This document shows positions 1 to 64,000 of a stretch of 64,000 bases of DNA, one piece after another (positions within the stretch are counted from its first letter, which is position 1; each line of letters starts with the position of its first letter). This DNA comes from Lamellibrachia columna (taxonomy: Eukaryota > Annelida > Polychaeta > Sabellida > Siboglinidae). The stretch spans positions 38,233,845 to 38,297,844 of the forward strand of contig OY759271.1 of assembly GCA_963662155.1 (NCBI GenBank), given 5' to 3'. A program made the position numbers and the translations under genes. Below the pieces are notes generated by a model, which was not told the origin of the DNA, did no database searches, and worked only from the letters and a program-made list of their open reading frames with translations.

Positions 1-895
1 TCCACTACGTATGACATGCTGGCTCTAGTATCCACTACATACGACATGCTGACTCTAGTATCCACTACGTAAGACATGCTGGCTCTAGTATCCACTACAT
101 ACGACATGCTGACACTAGTATCCACTACGTAAGACATGCTGGCTCTAGTATCCACTACGTACGACATGCTGGCTCTAGTATCCACTACGTACGACGTGCT
201 GGCTCTAGTATCCACTACGTATGACGTGCTGGCTCTAGTATCCACTACGTATGACATGCTGACACTAGTATCCACTACGTAAGACATGCTGGCTCTAGTA
301 TCCACTACATACGACATGCTGGCTCTAGTATCCACTACGTATGACATGCTGGTTTTAGTATCCACTACGTATGACATGCTGGCTCTAGTATCCACTACAT
401 ACGACATGCTGACTCTAGTATCCACTACGTAAGACATGCTGGCTCTAGTATCCACTACATACGACATGCTGACACTAGTATCCACTACGTAAGACATGCT
501 GGTTTTAGTATCCACTACGTATGACATGCTGGCTCTAGTATCCACTACGTAAGACATGCTGGCTCTTGTATCCACTACATACGATATGCTGGCTCTAGTA
601 TCCACTACGTATGACATGCTGGTTTTAGTATCCACTACGTACGACGTGCTGGCTCTAGTATCTACTACGTACGACATGCTGGCTCTAGTATCCACTACGT
701 ATGACGTGCTGGCTCTAGTATCCACTATGTACGACATGTTGGTTCTAGTATCCACTACGTAAGACATGCTGGTTCTAGTATCCACTACGTATGACATGCT
801 GGCTCTTGTATCCACTACGTACGACGTGCTGACTCTAGTATCCACTACATACGATGTGCTGACTCTAGTATCCACTATGTACAACATGCTGGCTC
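1..895. repeat. 30-bp minisatellite, about 30 units, cut by the window edge
   Basis: Units begin TCCACTACGTAYGACATGCT. Variable positions are TACGTA/TACATA, AAGAC/ACGAC and GGCTC/GACTC/GGTTT. It lies in the C2CD5 intron after exon 2. The 896-1243 remainder shows no gene. Confidence 0.97.
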
Positions 896-1243
896 ATTTG
901 TGCAAATGTGTTATCTTGTATCTATCTTTTGGGTGAAATCATCAGACATCAAATTATTTTATTGGATCCAATAAAAATTGTGCAATAAAAGAGAAAAATT
1001 GATCCAACTCTATATACACAAACATAAGGTTATTATTAACACTTTCGAAAGTTACCCGATCTAACGATCAAAGCAAACTATTTTGATGATTTAAACAAAA
1101 GTATGCACTCTTTTATTAAACTTATTGTGCATAGTACTTACTATTCACATATTATACGTATGGTTCCTGGTTCACGACGGGCTAAATTATTGAGGAGGGA
1201 GCTGTAACGAAAACTTCTGAGGATGTCTTGACTGAGAACTCAC

Positions 1244-1330
1244 CTCAAACCTGAACCATTCAGAGTTCCACTGTGGATTGAGAGACTTGCGGTAGACGTC
1301 CGTCTTATAGGTCGTATTTCCAAACTTAAT
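1244..1330 (-). CDS. C2CD5: C2CD5 coding exon 2 (residues 31-59)
   Basis: The acceptor TTGTTGCAG precedes ATT AAG TTT GGA, and the donor GTGAGT follows GAG. It is 87 bp, phase 0 at both ends, and encodes the C2 strands with LNPQWNSEW. Confidence 0.93.
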
Positions 1331-2624
1331 CTGCAACAATTTCCCATAAAAAATAAATGATGTCTTATTGTGAGCAACCACCAGCAACTTGTTCCGATGG
1401 AGCTCACGACTCTGTGTCAGCCACGTGTGAAATGTGGCTGCAGTATTATTAAATGTGGCTGCAGTATTTGTGAGCTGGGTGTACTGGTGCATGGCAGCAG
1501 GTGGTGTACTGGTGCATGGCAGCAGGTGGTGTACTGGTGCATGGCAGCAGGTGGTGTACTGGTGCATGGCAGCAGGTGGTGTACTGGTGCATGGCAGCAG
1601 GTGGTGTACTGGTGCATGGCAGCAGGTGGTGTACTGGTGCATGGCAGCAGGTGGTGTAGCGTTATTTGGATCTATATTAGTTCCATGTTCTACTTTTGCG
1701 CACTTATGAAGAAATATATTATTTTAGCACAGAGGCTATGCCGTCAGGGAGGAAGTCCACTTTCTAAGCTTTTCTACTGACTGCTGGCTAACTAACTGTT
1801 CCACAATCTGACGGCGCTGGGGAAGAATGAACTCTTGTATGCGTCGACATGGGTGTATGTCTGGTAGTAGCGATAAGCATTGTCATGACAACCAGGTTGT
1901 TTTTTATGCAGTAAAGCATTACCAGCTTCATGCTTCAAATGTTGAGCCAGTACTTACGTGTACAGTTTATACCTGGATACAAAACACCCCAGACTACACA
2001 GTTTTATTACCACGACCAACACCATCACCACAACCAACACCCTCATCACAACCAACAACATCATCACAACCAACAACATCATCACAACCAACACCATCAT
2101 CACAACCAACAACATCATCACAACCAACAACATCATCACAACCAACAACATCATCACAACCAACAACGTCATCACAACCAACAACATCATCGCAACCAAC
2201 ACCATCAACGCAACCGACACCATCACCACAACTGACACCATCACCACAACTGACACCATCACCACAACCGACATCATCACCACAACCAACACCATCACCA
2301 CAACCAACACCATCACAACAACCAACGGAAATTACCCATTCATCGCACAAAAAGTCTAGTTAAGCTAATGATTTTAATTTTGACTACATAATTAATAGTT
2401 CACAACTATAGTTGAAACATAGTGATTCCCAACGAATATTTCTCAGGGTTTCGACAACCAGATCATGACACAACTTGACAAATATGCTAACTGTTTCATT
2501 GAGCAACACAGGTCTCGAAGCAATGAAACGTCACCTCAACAAAGGCATCAGTCAGTTCGCTTGCCCGGTCCATGACAGGCAAGTCTTGGGCTGCCACTAT
2601 CTTCACTTTCAACTTGCCTGGCAT
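1244..2624 (-). CDS. C2CD5: C2CD5 (CDP138) orthologue, first two coding exons, gene continues off the left edge
   Basis: Two minus-strand exons join in phase 0 to give the first 59 residues of a C2 domain. The start is MPGKLKVKIVAAQDLPVMDR; exon 2 contains FGNTTYKTDVY and SLNPQWNSEWFRFE. Both match the N-terminus of C2CD5 closely, and the two exons (30 and 29 codons) are of the size expected for that stretch. In vertebrates C2CD5 is an Akt2 substrate whose C2 domain binds calcium and phospholipid and helps GLUT4 vesicles insert into the plasma membrane. Asp19 and Asp26 are placed like the first calcium-binding loop. The intron (1331-2534) holds a 25-bp and an 18-bp tandem array. The next exon is not found between 1 and 1243, where a 30-bp array fills most of the space. 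The gene is divergent from ITFG2. Confidence 0.93.
1478..1658. repeat. 25-bp minisatellite, 7 nearly perfect units
   Basis: Core GGTGTACTGGTGCATGGCAG, in C2CD5 intron 1. Confidence 0.95.
2010..2330. repeat. CAACAMCATCATCA-type 18-bp repeat
   Basis: Degenerate repeat of ACCAACAACATCATCACA. It is open in several frames (Pro/Thr/Ser, His/Asn or Val/Met runs) but lies in C2CD5 intron 1. Confidence 0.93.
2535..2624 (-). CDS. C2CD5: C2CD5 coding exon 1 (residues 1-30)
   Basis: The ATG is at 2624-2622 on the minus strand. The exon ends in ...DAFVE (GAG) followed by the donor GTGACG at 2534. It is 90 bp and ends in phase 0. Confidence 0.93.
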
Positions 2625-3700
2625 CTTGCCTGTCCTGGAAGTAAAGCAGTCAATCATTGTGGGCTAAGCTGAGAGATGATATTACTAAAATGACAAATTA
2701 GCATGCCTGATGCTGTCATATCAGTACAGAAAGTATGTGCAACAAAGTCCATTCAAGCAATTTGTCACAATGACACTAGCTGAGCTATTTTGTTTTGTTT
2801 ACAGAACTTTGACTTACTTTAAATTCTTTTATACACAGCACACCGTTTTTTATTCTACACATTAAATAAAAATACTACACAGTTAATAAAAATTGTACAA
2901 TTTTGATTTACTGTGATAGCAAAACCTAAATATGTATAAGCTATCCAATTTAATTTGAAGTAGGCGTACTTAATATGAATAAATGCTAATAATATTATTA
3001 CGTCTGGTTGCCTTTCAGTGCACAATCTGGAGCTAAGTTGCAGTGCCGGCTGGGGCAGTCCAACATTTCTGGGAGACTAAATATTATTATTATTAGTGTT
3101 GAATCAAACATACAAAAATAGAAAGTAGGATCAGTATGTACTATCATAACTATGTCTATGTCTGTGACGATGACAATGACCAATGTCCTGTAATTCTTAC
3201 GGTTTAGACTTAGAAGAGATTCGCGATTTCTTAGAGTTATCCGAGTTTCAAATATCACATCCAAAGTATACGTTAGTAATAGGTTATTTGGTAAATACTG
3301 GACTGAGAACTGGACTGATAGTGATACCGAGAACTGCGACTGAGATCTGCAGACTGCGGCGGCGCCCGTCTGTGCCTGTGTTGTCACACAATTGTGTCGT
3401 GTGTCCCAGACGAACGAAAGTGTCGATGTGCACGCTAGTTCCCGTATGCTCAAACTCGTCTTTAACATTCCATATCTTCCAACATGACATAAACCCGCAG
3501 AATGCTGGTGGATTATTTACAGCAGAAGATTAAAAGTATGAAGAAACATCGCCAAGTTGCGGCGATCTGTGGATGTTGACAGCGTTCCGCACTATTGACG
3601 ATGCCCAATTCTGATTGGTAGGAATCGTGAGGCCGGAAATAGTGGCCTGGGATGTTGAGAAACTTTTATTGCTGTCTCAAGTAATACTTATGTTAGGAAT
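2625..3700. promoter_or_regulatory. Divergent intergenic region between C2CD5 and ITFG2, presumed bidirectional promoter
   Basis: About 1.08 kb separates the two start codons, which point away from each other. No supportable ORF, repeat array or mobile element is visible here. It must hold both 5' untranslated regions and the promoters. An ATTGG (inverted CCAAT) sits near 3614-3619, but I see no clear TATA box for either gene, and transcription starts cannot be placed. Confidence 0.6.
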
Positions 3701-3796
3701 ATGAGGACAGTGTCTTTTGTAGAACACCTGGAATTTGAGTATCATGGAAATGTCTTCAGCAAAGCCATGGCGATCGGGGATGTTGATAACGACAAG
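3701..3796 (+). CDS. ITFG2: ITFG2 exon 1 (residues 1-32)
   Basis: ATG to AAG, ending inside the first FG-GAP loop (DVDNDK) in phase 0. The donor AAG|GTGCTAAG departs from GTRAGT. I keep it because the join to exon 2 preserves both frame and the exact spacing of the motif. Confidence 0.92.
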
Positions 3797-4138
3797 GTGC
3801 TAAGTTGACATCTATCACAAACTAGTAGTACTAGTAGTGGCAGTACCAATTTAATAGTCTGAGTGAGCAACTCAGGCTGAGTTGTCTCAGCCTGAGGCTG
3901 AGCCGAGGCTCAGGGCCAGGGGCGTATTTGGGGGGCTTTGGGCCATGACCCCCTTTGCTTATTTTGTTCGTACGTAACATGTTGCGCCACTGCATGGTAA
4001 TGCGTGACCCCACCTTTCGCCCCCCCCCCGCAAGATCGCTTAGCTAATAATAATAAACATTTTGTTATTCACAATAAACCTTATAAAATATACGTTTTAT
4101 CTTCCTAAGTAATCATATATATATATATATATATATAC

Positions 4139-4178
<40 letters not shown>

Positions 4179-6046
4179 TAATATGTATATATATATATAT
4201 ATATATATACTGTAGAGCCTAAGACTAAATAATGTTGTGAATTAGTAAAGTGTAAACAAATTTAAATATTAATTTATAATATAAAAATCAGATAAGTTGA
4301 GTAGAACGTAAAGTGTGATTTAAGAAACAAGGCAATGAGTAAAATGTATCAGAACACTAAGTTAACTAAAAGTCAGCTAAAAATGTTGATGGTGTTAAAA
4401 CTCACTGTTATACCTTCAACCAAAGATATTGTTTAGATATGCTCTTTTAAAAACATATACATAATTGCATTGTGTTAGTGCTGGGTTAAGATTGTTCCAT
4501 AACTTTGGACCACTGATGGCTATATATATATATTGACGTTTTGAATATTTGAGTTCATGCTTGTGGTATGTGCAGGTTTCCTTAGATACTCCTGTGGGTC
4601 AACACTCATTAGAGACATTAGCATTACGTACATTAGCAAAGCACTGAACTGAAGTCTGAACTTCAGAAGCACATAAGATCTGGCTCAGCGGCTCAGGTCA
4701 GAGTTTAAAAGCCAGTTTACATTAGGCATCAGTGACAGTGACTCATACGACATACAGGCGGCCGTCGACCCCATAGAAAGGAACGCGTCAGTTTAGCTCT
4801 TCTATCGCAGATTTGCATCGGAAGCAGTAACTTAACATTTAAAACAGACACACGCTAACTGTTTCACATGTGTATTCCATGACCTACCCACCTGCACAGG
4901 GGCATCAAAAAGTAGAAGAAATATGCTCCAAATAATTGATTAGGAGTACGTTTATCGTGATTAGTGGGCAGTATTTTTGCAACTCAACCCATGCATGACT
5001 ACAAAACGTCATCATTTTATATTTATTCACAGTTAATGTCAAGTAACTTTAGTGATATATGTATAATAATGATTATATACATTAAATACATGTTTATTGT
5101 GTGTGTTTATTGCATTTTAATGATGTTCCAAATATTCCAGAGTAGTTAGTTTTTGGCCCAGCGGAACTGCGCCCCTACTGGGATGTTTGACTATGCCTAA
5201 GTTTACATGTGTAATTTTTAGGCCTACTTGGTGTTGTATGATGCCGCAGAGCAAGAAGTGGTTGCAAGACTCATTTGTGGGGCTAATTTGTGTCACTGGA
5301 ATTGGGGCTGGGTATATTTTAACCGACGGTCTGTCACTAATAATTGAAGCAATGGCCAATAAGTGAATGTCATGACTGACAGCAGGTGTACCTTTCATCA
5401 GCGCTCAAGTAAGGTTTGGCTCGAGTCAATAGGTAACACTTGACATATCGTTCGTCTAATTTACTAATTTAGCTGCGGTGTCGCATGACCAGTTGGAGCA
5501 CAGATCATTTATGTAGACCAACCTTTAAAAAATGTCAAGTCTCAAATGGATTTTCTCCAAACAGTGCATTATGTTGCTTGGTGCATGTCTCATATCCATG
5601 GTTTAGTTCTAGCAAGCTAGTGAGCCCTGACTATACTTCATGCTTCAAAACCGTTCAACCTGATACAGTAACTTTTACTATATTACCCACCATTGATGGT
5701 GTTTGTGTTCCTCATCACCAGCTTGTTTTGGGAAGTTTGAAAACTCATAGCTGGATGTAAAAAAATTATAATTTCTGTCCACCAGTACTAGATGACCACA
5801 CTGACTGCAGTGTCACTGTATCCATGTGTTTATTTCATTCCAGTGCAATGAGCTGGTCGTTGGCACAGTCAATGGAGACATGTTTATCTACCAGGGCAGC
5901 AAAGACAGTCAACCGCTTTGGAAAGCTTCCGATCTGGGAATGGTATAAAATATTTACATAAATGTTTTGTATAAAACTGACATTGACATATTATATCATG
6001 TTAATATTGGAATCAAATACAAAGCAATATTTTAAGTAGATTGAAG

Positions 6047-6124
<78 letters not shown>

Positions 6125-9100
6125 TTATATATATATATATATATATTCAATTAATTTTTTTTATTCAGACACAAATACACATATAATGATACATATATAG
6201 GTCCATATACTCATATACAACAGTTCACAAAATAATGTAAAAAAAACAAACAAACAAACAAAAAACATGTGAAACATAAAACATATATACTGTATAATTA
6301 CACAAGGTCATTGTGTACATAAAGTGACTTTACCCATTGTCTCCTTATCCTTGATTTCCATTTGATGTCAGTACCAAGTACCGCAATTATCAGTATGTTT
6401 CTAGATTTATCTAAACATGACATGAATGTATATACAAGGTTTCATATATATATATATATATTATATCTGTATATATTTTGGCCTGAAAATCAATGTAGCC
6501 GAGACTCATGTCATGGCTTCAAATGATGACGATCAACCCATCAGCATATCATGGCTTCAAATGATGACGATCAACCCATCAACATATCATGGCTTCAAAT
6601 GACGACGATCAACCCATCAACATTGGTCGCAAGTAGATCAATCAGTCAAGCTATTTCAAATATATATCTTGGCTCACTGGTCAACATAGAAAGCAACAGC
6701 ACCCAAGATGTACAGGCTCGACTGGCTGTCGCCAGAGGTGTCACACTTCAACTAAATGACATCTGGAAGTCAACAGAGATTGGGCTAAAACTGAAGATAC
6801 AGTTAGTTAAGTCGCTAGTCTGGAGCATGGCGCTATACAGCTCAGAAAGTTGGGCTATGAAAAAGACTGATGAAAAAAGTTGGACGCCTTTGGGATGTGG
6901 GTGTGGCGCCATAGGCTTCAAATAAGCTGGGTCGAAGAAGACAAACGTCTGGGTCTGACAACAAGTTGGTGTGTCTGAAGACAAAGGACTGCTAGCACAG
7001 CTGAAACGATGAAAAATATAAAAATAAGGACACTGGAAAAGACAAAGCCAAATTCTGGTTTTAACATCAATTGAAGGTGAAGTCGCTATGGTCGAGATGA
7101 TGATGATATGTGTGTGCATGCATGTGTGCGTGCATGCGTGCGTGCATGATCAGACAGGGAGGAAGATATGGGGAGAACCTCTGGACCATGTCGAACTCTG
7201 TCTGCAGAATCTCAGTTCCTCCGCTTGTTGCTGCCTGTGTTCTCTCAGGACAACAATTTGGTTGATGTTAGTATGATTAGAATACATCTTGTTGTCTGTT
7301 TACTGTTCCAGAGTTGATGTTAGTATGATTAGAATACATCTTGTTGTCTGTTTACTGTTCCAGATTACCTGCCTGGAGATTGGCAACGTCTGCAACCACA
7401 GCATGGTAAGACAACTGACTGGACATTCCACCAAATGTCAACTAGTCTAATTTATCTATTTATTTATTAGAATCAATGACAGAATATACAGACACAGTCA
7501 TGCTACATCAACTGAGCTTTTGAGCACATGGAATACGGATGGTACAATTAATTGGATAAAAAGTGGATGAATGACCGTAGATTGGTATTTTTCCTATTTT
7601 TTCATATAGAAAGGTTCTGAATGTCTCGTCCGAGCTATCCATGTCAGTTATTCTTGCTGTCCTTGTGATCATCCACCACAGTCAAAGCAGTCTCCAAGCA
7701 AGTTGGTTATGCAGTTTGGTGTATGTTTTTATGTCTCATTCCAGAATTACGTGGTAGCACTAAATGGTGAGGGATGGTGCTACATATTCGCTGTGAAGCC
7801 AGAGTCACAGGCACAAAGTTCTGAAGCCACATCAGAAGATTCACAGAGCCGCACACTTCGATTTGTACATCAGCAACATCTGACAGCCAATAACAAAGTT
7901 GTCATCATTGCTGACATAGGTAAGTCATCATTGCTGACATAGGTAAATCATCACTGTTTTGTCCATATTTAAATGAGCATTTTGATCTTTCTAGTAAAAT
8001 TGCTTGCATTGACTGTTTTGACTACAAGTTTTGATGAAATCGATGGAAAAACTAATTAATTATTTCAAAATTTAGTGAAAAATGGTAAAAGAGGCAGAGG
8101 TGGAGTAAACGTCCTCTATTACATTGGACAAAAGGGCCAAGTAATCTTAGTCATTCTTGATTACGTTGCCAAGGAAATCATATTCATGATTACAGAGAAT
8201 GAGAGAGAAAGAGAATAATTTTATTTTTGATTAGTTTCAAACAAAATCCATCATAGAATGATATAAGTGTATATAGTATATAGTCAATGGAGACTCTCAC
8301 TAAGACAGCATATGTCGCTAGCGTGAGAGCCACCTTACGTATAATATAGAAAAAATAAAAATTTATATTGGGAATCTAATTTAAAATTTGCTCGCCTGCC
8401 TAAATAGGATATAAGAAGATAATATGACAAAACAGACGTGGCGCAGCAACTATGCAACACTTGTCGAGTGAAAAAATATGCATATACATATCTGTACATG
8501 TATACCCATAAACATATTCTTATATAATTTACAATTTCATCCAAATAGTATAAAAGATGAAGTGACATTGAAAAATATAATACTATAGTACTATAGTATA
8601 ATACTTTAGGATTGGTTGTAGTTTTATGATTTTTTATGAGTTAATAGTACTGCAATTTATGCATTTTGGAGGGTCACTCTTTTGGAAAAGTTTAATCTTG
8701 GTTGTGTAATTTGCACACATAACAGTTTGGAATATGGCAATATGTTTCGTATTTGTTTAAATAGTTTTATTTTGCATAAATGAAGAACCCATGCAGACTG
8801 TGGTTTTGACATTTATCTGTAATTCTTCTTCCATTTGAGCTCATAACTCTGTGTTAGCCACATATAATTGTGCCTAGAGTATTTTCGAGCCGTGATCACT
8901 ATTGCATGGGAGCGGGTGATGTAATGCCGGTTCGGGTCCGTTTTGTTGTTTACATCCTTATAAAAAAAATTTAAATGCTGTATTTTGTAAATGTCTTCTA
9001 TTTTTAACAAATTTAGTTCTTTAAAAATAGGTTCAGTATGGGCGTTGTACTTACTTCGAGTGATTTCTATTATAGCATTTTTTTATTTTGTAAATCCGAT

Positions 9101-12100
9101 CAAACTGGTAATCCCAAGCTAATATAGCGTAATTTATGTGTAACAAAATAAGATAATTATATATATAGCTAACATTATATTTTGCGGTAGTATGTTTTTC
9201 AATTTATTCATAATACCGATAGATTTTGATAATTTATTTGCCTATTTATTGATGTGGCTCTTCCAATTTAAGTGTTTATCAATTGTGATGCCAAGAAAGT
9301 TGAACTCTTCTACGCATTCCAATTCTGATCCATCAATATGCAAAGTTGGCAGTCGTATCTTTTTCTGCGATGTACAGAAAACCATGAACTTAGATTTATT
9401 TACATTTAAAGATAACTTATTCACCTTTAACCATGTGTTTATCTTGGACAATTCATAATTTATTATTTCATTAAGATTTTGTTGTTTGTTTGAATCTTGA
9501 AGACTATTTAATGTACTATACAGTGTTGTGTCAAGTGAAAGTGGTCATGAAGTTGATTAAAGATAATGTGTTCAACAATTTTTTAGATGGCAGGTAAGAT
9601 TGATATGGGTCTGTAATTGTCAAGAATGGTATTGTCATCTTTTTAATGAAGTGGTATAATTTTTGCAAGTTTCAATATGTCTGGAAATATACCAGTCACT
9701 AACAGTTGATTGATTATTAAAGTAATTGGTTTGTATATTTTCGTTTTAATTGTTTTCAAAAGCTTAACTGAAATATCGTCAATACTGCAACTTAATTTAG
9801 GCTGTCAATTATTTTACCGACGGTTTCTTTGTCAACTGGTTTACATTGAAAGGCATACCTACTTGGATTTTTTAGATAGTTGTTGTAGGTAGTGTTTACA
9901 TGTTTTATTTTATTTGCTAATTTCAAACCAGTGCTAGTGAAGAAGTCGTTAAATTTTTTTGCAATAACACGTATGTCAGTTACCGTAAGTCCATCAATAT
10001 TAAAAGAATCGGGTAATTGTTTTCGCTGACTGGTTTTGTCAATAATCTCTTTGATTGTTGACCATGTTTTCTTTATGTTATTTCTATATTTTTCAAAAGC
10101 AGGATTGATAAGATGTTTTCTTTGCACGGTTAATTCTTTTCTTAAGTATATTGTTGTAGTTGCGTAGGTTGGTTTTAAGACCGTCGTACAGTATTGATAC
10201 AATTGGCAATTGTTTAAGTCGTACATTTGATCTCTAATAGAGATCGATCTCACTATAGCACCTAATAGAGATCGATCTCACTATAGCACTAGTAATCTCA
10301 CTATAGCACTAGTAATCTCACTATAGCACTAGTAATCTCACTATAGCACTAGTAATCTCACTATAGCACTAGTAATCTCACTATAGCACTAGTAATCCAG
10401 TTTGATTTTTTATGTCTATGTTTGTTATATATTTTGTATTTTTGTAGATAAGTATGCATCTTTACACCCTTGAATAACATTATCTAGAGTGTTATAATTG
10501 TCATTTGGATCGGACATTTGAACACTGTTTAATTTTTTAATTATGTTGGATGAAACGATAACCCTTTTGAAATTGATAATAGAGTTTAAATCATATGAAT
10601 TTGATTTGATAAATTTAGGCATATATTTATGAATATGTATGAGGTCAAGGATGATGAAATATGGCTGATGATCAGAAATACAGTTTGTTAAGATACCCAT
10701 TGAATAGTTATCTGGATTTCGGGAAAGTTTGCATAGCAAATTACCAGAAGAGTACAATTTCATGTAGAGAATCTAGTTGGCATCGTGATTACTGGATAGA
10801 AACCCTGTGCAAGGGCGGTATCTAAATATTCACAGTATATTGGTTTTTCGTTAATTTTTAGAAAGTTTATATTATAGTCACCGGCAATAACTACTTCACA
10901 TTTGGACTTTTGAAATGATTTCAAAATAATAGCAAATTCATCTATAAAAGTGCGGAAATTTATTTTTAAATCTCTGGGTAAATATTTCCAAGTACTACTT
11001 TTTTCTGTGATTTGTTTCCAGATACTTCAATAAATTGACTTTCCCATAATTCAGAGTATTCATGCAGAAATAATAATTTATAGTTATATTTGTCACTTAG
11101 GTATATAGCAAGACCTCCGTGCGTCGTGCAAATTTTGCCTTGTGAAATCAAGTTATAACCATCTAATTTTAGCAAGGATGTATCAGACTTATCAGACAAC
11201 CAAGTTTCCTGGAGACTTATAGCACAAAAAAACAGTGATTACATTTTAACTTTTCCACAAGTATTTTGAATTCGTAAATTTTTGCATTGAGACTGACATT
11301 TAAGGCATTTAAAAATTGTGAAAGTGTTGCGTTTCGTTTTGAGTTGATCAATTAATTCATCATCATCAATATATGAAGAGTGTTTGAATGTCATGGGTTC
11401 TCCATCCAAGGAATCACTGTTGTCATTGTTTAAAACATGATTAAGAGAATTTGCTCATAAACCTCCAAAATTATTCAGGAAACGCTCATAGTTCGACATT
11501 TTTCCATATACTATTTTTATTTTTAATCATGTAATGCTGTAACATTACTATAGCTATAGCACGTTGTTGTATTTGTAACTTTGCCTTTCATACATAACAT
11601 TTTTTATTTTCATTTGAAAGAACACATGTAAATAATTTAATAGTTATATGACATGTCGAATATACATGGTGTCACATATAAATTGTACAAATTTTTCACA
11701 GTATGGATTATAATGCATTGTAGCTTGTGTGATATCTTACACACACTGAAAGAATAGTCAAGGTGGCATAAGCCAGGTGCAACATGGAAAACAAAGAAGA
11801 TGGAGTTTGTCGGCTGCGTGCATGTTTCAGAACAGTAGCAAGGGTAAGGTTGGTTAAGTGATGTGAATATGTAGAAAATGATGAATATTATAAATGGGTG
11901 AGGGAAGTTCAAGTTATGTGGAGGTGTAATGGTAGGAAGAAAGAAAATAGGATGTGTTGGCCCCATGCAAACATCACAGAAATACCATGCATGAATATCA
12001 TTTAGTGCAACTAACAGGAGGAAAATCACAAGCCTTACGAAGGCCATGAAACGTTTGCATAGATGCAGTGACTGACAGTAAAAAAAATATATATATAGTG

Positions 12101-15100
12101 GACATAATTTTCTTTAAACATTGTTTAAATAAATGTATATATAAAGGGAGATATAGAAATGATTGTAAACATTTGAAAATGTAATACTGTATTATTTTTA
12201 ACCAGATTTAAGATTCTTGTTTAGATCATATATACATATGTAACAGCGACCAAAGGATGGTTGTAACAATTTGAGAATTTGTAAAGTGAGCATAAGATTC
12301 TAGATGAATCTTTACACATCTTGCAAATTTTTTGAAATGGAGCATAGGTAGCAAAAATGATAAACGCAAAAGATACACAGTTGAAGACAAAACTGTTAAT
12401 TTTTTACCAGCCGACTAGATCGGTGCACCCGTTTTGAAGTGTGTATTGAATGTCTTGGTTATCCGCGGCTGACCTGATTTGGCGTATTTTGTTTTGATTG
12501 TCTTTCACCGTAACATTTCCGCTTGCTGTCCAACAGTCATTTAGTTTCCCTGTCCTTTTTCAGTGCACGACACTCCTGAGCTAGGGTTAAATCTTCATTT
12601 ATGTAGATTCTTGCATCACGGTGCTGTTCATTGTGTTCCTTGAGCCGGAACTGCGCCTTTAGAACCGCGTCACGGGTGTTCTCGCTCTTAAATCTGACAA
12701 TAATAGGGCAGGAGTGAACTCGATCTTGCTTATCTAATTTTGGCCTAACACAGTGAGTGTGTTCCAGCTGACTGGACTCTAGTGGTGGTTTGAAGGACAT
12801 CTTTGAATTGATCACATCCATTACGATGGCTGTAATGTCTTCGATAGCATGTTCAGGAACACTGTGAATACGCATGTTTGGTCTTCGGCAATACTGTTCT
12901 TGATGATTCCATTTTCTGTATTTTGGTTTCTAGTACAGCAATGTGTCCTTCTTTTTTTCATTAGCAGGCTTGTCAGGTTGATTATCTGGTTGTTTAAACC
13001 GTATATGTTGTCTGATATTTCCTGGGGTAGAATGCACGTCTCAGTTTTGTAAGCACATGTTCTTCCATTAGTAATTCAATGAGTCTTAAGGCCATTATGT
13101 CCATATCACTTTGGTTGGTCATCATTTGACGATGCAGCTCTACTTTTGGGTTTCCCAATGTTCCAGGTAATGTCAGGCGGATGTGTCGTGATCGCTGAAC
13201 AGCCAGCAAAGTGACTCAATAAACTAGTCAATATCAAGATTACCAAGCATTTAGGCACAATGGAGACCACGCCTCTGCATCTAGACTCTTCTCGGCGAAT
13301 TCATTAAGCCGAGCGAGAATCAGATAGGCGAGACTAGTATGTGCCCAGAATCTGTGTGCATATACATAATTTCCATCACAAAGAAGAGTACACTTTACAT
13401 CCAGGCGATGGTGTGTGTGACACATACAATCACAGTTACAATTTTCCTGTGCATACTTCTGTTTCCCAGGTCCCAACTACAATGCAATTCATGATGGACT
13501 AAATGAATAGAAGATGGATTTTTAAGAACATTGAAGAATAAATATTGAACACTGATGTTTTTCATTATAAAATGTAGTTTTCTCTTCTGTTATTAGATGG
13601 TGATGGTAAGTGTGAGATGGTTGTTGGCTACACTGACAGACAGGTGAAGTCATATCGATGGACAGAGAACGAGGAGGCCACTGAAGGTGGTGCCACTAGT
13701 ACTCTTAACGGGACGTTTGTTGTCGTGGAAACGTGGCAACTGGCTGGTCAGGTGTGTGCACTGGGCTAACTTAGATTTGTACAGACGAATTAAAATACAT
13801 AGATTGTGTTCATTTTAATTTGTGGCTTGGAAGGAAATTCCTGTACATACAAAGATTAAAGGGTCCTTCCTCAATACTATGGCTGTTCACACTTCCACAA
13901 GTTACCTGGGTCTAACAATCAAAGTTAACTTTGTCAATGATTTAAACAAAAGTGCACATTCTTTCCTTAAACCATCATCATAAAATCGTTGGAAAAATTC
14001 CAGTTTAAGTTATTGCGTGCACAATAACACTGTTTTAGCTTGGATCCATGACAACCAATCAGAGAACTGATGGAACAGTTGACTTAATGGTGTCACAACC
14101 TGGGGGCACTTTTGTTTCTTTGTTTCAAAGGAATTCGAGCATGGGTGGAGAAAACGACACTAGCAAGTGAGTGTGTCATTAATTATGCATATTTTCATGT
14201 ACAACGTATAATAATATCAATGATAAATTTATAGCGGTTGAAGCAGAATTTCGTTTGGTGTATGTATATATATTTTGTTTTTTAATAAGAAGTGACCCTC
14301 CAGAACATGTTATACAGATTTATGCCAAATTTCAAGTAAAAAAATATGAATTTCAACAAAAACAAAATGGACTGTCTGCAGTGATATTGTATGTATTGCA
14401 GGACAACATTTAAATGCCATAAAAATATCAGTCTGTATCGTTATGTGTCAGTGATTCAGTATGGTGTCATAATGGCTGTGTCACTGCTGTCATTGAAAGT
14501 AAAATATCTCCACCAGGGATACAGTTAGTACATCATTCTCCACCAGGTGGTGTGTTGAACCGTCGACAGTAACACTTTGTCATCACCAGATGGCACCAGA
14601 TTTATGTAATTTATTAAGTATATTTTGCAGACCAGACACCAAAAGTCCATCACTGATATATCACCCCTTGGGGTCAGGGCGGGCAAGGAACCCGGGGGTG
14701 ACGACTGAGGTTGTGGGGGGCATCAGCCGCCAGAGGAAGGGTGAACCTTGCAGTATATCACGATACTCAGCGATCTGTACACTTGATGGTAATATCATGA
14801 TCAGTTTATTCAATTGCAATCATACAAGGAATTATTAATTTAATTGCTTATATTTAAAGGTGGTTGCTAGGAAACCTCACAAGGCTAATAGCAGGATAAC
14901 CTGTAGAAATTGGTCAGTAAAACACGTAATTAGTTTGAATGTATAAAATTGGCATATGCTTGGTGTAAATAAATAAATAAATTCAATACCTAACAATTTA
15001 GATAGTATAGGTAGGATTTATTCATCAATCCGTTCTGACATTCGCATTGCTAACCTCAAGCTGAGCATGGGTGTCTTTATCTAGGTCAGTGATTGTCCAC

Positions 15101-18100
15101 TAGTTGGGCAAGTAATGTGATAAAGTTGCTCTGGGCCAAGTCGGTCTAAGTTAGTCTGGCCTAGGTCAAGCAACATAATTACAACCATCAAAAAAAGATT
15201 TAGGAGTAACAAATAGAAGATAGAAAAATCCTTACTGACACTAATGCAAAAAAATATATAACCACTAATTTAATATTAGTATTTCATAATAATATTTTTC
15301 TGTTTCCTACTGTAGAATCAGAATCATTTGGTATGATAAATTGCAAAACTGCTGATGGATACAATAAAAATACTAATTTAATTTGTAGTTGACAAATTAC
15401 ATAAGAGAGGTTTCAGCTACATTTTATTACTTTTACGTAATATATATAGTGTTAAATTGTCAATTACGGTTGGGTTTATAGCTAATTACTTATTACATTA
15501 CACTTACAGTTGTACTTTCAATTACTAACTAGGTACACATTACACTTACAGTTGGACTTTTCAGTTGGCCCTGGCCTGAAGAATTTAATTTGTGTTGTGA
15601 TTTGTCTTGATGCTATAAATCTGAATCTGGGATGTTTCAAGGTTGTTAGTTGGTGGCATCAAAGTGTTGACACAAGACAACAATTAAAAGATTAGTTGTC
15701 TGTCATTTCAGGTACATTGACCTTAGTAGATGATGACAAGATTCTGTGGTCACTCTATGTTGACCACCAACTCTTTACACTGACCCGACTGGACGTCACA
15801 GTGGGTGGATATATTCATGAACACACGCACACCTGCACACACGCACACACGCACACACTGTCTCTTGGTATCCTCACAAAAGACGGTGTGGTTTGTTACA
15901 TACGCATTACACAGACACTGACATTCACGCATACATGACTGTTCCATTTACAAAGCATGTATTCTGTGTTTCATTGGTGTGAGGAAAGAGAAGAAGCGAG
16001 ACAGAATCAGATAATGTTATGCATCATTACTCTAGAATTAAAACTGTCCTGACATGAAATTGCATGTAAATATCTCATTGTATCTACAGGTGAAATGCTT
16101 AAATATCCTGGCAACAATTTCTACATATGCCAAGCATCATAACATTATCGAGTGTATCAGGAACATTTCCTATTTTAAAATTCATGAAGAATTGTGCCCA
16201 AGTGAATATTTCCAAATTCATGAAGAATTGTGCCCAAGTGAATATTTCCAAATTCATGTAGAATTGTGCCCAAGTAAATAGTCTTCTCATAATTGGTAAA
16301 ACCCTATAGTTTTGCTAATGTACTATATTTCTCCAGTGTTAAAATAAGTTTGTGAGAATCATGATTATGGGGTAAATGATTCCAGGGAGATGGAATGGAA
16401 GAAGTTGTTGCTTGCTCCTGGGACGGACAGACTTACCTTGTAAACCTCAACAGAGACGCTGTACGGTTCCCCTTTGAAGAAAACGTGGCCGCATTCTGTG
16501 CTGGTGGGTACAAAACATCAAACACATCAGAGATACGTGATGATATAAGTGAATATGATATCAGTGAATGTTTTCACGGTTCTCGTGTGGTGCCAATTAA
16601 TTAGCACTTCAGATTAACAGGCTTACTTAGGAACTTTTATGAAAATGAACAACATTAATTTAAGAAAATATATTATAAATAATAAGAAGAGCAGTTTAGT
16701 TATGTATAAAGTGTTGTTTAGCGACAAGATACACTGTATATAAACAGGTAGAAGAGTTACTGTAATATCCTCTTGTGGATCCACTATGAAACAGGTAGAT
16801 GAGTTACTGTAATATCCTCTTGTGGATCCACTACAAGATATATAAACAGGTAGATGAGTTACTGTAATATCCTCTTGTGGATCCACTACAAGATATATAA
16901 ACAGGTAGATGAGTTACTGTAATATCCTCTTGTGGATCCACTACAAGATATGTAAACAGGTAGACGAGTTACTGTAATATCCTCTTGTGGATCCACTATG
17001 AAACAGGTAGATGAGTTACTGCATTAAACTCTTGTGGATCCACTACAAGATATATAAACAGGTAGATGAGTTACTGTAACATCTTCTTGTGGATCCACTA
17101 TGAAACAGGTAGATGAGTTACTGTAATATCCTCTTGTGGATCCACTATAAGATATATAAACAGGTAGATGAGTTACTGTAATATCCTCTTGTGGATCCAC
17201 TATGAGATATATAAACAGCTAGATGAATTACTGCAATAACCTCTTGTGGATCCACTACAAGATATATAAACAGGTAGGTGAGTTACTGTAATATCCTCTT
17301 GTGGATCCACTACAAGATATATAAACAGGTAGATGAGTTACTGTAATACCCTCTTGTGGATCCACTATGAGATATATAAACAGCTAGATGAGTTACTGCA
17401 ATAACCTCTTTTGGATCCACTACAAGATATATAAACAGGTAGATGAGTTACTGTAATATCCTCTTATGGATCCACTATGAGATAGTTAAACAGGTAGATG
17501 AGTTACTGCAATAACCTCTTGTGGATCCACTACAAGATATATAAACAGGAAGATGAGTTACTGTAATATCCTCTTGTGGATCCACTACAAGATATATAAA
17601 CAGGTAGATGAGTTACTGTAATATCCTCTTGTGGATTCACTACAATATATATAAACAGGTAGATGAGTTAGTGCAATAACCTCTTGTGGATCCACTACAA
17701 GATATATAAACAGGTAGATGAGTTACTGTAATATCCTCTTGTGGATTCACTACAAGATATAGATGAGTTACTGCAATATCGTCTTGTGGGTCCACTACAA
17801 GATATATAAACAGGTAGATGAGTTACTGCAATATCGTCTTGTGGATCCACTACAAGATATATAAACAGGTAGATGAGTTACTGTAATATCCTCTTGTGGA
17901 TCCACTACAAGATATGTAAACAGGTAGACCAGTTACTGTAATATCCTCTTGTGGATCCACTATGAAACAGGTAGATGAGTCACTGCATTAAACTCTTGTG
18001 GATCCACTATGAGATATATAAACAGTTAGATGAGTTACTGCAATAACCTCTTGTGGATCCACTACAAGATATATAAACAGGTAGATGAGTTACTGTAACA

Positions 18101-20060
18101 TCTTCTTGTGGATCCACTATGAAACAGGTAGATGAGTTACTGTAATATCCTCTTGTGGATCCACTATAAGATATATAAACAGGTAGATGAGTTACTGTAA
18201 TATCCTCTTGTGGATCCACTATGAGATATATAAACAGCTAGATGAGTTACTGCAATAACCTCTTGTGGATCCACTACAAGATATATAAACAGGTAGATGA
18301 GTTACTGTAATATCCTCTTGTGGATCCACTACAAGATATATAAACAGGTAGATGAGTTACTGTAATATCCTCTTGTGGATCCACTATGAGATATATAAAC
18401 AGCTAGATGAGTTACTGCAATAACCTCTTGTGGATCCACTACAAGATATTTAAACAGGTAGATGAGTTACTGTAATATCCTCTTGTGGATCCACTACAAT
18501 ATATATAAACAGGTAGATGAGTTACTGTAATATCCTCTTGTGGATTCACTACAATATATATAAACAGGTAGATGAGTTACTGCAATAACCTCTTGTGGAT
18601 CCACTACAAGATATATAAACAGGTAGATGAGTTACTGCAATAACCTCTTGTGGATCCACTACAAGATATATAAACAGGTAGATGAGTTACTGTAATATCC
18701 TCTTGTGGATTCACTACAAGATATAGATGAGTTACTGCAATATTGTCTTGTGGGTCCACTATGAAACAGGTAGATGAGTTACTGTAATATCCTCTTGTGG
18801 ATCCACTACAATATATATATAAACAGGTAGATGAGTTACTGTAATATCCTCTTGTGGATTCACTACAATATATATAAACAGGTAGATGAGTTACTGCAAT
18901 AACCTCTTGTGGATCCACTACAAGATATATAAACAGGTAGATGAGTTACTGCAATAACCTCTTGTGGATCCACTACAAGATATATAAACAGGTAGATGAG
19001 TTACTGTAATATCCTCTTGTGGATTCACTACAAGATATAGATGAGTTACTGCAATATCGTCTTGTGGGTCCACTACAAGATACATAAACAGGTAGATGAG
19101 TTACTGCAATATCGTCTTGTGGATCCACTACAAGATATATAAACAGGTAGATGAGTTACTGTAATAACCTCTTGTAGATCCACTACCAAATATAGAGTCA
19201 GCTAGAAGAGTTACTGTAATATCAGTTTGTGGATCCACTAAGGAATACATAACCAGCCAGAAGATGTGATGTTACAAAAGATGTGACATGTCTTGACAGG
19301 ACATTATGCAGTTGGTGGTGAGAACGTCCCCTGCCTCATATACGCCACATTCAGCAATCGTATTGTCGTCTACCATGGCATCCACTTGTCACAGATTGGC
19401 ACAACAAACCTCATTAAGACAATGGATGAACACGAAGAAGTCCATGAACTCCTCGCCTACTTCAACTGCGATGGTATTCACAACACATTAGAAAATATTC
19501 GTGAAAATATTCATGAAGTTTGCAGAATGATTTAGTATATTATACTTTTTTAAACATAACTACGTAGTGGCAACACTCTTCATCAGGAGCTGAATTCTAG
19601 GACCACTTTGTTCTTCTTCTACATCAGATGGCAAACAGGCTGTCCCATACATTAGAAAATAATTTATACAAATGTATTATTTTTTATTTAATGTGTACTA
19701 TGTAATCATTTAAAATGTATCACATAAGTATAGTGTTTAATTGTAGGAACCAATTTTTTTTTATATTAGGTTGGTGGTAGATAATAAAAAATAGGTAAAA
19801 CTTATACTAAAATAAGCAGTGGAACAATTTCACTTAGAAATTCACGTCATTTATGAATACGGAGGCGGTTTCAAATGATACGGCAATGATTACTTCATTA
19901 TGACTTTGTTATAGCATTCCACATTGCATTTTCAGCATCAAAGCCATCACACGTTCGTAAGTTGTACCACTGGTGTTTGTATGGGCGACATCCGACCAAC
20001 TCACAGACCATGTTGACAGGGCCAACAACTACAGCTGAAGACGAGGACAACTCAGGCTGA
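3701..20060 (+). CDS. ITFG2: ITFG2 orthologue, KICSTOR complex subunit, complete in 11 exons (452 aa)
   Basis: ITFG2 is a beta-propeller-like protein that pairs with KPTN in KICSTOR (KPTN, ITFG2, C12orf66, SZT2). The complex anchors GATOR1 on lysosomes and keeps mTORC1 off when nutrients are low. Coding exons are 3701-3796, 5844-5942, 7364-7405, 7745-7919, 13597-13751, 14039-14166, 14631-14788, 15712-15800, 16386-16503, 19300-19473 and 19936-20060. They total 1359 bp in one open frame, 452 aa against about 447 in human. Three FG-GAP-like segments with acidic loops are visible: DVDNDKCNEL (27-36), [16 protein letters not shown] (from residue 136) and [20 protein letters not shown] (from residue 311). 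LMVSQPG, CTLDG, VDHQLF and AFCAG are further family signatures. The start MRTVSFVE aligns with the family N-terminus and has A at -3. The introns carry LINE relics and arrays. The exon 1 donor, GTGCTA, is weak. Confidence 0.96.
3912..4035. mobile_element. Possible DNA-transposon terminus in ITFG2 intron 1
   Basis: CAGGGGCGTATTTGGGGGG and a later run of Cs resemble the ends of common invertebrate MITEs. A similar end (CAGTGACGTATTTAGAGG, inverted) is at 46338-46385 in the CACNG-like gene. Second ends and duplications were not found. Confidence 0.35.
4117..4210. repeat. (AT)n microsatellite
   Basis: Interrupted AT dinucleotide tract in ITFG2 intron 1. Similar tracts are at 6050-6147, 6446-6460 and 49306-49361. 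Confidence 0.95.
5844..5942 (+). CDS. ITFG2: ITFG2 exon 2 (residues 33-65)
   Basis: Acceptor TTTCATTCCAG, then TGC AAT GAG CTG (CNELVVG). Donor ATG|GTATAA. 99 bp, phase 0 at both ends. Confidence 0.95.
6050..6147. repeat. (AT)n microsatellite
   Basis: Long AT tract in ITFG2 intron 2. Confidence 0.95.
6490..7080 (+). mobile_element. RT C-terminal fragment (RTE-like endonuclease-reverse transcriptase family) in ITFG2 intron 2
   Basis: [34 protein letters not shown] and [20 protein letters not shown] are characteristic of the RT thumb region of a widespread invertebrate LINE. The front part (DDDQPIN) is tandemly triplicated in 38-bp units at 6513-6626. The frame breaks near 6925. A second fragment of the same family lies at 42912-43110 on the other strand. 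Confidence 0.8.
6513..6626. repeat. 38-bp direct repeat, 3 units, made of RT coding sequence
   Basis: Units start at 6513, 6551 and 6589 with ATGGCTTCAAATGAYGACGA. The repeat encodes the DDDQPIN part of the flanking LINE fragment. Confidence 0.9.
7261..7364 (+). repeat. 52-bp perfect tandem duplication of the intron 2 acceptor of ITFG2
   Basis: Both copies end TTTACTGTTCCAGA. Only the second AG (7363) gives an open exon 3. The first (AG at 7310-7311) would read AGT TGA at once. Confidence 0.95.
7364..7405 (+). CDS. ITFG2: ITFG2 exon 3 (residues 66-79), micro-exon of 42 bp
   Basis: Acceptor TACTGTTCCAG, then [14 protein letters not shown], donor ATG|GTAAGA. Phase 0 at both ends. The acceptor lies in the second copy of a 52-bp tandem duplication (7261-7312, 7313-7364). 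Confidence 0.93.
7745..7919 (+). CDS. ITFG2: ITFG2 exon 4 (residues 80-137 plus first base of 138)
   Basis: Acceptor TCATTCCAG, start [15 protein letters not shown], end VVIIADI. Donor ATAG|GTAAGT, phase 1. A copy of the last bases of the exon and its donor follows 23 bp downstream. Confidence 0.95.
7904..7949 (+). repeat. 23-bp tandem duplication of the exon 4 donor of ITFG2
   Basis: Units ATCATTGCTGACATAGGTAA... at 7904 and 7927 differ by one base (GTAAGTC against GTAAATC). The second donor would add 23 nt and meet an in-frame TAG at 7940-7942. Confidence 0.93.
9242..10253 (-). pseudogene. LINE reverse transcriptase remnants lacking the palm core
   Basis: KEYFNDFF-like linker, then [30 protein letters not shown] in the fingers. 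After a deletion the frame resumes at [19 protein letters not shown] and [18 protein letters not shown], the region following the FADD motif. Confidence 0.75.
10230..10398. repeat. 20-bp minisatellite inside the intron 4 LINE
   Basis: Core ATCTCACTATAGCACTAGTA repeated about six times after a duplicated AATAGAGATCGATCTCACTA block. Confidence 0.93.
10425..11199 (-). pseudogene. LINE endonuclease remnants
   Basis: The first piece has [16 protein letters not shown] and [12 protein letters not shown], typical of LINE endonucleases (hydrophobic core and YRPP-like turn). The second has [13 protein letters not shown], the SDH catalytic motif. The interval 10764-10965 is out of frame. Confidence 0.75.
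12537..12875 (-). pseudogene. LINE ORF1 RRM-like segment
   Basis: LRIHSVPE-like start, [20 protein letters not shown] and [20 protein letters not shown] follow the pattern of non-LTR ORF1 RNA-binding domains. A helical segment encoded at 13209-12994 would precede it. Confidence 0.7.
13597..13751 (+). CDS. ITFG2: ITFG2 exon 5 (residues 138-189)
   Basis: Acceptor CTGTTATTAG, then [20 protein letters not shown], donor CAG|GTGTGT. Completes the second acidic FG-GAP loop begun in exon 4. Confidence 0.95.
14039..14166 (+). CDS. ITFG2: ITFG2 exon 6 (residues 190-231)
   Basis: Acceptor CTGTTTTAG. Contains [10 protein letters not shown], a hallmark of the family. Donor AGCAA|GTGAGT, phase 2. Confidence 0.93.
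14631..14788 (+). CDS. ITFG2: ITFG2 exon 7 (residues 232-284)
   Basis: Acceptor TATTTTGCAG. Contains [19 protein letters not shown], aligned with the GLFALCTLDG region of the human protein. Donor GATG|GTAATA, phase 1. The N-terminal half of this exon is divergent. Confidence 0.92.
15712..15800 (+). CDS. ITFG2: ITFG2 exon 8 (residues 285-314)
   Basis: Acceptor TGTCATTTCAG. Encodes [20 protein letters not shown]. Donor ACA|GTGGGT just before the intronic CACACG repeat. Confidence 0.94.
15822..15870. repeat. CA/CG-rich microsatellite
   Basis: ACACACGCACAC units directly after the exon 8 donor of ITFG2. Confidence 0.8.
16386..16503 (+). CDS. ITFG2: ITFG2 exon 9 (residues 315-353)
   Basis: Acceptor GATTCCAG, then [20 protein letters not shown] (third FG-GAP-like loop) through ENVAAFCAG. 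Donor GCTG|GTGGGT, phase 1. Confidence 0.95.
16740..19190. repeat. 55-bp minisatellite, about 44 units, filling ITFG2 intron 9
   Basis: Core CTCTTGTGGATCCACTACAA, with ATATATAAACAGGTAGATGA between cores. Some units lack the ATATATAAACAG part and are shorter. Block duplications are visible (for example the pattern near 18541-18740 recurs near 18841-19040). It ends about 100 bp before exon 10. Confidence 0.96.
19300..19473 (+). CDS. ITFG2: ITFG2 exon 10 (residues 354-411)
   Basis: Acceptor TCTTGACAG. Encodes [20 protein letters not shown] and [20 protein letters not shown]. Donor GATG|GTATTC. Reading through the donor would end at a TAG at 19533-19535. The 55-bp array of intron 9 stops only about 100 bp upstream. 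Confidence 0.94.
19936..20060 (+). CDS. ITFG2: ITFG2 exon 11, C-terminus and stop
   Basis: Acceptor GCATTTTCAG, then [16 protein letters not shown], aligned with the VTRALLHQTLYHP end of the human protein. TGA at 20058-20060. The last about 14 residues are acidic and not conserved. Confidence 0.88.
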
Positions 20061-20084
20061 AGACGACGAACTGTGGTGTTTGAT

Positions 20085-20968
20085 CATACAACCAACCTCC
20101 CGGTGAGTTCTCCATTTCCAACAACATACAACCAGCCTCCCGGTGAGTTATCCACTTCCAACAACATACAACCAGCCTCCCAATGAGTTCTCCACTTCCA
20201 ACAACATACAACCAGCCTCTCGGTGAGTTCTCCACTTCCAACAACATACAACCAGCCTCCTGGTGAGTTCTCCACTTCCAACAACATACAACCAGCCTCC
20301 CGGTGAGTTCTCCACTCCCAACAACATACAACCAGCCTCCCAGTGAGTTCTCCACTTCCAACAACATACAACCAGCCTCCCGGTGAGTTCTCCACTCCCA
20401 ACAACATACAACCAGCCTCCCGGTGAGTTCTCCACTCCCAACAACATACAACCAGCCTCCCAGTGAGTTCTCCACTTCCAACAACATACAACCAGCCTCC
20501 CGGTGAGTTCTCCTCTCCCAACAACATGCAACCAGCCTCCCGGTGAGTTCTCCACTTCCAACAACATACAACCAGCCTCCCAGTGAGTTCTCCACTTCCA
20601 ACAACATACAACCAGCCTCCCGGTGAGTTCTCCACTTCCAACAACATACAACCAGCCTCCCGGTGAGTTCTCCACTCCCAACAACATACAACCAGCCTCC
20701 CGGTGAGTTCTCCACTCCCAACAACATACAACCAGCCTCCCAGTGAGTTCTCCACTTCCAACAACATACAACCAGCCTCCCGGTGAGTTCTCCACTTCCA
20801 ACAACATACAACCAACCTCCCGGTGAGTTCTCCACTTCCAACAACATACAACCAGCCTCCCAGTGAGTTCTCCACTTCCAACAACATACAACCAGCCTCC
20901 CGGTGAGTTCTCCACTTCCAATAACATACAACCAGCCTCCCAGTGAGTTCTCCACTTCCAACAACATA
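20085..20968. repeat. 40-bp minisatellite, about 22 units, right after the ITFG2 stop codon
   Basis: Core TGAGTTCTCCACTTCCAACA followed by ACATACAACCAGCCTCCCGG. It starts about 25 bp after TGA, so it is probably in the 3' UTR. Each unit contains GGTGAGT or AGTGAGT. No AATAAA is seen in the next 500 bp. Confidence 0.96.
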
Positions 20969-21489
20969 TTCGTCTGATCTCACGGATTATGCAGTGCTGT
21001 TTTGTTGAAACAATTATACATGGTGGTTTTGAATAACTAAAATGCCCAAATTCTCTTAACACTAAATTAACATTGTTATTCTTCATGTTTTATTCATTAT
21101 TGGTGTAGTTTATTTTCCGTCAGAAACGGTTTGAAACAGACATTTGACTGACCCTCTCATAAAATTGGCATCATTTATTTTGTCGACAAATCGAGATAAA
21201 AGACCATAAGAGCAACATGGTTTGTTTGGATATTATTTTTAACCAACATAAACGTTATGAATACTAATACATTGTAACTGGAATAATAATAATAATAATA
21301 ATATATTTATTCATGTTACAATGTGTACAATTCAGTTAAAACAATGTTCACTGGTTACATAAAACAGAGAGTAATGAGAGCAACATGTCTTTGACTAAAA
21401 AAAAGTACTTTATGCATTCTCTGTATTATTCAACACATCGTTTGCAAATGAAACTTTGTTTAGTAGTTTCTCATCCAGCCCTTCTTAGT
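20969..21489. other. Spacer downstream of ITFG2
   Basis: No gene or recognisable element. It contains an (AAT)n tract near 21282-21301 and no clear polyadenylation signal. Confidence 0.6.
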
Positions 21490-22480
21490 ATTAGTTTTGA
21501 ATGAGATAAAAAGAATTAGTGTTCATATTACAAAAGGTCGTGGCATCAAGTTTGAATGGTGACAATATGTAACTGGAACTTTTAGACGTGAAGCAGTGAA
21601 AAGCTAGACGAGAGAGCATATTCAAACTGGCGTTATTGCATTTTAAGTAACTCTGCATAAAATGCGCAATTCGATTCATAATCTGAATTTGAATCGGGAG
21701 ACATTCTGCTAAAAGTGGCACCAAATTACAATGGTTGCAATCAGGTAGATAAAACAGTTTCCTGATACCCGTGCGCCATGTAGTATAAAACTCATCTACA
21801 TATTTATCTTGCAAGTTCCAGAGACATACACCATAGAAAGTGGTACAACATAAATAATTGACGTGTTGTACTTATATTACAAAACCCAATCGTGTGGCCT
21901 AAATGCAATCCTGTTTTACTATATTTCGCTTGTGTTCCATCAAGGTAAAATGGGGAATCAGGACGACTGCTATATTTAAGTTGGCATTTTGATGGCTTAA
22001 ATTTTAAATCATATTTAGATGCAAATTCTAGACAGATATCACACATTTTGTTCAATGCATATTATTGATGGAGCTATTAAAGATGTTATTATCTGCTTAG
22101 CCAATAGCACCATAATACTTATGACCTATCATACCACCAAACCCAGACATGCAGAGTCGTGTTAACAGTTCATCTATATATACAAATATATATATATATA
22201 TAAACTCCACCCTACTTAACTCCATTGGTAGTTGAGAAATCAACTGACATGTTGGAATTATTTCACGAAACGTTCAAGTGTTTATTACTGTACATGTAAA
22301 GTAAAATCTGATAAGCAAGGGATTCATTCCTCTATCCCAGAGAGTAAATAAAAAAGTTTGACATAATTTACTTTATCAAATGCTTTCGTAACATCTAATA
22401 ATGGCACAAACACATCAGATTTATTATGTTGGAAATAGGTAACAGTCTCCATTAGCGCAAGCGTACATTTAGCTGTAGAG
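21490..22480 (-). mobile_element. Degraded LINE reverse transcriptase fragment
   Basis: Read on the minus strand from 22480: QFGFKPQSSTAKCTLALMET, SDVFVPLLDVTKAFDKVNYV (motif A), then a damaged YADD region (GAIG-stop-ADN near 22112-22090). KYDLKFKPSKCQLKYSS, GLHLGHTIG and FYTTWRTGIRKLFYLP follow. Stops and frameshifts are present. The 66-bp array next door begins at exactly the QFGFKP motif of this RT. Confidence 0.85.
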
Positions 22481-25400
22481 CTCTGAGGTTTAAAACCAAA
22501 CTGTACATCACTTGTTTTAAAAACAAACGTACATTTAGCTGTAGAACTGTGAGGTTTAAAACCAAACTGTACATCACTTGTTTTAAAAACAAGCGTACAT
22601 TTAGCTGTAGAGCTGTGAGGTTTAAAACCAAACTGTACATCACTTGTTTTAAAAACAAACGTACATTTAGCTGTAGAGCTGTGAGGTTTAAAACCAAACT
22701 GTACATCACTTGTTTTAAAAACAAACGTACATTTAGCTGTAGAGCTGTGAGGTTTAAAACCAAACTGTACAACACTTGTTTTAAAAACAAACGTACATTT
22801 AGCTGTAGAGCTGTGAGGTTTAAAACCAAATTGTACATCACTTGTTTTAAAAACAAGCGTACATTTAGCTGTAGAGCTCTGAGGTTTAAAACCAAACTGT
22901 ACAACACTTGTTTTAAAAACAAACGTACATTTAGCTGTAGAGCTGTGAGGTTTAAAACCAAACTGTACATCACTTGTTTTAAAAACAAACGTACATTTAG
23001 CTGTAGAGCTGTGAGGTTTAAAACCAAACTGTACATCACTTGTTTTAAAAACAAACGTACATTTAGCTGTAGAGCTGTGAGGTTTAAAACCAAACTGTAC
23101 AACACTTGTTTTAAAAACAAACGTACATTTAGCTGTAGAGCTGTGAGGTTTAAAACCAAACTGTACAACACTTGTTTTAAAAACAAACGTACATTTAGCT
23201 GTAGAGCTGTGAGGTTTAAAACCAAACTGTACATCACTTGTTTTAAAAACAAGCGTACATTTAGCTGTAGAGCTGTGAGGTTTAAAACCAAACTGTACAT
23301 CACTTGTTTTAAAAACAAACGTACATTTAGCTGTAGAGCTGTGAGGTTTAAAACCAAACTGTACAACACTTGTTTTAAAAACAAACGTACATTTAGCTGT
23401 AGAGCTGTGAGGTTTAAAACCAAACTGTACAACACTTGTTTTAAAAACAAATGTACATTTAGCTGTAGAGCTGTGAGGTTTAAAACCAAACTGTACATCA
23501 CTTGTTTTAAAAACAAGCGTACGTTTAGCTGTAGAGCTGTGAGGTTTAAAACCAAACTGTACATCACTTGTTTTAAAAACAAACGTACATTTAGCTGTAG
23601 AGCTGTGAGGTTTAAAACCAAACTGTACATCACTTGTTTAAAAACAAGCGTACATTTAGTTGTAGAGCTGTGAGGTTTAAAACCAAACTGTACATCACTT
23701 GTTTTAAAAACAAACGTACATTTAGCTGTAGAGCTGTGAGGTTTAAAACCAAACTGTACAACACTTGTTTTAAAAACAAACGTACATTTAGCTGTAGAGC
23801 TGTGAGGTTTAAAACCAAACTGTACAACACTTGTTTTAAAAACAAACGTACATTTAGCTGTAGAGCTGTGAGGTTTAAAACCAAACTGTACATCACTTGT
23901 TTTAAAAACAAGCGTACATTTAGCTGTAGAGCTAACGCCACAACACTACAAATTCCTTGTACTTGCTACTTGGTAATAAAACGTATCTTATCTTATCTTA
24001 AAACCAAACTGTACATCACTTGTTTTAAAAACAAACATACATTTAGCTGTAGAGCTGTGAGGTTTAAAACCAAACTGTACAACACTTGTTTTAAAAACAA
24101 ACGTACATTTAGCTGTAGAGCTGTGAGGTTTAAAACCAAACTGTACATCACTTGTTTTAAAAACAAGCGTACATTTAGCTGTAGAGCTGTGAGGTTTAAA
24201 ACCAAACTGTACATCACATGTTTTAACAACAAACGTACATTTAGCTGTAGAGCTGTGAGGTTTAAAACCAAACTGTACATCACTTGTTTTTAAAAAAAAC
24301 GTACATTTAGCTGTAGAGCTGTGAGGTTTAAAACCAAACTGTACATCACTTGTTTTAAAAACAAGCGTACATTTAGCTGTAGAGCTGTGAGGTTTAAAAC
24401 CAAACTGTACATCACTTGTTTTAAAAACAAGCGTACATTTAGCTGTAGAGCTGTGAGGTTTAAAACCAAACTGTACATCACTTGTTTTAAAAACAAGCGT
24501 ACATTTAACTGTAGAGCTGTGAGGTTTAAAACCAAACTGTACATCACTTGTTTTAAAAACAAGCGTACATTTAGCTGTAGAGCTGTGAGGTTTAAAACCA
24601 AACTGTACATCACTTGTTTTAAAAACAAGCGTACATTTAGCTGTAGAGCTGTGAGGTTTAAAACCAAACTGTACATCAAATGTTTTAACAACAAACGTAC
24701 ATTTAGCTGTAGAGCTGTGAGGTTTAAAACCAAACTGTACATCACTTGTTTTACAAACAAACGTACATTTAGCTGTAGAGCTGTGAGGTTTAAAACCAAA
24801 CTGTACATCACTTGTTTTAAAAACAAGCGTACATTTAGCTGTAGAGCTGTGAGGTTTAAAACCAAACTGTACATCACTTGTTTTAAAAACAAGCGTACAT
24901 TTAGCTGTAGAGCTGTGAGGTTTAAAACCAAACTGTACATCACTTGTTTTAAAAACAAGCGTACATTTAGCTGTAGAGCTGTGAGGTTTAAAACCAAACT
25001 GTACATCACTTGTTTTAAAAACAAGCGTACATTTAGCTGTAGAGCTGTGAGGTTTAAAACCAAACTGTACATCACTTGTTTTAAAAACAAGCGTACATTT
25101 AGCTGTAGAGCTGTGAGGTTTAAAACCAAACTGTACATCACATGTTTTAACAACAAACGTACATTTAGCTGTAGAGCTGTGAGGTTTAAAACCAAACTGT
25201 ACATCACTTGTTTTACAAACAAACGTACATTTAGCTGTAGAGCTGTGAGGTTTAAAACCAAACTGTACATCACTTGTTTTAAAAACAAGCGTACATTTAG
25301 CTGTAGAGCTGTGAGGTTTAAAACCAAACTGTACATCACTTGTTTTAAAAACAAGCGTACATTTAGCTGTAGAGCTGTGAGGTTTAAAACCAAACTGTAC

Positions 25401-26055
25401 ATCACTTGTTTTAAAAACAAGCGTACATTTAGCTGTAGAGCTGTGAGGTTTAAAACCAAACTGTACATCACTTGTTTTAAAAACAAACGTACATTTAGCT
25501 GTAGAGCTGTGAGGTTTAAAACCAAACTGTACATTACTTGTTTTAAAAACAAGCGTACATTTAGCTGTAGAGCTGTGAGGTTTAAAACCAAACTGTACAT
25601 CACTTGTTTTAAAAACAAACGTACATTTAGCTGTAGAGCTGTGAGGTTTAAAACCAAACTGTACAACACTTGTTTTAAAAACAAACGTACATTTAGCTGT
25701 AGAGCTGTGAGGTTTAAAACCAAACTGTACATCACTTGTTTTAAAAACAAGCGTACATTTAGCTGTAGAGCTCTGAGGTTTAAAACCAAACTGTACATCA
25801 CTTGTTTTAAAAACAAGCGTACATTTAGCTGTAGAGCTGTGAGGTTTAAAACCAAACTGTACATCACTTGTTTTAAAAACAAATGTACATTTAGCTGTAG
25901 AGCTGTGAGGTTTAAAACCAAACTGTACATCACTTGTTTTAAAAACAAGCGTACATTTAGCTGTAGAGCTGTGAGGTTTAAAACCAAACTGTACATCACT
26001 TGTTTTAAAAACAAGCGTACATTTAGCTGTAGAGCTGTGAGGTTTAAAACCAAAT
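22462..26055 (-). repeat. 66-bp minisatellite array (about 54 units) derived from a reverse transcriptase gene
   Basis: Each unit on the minus strand encodes TSDVQFGFKPHSSTAKCTLV plus FK, that is 22 residues of the RT fingers of the neighbouring LINE relic. Because 66 is a multiple of 3, the RT frame is open through the units, and so are two other frames that give the long spurious ORFs. Units differ by a few substitutions (for example ACATCAC/ACAACAC, AAGCGT/AACGT). The array is interrupted at 23934-24000 by a LINE/SINE tail. Confidence 0.95.
23934..24000 (+). mobile_element. Short 3' tail of a LINE or SINE inserted in the 66-bp array
   Basis: Non-array sequence with CCTTGTACTTGCTACTTGG, then AATAAAACG and three TATCT units at the end. 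This is like the 3' ends of L2/CR1-type elements and their SINEs. About 9 bp of the array unit is missing at the junction. Confidence 0.55.
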
Positions 26056-26228
26056 GTGGAATGTCCCGAAGAACATGTGCATTCTCTTTAAGAGTTGATG
26101 TACATAAAATCACGTCAACGAATCTATCACTGTCTGTAATCTGAAGTTGTTCAAGTAGATTGTGTTGCGATCGCTCAGCGGGTACATGTCACGTGTTTAG
26201 CAACTACCATACGATGTTAGTTAAATAC

Positions 26229-26575
26229 TTGCTAGCTATGTGACTACAACACTGCTAGCTATGTGACTACAACACTGCTAGCTATGTGACTACAACACTG
26301 CTAGCTATGTGACTACAACACTGCTAGCTATGTGACTACAACACTGCTAGCTATGTGACTACAACACTGCTAGCTATGTGACTACAACATTGCTAGCTAT
26401 GTGACTACAACACTGCTAGCTATGTGACTACAACACTGCTAGCTATGTGACTACAACACTGCTAGCTATGTGACTACAACATTGCTAGCTATGTGACTAC
26501 AACACTGCTAGCTATGTGACTACAACATTGCTAGCTATGTGACTACAACATAGCTAGCTATGTGACTACAACACT
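26229..26575. repeat. 23-bp minisatellite, about 15 units
   Basis: Core GCTAGCTATGTGACTACAAC with ACT or ATT between cores. It sits between the 66-bp array and LINE copy A. Confidence 0.96.
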
Positions 26576-26786
26576 GCAACATGTCGTTGACCATTTGTCG
26601 TTGACAAAGTCTTCATTGCTATTTTCCACGCATTTTGTGCTTAAATAATTCCACAAAAACAGTTCGTTTCCGATACAACTTAATTACATTTCAAATGATT
26701 TAACAAGATTTGCCATCCAAGCCAAAGGCCCAGATGGCAAGTGGACAAGGTAGCCATTGGCTTATCGAGAGTCCAACAATGTTCAT

Positions 26787-29660
26787 CTACTTATAGCCCG
26801 CCCTCCTGAGATATGTGTCAACCTTGTTTTTAAACATATTCACGCTGCTAGCAGTTACACAATCTGTAGACAATTTGTTCCATTCATTTATTGTCCTCTG
26901 TGAGAACGAGTGCTTCCTGATGTCCAATCTACATTGATCCTTTACTAATTTTACCTCATGTCCTCTAGTTCTGCTATCCTTCTTGAGTGAGAAAAACATA
27001 TTTCTATCAATATTTTCATACCCATTCAATATCTTAAAAACTTCAATCTAATCTCCTCTTAACCTCCTTGTCTCTAGAGTTGTTAAACCACATTCTTTCA
27101 GGCGTTCTTCATAACAAAGGTCTCTCAGTTCTGGAATCATTTTAGTTGCTCTCCTTTGTATGTGTTCAAGCGTATCTATATCCTTCTTACGATATGGTCT
27201 CCATGCTTGTATACAGTATTCTAAATGAGGTCTAACTATTGCTTTATAAAGAGGTATAATTAACTTTTTTCCCTTGTATGTTATGTTTCTTCTAATCAAT
27301 CCAAGAATTTGATTACCCTTTGAAGCTGCAATACCACACTGCTCTGAAACTTTCATATCAGTGCTTATTGTAACTCCTAAGTCCTTTTCTTTTACAGTAA
27401 TACCCAGAACAGTATCTCCCATTTTATAGTTTACATTCAAGTTCCTATGTCCTGTATGTAGGCATTTACATTTCCCAAAATTGAACAACATCTGCCATTT
27501 CTCAGACCATTTCACTAATCTGTCTAGATCGTTTTGTAAATGTTGTTTATCACCATCAGTATTAACCTTTCTAAACAGTTTTGTGTCATCTGCAAATTTC
27601 AGTACGTTACTTGTTATACTGTCGTCCAAGTCATTGATATAAATTAAGAATAATATAGGTCCTAATACTGATCCTTGAGGTACCCCACTCAAAACCGATT
27701 TCCAATTAGAAACTTCTCCATCTACTACAACTCGTTGTCTTCTGTCAGTCAGCCATTGTTCTATCCAGTCAGTTATGCTATCCCCGATACCATGGGCTTT
27801 TAATTTAAGTAGTAATCTTTGATGTGGCACTTTGTCAAAAGCTTTCTGAAAATCTAAGTAGATAATATCTACTGGCGATCCCACGTCTATCCACTTAGTG
27901 ATTTCTTCCAAAAAACATAACATATTTGTTAAGCATGACCTCGCTTTAAGGAATCCATGTTGAGATGAATTTAATAATTTATGCTTAACGAGGAAGTCCA
28001 CCATATGGTCTTTAATTAACCTTTCTAATAATTTACAAATCACCGACGTTAAACTCACTGGTCTGTAATTCTCTGACTTATTTCTCGAACCCTTTTTAAA
28101 TAATGGTATGATGTTTGCTTCTTTCCATTCAAACGGAACAACTCCCTCTTTTAATGACAAGTTGAATACTCTTGCAAGTGGTATACTGATTTGTTCTACT
28201 GTTTCCATTAGTAATTTTGGAGGAATCCCATCCACTCCCGGTGATTTGTTATCCTTCATTGCCTTTATTTTCTTAGCTACCAATTCTGGAGTTACAACTA
28301 ACGGACCTAAATAGTCAGATTTAGCCCCCTGAAATTTAGCATCAGCAACTGGTAATGAACTAATATATTCTTTGGTAAACACTGAACTGAAGTAACCATT
28401 TAGGTCTTCCGCCATTAAAAACCCCTGTGATATTATATTTCCAGCACTGTCTTCTAGAGGTCCAACCTTGTCTTGTACGTTTTGTTTACTCCTGACATAT
28501 GCATAAAAACTCTTGCTGTCATTTTTTATGTTACATGCTAGTTTTTGCTCATAGCTTCTTTTAGATTGTCTGATTTCAGTTGTAGCTGCATTAAGTGCCT
28601 CTTTGTATTTTGCATAGTCTTCGTCCTTTCTGGTACGCCTATAAACCCTCCACATAGTTTGTTTTAGCATTATTTTTCTAATAGCCTCTTTTGACCAGTG
28701 TTTCTTTCTACACCATTTTCCTTGTTTTTGGAAGGGAACAAATTTATCGATGATACTCTCAATTTCATATTTTAGAATATTCCAACATTCAATTGCGGTC
28801 TTATTCATCAGCATGTTATTCCAATCTAGCTTTGCTAAGTATTTTCTCATATCTTTGTAGTTACCTTTGTGGAAGTTTCTCTTGTACGTTTTCTTATTTT
28901 TACTTTCTGATTTTACATTGATGTCAAAATGTATTTGATTATGGTCACTATTACCCAATGGTTCAAATATTTTTACATTGTCCACTAATTCTTTTTGTGA
29001 TGACAAAACTATATCTAATACATTTTCTCCCCTGGTTGGTTCTAGTACATGCTGAGTAAGAAAGCTATCCTGGATTAAAAATAGAAATTGTTGGTCCTCA
29101 ATCCCTGTGCTCTCTAGAGAATTCCATTGTATGTGTCCATGGTTAAAATCTCCCATTATGATACATTCCCCTTTACTAACTTCCTTTATATCGTTTTTAT
29201 TTTTGTGTTGTCCACTTCGTTTATGTTTGGACTTCGGTAAACTAATCCAATAGTTAATTTTGAATTTCCTGAAACAATTTTGCACCAAACAGCTTCATCG
29301 CAATCTGCTTCCCTTTCTAGTTTTATTTCATAAGCCTGAATAGATTCTTTAACATATAAAATAACTCCCCCCGCCCCTTCTTCCTATTCGATCTTTCCTA
29401 AACATTACATATCCTGTCAGTCCTAATTCAGCATCTGTTATATCTATGTTGGCCCATGATTCAGTTATACCAATTATGTGAGGGTCAATATCTTCTACCA
29501 TAATGTTTAATTCGTTTTTCTTATTTACTATGCTCCTTGCATTTAAACATACGCATCTATAACCTTTTTCAGAGATGTTTTTCGGATGATTTGATATTGG
29601 TTTATCTGTGCTAGTGGCCTCTTGTTCTGCTTGAGACACCTCTAGGTAACCCCCCTGCAC
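26787..29660 (-). pseudogene. LINE copy A ORF2 (endonuclease and reverse transcriptase) with two compensating indels and a nonsense mutation
   Basis: Compared with copy B, the frame gains a G in a homopolymer at 29367-29372 (6 instead of 5). It loses an A at 29194-29198 (5 instead of 6), so about 60 residues are read out of frame before the frame is restored. A CAG-to-TAG change at 27048-27050 cuts off the last about 80 codons (26787-27047). RT motifs NKSPGVDGIPP, YLDFQKAFDKVPH, SGVPQGSVLGP and FADDTKLF are intact. The copy cannot make full-length ORF2 as read here. Confidence 0.9.
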
Positions 29661-29662
29661 TT

Positions 29663-30625
29663 CTAGTTTAAAGAATGTTTACTTCCAAAAATATTTGTCA
29701 TTGTACCCATTTCACTATCTACTGCTGCTGAAAGTTTGTCCGCGAATACTGCCGCCCCCTTTCCACTTAAATGAAGCCCATCCTTCATGTACATATCAGC
29801 CCTCCCAACAAAACTTCCCCATAAATCCACAAATCCAACTTCCTCTTCCCTACATAGCTTCTGGACTAACATGTTAATTGCCATCCCCCGACAATTTCGA
29901 TATTTGTGACCCCTCCTGCCCATTACAGGTAAAATCCCTGACAGTATTACCTGCTCAACCCGCGTCTGTTTTAGTGTTCTGACCAACTGCCTATATTTCC
30001 TAACTATGGCAGTTGTACCCTCCCTCTCTACGTTATTTGTCCCTACGTGTACTAAAACAGATCCACCCTTACCCGAGCCTACGATGTTTTTTACCCTCTC
30101 AGTTATCGCCTCTATTTTGGCTCCAGGCAAGCAGACCACCACATCATCTCCCTTGTTTAAGACTCTGTCGGTCTTCCTAATTATCGAATCCCCCACAAAC
30201 ACCCTCGCTCTCTTCTTCATCCCCTCTATCACTGCTGCAGAATAACTCTTCCGTTCGATCCCCTCCATCACATTCTGTCCTGACCCCTTCCCTCCTGTCT
30301 CCCCCACTTCCCACTCCTTTGCTCTTGTCTCTCTCACTCCCCTCTCCTTCACTCCGGTTGTTTTCCCTCCCGTCTCCCCCACTCCCTTCTCCTTCCCTCC
30401 TGTCTCCCCTACTCCCCTCTCCTTCACTCCGGTTGTCTTCCCTCCCGTTCCTTTCCTTCCCGTCTCCTTACGTCCTGTCTCCCTACGACCTGTCACCTTC
30501 CCTCCTCTCAGCTTCCTCCCAGGCTGTGGTGAGCTCTCCCTAGCATCTCTTGTGTCACTTGCTTCACTTGATGCCTGATGGATTTGGAAGGTTTTGTTTG
30601 GATATCTGTAATGTCGTCGACTTGG
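29663..30625 (-). CDS. LINE copy A ORF1: basic repeat region plus SGNH/GDSL esterase domain, N-terminus incomplete
   Basis: The open frame begins at 30625 with no ATG, so it is a partial ORF. A K/E/G/T-rich region with near-repeats of TGGKEKGVGETGG precedes the esterase. Block I is VFVGDSIIRK, the GxN block is VHVGTNN, and the catalytic D-x-x-H block is DGLHLSGKGA. Esterase ORF1 proteins are known from CR1, L2 and Rex-type LINEs, where they are thought to act in RNP or membrane association. It ends SKHSLN-TAG, with the last two sense codons TTA AAC forming a slippery heptamer. Confidence 0.85.
   Translation of the reverse strand, partial: PSRRHYRYPNKTFQIHQASSEASDTRDARESSPQPGRKLRGGKVTGRRETGRKETGRKGTGGKTTGVKERGVGETGGKEKGVGETGGKTTGVKERGVRETRAKEWEVGETGGKGSGQNVMEGIERKSYSAAVIEGMKKRARVFVGDSIIRKTDRVLNKGDDVVVCLPGAKIEAITERVKNIVGSGKGGSVLVHVGTNNVEREGTTAIVRKYRQLVRTLKQTRVEQVILSGILPVMGRRGHKYRNCRGMAINMLVQKLCREEEVGFVDLWGSFVGRADMYMKDGLHLSGKGAAVFADKLSAAVDSEMGTMTNIFGSKHSLN
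29666..29672 (-). promoter_or_regulatory. Candidate -1 frameshift heptamer TTTAAAC, LINE copy A
   Basis: Identical to the site in copy B: zero frame T TTA AAC, then the TAG of ORF1 (29663-29665). ORF2 is in the -1 frame. Confidence 0.5.
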
Positions 30626-31019
30626 TTACGGTTTGACCACGTTCTATAGATGTCGACCTGCAGACACACTTGATTTTGACGACCTGATCAGTCACCATCA
30701 GACTTTTGTCGTCGATGTCGGTGTGTTTTATCTTAAAGACAACGTTTACTAAGGATGGTCACAATACCTAGAAGGTCACAATCCGTAGATGATCACAAAA
30801 CAGAAATGTGACAAAATCCGTCAAATCACTGCAGACGAATGTGTCGTTTTCAAATTATGTGTGTCAAATTGAAGTGTGTCTGCAGCGCTGATGCCGACGT
30901 CTAGAACACGTGCTCAAACCTCAACCAAACGAAGGACATAAAAGATATCCATCGAAGACTTTTCACAGTGATCATGTATCATGCGAATAAAATGCATGCA
31001 AAAGTATGTGTCATTAAAA

Positions 31020-31978
31020 AAGTTAGGAAGTTGTATGACTTTGTACGGGTGCCGTGTTTTGTGCTGTCACCATGTGTATTAGTTAGGAAGTTGTATGACT
31101 TTGTCCGGGTGCCGTGTTTTGTGCGGTCACCATGTGTATTAGTTAGGAAGTTGTATGGCTTTGTCCGGGTGCCGTGTTTTGTGCTGTCACCATGTGTATT
31201 AGTTAGGAAGTTGTATGACTTTGTCCGGGTGCCGTGTTTTGTGCTGTCACCATGTGTATTAGTTAGGAAGTTGTATGACTTTGTACGGGTGCCGTGTTTT
31301 GTGCGGTCACCATGTGTATTAGTTAGGAAGTTGTATGACTTTGTACGGGTGCCGTGTTTTGTGCGGTCACCATGTGTATTAGTTAGGAAGTTGTATGACT
31401 TTGTCCGGGTGCCGTGTTTTGTGCGGTCACCATGTGTATTAGTTAGGAAGTTGTATAACTTTGTACGGGTGCCGTGTTTTGTGCTGTCACCATGTGTATT
31501 AGTTAGGAAGTTGTATGACTTTGTACGTGTGCCGTGTTTTGTGCGGTCACCATGTGTATTAGTTAGGAAGTTGTATGACTTTGTCCGGGTGCCGTGTTTT
31601 GTGCTGTCACCATGTGTATTAGTTAGGAAGTTGTATGACTTTGTACGGGTGCCGTGTTTTGTGCGGTCACCATGTGTATTAGTTAGGAAGTTGTATGACT
31701 TTGTCCGGGTGCCGTGTTTTGTGCTGTCACCATGTGTATTAGTTAGGAAGTTGTATGACTTTGTACGGGTGCCGTGTTTTGTGCTGTCACCATGTGTATT
31801 AGTTAGGAAGTTGTATGACTTTGTCCGGGTGCCGTGTTTTGTGCTGTCACCATGTGTATTAGTTAGGAAGTTGTATGACTTTGTCCGGGTGCCGTGTTTT
31901 GTGCTGTCACCATGTGTATTAGTTAGGAAGTTGTATGACTTTGTACGGGTGCCGTGTTTTGTGCGGTCACCCTATGTA
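31020..31978. repeat. 60-bp minisatellite, 16 units
   Basis: Core TTAGGAAGTTGTATGACTTT. Units vary at TACGGG/TCCGGG and GCTGTC/GCGGTC. It is open in one plus frame for 390 codons. I see no start, splice or family evidence for a gene. Confidence 0.96.
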
Positions 31979-33019
31979 TTAATTATTCTCTCTTGTCGAC
32001 TATGTTTGTTCTCTGTTTTTCAGGAGGGTGCGTTCGTCCAGAGCCATTACATGACAGATTATGTCACTGTGTCACTCTGTGTACTGTTGTCGCCAAAGAT
32101 GACATCTATGGTCGCCAGTGTTGCATCAGGCTACTCCTAATAAGACAATACACGTCGCAATAGCGCAGGTATCGCAGCGACCGTCATTCAAACATACCGC
32201 CTAGTCCGCGGCAGTATACGCGGGTTGCTGGTTACATATTAAACTGTATTTAGACGGTTTCTTAAAACTAGAAGAACTAGAGGAACTAGAGGAACTAGAA
32301 GAACTAGAGGGCATCAGTGAAAGAACAGTGTTGACTGGTTATGAGAAATCACTGATTCTCACAGAGGGCGCTAAATGAATATAATTATATTTCACCCATA
32401 AGCCAATCACATATCACCAACAGTCTGCTGTTTGGGATGACTGACTAAGCGTGGCTTGTTAGTGCCTTCCACCTGGTTAAGTAAACTGTCGTTGACTAAC
32501 TATTTCCCTCGACCTGGCTACAAGCCTTCAAGGCAGATGCGATGATTTCTAAGATAATTGTCTAGATCACATTACTATGTCTCCCCGCAAGAGAATTAAT
32601 TAAGTTCTTCGTTCCATCACAATGTCGGTGTCAGTTCACGTCTTCGTGCGCTGAAATCACTTGCAGCTTTATACGATAACAAAAGTCGCACCAATTATCT
32701 GTAGTTACTTTACCACAAAATGTACACGTGCTTCTGTCATATCGTTATACACCGCAAATATCCCAGAAAGGCGTCTTACATTGGCCATGTTTTACAAATA
32801 CGATACTCCAAGTACGATGGACCCTCGCTATAAGGAACATGTTTGCACTTGGTCAAACTCTTCCATATATCCGATGTTCCTATATCCACGGGTACATAGA
32901 ACATTGCAGGCCAGAACGGAGGTTTCAGAGTTGTTCCTTTTAAGAGGTTGTACCTTACACTGCACGGATAGTCTATAGTGAGAGGCCGCTGTGTGCGCGA
33001 TATTACTAAAATTGCAAAT
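31979..33019. other. Unassigned intergenic DNA between the 60-bp and 15-bp arrays
   Basis: A TTTTTCAG acceptor-like site at 32015-32023 is followed by about 120 bp without stops in two frames, but the translation matches nothing I know. A small GAACTAGAG repeat lies at 32268-32308. Confidence 0.4.
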
Positions 33020-33418
33020 GTTGCTGTTACCTGTATGGGTGTTACATGTATGGATGTTACCTGTATGGGTGTTACCTGTATGGATGTTACCTGTGTGGTT
33101 GTTACATGTATGGGTGTTACATGTATGGATGTTACCTGTATGGGTGTTACATGTATGGGTGTTACCTGTATGGGTGTCACATGTATGGATGTCACCTGTA
33201 TGGGTGTTACCTGTATGGGTGTCACATGTATGGGTGTCACCTGTATGGGTGTTACCTGTATGGGTGTTACATGTATGGATGTCACCTGTATGGGTGTTAC
33301 CTGTATGGGTGTTACATGTATGGATGTCACCTGTATGGGTGTTACCTGTATGGGTGTTATCTGTATGGGTGTTACATGTATGGGTGTTACCTGTATGGGT
33401 GTTACCTGTATGGGTGTA
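33020..33418. repeat. 15-bp minisatellite, about 26 units
   Basis: Core GTTACCTGTATGGGT with variants GTTACATGTATGGAT and GTCAC. All six frames are largely open. Confidence 0.96.
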
Positions 33419-33865
33419 CACCTGCGTTTGTTACGTGATATACCACAACAATCACAGAAACACATGTTACGTTGGTTATGTGTGATACTGGTGTTGTATT
33501 GTAAGCACAATCCACGTGAATCTACCAAACAATGCGTGCACTTTGCATGCAATGCCCAGGACACTTCACACACGGACAGTCGTCGCTATTTCGTTGCAGA
33601 TATAATAAAACAACAACCCTTCCATTAACGTGTCCCAATAAGCGACTGCTTCCTCGCAATTTCCTCTCCCAACATGGCACTTACACAAACAGACCGGCGA
33701 CTCGAGGCTGCCCTGGGCGCCACCTAGAGGCCTGGACGGCGGCGATGTAATGGCTCCCCGACCTTTGCGCATGTCGCCGCGACGATTGTTTGTAGAGCGC
33801 ACAATTGAATTTAGTAGCGATGTGATGGGACTGAAATAGCCTAAGTACGTATGTTTATTTCTTGA

Positions 33866-34046
33866 TTCTACTCTTATTTGTAACATGGCAAGTACCGCCA
33901 ATATAAGTATTCTACTCTTATTTGTAACATGGCAAGTACCGCCAATATAAGTATTATACTCTTATTTGTAACATGGCAAGTACCGCCAATATAAGTATTA
34001 TACTCTTATTTGTAACATGGCAAGTACCGCCAATATAAGTATTATA
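33866..34046. repeat. 44-bp tandem repeat, 4 units
   Basis: Core CTTATTTGTAACATGGCAAG, nearly perfect. Confidence 0.93.
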
Positions 34047-34309
34047 CTTCTTTTTGCCCTTTTAAAAACAATTTATGTAATGTAATAATAATGTAACTAT
34101 TTCATTGTTTTGCAGTTTAAGTAAAATTTATTGATGTATACATACACGTACGTGTGTATGTGTGTGCATGTGTTATGTACGTATGTGTTATGTACGTACG
34201 TGTGGATCTATGCATGCAATGTATGTCGGAGGTGTGTATTGTAGACTGTTTATTCAGCCTGTTACATCTTAATAATAGTTGAGCTGATGTGTGTGTAATT
34301 GGCGTAGCT

Positions 34310-34312
<3 letters not shown>

Positions 34313-34356
<44 letters not shown>

Positions 34357-34362
34357 CACACA
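34313..34362. repeat. (GCAC)n microsatellite
   Basis: CACGCACGCACG tract. A similar one lies at 51039-51100 in the CACNG-like intron 3. Confidence 0.93.
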
Positions 34363-34369
34363 CATGGTG

Positions 34370-36097
34370 TTAAAATTAAAACATTTTAACAAATAAAAGC
34401 AAAAACATTTCTCCTTTGCAGATTGTAGTATTTTAGCATAGCCAGTTGGATGGCGTGTGTAGAAAGGGTTAACTGCGTGTGGAGAAAGGGTTAACTGCGT
34501 GTTTAGATAGTCGCGCGGATGCCATTAGTGTGATGAGAGCAGTCGACTCCTCTGAGTAAAGAAAGTGCCACCGTCGACCACATATCTGTCGGAAGCGGCC
34601 ACAGTCCTTTATGATACTTGGTCGCCGTTGTTGTCTGAATGGTTCCTGTTCGTGAGTGTGTATTGTCGCCATCTCTCCGGTACATTGTGTGATTTTATGT
34701 CGCCAGAAAAAGTAGTTTTAATTACGCAAAAATACTGGATAATGTAAGATGATGGCTAAGCTAAATCTTGAGTCGAGTGTCGTCTGTTATGTAGGTTTTG
34801 CTTACGGAAGCAAGACAAAGCCTTCCGTCGCACGTCTTGTGCAAACTAATACATAACACAGTCGGAAAGTTATTTTGTCCGGGAAATTAACAGATTAGCG
34901 ATTTCAGTCTCGCCTGGAAGAACGGATAAATAGCTTACGCCAGGGGGAGGCATCAACGCCACGAATGCCTACAGAGAAATTATCGATACCATTTTAGACG
35001 TTTTGTTGTGTTGCTATGGGTAAATATATGGCTAAATGAGAATGCTCGTCTTCGCTGTTTGTTATATTCCTCTCTTTCGCCAAGGGCCTATTAGACATAT
35101 TGGTGTATGGCTAAGGCGATAGATGTGTAACCAGTAGCAAGGCCTATGCACCTAATATTTGACCAGTTGTTATCTCTTCAATTTAATTATCTTTCGTCGG
35201 TACATATGCGTTACTTTGATGAGACACGAGCCTCCTCAAAAGGCCAACTTAGTCGTGAACTCGAACACAGAGGCCTGTTTCGGATGTCAGGTTCATTGAC
35301 TTTGTTTTGCTGATATCGCCGACACGGCTCCCATGTGGTTCACGAGCAGCGGTTGATCGACTGATATGGCCGGAACAGTGAATTTGGCGAGGAGAAACCG
35401 ACCGTCATTCACCACGAAATGCACCGATTTCGAAGTCAATCGATTCAGATGGATATCGACAGTTTCTTAATACAACTCCGAATGAAATCGCCTTGACTAG
35501 TGCGACGGACTTGAGACGATATAAGCGGATGATGTCCCCTAGCGAGATCCCTGGGCACGACACTTAATGGCCCACTTCAGACGATGATTCGTCCTTCGGG
35601 TGATACGATTGTCAGGATAAACTAACCGCAGCATTGTAGTGTAGCAATCGCGCCGCGGCCGCGCGCACATAATAGACGGCGGCAGCCTCTGCGAGTTCAG
35701 GACTCACAATCCGATTAACAGGTCAAGTACCACCCGTGCGACCGGCCGATAGGACATTACGGCACCAAAAAAAAAACAGTAGTGCTGGACGTCAGTAAAT
35801 ACATTTGCGCGCAAGACGGCTATGGTCTGGGGAAGGTGAACCACGTATAGGGGGAGTGACAGTTCCCTGTATGCTGAAAACTGTCGCATGACACTCTCAT
35901 CCATACCGTCTGTGTTACTGCGTGTGTAGAGTACGCAATAGCGCCGGCCAATGACTGGCGATTGTACTCGACTGTAAACTACCTTTGGATTGTCACTTGG
36001 CAAATGAGCGACGCTCAGTAAGGGAGGCAGAAGTGCGAAACGAAACTGTTTCGTAGGCGACAACCGCGTTGACGCTTTCCCGCCAACGCCTGGCGTC
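34370..36097. promoter_or_regulatory. Region upstream of the CACNG-like gene, with GC-rich proximal part
   Basis: No convincing exon or element. The part near 35640-35700 (CGCGCCGCGGCCGCGCGC) is GC-rich and may belong to the promoter or 5' UTR. A direct repeat GTGGAGAAAGGGTTAACTGC lies near 34450-34500. Confidence 0.45.
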
Positions 36098-36371
36098 ATG
36101 AACGAGACGCAGTGTCGCAGTCGTCTGCTGCAGCTGGCGTGCCTGTTAAGCGGTGGCACGGCCTTCCTTTCGCTACTTATCGCGGTCACGTCTGACCACT
36201 GGCTCCAGGCGGCCGATCCCGTGCCAGTACCGAGCTTGACGGACATGAACCTGGCAGAGGAAGTGGAGACGAAGCCCGCGGACGATGCTTACGACCGTGT
36301 CAAGATGCGCTACGTGGTCATAAACACCTTTTCGGGGCTTTGGAGGGTTTGTATCATGTTGCCCGCCGAAG
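36098..36371 (+). CDS. CACNG-like exon 1 (residues 1-91): TM1 and first half of the extracellular loop
   Basis: [20 protein letters not shown] starts TM1. TSDHW and FSGLWRVC follow. Donor GAAG|GTTGGT, phase 1. An antisense ORF over this exon is a shadow of its GC-rich codons. Confidence 0.9.
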
Positions 36372-39300
36372 GTTGGTACAAGCGCGTGTCAGTTAACCAC
36401 AACATAACCGTTTCATTGCTCATAGTCCTGACTGCCCCTTCCTGTCTGGTCTGCCCAGTGGCGCTTATCCAATTTACAGATGTCTCTCTCAGGTGATATC
36501 CACGTAGTTATCTACGAACTATGAATGCTCAGACCTGTGCTGCTGAATCAACGTTTCTAACCGACGAAGTACCTAATGTAGTATCCCATGCAATGTTTGA
36601 CTTGTTTTGAAAAATAATGTGCCGCAGAAGGCTCAGAATTCACCAATATGACAGTATCCGGTCTACAAATCTTGCCCACTTCACGGCACCAACGTTGTAG
36701 TCTAACGGTGACTACTAATACGCTTTACAAGGTCCGGATTATCGGATGTTTGAATTGCAAGAGGCACCCATACCAACGATATACCCATACCAACGATATA
36801 CCCATACCAACGATATACTGTATAAATGTTACGATACGGTCTACAGAGGAAAGCTCAGGCATAGAAAGCGCTTAATATAATAAAAAAATATGGTCTCAAT
36901 CTATATAGGCCATTGATACTCAAACTATTCGCATTCATTATATAATCAGTCCTGCTGGACGGATGTTAAACTTGACACTGACGTTAACATAGACAAGGGA
37001 CTCGACGGATACCACACTAGAATGTTGCGTGAAGTACGTCAGAACAGGAAGGGGAGCATATTATGAATTCAGAGCTATACGCAGGACTCCCATAGCTGAG
37101 AGGAAAGATTTTCACAAGAAGGCTCAAGTGTGCTGGACACCGCAACCGTAACACTGAACGTGTACAGTGGGATCTCAAACACGACCAAGTAGGCAAGTAC
37201 CCAGAGAAAGAGCAAGCCTTAATTCGACTGACTAATAATTGATCAAGGACACGGACTAAATGGCAAGAACCGTCGACCTGCGTGATTGATAGGAAGGTGT
37301 GAAGTGTCCTCGCTGAACGGGGACACGAATCGACATGACTGTGTGACAACAGTAACAACCTGACACGATTATGAAATGTTTTGGCCATAATGATTGGCGT
37401 GATTACTTCTACGAACGTCCAATGACGTGCCGAGATTGAGTATGGTGCTGAAGCCTTTCTTGCTCAGATATATTTGTCTCTTGGGTCCAACTTGGTTCAC
37501 CGTTAAGTGTACGACTCTTCAGGTGACTTAGTAGCTCAACTTCATGATTAGCGTGACACGAGTACATGACGTGATGATTGTGCAGTACGTGACGTGATGA
37601 TTGTGCAGTTTCGTTTGTAGAAATGTGTTCTACATTGTTTTCAACATCAGCTTTGTTTTATCCGATCTGACAGACCGAACAAGCAGAGTTGTACTAACGA
37701 CAGTTTTATCGCGGATAAGCTGCAGTTTATTGGGCGTGATACTAATGTACAACCGAGACGAGATAAGAAGAAACGAACCAGAAATGGGGCTAAATCAAAT
37801 TACATAGGGTGGTTAAACAGTAGCTAATAAAGACGATAAAGGATAATAAATCCCTTGAAGTGGATGAGATTCCACACACAAAGCTAGTGAAGGAGACAGT
37901 AAAAAAATTAAGGAGAAACAAAAGGCGTGGTTTTGGTGCAATGCACCTCAAAGATATAATAAAAACTAACCGTGTGTAACTAAAATCAAGAATATCACGC
38001 CAGTTTACTCAGAATGTGTTTTAGAAGTGGGAGATTCAGGCATGTTAACCAGCGCTACCCATAAGCGCATGCGCAGTTCTATGGAAATCGGGTAACGTAG
38101 ACTACGCGTGACGTATTAAATGAGGCCGGAGAACTAACGCAAAGTCCTTTTCTACAAAGGCGCTATAGCTTTATAAGAGGGGTGGCCTCTCGTTGCAGCG
38201 AGGGGGGTATATATCTGCTGCTTGGTAAGGTGGCCTATGGTGATAGGGGGACCACTGTCTATGTATAAACTTCACTAGATTGTGCATACGAAACAACTCC
38301 ACCAGGTAGAGTTGTGTGAACGCCTCCTGTGTATCTGCGTCCAGCAAAGATCCATCAACATGGTGCGACTGATAGTCCAGTCAATCTACGCCCAAAAGAT
38401 CCATCAACATGGTGCGACTGATAGTCCAGTCAATCTACGCCCAAAAGATCCATCAACATGGTGCGACTGATATTCCAGTCAATCTACGCCCAAAAAGATC
38501 CATCAACATGGTGCGACTGATAGTCCAGTCAATCTACGCCCAAAAAGATCCATCAACATGGTGCGACGATAGTCCAGTCAATCTACGCCCAAAAGATCCA
38601 TCAACATGGTGCGACTGATAGTCCAGTCAATCTACGCCCAAAAGATCCATCAACATGGTGCGACTGATAGTCCAGTCAATCTACGCCCAAAAAGATCCAT
38701 CAACATGGTGCGACTGATAGTCCAGTCAATCTACGCCCAAAAAGATCCATCAACATGGTGCGACTGATAGTCCAGTCAATCTACGCCCAAAAGATCCATC
38801 AACATGGTGCGACTGATAGTCCAGTCAATCTACGCCCAAAAGATCCATCAACATGGTGCGACTGATAGTCCAGTCAATCTACGCCCAAAAAGATCCATCA
38901 ACATGGTGCGACGATAGTCCAGTCAATCTACGCCCAAAAGATCCATCAACATGGTGCGACTGATAGTCCAGTCAATCTACGCCCAAAAGATCCATCAACA
39001 TGGTGCGACTGATAGTCCAGTCAATCTACGCCCAAAAAGATCCATCAACATGGTGCGACTGATAGTCCAGTCAATCTACGCCCAAAAGATCCATCAACAT
39101 GGTGCGACTGATAGTCCAGTCAATCTACGCCCAAAAGAGGGTCAACCTCAAACAAATTGCAATAGTAATTATGTTGGCGTTTTTAGTTAGTACTAATTAC
39201 ATATAATCTCAGACACCAACTCTGTGACCATGCTTTGGAACTTCCCTTGCTACTGTGAGGAGAAATTAAAGAAGTTCGCTACTACAATGAAATCATGGTA

Positions 39301-42300
39301 GAGACAGAGCACAATCATTTTGTGTATCTTCGCGATGCATTAATTCAGAACATGACTGCCTACACAACTGTTGGAGTTATTGTTCCGCATCAAAGCAACT
39401 ACACCAGTCGTCTTCTAGGGCATATCGACAGCACCGTCGTAGGCCGTGCATCTGTCGTCCAAGTCGAGCTGCTCGACATGTTCGTCAATGACTGCGGAGC
39501 TGTGGCTGCGAGATGACACATGAACAACTCCATTGGTTTGTCACGGATCTTCTGTATTTGATATTTAAAGACAAAGCTTAGCTGTTCCTTGTGTGACAGC
39601 CCTCATTCGTTCTACTGGAATAACAAAAATACCTTTCGCATTTCAGACATAATCGTCTACTGAATCCGATCTCCAGTTATGACAATACTTTTACTCTGTA
39701 TAATCTACGACGCCTACGCGGTGCAACTGTTTTGTGTTGCCAAATGCATCTCCAGAATCACATCGCCGTGATTCTCATCAGTGATGTGTGGCATATGGAA
39801 TAACCATCTCTACTATGGGCTGCAGCTTAAGGTGATTATCTCTCACACTGGTTTGCAAACAAGCAAACAGCTCAACAGCTAAGTCGAAATTAACTAAAAA
39901 TGCACTGACAATACGAATCCATTTGCGTTTTATAATGGATACTACGAGCCTCATAAGGTGTGATGGAGACCAAATCAGAACGACTCCGGGACAAGTGGCA
40001 GAACTGGTTCCAGTGTCCATATATTGTATGTTACATATTTACTTCATCCCAGGAACAACTACAGGGAGGCGACACCCCGCGGTATCTAGACAACAAATTC
40101 TGACTTTATGAATACAAATCCAACATAAATAAATGGGGGTGCCCGGGCATCTGATGGACACCTCTGGATTCGCCCACCAGGCACCATGCGAGCCTTGCGA
40201 CCAGTAAAGTCATTGACTAGCTCGTCGAAGTCTACATAGCGCAAAATGTCATTGTATATTCATTAGTGCTAGACGAGCCGTTCCTGTGCTTGCCTATTCA
40301 ATGTCTCATTTTCGAACGCTCACCACTGCAGTTGGTAACAACCAGCACGAAGTGCTATTTCTACATTAGGAAATGCACCTTAACACGCTTATCTAATATT
40401 AACTTATCGTTGTATCTGCCTATACCATCGCCTTCCTCATATTTGAACATAAACTCACGAAGGCACTGATCCAGATCGTCTTTGTAGATGTTGACTAGCC
40501 TCGTAGCGGGTAGGCCTTTTTCTTCACGTCAGCCACAGCCCGGGGGAGCCGTTGACCTACTCAATCAGTCCGCGTCCTTGCCCTTTCCCGTGGGGCCGTT
40601 GACCTCCTCCTGTCAGTCCGCGTCCTCGCCATCTCCCGTGGGGCCGTTGACCTCTTCCTGTCAGTCCGCGTCCTCGCCCTCTCCCGTGGGGCCGTTGACC
40701 TCCTCCTTTCAGTCCGCTTCCTCGCCCTCTCCCGTGGGGCCGTTGACCTCCTCCTGTCAGTCCGCGTCCTCGCCATCTCCCGTGGGGCCGTTGACCTTCT
40801 CCTGTCAGTCCGCGTCCTCGCCCTCTCCCGTGGGGGCGTTGACCTCCTCCTGTCAGTCCGCGTCCTTGCCCTCTCCCGTGGGGGCCGTTGACCTCCTCCT
40901 GTCAGTCCTCGCCCTCTCCCGTGGGGCCGTTGACCTCCTCCTGTCAGTCCGCGTCCTCGCCATCTCCCGTGGGGCCGTTGACCTCCTCCTGTCAGTCCGC
41001 GTCCTCGCCCTTTCCCGTGGGGGCGTTGACCTCCTCCTGTCAGTCCACGTCCTCGTCCTCTCCCGTGGGGCCGTTGACCTCCTCCTGTCAGTCCGCGTCC
41101 TCGCCCTCTCCCGTGGGGGCCGTTAACCTTCTCCTGTCAGTCCGCGTCCTCGCCCTCTCCCGTGGGGGCGTTGACCTCCTCCTGTCAGTCCGCGTCCTTG
41201 CCCTCTCCCGTGGGGGCCGTTGACCTCCTCCTGTCAGTCCGCGTCCTTGCCCTCTCCCATGGGGGCGTTGACCTCCTCCTGTCAGTCCGCGACCTTGTCC
41301 TCTCCCGTGGGGGCCGTTGACCTCCTCCTGTCAGTCCGCGTCCTTGCCCTCTCCCGTGGGGGTGTTGACCTCCTCCTGTCAGTCCGCGTCCTCGCCCTCT
41401 CCCGTGGGGCCGTTGACCTCCTCCTGTCAGTCCGCGTCCTCGCCATCTCCCGTGGGGCCGTTGACCTCCTCCTGTTAGTCCGCGTCCTCGCCCTCTCCCG
41501 TGGGGCCGTTGACCTCCTCCTGTCAGTCCGCGTCCTCGCCCTCTCCCGTGGGGGCCGTTGACCTCCTCCTGTCAGTCCGCGTCCTCGCCCTCTCCCGTGG
41601 GGCCGTTGACCTCCTCCTGTCAGTCCGCGTCCTCGCCCTCTCCCGTGGGGGCCGTTGACCTCCTCTTGTCAGTCCGCGTCCTTGCCCTCTCCCGTGGGGC
41701 CGTTGACCTCCTCCTGTCAGTCCGCGTCCTCGCCCTCTCCCGTGGGGCCGTTGACCTCCTCCTTTCAGTCCGCGTCCTCGCCCTCTCCCGTGAGGCCGTT
41801 GACCTCCTCCTGTCAGTCCGCGTCCTCGCCCTCTCCCGTGGGGCCATTGACCTTCTCCTGTCAATCCGCGTCCTCGCCCTCTCCCGTGGGGCCGTTGACT
41901 TCCTCAGTCAGTCCGCGTCCTCGCCATCTCCCGTGGGGCCATTGACCTTCTCCTGTCAGTCCGCGCCCTCGCCCTCTCCCGTGGGGGCGTTGACTTCCTC
42001 AGTCAGTCCGCGTCCTCGCCATCTCCCGTGGGGCCGTTGACTTCCTCAGTCAGTCCGCGTCCTTGCCCTCTCCCGTGGGGGCGTTGACCTCCTCCTGTCA
42101 GTCCGCGTCCTCGCCCTCTCCCGTGGGGCCGTTGACCTCCTCCTGTCAGTCCGCGTCCTCGCCCTCTCCCGTGGGGGCGTTGACTTCCTCAGTCAGTCCG
42201 CGTCCTCGCCATCTCCCGTGGGGCCATTGACCTTCTCCTGTCAGTCCGCGTCCTCGCCCTCTCCCGTGGGGGCGTTGACTTCCTCAGTCAGTCCGCGTCC

Positions 42301-45300
42301 TCGCCATCTGCCGTGGGGCCATTGACCTTCTCCTGTCAGTCCGCGTACTCGCCCTCTCCCGTGGGGGCGTTGACTTCCTCAGTCAGTCCGCGTCCTCGCC
42401 ATCTCCCGTGGGGCCATTGACCTTCTCCTGTCAGTCCGCGTCCTCGCCCTCTCCCGTGGGGCCGTTGACCTCCTCCTGTCAGTCCGCGTCCTCGCCCTCT
42501 CCCGTGGGGCCGTTGACCTCCTCCTGTCAGTCCGCGTCCTTGCCCTCTCCAGTGGGGCCGTTGACCTCCTCCTGTCAGTCCGCGTCCTTGCCCTCTCCCG
42601 TGGGGGCCGTTGACCTCCTCCTATCAGTCCGCGTCCTTGCCCTCTCCCGTGGGGCCGTTGACCTCCTCCTGTCAGTCCGCGTCCTTGCCCTCTCCCGTGG
42701 GGGCCGTTGACCTCCTGTCAGTCCGCGTCGTTGCCCTCTCCCGTGGGGCCGTTGACCTCCTCCTGTCAGTCCGCGTCCTCGCCCTCTCCCGTGCAATATT
42801 CAGGCCTCCGATTGTCGATCCAGGCGGTTCGCCCTCGTCCTGGCCTGTTCCTTCCCTCGCCTCCGCCTTCGATTAATGTTAAGACTAGCCAATATATAGC
42901 CAATATATAGCCAATAGCCATTCGGGCCCGTACACCACGTGTCTTGTTGCCGTCAATGCTGACTAGTGAGCCAAGATATTTGAAATAGCCTGACAGATTG
43001 ATCTGCTTGCGACCGATATTGATGGGTTGATCATCGCCTGAAGCTAGGCCTACGTCGCGGCATCCGAGATCTCTTCAGGACTGAGCGTTTCCAGAACAGA
43101 TTAGCTCATAAGCAGGGAGGCGTTGTGCCAGGGAGGCGTTGTGCCAGGGAGGCGTTGTGCCAGGGAGGCGTTGTACCAGGGAGGCGTTGTGCCAGGGAGC
43201 TGAGATATTGATCGATAACTTTTCATAGTAAAAGGAGATTTGTCGAGAAATAATGCATGCAAAATGACAAATAGCATTAACTAAAAAACCGCAAGTGTTT
43301 TACAGTAGAGCAGCAGGCAGCCTAGCGCAACTGTTTAAGTGTCGTCGTCCGGCTTATATCAGTGACATGTTTTACAATAGAGCAGCAGGCGGCCTAGCAC
43401 AACTGTTTAAGTGTCGTCGTCCGGCTTATATCAGTGACATGTTTTACAATAGAGCAGCAGGCGGCCTAGCGCAACTGTTTAAGTGTCGTCGTCCGGCTTA
43501 TATCAGTGACATGTTTTACAATAGAGCAGCAGGCAGCCTAGCGCAACTGTTTAAGTGTCGTCGTCCGGCTTATATCAGTGACATGTTTTACAATAGAGCA
43601 GCAGGCAGCCTAGCGCAACTGTTTAAGTGTCGTCCGGCTTATATCAGTGACATGTTTTACAATAGAGCAGCAGGCGGCCTAGCGCAACTGTTTAAGTGTC
43701 GTCGTCCGGCTTATATCAGTGACATGTTTTACAATAGAGCAGCAGGCGGCCTAGCGCAACTGTTTAAGTGTCGTCCGGCTTATATCAGTGACATGTTTTA
43801 CAATAGAGCAGCAGGCAGCCTAGCGCAACTGTTTAAGTGTCGTCGTCCGGCTTATATCAGTGACATGTTTTACAATAGAGCAGCAGGCAGCCTAGCGCAA
43901 CTGTTTAAGTGTCGTCGTCCGGCTTATATCAGTGACATGTTTTACAATAGAGCAGCAGGCAGCCTAGCGCAACTGTTTAAGTGTCGTCCGGCTTATATCA
44001 GTGACATGTTTTACAATAGAGCAGCAGGCGGCCTAGCGCAACTGTTTAAGTGTCGTCCGGCTTATATCAGTGACATGTTTTACAATAGAGCAGCAGGCGG
44101 CCTAGCGCAACTGTTTAAGTGTCGTCGTCCGGCTTACATCAGTGACATGTTTTACAATAGAGCAGCAGGCAGCCTAGCGCAACTGTTTAAGTGTCGTCGT
44201 CCGGCTTATATCAGTGACATGTTTTACAATAGAGCAGCAGGCGGCCTAGCGCAACTGTTTAAGTGTCGTCCGGCTTATATCAGTGACATGTTTTACAATA
44301 GAGCAGCAGGCGGCCTAGCGCAACTGTTTAAGTGTCGTCGTCCGGCTTTTATCAGTGACATGTTTTACAATAGAGCAGCAGGCAGCCTAGCGCAACTGTT
44401 TAAGTGTCGTCGTCCGGCTTATATCAGTGACATGTTTTACAATAGAGCAGCAGGCAGCCTAGCGCAACTGTTTAAGTGTCGTCGTCCGGCTTATATCAGT
44501 GACATGTTTTACAATAGAGCAGCAGGCGGCCTAGCGCAACTGTTTAAGTGTCGTCCGGCTTATATCAGTGACATGTGGACGCACAACATCAAAACTGTAG
44601 GCCAAGTGGGAGTCATTGCCCAATCCTCGCCCTAGATATGGCCCAATCCTCGCCCTAGATATGGCCCAATCCTCGTCCTAGATATGCCACTGTTGCTTGT
44701 CATTGTGCAAGTGTCAAAACAATGGAAGTCCATTTTGATGTGTACCACGTGGTCGGTAGGATGTGTACCACGCGGTCGGTAGGATGTGTACCACGTGGTC
44801 GGTAGGATGTGTAACACGTGGTCGGTAGGATGTGTACCACGTGGTCGGTAGGATGTGACTTACTAGACAAAGTTCTAACACATGAAAATGGACTTTCATT
44901 GTTTAGATTCTTCAACAACATCCGTCGAGGTATCAAAACAATGCAAGTCCATATTCGTGGGTTAGACGTTAGTTCGGGGGTTCTTAACCGGTGGTCCATG
45001 GACCCCCAGGGGGACGACACTTAAATTTATTATTTCGTCGAGTTCCTTCCTGTTTATATACATTTTTGTGGGGGGTCCATAGCTTTCTTTAGATTCTCAA
45101 AGGGGCCCGTGACCCCCCAAAAAGGTTAAGAAACACTGAGTTAGTTTAATAGACACGTATCCAACCAAACACGTGGTGCAGATGAAAATATATTTCCATT
45201 GTTTTGACTCTTCGACAGCGTCACTAGACACTCGGTGTACGGCGTATTCATTCATCTGCTAACAACTGTAAAACTGAATAACGATTCTCCACATTCTCCT

Positions 45301-48300
45301 CTCCGCCAAATATCTCTTCACGTAGTTCTCCCATCTCAGTCTCGGTCTTCCTTTTCTCTTTATACCCTCCACTCTAAGTGCATCCGCTCTCTTCGTCAAC
45401 AATTCCCCTTCCATCCCTTCCTTTATTGTTCGGCCCACTGTAGCCGGCTCCTCGCCAGCTTCCTCCTGAAGCTCTCGTTCACATCAACCTCCTCCTGAAG
45501 CTCTCGTTCACATCAACCTCCTCCTGAAGCTCTCGTTCACATCAACCTCCTCCTGAAGCTCTCGTTCACATCAACCTCCTCCTGAAGCTCTCGTTCACAT
45601 CAACCTCCTCCTGAAGCTCCTCCGTTATTCGCGTGTCCACTCTTTTTACTCCCGCAATTATTATCTTCTTATCAGTAATTTATTGTATCTCTATCAGTAA
45701 CCCAGTAAGATCTGAGCCACTTCAGACCAATGTTTGACATGTTTCAGACATGGTGGCTCGTCCCTCGTGCCAAGCCATCGACTACGACAGCTTGTTCAGC
45801 AACCGAGTCTCCGGCGGCGAGACGACCATGTCGATCGTCAGTAAGTTGATATATACACCCTCCTTCACCCCTGATCGAACCACCCATACACACGTCGCTT
45901 TGTACTTTGTCCCACTTGCCGCATCAACCAATCAGATGCTGCGCTACAAAAACACTCGGTTCGGCAAATGTTGCTCGCTCCGATATTTCAAATGAGAAAC
46001 GGAATATCTGTCGTTAACCAGCATAGCATTTCATATAAATGATACTTTGAACTTGTACATGTTTTATTGCAATTCGTGTATACTACACTGATACAGACAT
46101 CATACATACAGACATCAACATCATTATGACCAAACTAGCATCGTCGTCCAATTAGACTCATCCGATGTGACGGCGCCTTTGTGAGGGAACAATTGTAACA
46201 TAGATTGTTTGGAAGAGCTGTGCTACGTGGCTGTTTGTGTTGTCAAACATGCACAGTTTGATCGTTTAACTTTTTATAGTCAAATCATGTTATACAGTAT
46301 ACGGTATATATTCGTGACAACCCATATGGCCTAATGCTCCCTTACACCCCCCCCCCCCTACCCCCACCTCTAAATACGTCACTGCTTTAACCTTAACTGC
46401 ACCATGTGTTGCAGGAGCCATAAGAGCCGCGTCGTTCTCCGTCGTCTTCAGCCTCGTGAGCCTTATCGCGGGCCTTGCATGCGCCGCCTACGGTCGCTTC
46501 TCGCGCAACTACTTCTCTCTAGTCGGCAGCGTCATTCTCGTCGTCACAGGTGACGTCACACTGCTTTAGGCCAACATTAGATCGGTTTCAAAAGTAGAAA
46601 CATCGAGAAAACATCAAAACACCATTAGAAATAATAATCAATTTAAAAAAAATAGTGTTGGTTTTACAACGTCATACCTAACAATGAAACCTGTATCAAC
46701 TTATGTTGGCTGTGGCAGTTGACTTTCGATTGTTTGGAATTTGCTTGTAATACGTTTTTTATTTATTTAAGATATACTTAAAACACTAATCTCTTAGACT
46801 TTGAGAGCATCTCGTATAAAGGATATACTTAAAACACTAATATCGTAGCCTTTGAGAGCATCACGTATAAAGGATATACTTAAAACACTAATCTCTTAGA
46901 CTTTGAGAGCATCACGTATAAAGGATATACTTAAAACACTAATCTCGTAGCCTTTGAGAGCATCTCTTATAAAGGATATACTTAAAACACTAATCTCGTA
47001 GCCTTTGAGAGCATCACTTATAAAGGATATACTTAAAACACTAATCTCGTAGCCTTTGAGAGCATCACGTATAAAGGATTTTTTTTTTCTGTGCATCTAC
47101 AAACTCGCCGTTTTCTCGACATAGAAATGTAGCAATAGTATTGATGTAGGACTCATCAACATTCTAACATTATATGTGGTTGAAATAATCATAGTTATAA
47201 TAAACATCTCTAATAATTCATTTGGATGACCTATTTTGTACTTTTTATATTTATTAGCTAGTGTATTGTAAATGTTTGTGTTTTTTTTATAAATATGTTA
47301 CTGGATATAATACTTTTACCAAAATGTGAGTTTGTGGTGAAAAGTGTTATTTCATGATGAAATCAATTAAAATGTTTCAAGTTCACAAATGCATGCAAAG
47401 TACATTTATTTAAACTAAAATTTAAACCACACTCGTTCAATGGCAGATTGTGGGTGAAATAATAAAGTGATACCACAAGCATGCCAAATTTCAGAGTTCT
47501 AGCACAAATAATTGGTGAGTTATTGGTATTTAAGTAGAACAAGAAATCTCCATGATCATGATTTCCGAAAATAAAAAAATTCGCACGATTTATAACATAA
47601 CGTATGAATTTATGATTAAATTTGTAACGTTTACCCGGAATAAAATGTCCATGGTTCCCCCAAAACATGTGTTAACGTGCGTTATTTTTGACGGACAAAA
47701 ATGGAAGAAAAGTATGTTTTCAACACACCTGATCAATTATTATTGACAAAAATTCTTCAATTTACAGTGTAAGGTGAAGTACTCGACAACGTTACACTAT
47801 TTATATGACAAAGTTGTACATTACTGACTTTGTATACAACACTCGCCGTCACCCATATCAAGTGCTACAGCAAGAACAATTGTAGTAATAACTGAAAATG
47901 TAATTTCACAAGATTATTTTCTTGCTTTAAATAAATTAGGATGCTACCTAGCACTTTAACTGGCTAGTGGACATAATGATCTGTAATATGGATGTTTTGA
48001 GCTGTCCTGTTTGCTTATTAAGCTAAACGCACGTACGTTATATTTGACAGACAATGTATCTATATAAAGAAAATAAACAAACAAAATGTGCAACACTAAT
48101 GCAGACATTATTTATTTTAGTAAACGCTTTTACGGACACACAGCGCAGTTTAAATGAAACAAAGGACAATATGTCCGTTAACCCATCGACGAATGTTAAC
48201 AGTGTCTGTCAATTTATAACGCACGTGCATAAAATCTGTAAAATTCTCACGAATATAGCCGCACACATTTCTTTACTGAAGGCATATTCGTCACTTATAA

Positions 48301-48357
48301 ATCATTGTAACTCTTTGTATGGACAACGGATACATTTGTTACAAAGTATCCCATATA

Positions 48358-48393
<36 letters not shown>

Positions 48394-48431
48394 TGTATGT
48401 ATGTATGTATGTATGTATGTATGTATGTATG

Positions 48432-48484
<53 letters not shown>

Positions 48485-49302
48485 CACTTTTATGTCATCA
48501 AACACGAACGTGCGTTAGATTGTAACAACTGAATAAACTTTGACAGACACATGTTTTAGATGTGATAAATCTACGTACGTTGCAAGCACTCAAATATGGC
48601 GTCGGCAAAGCAAACATAATACACGAATATGTGTACTCTTGCCGCGTCATCACTTTTGTGGCTATTTTTCTGGGAAAAATCACGCAGTGTCACGTGCGTC
48701 ATAATTGACAGACAGTCTGCAGCATTGATTTACTGTCGGGGATTTGTACTTGTCAGAGACCGGAAAACATAAGAAAACAGTTTCACACAACTAATATTGT
48801 ATGTGTACAGCGGTAGAGAGCATACTGTTGACGTCCTGCTATATTTTACTATGAATATTGATAGAGATCTGACAAATATTGTTTTGACAGACACACTTCA
48901 CGCACGGGACAAAGACAAATAAAAATTAGCAAAAATTTTTTTTTACACATATCCAAGTAAAGGGTCATGAAATTATGAAGTAAATACATTTGTCTCTGTA
49001 AAAATTATCTTTATTGCATGAATCTGCGAATGCGACCACGTTTGTTAGCCGTATGCAAATGACCTCCGTGAGCATGTCCCAAAATAGCTATGCGTTTCTC
49101 ACAACATTTCGTCAAATAAACATGAAAATAGGAAATACTAAACCTTTTTACACAACAAGGCTTGTTTTTCCTGTTACTTAACACTGATAGGTTGTAACAT
49201 GACAGAAGGAAAACATATATTAGGTTCTTATTCATTTTTTAATGACGCAATATACAAACACTGACACGCGTTATACAGTTATAACGCATTACCATGCTTT
49301 TG

Positions 49303-49365
<63 letters not shown>

Positions 49366-51062
49366 ATTTGACACTTATTTGTTGAAACGATTCTACTCCA
49401 TCTAGACGCTATCGTTAATAGCGCTTGCTTTCATCCTTGACCTCGAGTGTTTTCCACTGCCGCTTGACCTCGAGTGTTTTCCACTGCCGCTTGACCTCGA
49501 GTGTTTTCCACTGCCGCTTGACCTCGAGTGTTTTCCACTGCCGCTTGACCTCGAGTGTTTTCCACTGCCGCATGACCTCGAGTGTTTTCCACTGCCGCTT
49601 GACCTCGAGTGTTTTCCACTGCCGCTTGACCTCGAGTGTTTTCCACTGCCGCAAGACCTCGAGTGTTTTCCACTGCCGCTTGACCTCGAGTGTTTTCCAC
49701 TGCCGCTTGACCTCGAGTGTTTTCCACTGCCGCTTGACCTCGAGTGTTTTCCACTGCCGCTTGACCTCGAGTGTTTTCCACTGCCGCTTGACCTCGAGTG
49801 TTTTCCACTGCCGCTTGACCTCGAGTGTTTTCCACTGCCGCTTGACCTCGAGTGTTTTCCACTGCCGCTTGACCTCGAGTGTTTTCCACTGCCGCTTGAC
49901 CTCGAGTGTTTTCCACTGCCGCTTGACCTCGAGTGTTTTCCACTGCCGCTTGACCTCGAGTGTTTTCCACTGCCGCTTGACCTCGAGTGTTTTCCACTGC
50001 CGCTTGACCTCGAGTGTTTTCCACTGCCGCTTGACCTCGAGTGTTTTCCACTGCCGCTTGACCTCGAGTGTTTTCCACTGCCGCTTGACCTCGAGTGTTT
50101 TCCACTGCCGCTTGACCTCGAGTGTTTTCCACTGCCGCTTGACCTCGAGTGTTTTCCACTGCCGCTTGACCTCGAGTGTTTTCCACTGCCGCTTGACCTC
50201 GAGTGTTTTCCACTGCCGCTTGACCTCGAGTGTTTTCCACTGCCGCTTGACCTCGAGTGTTTTCCACTGCCGCTTGACCTCGAGTGTTTTCCACTGCCGC
50301 TTGACCTCGAGTGTTTTCCACTGCCGCTTGACCTCGAGTGTTTTCCACTGCCGCTTGACCTCGAGTGTTTTCCACTGCCGCTTGACCTCGAGTGTTTTCC
50401 ACTGCCGCTTGACCTCGAGTGTTTTCCACTGCCGCTTGACCTTGAGTGTTTTCCACTGCCGCTTGACCTCGAGTGTTTTCCACTGCCGCTTGACCTCGAG
50501 TGTTTTCCACTGCCGCTTGACCTCGAGTGTTTTCCACTGCCGCTTGACCTCGAGTGTTTTCCACTGCCGCTTGACCTCGAGTGTTTTCCACTGCCGCTTG
50601 ACCTCGAGTGTTTTCCACTGCCGTTCACGTAGTAATAAAGTAACGTAAACAAGGATGGCTACGCCCGTTCATTTGTTTTCCACTGCCGCTCACGTAGTAA
50701 TAAAGTAACGTAAACAAGGATGGCTACGCCCGTTCATTTGCTAAACGTAATACAATATGCTGTTTTCACGCAAAAAATAGAAGAAACGTTGGCGTAAAAA
50801 ATTCATATTCTAAATTTCTAACAATTATTTTATAGTTGCCATACATATAAATTGTTCGAAAAGTTTTAGTGAACAAGTTACGATTATTGATTATTAATTA
50901 TATTGCGTATAGCCATTCTTCCCATTATACAACGGCATTATATGTGCTGATGGGAGTCTCCCTGACTTGTTCTTTTTTAATGTTTAATGTATGTTTATTA
51001 TCTACTCAATTGAAAGGTCGAACATATTGTTTCAAGACACGCACGCACGCACGCACGCACCA

Positions 51063-51098
<36 letters not shown>

Positions 51099-54000
51099 GA
51101 TTATTTTGATGAGCTATGATAAACTTTAAAAGTAAACTGTTTATCTAAGTACAGGTAAAAAATATGCGTTCGACGGGAATCGAACACGCGCTGCCCGCTC
51201 GGCAGCCGGACATTCTACCACTGAGCCATTCGACGATTTTTTAGATACGCGGACCAATCATACATTGCTAAACTGTTACTGCGGGTCGCGCGATTAGCAA
51301 CGAGTGTCCTTTCCGTAGGGGTAAGACCACAGTTGACCTTCCTGTTTATTGTTTCACACGAATGTAGGGCGTATTAAATTGCGATATGTGAATTTAAAGA
51401 ATTCATATGATGTGACATAAGTGCAATTGAGCAGGGATATTCACAGGTTTGTTTGTAGAAGCTATTGGCTGTGAAATGGTGCATTTTTTTGAGAGTTTAA
51501 AAGGCGGAGGGATTTATGGGAATTTTTCTGCTATGGGCCACGTGGGCGCATGAATACAAGGCTATTTTTGTCAAAATTGATGGGCATCGCACGTAGGGGC
51601 GTTTTAAAAGAGCTGGAGGTATGTGATTTTGATAAAACTTGGTCAACATGTCAATGAGATGATGGCAGATGCTGTGAAAAAGTTTCAGAATTTTTAGTGG
51701 TCACGTTTTCTTATAATCTAACAAAACGTTAACATGGCCACCAATGCAATTTTCAACTGTGGTCTGACTCCCGTAGTTGTGCGACTTGGTCAGCGCACAT
51801 TCCACGACTCTATTAGACTGGTCAGTGCACATTCCACGACTCTGTTAGACTGGTCAGCGCACATTCCACGACTCTATTAGACTGGTCAGCGCACATTCCA
51901 CGACTCTGTTAGACTGGTCAGCGCACATTCCACGACTCTATTAGACTGGTCAGCGCACATTCCACGACTCTGTTAGACTGGTCAGCGCACATTCCACGAC
52001 TCTATTAGACTGGTCAGCGCACATTCCACGACTCTGTTAGACTGGTCAGCGCACATTCCACGACTCTATTAGACTGGTCAGCGCACATTCCACGACTATA
52101 TTAGACTGGTCAGCGCACATTCCACGACTATATTAGACTGGTCAGCGCACATTCCACGACTATATTAGACTGGCCAGCGCACATTCCACGACTATATTAG
52201 ACTGGTCAGCGCACATTCCACGACTATATTACACTGGCCAGCGCACATTCCACGACTATATTAGACTGGTCAGCGCACATTCCACGACTATATTAGACTG
52301 GTCAGCGCACATTGCACTACAAACGTTGGTGCAACTCTTGTGCGCACCGCCAATATCGGGGCGTTATTTTCTGGAATGCATGTGCCTTCAGATGCCAGCT
52401 ATATTGAGTACGATAACTTATAATAGCCTGATATAATATTAAGTTAAGTCATACTATTTGTATGTATACATTTTATTTTCTGATAATTCGTCCATGTTTA
52501 TATGGTCCATAACTCCTTATTTCGGTGATTTAGACGTGGCTAGTGCTTGAGGTCTTGTTACTGCTCGATCAGAGTCGTCCAGGCGTGTCTTTGTTCAGCT
52601 CATAACAGTCATAACTGGGCAGCCACTTTAGCGTGCACTGCCGGGACGATCAAACATGACGAACGAAAAACACGGGGAAGGAGTTGTGTACTGTATTGCC
52701 CCAGGCAGGTGGACGTCTCGCCCCAGGCAGGTGGCCGTCTTGCCCCAGGCAGGTGGCCGTCTCGCCCCAGGCAGGTGGCCGTCTTGCCCCAGGCAGGTGG
52801 CCGTCTTGCTCCAGGCAGGTGCAGCAAGTCGCTTGTTTCGATGAAAATTTCCTTTTGAAACATCATATAGAACCGGCCTCTCCTGCCACATATCTATTAG
52901 TGTAGCCTCTCTGTCGTCCTCATCCAGCGACTCTGCCATCTGGGAGTTTAGTATAGAAGTGATACCATCAGATAATGCTGGGCTGTCATTGGCCCGCTGC
53001 GGCGACTGATTTTTATTGACTTGCTAATCAGCGTACATTGACCGTTTCTGCGAGACGTTTCTGCGAGACGTTTCTGCGAGTCGTTTCTGCGAGACGCGCA
53101 CATTACACAGCAGTAGTTGTCGTGATTCAATTTTCGAATCTGTTCCAACAACAGTTGCGCCGGCCAAATGAACACGCGACTAGAGTTTTGCTGAGTTGCG
53201 GACCAGCGGACATTGCACGACTGATCAGTTTTAAATCAATTAAGAACACGACTCGCAACAAAGGTTTAGCAGTGTACGCCTAGCATAACATGCAAGTACA
53301 TGCACAAATTGTGAACTATTGTTCACAACTGTCGACATTGTCGAAGTAGTACATTAAATGTCGACAATATTCAAGAAAAACATCGATGTACCAATGTTAT
53401 GACACAGTGCATGGGTATAGAACACCATAGTAACCTTCATAATATCTTTACAAACATGTGTCTATGTTTTATTAGTGAGAGCCATTATGCAAACACGTTA
53501 AGTTATTTCGTTTCGTTAAGATGTTATAGGGGGCTACTAGTATGTTGTTGAACCTCTTAACAGGTTATAGGGGGCTGCTGGTATGTTGTTGAACCTCGTA
53601 ACAGGTTCTAGGGGGCTGCTAGTATGTTGTTGAACCTCGTAACATGTTATAGGGGGCTACTAGTATGTTGTTGAACCTCGTAACAGGTTATAGGGGGCTT
53701 CTAGTATGTTGATGAACCTCTTAACAGGTTATAGGGGGCTACTAGTATGTTGATGAACCTCTTAACAGGTTATAGGGGGCTACTAGTATGTTAATGAACC
53801 TCTTAACGGGTTATAGGGGGCTACTAGTATGTTGATGAACCTCTTAACGGGTTATAGGGGGCTACTAGTATGTTGATGAACCTCTTAACGGGTTATAGGG
53901 GGCTACTAGTATGTTATTGAACCTCTTAACGGGTTATAGGGAGCTACTAGTATGTTGATAAACCTCTTAACGGGTTATAGGGGGCTACTAGTATGTTATT

Positions 54001-54545
54001 GAACCTCGTAATAGGTTATAGGGAGCTACTAGTATGTTATTGAACCTCTTAATAGGTTATAGGGGGCTACTAGTATGTTAATGAACCTCTTAACGGGTTA
54101 TAGGGGGCTACTAGTATGTTATTGAACCTCTTAACGGGTTATAGGGAGCTACTAGTATGTTGATGAACCTCTTAACGGGTTATAGGGGGCTTCTAGTATG
54201 TTGATGAACCTCTTAACATTAGCGTTCAGCGTGCTCTAATGACTGTTGATGACGGTCGCAGGTCTGGTGTTGACCCTGGGCCTCGTATTGTACGTACGAG
54301 CCGTCAGCGACGAAGTCGGTTACCGCAAGCCGCCGAAGAACGACATGCCTGTCTTCAAGTACGCCTACAGCTGGAGCTTCTGGTTCGCAGCCGTCGCCCT
54401 CGTCTCAACGAACGTCGTCGCCGTTGCCAACGTCTATCTATACCAAGGCGGTTACCTCGACGTCATTGCGCCCGTCACGTCACCAGTTACGGGGTCAGCC
54501 GAAAGTGACGTGTCATACGAGGGACCGATCGTGATAGTACATTAA
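36098..54545 (+). CDS. Calcium-channel gamma-5/gamma-7-like (TARP/claudin superfamily) four-pass membrane protein, 4 exons, 261 aa
   Basis: Exons 36098-36371, 45748-45840, 46415-46549 and 54262-54545 join in phase 1 each time, as in vertebrate CACNG genes. Predicted membrane spans are near residues 10-33, 128-148, 155-179 and 204-228. The first extracellular loop has the claudin signature: W35, G80-L81-W82, C85 and C99. SGLWRVC and [13 protein letters not shown] ... YSWSF are closest to gamma-5/gamma-7, which act as auxiliary subunits of AMPA receptors or voltage-gated calcium channels at the plasma membrane. The cytoplasmic tail is short (about 33 residues) and ends in IVIVH, with no obvious PDZ ligand of the TTPV or SSPC type. 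The start at 36098 is the first ATG before TM1. The introns hold most of the arrays in this half of the window. A distant claudin-like relative remains possible; the exon phases favour CACNG. Confidence 0.9.
37060..37345 (+). mobile_element. Decayed RT C-terminal fragment in CACNG-like intron 1
   Basis: [12 protein letters not shown] followed at the right distance by CVIDRKV resembles the end of LINE RTs (RRLRFAGH ... CMEDRD). Stops interrupt it. No function. Confidence 0.45.
37815..37910 (+). mobile_element. Small CR1-like RT fragment
   Basis: Encodes [20 protein letters not shown] and KETVKK, matching the NKSPGVDGIPPKLLMETV segment of the CR1-like elements in this window, but clearly older. 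Confidence 0.5.
38340..39137. repeat. 49/50-bp minisatellite, 16 units
   Basis: Core CATCAACATGGTGCGACTGA. Length varies by one A in the CCCAAAA run, and two units lack CT in GCGACTGATAG. In CACNG-like intron 1. Confidence 0.96.
39138..40149. other. Intronic stretch without recognised content
   Basis: The 73-codon ORF at 39295-39516 shows no family signature. It may contain further decayed hAT sequence, since the fossil at 40150-40500 borders it. Confidence 0.35.
40150..40500 (-). pseudogene. hAT-family transposase C-terminal fossil
   Basis: On the minus strand, in different frames: [40 protein letters not shown] (hAT dimerisation motif VTNCEGERSFS) and [18 protein letters not shown]. The order and spacing match ZMYM-type hAT transposases. 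At least two frameshifts and several stops are present. It borders the 48-bp array on its N-terminal side. Confidence 0.65.
40540..42795. repeat. 48-bp minisatellite, about 46 units
   Basis: Core GTTGACCTCCTCCTGTCAGT. Length varies through GGGG/GGGGG and through a CTTCCTCAGT variant unit that recurs in the right half, which shows block duplication. Flanked by a hAT fossil and an RT fragment. Confidence 0.96.
42912..43110 (-). mobile_element. RTE-like RT fragment, same family as 6490-7080
   Basis: Minus strand: [20 protein letters not shown] then [20 protein letters not shown]. It sits at the right edge of the 48-bp array. Confidence 0.75.
43113..43197. repeat. 16-bp tandem repeat, 5 units
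   Basis: Core GGAGGCGTTGTGCCAG. Confidence 0.9.
43300..44577. repeat. 72/69-bp minisatellite, 18 units
   Basis: Core TTTTACAATAGAGCAGCAGG. Units differ by one CGT triplet (GTCGTCGTCC or GTCGTCC), so one frame stays open for 446 codons. In CACNG-like intron 1. Confidence 0.96.
44617..44687. repeat. 23-bp tandem repeat, 3 units
   Basis: Core GCCCAATCCTCGCCCTAGAT. Confidence 0.88.
44736..44857. repeat. 23-bp tandem repeat, about 5 units
   Basis: Core GTGTACCACGTGGTCGGTAG. Each unit holds the E-box CACGTG. Confidence 0.92.
44967..45146. mobile_element. hAT-type MITE, 164 bp, with 8-bp target duplication
   Basis: Ends C-GGGGG-TTCTTAACC at 44975 and, inverted, C-AGTGT-TTCTTAACC ending at 45138. 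Flanks CGTTAGTT (44967-44974) and AGTTAGTT (45139-45146) match at 7 of 8 positions. The GGTCCATGGACCCCC interior is typical of this widespread element. Confidence 0.7.
45281..45425 (-). mobile_element. LINE RT C-terminal fragment
   Basis: Minus strand: [20 protein letters not shown] then [18 protein letters not shown], the basic R-K-x-G-R-P-x-x-R-W-E tail of RTE-like LINEs. A 29-bp tandem repeat follows on its N-terminal side. Confidence 0.7.
45470..45620. repeat. 29-bp tandem repeat, 5 units
   Basis: Core CTCCTGAAGCTCTCGTTCAC, beside the LINE fragment at 45281-45425. Confidence 0.92.
45748..45840 (+). CDS. CACNG-like exon 2 (residues 92-122)
   Basis: Acceptor GACATGTTTCAG, then [16 protein letters not shown], which supplies the second loop cysteine (C99). 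Donor GTCA|GTAAGT, phase 1. Confidence 0.9.
46415..46549 (+). CDS. CACNG-like exon 3 (residues 123-167): TM2 and start of TM3
   Basis: Acceptor CATGTGTTGCAG. Encodes [20 protein letters not shown] and [13 protein letters not shown]. Donor ACAG|GTGACG, phase 1. Confidence 0.92.
46765..47080. repeat. 51-bp tandem repeat, about 6 units
   Basis: Core AAAGGATATACTTAAAACAC, in CACNG-like intron 3. Confidence 0.94.
47081..48360. other. AT-rich part of CACNG-like intron 3
   Basis: No gene recognised. The 154-codon ORF at 48054-48518 runs into a microsatellite and has no family signature. Recurrent ACGTGCGTTA / TTGACAGACA motifs are noted under findings. Confidence 0.45.
48366..48480. repeat. (GTAT)n(AT)n microsatellite
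   Basis: Pure tetranucleotide tract followed by pure AT. Confidence 0.96.
49436..50622. repeat. 27-bp minisatellite, about 44 almost identical units
   Basis: Core CTCGAGTGTTTTCCACTGCC followed by GCTTGAC. Only a handful of substitutions occur over 1.2 kb. The 9-codon unit keeps several frames open (SGSGKHSRS on the minus strand). In CACNG-like intron 3. Confidence 0.97.
50612..50740. repeat. Direct duplication of about 63 bp after the 27-bp array
   Basis: TTTTCCACTGCCG then TCACGTAGTAATAAAGTAAC and GGATGGCTACGCCCGTTC occur twice. The first copy is continuous with the last array unit. Confidence 0.88.
51165..51236 (-). tRNA. tRNA-Gly(GCC)-like sequence, probably a pseudogene or tRNA-derived repeat
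   Basis: Minus strand: D-arm GGCTCAGTGGTAGAA, an anticodon stem GTCCG/CGGGC around CTGCCGA with anticodon GCC, and a T-loop TTCGATTCC. The T-stem has one mismatch, and the acceptor strand CGTCGA does not pair properly with CGAACGC. A functional gene is therefore doubtful. Confidence 0.5.
51789..52312. repeat. 32-bp minisatellite, about 16 units
   Basis: Core GACTGGTCAGCGCACATTCC. Left units alternate CTCTA/CTCTG in strict order, which suggests a 64-bp higher-order step. Right units have CTATA. Confidence 0.96.
52697..52820. repeat. 22-bp tandem repeat, about 6 units
   Basis: Core GCAGGTGGCCGTCTTGCCCC. Confidence 0.93.
53522..54220. repeat. 41-bp minisatellite, 17 units, ending just before exon 4 of the CACNG-like gene
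   Basis: Core GGGGGCTACTAGTATGTTGA. The array stops about 40 bp upstream of the exon 4 acceptor. Confidence 0.96.
54262..54545 (+). CDS. CACNG-like exon 4 (residues 168-261): rest of TM3, TM4, tail
   Basis: Acceptor GACGGTCGCAG. Encodes [20 protein letters not shown] and [20 protein letters not shown], then TAA at 54543-54545. The acceptor lies about 40 bp after the last unit of a 41-bp minisatellite and has a poor pyrimidine tract. Confidence 0.93.
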
Positions 54546-54782
54546 ATGTCACCTGCAAAGTTTGAATTTAATAAGACAGCGTGCGAGTGCACGTGTGCTT
54601 GCTTGAAGCACCCGGTCCTATCTACAGTGCAATACGGCGACGTTTCAAAAATATCATGAATGTTACACTGCATGTCTACGTGTTTATCGCTAAGTTATTG
54701 CTCTGCCATGTTCCATGTCCCGATTTTATCTTGCGTCAAATGAAAACTGTGTGTTATTGCGAGAATTCAGGAAACCACCGAC

Positions 54783-55683
54783 TTAAGGCCGGTTTACACG
54801 AGCGATTTGTGCCCCAATTTGTCAGGCGACACCGTGTCGCGTGACAATGTGTAGCTAGACCATGTGTGCGTTCAGACAAGCGACGTGACTCGCGCCACTC
54901 CCGACTTGAACATTGGTGAAATCTCACGACCGATGCATCTACTGTCGGTCGTTGATTGGCCGCTGTTACAAAATCGCCGCCACCAAATTGGACCCATCCC
55001 CAGTTCCACAATGGTAGCCACAAATTGGACCCATCCCCAGTTCCACAATGGTCGCCACAAATTGGACCCATCCCCAGTTCCACAATGGTAGCCACAAATT
55101 GGACCTATCCCCAGTTCCACAATGGTAGCCACAAATTGGACCCATCCCCAGTTCCACAATGGTAGCCACAAATTGGACCCATCCCCAGTTCCACAATGGT
55201 AGCCACACATTGGACCTATCCCCAGTTCCACAATGGTAGCCACAAATTGGACCCATCCCCAGTTCCACAATGGTAGCCACAAATTGGACCCATCCCCAGT
55301 TCCACAATGGTAGCCACAAATTGGACCCATCCCCAGTTCCACAATGGTAGCCACAAATTGGACCCATCCCCAGTTCCACAATGGTAGCCACAAATTGGAC
55401 CCATCCCCAGTTCCACAATGGTAGCCACAAATTGGACCCATCCCCAGTTCCACAATGGTAGCCACAAATTGGACCCATCCCCAGTTCCACAATGGTAGCC
55501 ACAAATTGGACCCATCCCCAGTTCCACAATGGTAGCCACAAATTGGACCCATCCCCAGTTCCACAATGGTAGCCACAAATTGGCCTCGCTTATCGCTAAA
55601 CAACAGTTCTTGCACGTCACTATCGCCCATCACCGTGTCGACCGACAAATCTAATAAAGGTCGTTTGTGTAAACCGGCCTTTA
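54783..55683. mobile_element. Harbinger-like MITE (TSD TTA) with a minisatellite inside
   Basis: Perfect 14-bp inverted termini AGGCCGGTTTACAC (54786-54799) and its complement (55667-55680) are flanked by TTA on both sides. The interior is mostly a 37-bp array (54982-55580). TTA duplications and GGCC..TTTACAC termini suit PIF/Harbinger; a TTAA piggyBac-like reading fits only the left side. Confidence 0.75.
54982..55580. repeat. 37-bp minisatellite, 16 units, inside the Harbinger-like MITE
   Basis: Core ATTGGACCCATCCCCAGTTC. Very homogeneous. It gives spurious ORFs in three frames. Confidence 0.96.
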
Positions 55684-56115
55684 GTTGTCGTTCTGGGCGA
55701 ATCTGGGTCTCAACGGTCAACTCCCGTTAACCGATCCAGCATGTAGGAGTTCCTCCTATGGAAATGAGTTATTTGCTGTTAAAGCGCATGAATATCAACG
55801 AACGTGATTAACGATGGCCTGAATGTATTGCAGAGTCAGCATTAATTACCAAACACTAAATAAGTAATGCCTTACCTTTGTTTGTGGCTTTCGTCGATGT
55901 CAAACGTGTGATGCTATTACATGTGGCCATTTGTTTTATAAAACATAATAGCAAGCCTATATAATGACTTTGTTTATTATTATTATAAGTATTATTATTA
56001 TTAAAATAAAGCTGGTAACCATATTACATAAATATTACGTCTCATCTTGTCTAAGCAGAATTATGCCACGTTCTATGGATATATTCAATGTGAAAAATAT
56101 AATATAAAACATACG
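55684..56115. other. Spacer downstream of the MITE
   Basis: No gene. AATAAA at 56005-56010 could be a polyadenylation signal of the CACNG-like gene about 1.46 kb after its stop, which would place the MITE in its 3' UTR. This is inference only. Confidence 0.35.
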
Positions 56116-56694
56116 CATTGCATGGCGCAACTCGACAAGGAGACCCTATAACTGGTAGACGCACTCTATGAGACCCACGTTGACATTGCATGGCGCAACT
56201 CGACAAGAAGACCCTATAACTGGTAGACGCACTCTATGAGACCCACGTTGACATTGCATGACGCAACTCGACAAGGAGACCCTATAACTGGTAGACGCAC
56301 TCTATGAGACCCACGTTGACATTGCATGGCGCAACTCGACAAGAAGACCCTATAACTGGTAGACGCACTCTATGAGACCCACGTTGACATTGCATGGCGC
56401 AACTCGACAAGAAGACCCTATAACTGGTAGACGCACTCTATGAGACCCACGTTGACATTGCATGGCGCAACTCGACAAGGAGACCCTATAACTGGTAGAC
56501 GCACTCTATGAGACCCACGTTGACATTGCATGGCGCAACTCGACAAGGAGACCCTATAACTGGTAGACGCACTCTATGAGACCCACGTTGACATTGCATG
56601 ACGCAACTCGACAAGGAGACCCTATAACTGGTAGACGCACTCTATGAGACCCACGTTGACATTGCATGGCGCAACTCGACAAGGAGACCCTAAA
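56116..56694. repeat. 68-bp minisatellite, left part (about 8.5 units)
   Basis: Core CATTGCATGGCGCAACTCGA, with ACTGGTAGACGCACTCTATG later in the unit. Variants are GGCG/GACG and AAGG/AAGA. It is interrupted by LINE copy B. Confidence 0.96.
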
Positions 56695-57187
56695 CAAGGG
56701 AGATGATGTGGTGGTCTGCTTGCCTGGAGCCAAAATAGAGGCGATAACTGAGAGGGTAAAAAACATCGTAGGCTCGGGTAAGGGTGGATCTGTTTTAGTA
56801 CACGTAGGGACAAATAACGTAGAGAGGGAGGGTACAACTGCCATAGTTAGGAAATATAGGCAGTTGGTCAGAACACTAAAACAGACGCGGGTTGAGCAGG
56901 TAATACTGTCAGGGATTTTACCTGTAATGGGCAGGAGGGGTCACAAATATCGAAATTGTCGGGGGATGGCAATTAACATGTTAGTCCAGAGGCTGTGTAG
57001 GGAAGAGGAAGTTGGATTTGTGGATTTATGGGGAAGTTTTGTTGGGAGGGCAGATATGTACATGAAGGATGGGCTTCATTTAAGTGGAAAGGGGGCGGCA
57101 GTATTCGCGGACAAACTTTCAGCAGCAGTAGATAGCGACTTGGGTACAATGACAAATGTTTTTGGAAGTAAACATTCTTTAAACTAG
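56666..57187 (+). CDS. Chimeric ORF: array-derived start fused to truncated LINE ORF1 esterase
   Basis: The ATG at 56666 lies in a 68-bp array unit (MAQLDKETL) and runs in frame into ORF1 from NKGDDVVVCLPG onward. The fragment keeps the VHVGTNN and DGLHLSGKGA blocks but lacks the block with the nucleophilic serine (GDS), so an active esterase is not expected. It ends TTA AAC TAG. Whether it is transcribed is unknown. Confidence 0.7.
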   Translation: MAQLDKETLNKGDDVVVCLPGAKIEAITERVKNIVGSGKGGSVLVHVGTNNVEREGTTAIVRKYRQLVRTLKQTRVEQVILSGILPVMGRRGHKYRNCRGMAINMLVQRLCREEEVGFVDLWGSFVGRADMYMKDGLHLSGKGAAVFADKLSAAVDSDLGTMTNVFGSKHSLN

Positions 57188-60063
57188 AAGTGCAGGGGGG
57201 TTACCTAGAGGTGTCTCAAGCAGAACAAGAGGCCACTAGCACAGATAAACCAATATCAAATCATCCGAAAAACATCTCTGAAAAAGGTTATATATGCGTA
57301 TGTTTAAATGCAAGGAGCATAGTAAATAAGAAAAACGAATTAAACATTATGGTAGAAGATATTGACCCTCACATAATTGGTATAACTGAATCATGGGCCA
57401 ACATAGATATTACAGATGCTGAATTAGGACTGACAGGATACGTAATGTTTAGGAAAGATCGAATAGGAAGAAGGGGCGGGGGAGTTATTTTATATGTTAA
57501 AGAATCTATTCAGGCTTATGAAATAAAACTAGAAAGGGAAGCAGATTGCGATGAAGCTGTTTGGTGCAAAATTGTTTCAGGAAATTCAAAATTAACTATT
57601 GGATTAGTTTACCGAAGTCCAAACATAAACGAAGAGGACAACACAAAAATAAAAAACGCTATAAAGGAAGTTAGTAAAGGGGAATGTATCATAATGGGAG
57701 ATTTTAACCATGGACACATACAATGGAATTCTCTAGAGAGCACAGGGATTGAGGATCAACAATTTCTATGTTTAATCCAGGATAGCTTTCTTACTCAGCA
57801 CGTACTAGAACCAACCAGGGGAGAAAATGTATTAGATATAGTTTTGTCATCACAAAAAGAATTAGTGGACAATGTAAAAATATTTGAACCATTGGGTAAT
57901 AGTGACCATAATCAAATACATTTTGACATCAATGTAAAATCAGAAAGTAAAAATAAGAAAACGTACAAGAGAAACTTCCACAAAGGTAACTACAAAGATA
58001 TGAGAAAATACTTAGCACAGCTAGATTGGAATAACATGCTGATGAATAAGACCGCAATTGAATGCTGGAACATTCTTAAATATGAAATTGAGAGTATCAT
58101 CGATAAATTTGTTCCCTTCCGAAAACAAGGAAAACGGTGTAGAAAGAAACATTTGTCAAAAGAGGCTATTAGAAAAATAATGCTAAAACAAACTATGTGG
58201 AGGGTTTATAGGCGTACCAGAAAGGAAGAAGACTATGCAAAATACAAAGAGGCACTTAATGCAGCTACAACTGAAATCAGACAATCTAAAAGAAGCTATG
58301 AGCAAAAACTGGCATGTAACATAAAAAATGACAGCAAGAGTTTTTATGCATATGTCAGGAGTAAACAAAACGTACAAGACAAGGTTGGACCTCTAGAAGA
58401 CAGTGCTGGAAATATAATATCACAGGGGTTTTTAATGGCGGAAGACCTAAATGGTTACTTCAGTTCAGTGTTTACCAAGGAAGATATTAGTTCATTACCA
58501 GTTGCTGATGCTAAATTTCAGGGGGCTAAATCTGAATATTTAGGACCGTTAGTTGTAACTCCAGAATTGGTAGCTAAGAAAATAAGGGCAATGAAGGATA
58601 ACAAATCACCGGGAGTGGATGGGATTCCTCCAAAATTACTAATGGAAACAGTAGATCAAATCAGTATACCACTTGCAAGAGTATTCAACTTGTCATTAAA
58701 AGAGGGAGTTGTTCCGTTTGAATGGAAAGAAGCAAACATCATACCATTATTTAAAAAGGGTTCGAGAAATAAGTCAGAGAATTACAGACCAGTGAGTTTA
58801 ACGTCAGTGATTTGTAAATTATTAGAAAGGTTAATTAAAGACCATATGGTGGACTTCCTCGTTAAGCATAAATTATTAAATTCATCTCAACATGGATTCC
58901 TTAAAGCAAGGTCATGCTTAACAAATATGTTATGTTTTTTGGAAGAAATCACTAAGTGGATAGACGTGGGATCGCCAGTAGATATTATCTACTTAGATTT
59001 TCAGAAAGCTTTTGACAAAGTGCCACATCAAAGATTGCTACATAAATTAAAAGCCCATGGTATCGGGGATAGCATAACTGACTGGATAGAACAATGGCTG
59101 ACTGACAGAAGACAACGAGTTGTAGTAGATGGAGAAGTTTCAAATTGGAAATCGGTTTTGAGTGGGGTACCTCAAGGGTCAGTACTAGGACCTATATTAT
59201 TCTTAATTTATATCAATGACTTGGACGACAGTATAACAAGTAACGTACTGAAATTTGCGGATGACACAAAACTGTTTAGAAAGGTTAATACTGATGGTGA
59301 TAAACAACATTTACAAAACGATCTAGACAGATTAGTGAAATGGTCTGAGAAATGGCAGATGCTGTTCAATTTTGGGAAATGTAAATGCCTACATACAGGA
59401 CATGGGAACTTGAATGTAAACTATAAAATGGGAGATACTGTTCTGGGTACTACTGTAAAAGAAAAGGACTTAGGAGTTACAATAAGCGCTGATATGAAAG
59501 TTTCAGAGCAGTGTGGTATTGCAGCTTCAAAGGGTAATCAAATTCTTGGATTGATTAGAAGAAACATAACATACAAGGGAAAAAAGTTAATTATACCTCT
59601 TTATAAAGCAATAGTTAGACCTCATTTAGAATACTGTATACAAGCATGGAGACCATATCGTAAGAAGGATATAGATACGCTTGAACGCATACAAAGGAGA
59701 GCAACTAAAATGATTCCAGAACTTAGAGACCTTAGTTATGAAGAACGCCTGAAAGAATGTGGTTTAACAACTCTAGAGACAAGGAGGTTAAGAGGAGATC
59801 AGATTGAAGTTTTTAAGATATTGAATGGGTATGAAATTATTGATAGAAATATGTTTTTCTCACTCAAGAAGGATAGCAGAACTAGAGGACATGAGGTAAA
59901 ATTAGTAAAGGATCAATGTAGATTGGACATCAGGAAGCACTCGTTCTCACAGAGGACAATAAATGAATGGAACAAATTGTCTACAGATTGTGTAACTGCT
60001 AGCAGCGTGAATATGTTTAAAAACAAGGTTGACACATATATCAGGAGGGCGGGTTATAAGTAG
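57172..60063 (+). CDS. LINE copy B ORF2: apurinic-type endonuclease plus reverse transcriptase, apparently intact
   Basis: The frame is open from 57172 (after a TAA at 57169-57171). Counted from the GTG at 57190 it has 957 residues. The endonuclease has N40 (LNARS), E67 (GITESW), D171/N173 (GDFNHGH) and SDH 238-240. The RT has NKSPGVDGIPP, motif A YLDFQKAFD with D603, SGVPQGSVLGP at 658 and FADD at 689-692. It ends RRAGYK. No ATG occurs in frame before M54, which is downstream of catalytic N40. Translation must therefore come from ORF1 frameshifting, re-initiation or a non-AUG start. Confidence 0.93.
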   Translation, partial: TFFKLEVQGGYLEVSQAEQEATSTDKPISNHPKNISEKGYICVCLNARSIVNKKNELNIMVEDIDPHIIGITESWANIDITDAELGLTGYVMFRKDRIGRRGGGVILYVKESIQAYEIKLEREADCDEAVWCKIVSGNSKLTIGLVYRSPNINEEDNTKIKNAIKEVSKGECIIMGDFNHGHIQWNSLESTGIEDQQFLCLIQDSFLTQHVLEPTRGENVLDIVLSSQKELVDNVKIFEPLGNSDHNQIHFDINVKSESKNKKTYKRNFHKGNYKDMRKYLAQLDWNNMLMNKTAIECWNILKYEIESIIDKFVPFRKQGKRCRKKHLSKEAIRKIMLKQTMWRVYRRTRKEEDYAKYKEALNAATTEIRQSKRSYEQKLACNIKNDSKSFYAYVRSKQNVQDKVGPLEDSAGNIISQGFLMAEDLNGYFSSVFTKEDISSLPVADAKFQGAKSEYLGPLVVTPELVAKKIRAMKDNKSPGVDGIPPKLLMETVDQISIPLARVFNLSLKEGVVPFEWKEANIIPLFKKGSRNKSENYRPVSLTSVICKLLERLIKDHMVDFLVKHKLLNSSQHGFLKARSCLTNMLCFLEEITKWIDVGSPVDIIYLDFQKAFDKVPHQRLLHKLKAHGIGDSITDWIEQWLTDRRQRVVVDGEVSNWKSVLSGVPQGSVLGPILFLIYINDLDDSITSNVLKFADDTKLFRKVNTDGDKQHLQNDLDRLVKWSEKWQMLFNFGKCKCLHTGHGNLNVNYKMGDTVLGTTVKEKDLGVTISADMKVSEQCGIAASKGNQILGLIRRNITYKGKKLIIPLYKAIVRPHLEYCIQAWRPYRKKDIDTLERIQRRATKMIPELRDLSYEERLKECGLTTLETRRLRGDQIEVFKILNGYEIIDRNMFFSLKKDSRTRGHEVKLVKDQCRLDIRKHSFSQRTINEWNKLSTDCVTASSVNMFKNKVDTYIRRAGYK
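57178..57184 (+). promoter_or_regulatory. Candidate -1 programmed ribosomal frameshift heptamer TTTAAAC, LINE copy B
   Basis: In ORF1 the final codons are TCT TTA AAC TAG, which gives X XXY YYZ in the correct zero frame. The -1 frame reads TTT AAA CTA GAA and continues as ORF2. A possible imperfect stem starts at CTAG 57205, about 20 nt downstream, which is farther than the usual 5-9 nt; I see no convincing pseudoknot by eye. Confidence 0.55.
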
Positions 60064-60162
60064 ATGAACATTGTTGGACTCTCGATAAGCCAATGGCTTC
60101 CTTGTCCACTTGCCATCTGGGCCTTTGGCTTGGATGGCAAATCTTGTTAAATCTTGTTAAAA

Positions 60163-61556
60163 CTGGTAGACGCACTCTATGAGACCCACGTTGACATTGC
60201 ATGGCGCAACTCGACAAGGAGACCCTATAACTGGTAGACGCACTCTATGAGACCCACGTTGACATTGCATGGCGCAACTCGACAAGGAGACCCTATAACT
60301 GGTAGACGCACTCTATGAGACCCACGTTGACATTGCATGACGCAACTCGACAAGGAGACCCTATAACTGGTAGACGCACTCTATGAGACCCACGTTGACA
60401 TTGCATGGCGCAACTCGACAAGGAGACCCTATAACTGGTAGACGCACTCTATGAGACCCACGTTGACATTGCATGGCGCAACTCGACAAGGAGACCCTAT
60501 AACTGGTAGACGCACTCTATGAGACCCACGTTGACATTGCATGGCGCAACTCGACAAGGAGACCCTATAACTGGTAGACGCACTCTATGAGACCCACGTT
60601 GACATTGCATGGCGCAACTCGACAAGGAGACCCTATAACTGGTAGACGCACTCTATGAGACCCACGTTGACATTGCATGGCGCAACTCGACAAGGAGACC
60701 CTATAACTGGTAGACGCACTCTATGAGACCCACGTTGACATTGCATGACGCAACTCGACAAGGAGACCCTATAACTGGTAGACGCACTCTATGAGACCCA
60801 CGTTGACATTGCATGGCGCAACTCGACAAGGAGACCCTATAACTGGTAGACGCACTCTATGAGACCCACGTTGACATTGCATGGCGCAACTCGACAAGGA
60901 GACCCTATAACTGGTAGACGCACTCTATGAGACCCACGTTGACATTGCATGGCGCAACTCGACAAGAAGACCCTATAACTGGTAGACGCACTCTATGAGA
61001 CCCACGTTGACATTGCATGACGCAACTCGACAAGAAGACCCTATAACTGGTAGACGCACTCTATGAGACCCACGTTGACATTGCATGGCGCAACTCGACA
61101 AGGAGACCCTATAACTGGTAGACGCACTCTATGAGACCCACGTTGACATTGCATGGCGCAACTCGACAAGGAGACCCTATAACTGGTAGACGCACTCTAT
61201 GAGACCCACGTTGACATTGCATGACGCAACTCGACAAGGAGACCCTATAACTGGTAGACGCACTCTATGAGACCCACGTTGACATTGCATGGCGCAACTC
61301 GACAAGGAGACCCTATAACTGGTAGACGCACTCTATGAGACCCACGTTGACATTGCATGGCGCAACTCGACAAGGAGACCCTATAACTGGTAGACGCACT
61401 CTATGAGACCCACGTTGACATTGCATGGCGCAACTCGACAAGGAGACCCTATAACTGGAAGACACACTCTATGAGACCCACGTTGACATTGCATGACGCA
61501 ACTCGACAAGGAGACCCTATAACTGGTAGACGCACTCTATGAGACCCACGTTGACA
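60163..61556. repeat. 68-bp minisatellite, right part (about 20.5 units)
   Basis: Same unit as 56116-56694, resuming at ACTGGTAGAC exactly where the left part stopped. The GACG variant recurs at intervals of five to eight units. Confidence 0.96.
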
Positions 61557-61975
61557 TTTCTTATTTAGAGTCCTTGCTGTATTTAGTAAAAGGTTCATAC
61601 GCCATTTCATTGTTGTGCGTATTAGTTATCACGAATGTTTTGTAATATGTATTATGTAACACATAAACTTTATGAAAAATTAAACATGTTTTATGTTTGA
61701 TAAAGATACTTGGGATGCAGAAACAGTAAACGATACGGAAGTGACTAACGGGAGAACCGTAGAACATGTTCATGAACAAGTGAGGTAATAATTTGTAATT
61801 GTCCGAGGAAAGACACAGTCATTTAAAACCGTGGCTTTTATAAAGAATTTGGACGTGCGATTCAATTTGTGTGATTAAATTACCTATATGTGATGTAGAT
61901 GTTTTTACAAATATTTGCTGTTTTTATAATGTATATATTGTACTATTATTTGTTGGTGTGGTGTGTAATACCCAG

Positions 61976-63200
61976 GTCTGTGTGATGGTCTGTGTAATGG
62001 TATGTGTGATGGTCTGTGTGATGGCCTGTGTGATAGTCTATGTAATGGTCTGTGTGATGGTCTGTGTAATGGCCTGTGTGATGGCCTGTGTAATGGCCTG
62101 TGTGATGGTCTGTGTTATGGTCTGTGTGATGGTCTGTGTTATGGTCTGTGTGATGGTCTGTGTGATGGTCTGTGTGATGGCCTGTGTGACGGTCTGTGTG
62201 ATGGTCTGTGTGATGGTCTGTGTGATGGCTTGTGTGATGGCCTGTGTGATGGTCTGTGTGATGGTCTGTGTGACGGTCTGTGTGATGGTCTGTGTGATGG
62301 CCTGTGTGATGGCCTGTGTGATGGTCTGTGTGATGGTCTGTGTGATGGTCTGTGTGATGGTCTGTGTGATGGTCTGTGTGATGGTCTGTGTGATGGTCTG
62401 TGTGATGGTCTGTGTGATGGCCTGTGTGATGGTCTGTGTGATGGTATGTGTGATGGTCTGTGTGATGGTCTGTGTGATGGCCTGTGTGATGGCCTGTGTG
62501 ATGGCCTGTGTTATGGTCTGTGTGATGGTCTGTGTGATGGTCTGTGTGATGGTCTGTGTTATGGTCTGTGTGATGGTCTGTGTTATGGTCTGTGTGATGG
62601 TCTGTGTGATGGTCTGTGTGATGGTCTGTGTGATGGTCTGTGTGATGGTCTGTGTGATGGCTTGTGTGATGGCCTGTGTGATGGTCTGTGTGATGGTCTG
62701 TGTGACGGTCTGTGTGATGGTCTGTGTGATGGCCTGTGTGATGGCCTGTGTGATGGTCTGTGTGATGGTCTGTGTGATGGTCTGTGTGATGGTCTGTGTG
62801 ATGGTCTGTGTGATGGTCTGTGTGATGGTCTGTGTGATGGTCTGTGTGATGGTCTGTGTGATGGCCTGTGTGATGGTCTGTGTGATGGTATGTGTGATGG
62901 TCTGTGTGATTGTCTGTGTGATGGCCTGTGTGATGGCCTGTGTGATGGCCTGTGTTATGGTCTGTGTGATGGTCTGTGTGATGGTCTGTGTGATGGCCTG
63001 TGTGATGGCCTGTGTGATGGTCTGTGTGATGGTCTGTGTGATGGTCTGTGTGATGGCCTGTGTGATGGCCTGTGTTATGGTCTGTGTGATGGTCTGTGTG
63101 ATGGCCTGTGTGATGGTCTGTGTGATGGTCTGTGTGATGGTCTGTGTGATGGTCTGTGTGATGGCTTGTGTGATGGCCTGTGTGATGGTCTGTGTGATGC
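61976..63200. repeat. 12-bp minisatellite (TGTGTGATGGTC)n, about 100 units, with higher-order blocks
   Basis: Variants GGCC, GGTA, TTATG and GACGG mark the units. The order of variants in about 62220-62520 recurs almost exactly in 62660-62960, a block duplication of about 440 bp. The flank 61557-61975 shows no gene. Confidence 0.96.
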
Positions 63201-63589
63201 GCCTAGTGTTGTAGTGTAGTGTGTAGGATGTAGTGTGTGCTTCATACTCTCGCTTTCAGCTACAGCCGCCAGATAGCTCCTTGGGATGAAGAGGGAGCCG
63301 AGTGCGTAAGTCTCCCCTGCTGGTACATAGCCTCTCCATAGACAAGACTCTAACACAACCTCCTCGTGGTACACCATGGCTACTTGGCACCTAAGGGGAA
63401 GGAAACATCCGAATATTTAGCGTACTGCAGGACAGGCCAGGGCAGCGCTGCAGTGGCTGTGACGTCCCAAATACACAAATGGCACAGGTACAGAGAGTCG
63501 ATAAATTATAATTACTGCGTCCGGGGTAGCCGAGAGATCAGCGCCGGATGGGTCGTTCCGCCGGCAGCGACCCAAATACGGTGTCCTGA

Positions 63590-64000
63590 TGGGAAGTTTG
63601 AACGTGGGAACGATGGGGGGGTCACTAGAAGTGACAAACACGATGGACATAAGGTGCTGTACATCCAAGAGACCAAGTGGAAGCGAGATAGAGCTTGGAC
63701 ACTGGCGGGTGGGTATAAGATGCTGCACGCAGGAGGAGATGGGAAGAGCAATGGCGTGGGTGTCATAGTATCAGAGGAAGAGACGTGGTGAGGGTGTAGA
63801 GATGGCAAAGGAGATCAGTGTTACATGGATGATGGTAAAAAAGCAAGTTGTGTGCATTACGTATGTGTATGGCCCTCAAACAGGAAGGGCGGAGACTGAG
63901 AAACGGGCCTTCAAGGAAGAGCTGGAGAGAATGGTGGGATTGGTGTGATGGTGTGCATAGCTGGCGATTTTGATGGACATACGCGTACAGCACAGACGGG
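63590..64000 (+). mobile_element. RTE-like LINE endonuclease, start of an element running off the right edge
   Basis: LYIQETKWKRDRAWTLAGGY, MLHAGGDGKSNGVGVIVSEE, VVCITYVYGPQTGRAETEKR and a frameshifted IAGDFDGH show an AP-type endonuclease with the QET and GDF motifs. Stops near 63791 and 63945 indicate a decayed copy. The upstream 63240-63590 may be its 5' UTR. Confidence 0.75.

Follow-up and report, generated by a model that had tools for sequence, protein, structure and literature searches.

How the second open reading frame (ORF2) of a LINE is translated is an old open question, usually answered by reinitiation or unusual initiation (excerpts of PMC5009743, PMC2881922 and PMC5972666). In SART1 and mammalian L1, both LINEs with two ORFs, translation of ORF2 is dependent on that of ORF1 (excerpts of PMC2881922 and PMC5972666), and a 1992 study of a rat LINE speaks, in its title, of reinitiation "instead of frameshifting." Passages of PMC5009743 place U_UUA_AAC among the shiftiest sites, give G_UU(A) for equine arteritis virus, and quote a survey of 51 animal LTR elements, 28 of which have pol in the -1 frame of gag; the same passages say that Drosophila HeT-A needs a frameshift inside its gag, and presume that TART uses a start codon to restart. 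A search for the word frameshift found none in four papers on esterase-ORF1 CR1/L2-type LINEs (PMC4120745, PMC3905857, PMC4316615, and PMC4176376), and the mentions seen in PMC1925062 and PMC4255032 concern damaged copies. No report of a -1 junction joining ORF1 to ORF2 in a non-LTR element was found in searches of an open-licence full-text library.

Here, we report a LINE with an esterase-type ORF1 and an endonuclease/reverse transcriptase (RT) ORF2, present in two copies (sequence and Pfam) within the window, the 64-kb stretch of DNA that was analysed (Table 1). We consider it likely that low-level -1 frameshifting yields an ORF1-ORF2 fusion in this CR1-like element. The ORF1 esterase matches PDB 4c1b (E value, 1.9e-22), a solved ORF1 protein which we take to be that of zebrafish ZfL2-1; the ORF2 endonuclease has a fold match to the TRAS1 and L1 endonucleases, and the RT matches L1 and R2 proteins. 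An ORF1 with esterase and zinc finger is presumably what warrants the label CR1-like, which the initial annotation had also used.

Table 1. Features of the LINE and its ORF1/ORF2 junction (window coordinates)
Feature	Position	Strand	Basis
ORF1 (3' portion): SGNH/GDSL esterase domain, then tail ...KHSLN	56691..57187	+	Pfam PF13472, E 1.6e-11
ORF2: APE-type endonuclease, then reverse transcriptase	57172..60063	+	RVT_1, E 3.1e-33; Exo_endo_phos_2, E 4.1e-14
Slippery heptamer T TTA AAC, ORF1 frame	57178..57184	+	Sequence; same in copy 2
Region expected to hold a frameshift stimulator; nothing above shuffled sequence	57185..57300	+	Folding, pseudoknot scan
GTG, nearest in-frame near-cognate start 3' of the stop	57190..57192	+	Sequence
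Asn46 codon (putative catalytic residue of the endonuclease)	57307..57309	+	Structural offset to L1 Asn14
Residue 60 of ORF2, its first in-frame ATG, within the endonuclease fold	57349..57351	+	Sequence and fold model
14-bp hairpin, 3' UTR	60110..60140	+	Folding, z -3.89 for 60060-60165
Second copy, same family	26700..30560 (approximate limits)	-	Heptamer 29666-29672

Copy 1 is 5'-truncated, its LINE sequence beginning near 56691 within a 68-bp minisatellite; it therefore cannot make a whole ORF1 by itself, and the claim concerns the family. Copy 2 is identical to copy 1 over 57159-57292, junction included, and has a longer ORF1 that is yet apparently 5'-truncated; its ORF2 is disrupted by two single-base indels and one premature stop. 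Changes between the two copies were too few for a selection test. The protein cluster of one relative alone (P0001) held 2269 member sequences. No relative was found in viral contigs (related-locus search and pattern scan) or in genome contigs (related-locus search), and tblastn against phages returned no relative and a single weak RT match (24.1% identity).

ORF1 of copy 1 ends ...AAA CAT TCT TTA AAC TAG, with TAG (57185-57187) directly after the heptamer, whose TTA and AAC are zero-frame ORF1 codons in the X XXY YYZ arrangement. The ORF2 frame (963 codons plus stop in the stop-to-stop ORF list) opens right after TAA 57169-57171, lies in -1 phase relative to ORF1, and overlaps it by 16 nt, stop included. 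Both the zero-frame heptamer adjoining the ORF1 stop and the overlapping -1 frame open from 57172 had been described in the initial annotation, and sequence and ORF list bear them out. With codons drawn from the 163 ORF1 codons of copy 1, the chance that an XXXYYYZ heptamer of any kind falls within the final three ORF1 positions was 0.013, and the chance of exactly TTTAAAC immediately 5' of the stop was 0.00018. Slippery-type in-frame heptamers also occur once elsewhere in the ORF1 fragment of copy 1 and four times in ORF2, so a heptamer by itself is weak evidence, and it is position and phase that make the junction stand out.

The first in-frame ATG of ORF2 lies about 160 nt 3' of the ORF1 stop. 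Asn46, whose role we assume to be that of Asn14 in the L1 endonuclease, precedes it, and the predicted endonuclease fold requires residues before it. Since the earliest in-frame AUG is that of residue 60, 3' of Asn46, ribosomes must get into ORF2 further upstream, by a route that does not use an AUG. An absence of ATG until after the catalytic Asn had been noted before, and this holds, with M54 and Asn40 of that count (from GTG 57190) corresponding to our residue 60 and Asn46. That ORF2 nonetheless starts at AUG 57349, the upstream part being untranslated, has in its favor that this is the first AUG and that the automatic gene calls of P0008 and P0013 begin at the corresponding Met; such a start would delete the modelled first strand of the endonuclease together with Asn46, and it lies 3' of an LNARS motif common to the relatives that reach it. 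We give this start very little credence, and it was rejected on account of the loss of Asn46.

Among the 34 relatives reaching NARS (regular-expression search), 31 have no Met from their first residue, or from the junction, up to the motif, although 3 of the 31 start at the motif, and an initial M in the gene calls may stand for GTG or TTG (P0001 shows M where the window has GTG). This pattern fits any non-AUG start, including one reached independently of ORF1, through an IRES or by ribosomes that scan as far as a non-AUG codon, in which case the heptamer would be a relic or a chance occurrence, as the four others within ORF2 might suggest. Such internal entry would make the position, the phase and the peptide conservation of the heptamer all coincidental, the junction RNA is no more structured than chance, and we hold it to be highly improbable.

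Relatives were taken from three protein lists, each limited to the best 120 matches (out of 879, 1446, and 743, respectively), and the tree included only relatives of this LINE family. The junction was visible in 5 of the 162 ORF2-type proteins among the matches listed. P0023, P0251, and P0256 share 71 to 78% ORF2 identity with the window and represent subfamilies differing by 22 to 29% in ORF2 protein; P0251 and P0256 are 96% identical to each other, so the three relatives amount to two lineages besides the window. In all three, the testable set, the upstream peptide fits the esterase only with ORF2 in -1 phase. Phe-Lys-Leu (FKL) spans the site in these three of the four relatives bearing on it, at the peptide level, whereas the fourth, P0009, has Val-Lys-Leu, a peptide that fits GTTAAAC; TTTAAAC is not kept there, and G UUA AAC is perhaps the slippage site in that relative. 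ORF1 tails of two families end in Leu-Asn, and one ORF1 protein among the best 120 ends in SFN, which corresponds to an altered heptamer codon. For the P0251, P0256, and P0023 families, the tail was deduced rather than read: EHSLN-stop fits P0251 and not P0256, which needs ESSLN-stop or ENSLN-stop among the tails tried. Given SLN-stop, Phe-Lys is expected with a probability of about 0.18 per lineage (0.42 × 0.42, from codon use), and the kept FKL is therefore only moderate evidence; as read from these peptides, TTTAAAC may be kept in three of the four relatives bearing on the site. The natural fusion in P0241 was ruled out as proof of slippage, having arisen by an indel. P0258 (internal deletion) and P0259 (in which one copy's ORF2 continues into the ORF1 of a different copy) were ruled out as junction evidence; P0259 was used only for its ORF1 tail, the family of which is therefore uncertain. 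P0262 and P0263 (62 to 63% identity to the window) were too distant to place the junction, and P0262 was also missed by the motif search.

The main rival is termination-reinitiation, whereby ribosomes would stop at TAG and restart at a nearby non-AUG codon (e.g., GTG 57190) to give a free ORF2 protein; we regard it as unlikely. The GTG lies 2 nt behind the ORF1 stop, and Val follows the Leu of the site directly in P0251, P0256, P0241, and P0009, compatible with UAGUG, but P0023 has Asp-Ser at these two places and so does not keep the GTG. Coupled reinitiation is described for SART1 (UAAUG) and proposed for L1 (excerpts of PMC2881922 and PMC5972666); no AUG lies near the stop here, and the SART1-type AUG overlapping or adjoining it is absent. 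A calicivirus-type signal was dropped, the UGGGA core occurring only once in the 200 nt 5' of the stop (at 57043, about 140 nt upstream). Reinitiation also leaves unexplained the conserved -1 peptide FKL, which lies upstream of the restart.

In viral and LTR -1 frameshift sites, a stem or pseudoknot usually follows the heptamer. RNA folding of four stretches at or behind the heptamer gave z scores of +0.95, -0.32, +0.63, and +0.62, showing no unusual stability, and the stretch 5' of it gave -1.12; a crude scan for H-type pseudoknots behind the heptamer gave a score equalled in 104 of 200 shuffles. A structured stimulator was accordingly dropped, in agreement with the initial annotation, where no good stem or pseudoknot had been seen by eye. 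Natural -1 frameshift sites without a stimulatory structure exist, and the absent stimulator lowers our confidence in the class of site, not in the mechanism. The same folding procedure does pick up the 3' UTR hairpin, unlike the junction.

Under low-level -1 frameshifting, most ribosomes would stop at TAG and release the product of ORF1, made up of a zinc-finger-like N-terminus, basic repeats, and the esterase. A minority would slip by -1 at T TTA AAC, where the tRNAs for Leu and Asn would pair anew with TTT AAA. The -1 frame would then read CTA GAA GTG, giving ...KHSLN-LEVQGG..., and about 35 mostly disordered residues would link the ORF1 part to the endonuclease and RT. Slippage would probably be rare, given no strong downstream structure, with the UAG just behind the heptamer perhaps helping; a rare event would suffice, as a LINE requires little ORF2 protein. 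That slippage takes place at all, at such a rate and with such help, and that the active form would be the fusion, is inferred. The proposal of a fusion made by -1 frameshifting, advanced in the initial annotation, thus stands in part: in its favor are the heptamer and its phase, the lack of an early AUG, a -1 phase in all three testable relatives, and the kept FKL; against it count the lack of a stimulator above shuffles, the departure of P0009 from TTTAAAC, and the small number of ORF2-type proteins (5 of 162) in which the junction is visible. For the lineage as a whole, we lean slightly towards esterase-bearing CR1-like LINEs making their RT gag-pol-style, through tandem slippage to -1 at a U UUA AAC that has little structure and adjoins the ORF1 UAG, with the fusion kept across subfamilies.

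An abundant LINE family with a heptamer at its junction would offer a ready system in which to test a frameshift-made ORF1-ORF2 fusion. If the reading is right, some molecules would carry an esterase covalently joined to a reverse transcriptase, and the whole frameshift signal would be the bare heptamer plus stop, adding to the -1 frameshifting cases that lack an evident stimulatory structure. Slippage as a control of the ORF1:ORF2 ratio would in that case have arisen in non-LTR elements separately from LTR elements and retroviruses.

Compared with known systems, the junction carries the same heptamer class as retroviral and LTR gag-pol and viral U UUA AAC sites; unlike what is typical of such sites, it has no downstream structure above chance, and the element is a non-LTR one with an esterase ORF1. 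HeT-A and TART differ as well, neither being described in the excerpts of PMC5009743 as having a -1 heptamer that joins ORF1 to ORF2. The two-ORF arrangement is common to SART1, mammalian L1, and the LINE reported here, but SART1 has a UAAUG stop-start and L1 a spacer, whereas our element lacks a nearby AUG and its two frames overlap at the heptamer. Zebrafish ZfL2-1, of CR1/L2 type, has the same esterase kind of ORF1, and the 3' hairpin resembles the tails of stringent-type LINEs.

The ORF1 stop of LINE copy 1 is immediately preceded by T TTA AAC (57178-57184; ...TCT TTA AAC TAG), which in the ORF1 frame forms a perfect X XXY YYZ heptamer. From 57172 onward the -1 phase is open as ORF2. Both features, noted in the initial annotation, were read directly in the window. 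We favour a mechanism in which ribosomes would slip -1 in tandem on the heptamer, yielding an ORF1-ORF2 fusion at a low rate. With codons sampled from ORF1 of copy 1, TTTAAAC immediately before the stop had p = 0.00018, and any XXXYYYZ heptamer at the last three positions of ORF1 had p = 0.013. The motif alone proves nothing, because further in-frame slippery-type heptamers occur in the ORF1 fragment of copy 1 (one) and in ORF2 (four).

Features of the two LINE copies in the window
Feature	Position	Strand	Content or location	Basis
LINE copy 1	about 56691-60160	+	contains studied junction	
LINE copy 2	about 26700-30560	-		ORF list and alignment to copy 1
ORF2	57172-60063	+	APE-type endonuclease and reverse transcriptase	
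14-bp hairpin UUGCCAUCUGGGCC-UUU-GGCUUGGAUGGCAA	60110-60140; within 26700-26790	+; -	3' UTR, both LINE copies	RNA folding

Copy 1 interrupts a minisatellite array with a 68-bp unit, which resumes on both sides of the LINE (56116-56692 and 60161-61558; 56116-61558 overall). The 5' end of its ORF1 is missing, and the open frame from 56660 starts within the minisatellite. Pairwise alignment of the copies gave 79 differing columns out of 3467 (25 of them end overhangs) and no difference from 57159 to 57292, so the two junctions are identical; ORF2 of copy 2 is disrupted by two single-base indels and one stop. The window is minisatellite-rich (27 Tandem Repeats Finder rows scoring at least 300, some overlapping; periods 12 to 345), and many of its minisatellites give long spurious ORFs. 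A short RVT_1 fragment (22324-22500, minus strand; E 0.0033, under the curated cut-off) borders a 66-bp tandem array, and a weak claudin/PMP-22 family match (36008-36496, plus strand; E 0.0042, under the cut-off) is possibly a host gene exon.

In copy 1 the ORF1 remnant encodes an esterase domain of SGNH/GDSL type (PF13472, E 1.6e-11), followed by a tail whose last residues are SLN. Full-length ORF1 in other copies (about 430 residues; P0219 and other protein relatives) runs from a Cys-rich N-terminus, zinc-finger-like by eye and with no Pfam match at E up to 1, through a heptad-like stretch and basic repeats to the esterase. P0219 matched the solved structure 4c1b ("ORF1-encoded protein"; E 1.9e-22), which we take to be the zebrafish ZfL2-1 esterase. 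Another heptamer of slippery type, T TTA AAT (57303-57309, ORF2 frame), lies at Leu45-Asn46, the latter being the predicted catalytic Asn. The 3' UTR hairpin (z -3.89 for 60060-60165 of copy 1; z -2.16 for the copy 2 stretch) resembles that of stringent-type LINEs and is a likely tail signal for the reverse transcriptase; such a hairpin is essential in ZfL2-1 and ZfL2-2 (PMC4176376).

Three protein searches had 879, 1446 and 743 matches; the best of these, as listed, comprise 162 proteins of ORF2 type and 120 of ORF1 type. Among the best 120 ORF1-type proteins listed, from the window's family, 111 tails read SLN, four CLN, one YLN and one SFN; two proteins read past the stop and one ends FWK. 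In P0259, one copy's ORF2 (P0012-type) reads in frame into another copy's ORF1, giving a second ORF1 tail, KVRYLN. The junction is visible in five of the 162 ORF2-type proteins listed: P0009, P0023, P0241, P0251 and P0256 (73%, 78%, 72%, 71% and 71% ORF2 identity to the window). These fall into separate groups of a 20-row tree (P0023 with P0009; P0251 with P0256 and P0019; P0241 with P0011), and P0251 and P0256, being 96% identical, count as one lineage.

Frames in these relatives were assessed from peptides, since a peptide in one frame restricts the coding of the other, by comparison with two esterase ORF1 sequences. Upstream of FKL, the ORF2-frame peptide across the heptamer, +1-frame compatibility was 0.96, 0.95 and 0.90 (P0251; 25, 40 and 60 residues), 0.92 and 0.93 (P0256; 25 and 40) and 1.00 and 0.88 (P0023; 25 and 40); the best +2-frame values in this test were 0.56, 0.47 and 0.38. 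This compatibility indicates that these families, too, have ORF2 in the -1 phase relative to ORF1. Each of the three proteins has F-K-L at the heptamer. T TTA AA[C/T] TAG is the only sequence that can encode Leu-Asn-stop in one frame together with Phe-Lys-Leu-[Val/Asp/Glu] in the second; it is likewise required by the ORF1 tails proposed by homology, inferred rather than read, for P0251 (DSGLGKEHSLN-stop) and P0256 (ESSLN-stop or ENSLN-stop; EHSLN-stop is incompatible). Given the codon usage (TTA in 0.42 of Leu codons; T as third base in 0.42 of Ser codons), the probability that SLN-stop yields Phe-Lys by chance is about 0.18 per lineage, so FKL conservation gives moderate support. Judged from peptides of few sources, P0023, P0251 and P0256 are compatible with TTTAAAC and the -1 phase; P0009 reads V-K-L, a departure from TTTAAAC. 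With Leu-Asn, the P0009 site would be G TTA AAC; a G_UU(A) site is named for equine arteritis virus (PMC5009743). P0241 (RYLKLVGQGG) has esterase, endonuclease and reverse transcriptase in a single frame and one gene call, apparently joined by an indel at the junction, and so shows only that one copy has a fused frame.

Folding and pseudoknot scores downstream of the heptamer were within the shuffled range, in agreement with the initial annotation, which saw no good stem or pseudoknot there. Four stretches at or behind the heptamer showed no unusual stability (z +0.95, -0.32, +0.63, +0.62; the stretch before it, z -1.12), and by a crude energy score the best pseudoknot and best hairpin were matched or exceeded in 104/200 and 123/200 shuffles. 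CAGGGG, 8 nt behind the heptamer, has weak long-range pairing in the minimum-energy fold of 57185-57300, itself no better than chance. The signal, if working, would therefore be the heptamer and adjacent UAG, or else some stimulator that escaped the methods used.

Among the matches listed, 34 of the 162 ORF2-type proteins reached the endonuclease NARS motif (regex), 31 of them without Met from the first residue (or junction) to the motif; P0057, P0244 and P0248, three of the 31, are uninformative because they begin at the motif. A Met precedes it in P0009, P0254 and P0258. The relatives are mechanical gene calls, with the first residue shown as M even when GTG (P0001 versus the window). Coupled reinitiation after the ORF1 stop is an alternative route to ORF2; a 1992 rat LINE paper, by its title, reportedly argued for reinitiation instead of frameshifting. 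SART1 is described as using such reinitiation, which has also been proposed for L1 (PMC2881922, PMC5972666). The window LINE differs from SART1 in having no AUG near its ORF1 stop, and a GTG like the one just behind that stop (57190-57192) is not retained in P0023, which has Asp-Ser at those two places. In Zorro3 the ORF2 ATG matters (PMC1965478). In passages of a recoding review, bypassing or unusual initiation are the only routes given for LINEs, while gag of HeT-A is said to require a frameshift and TART is presumed to restart (PMC5009743).
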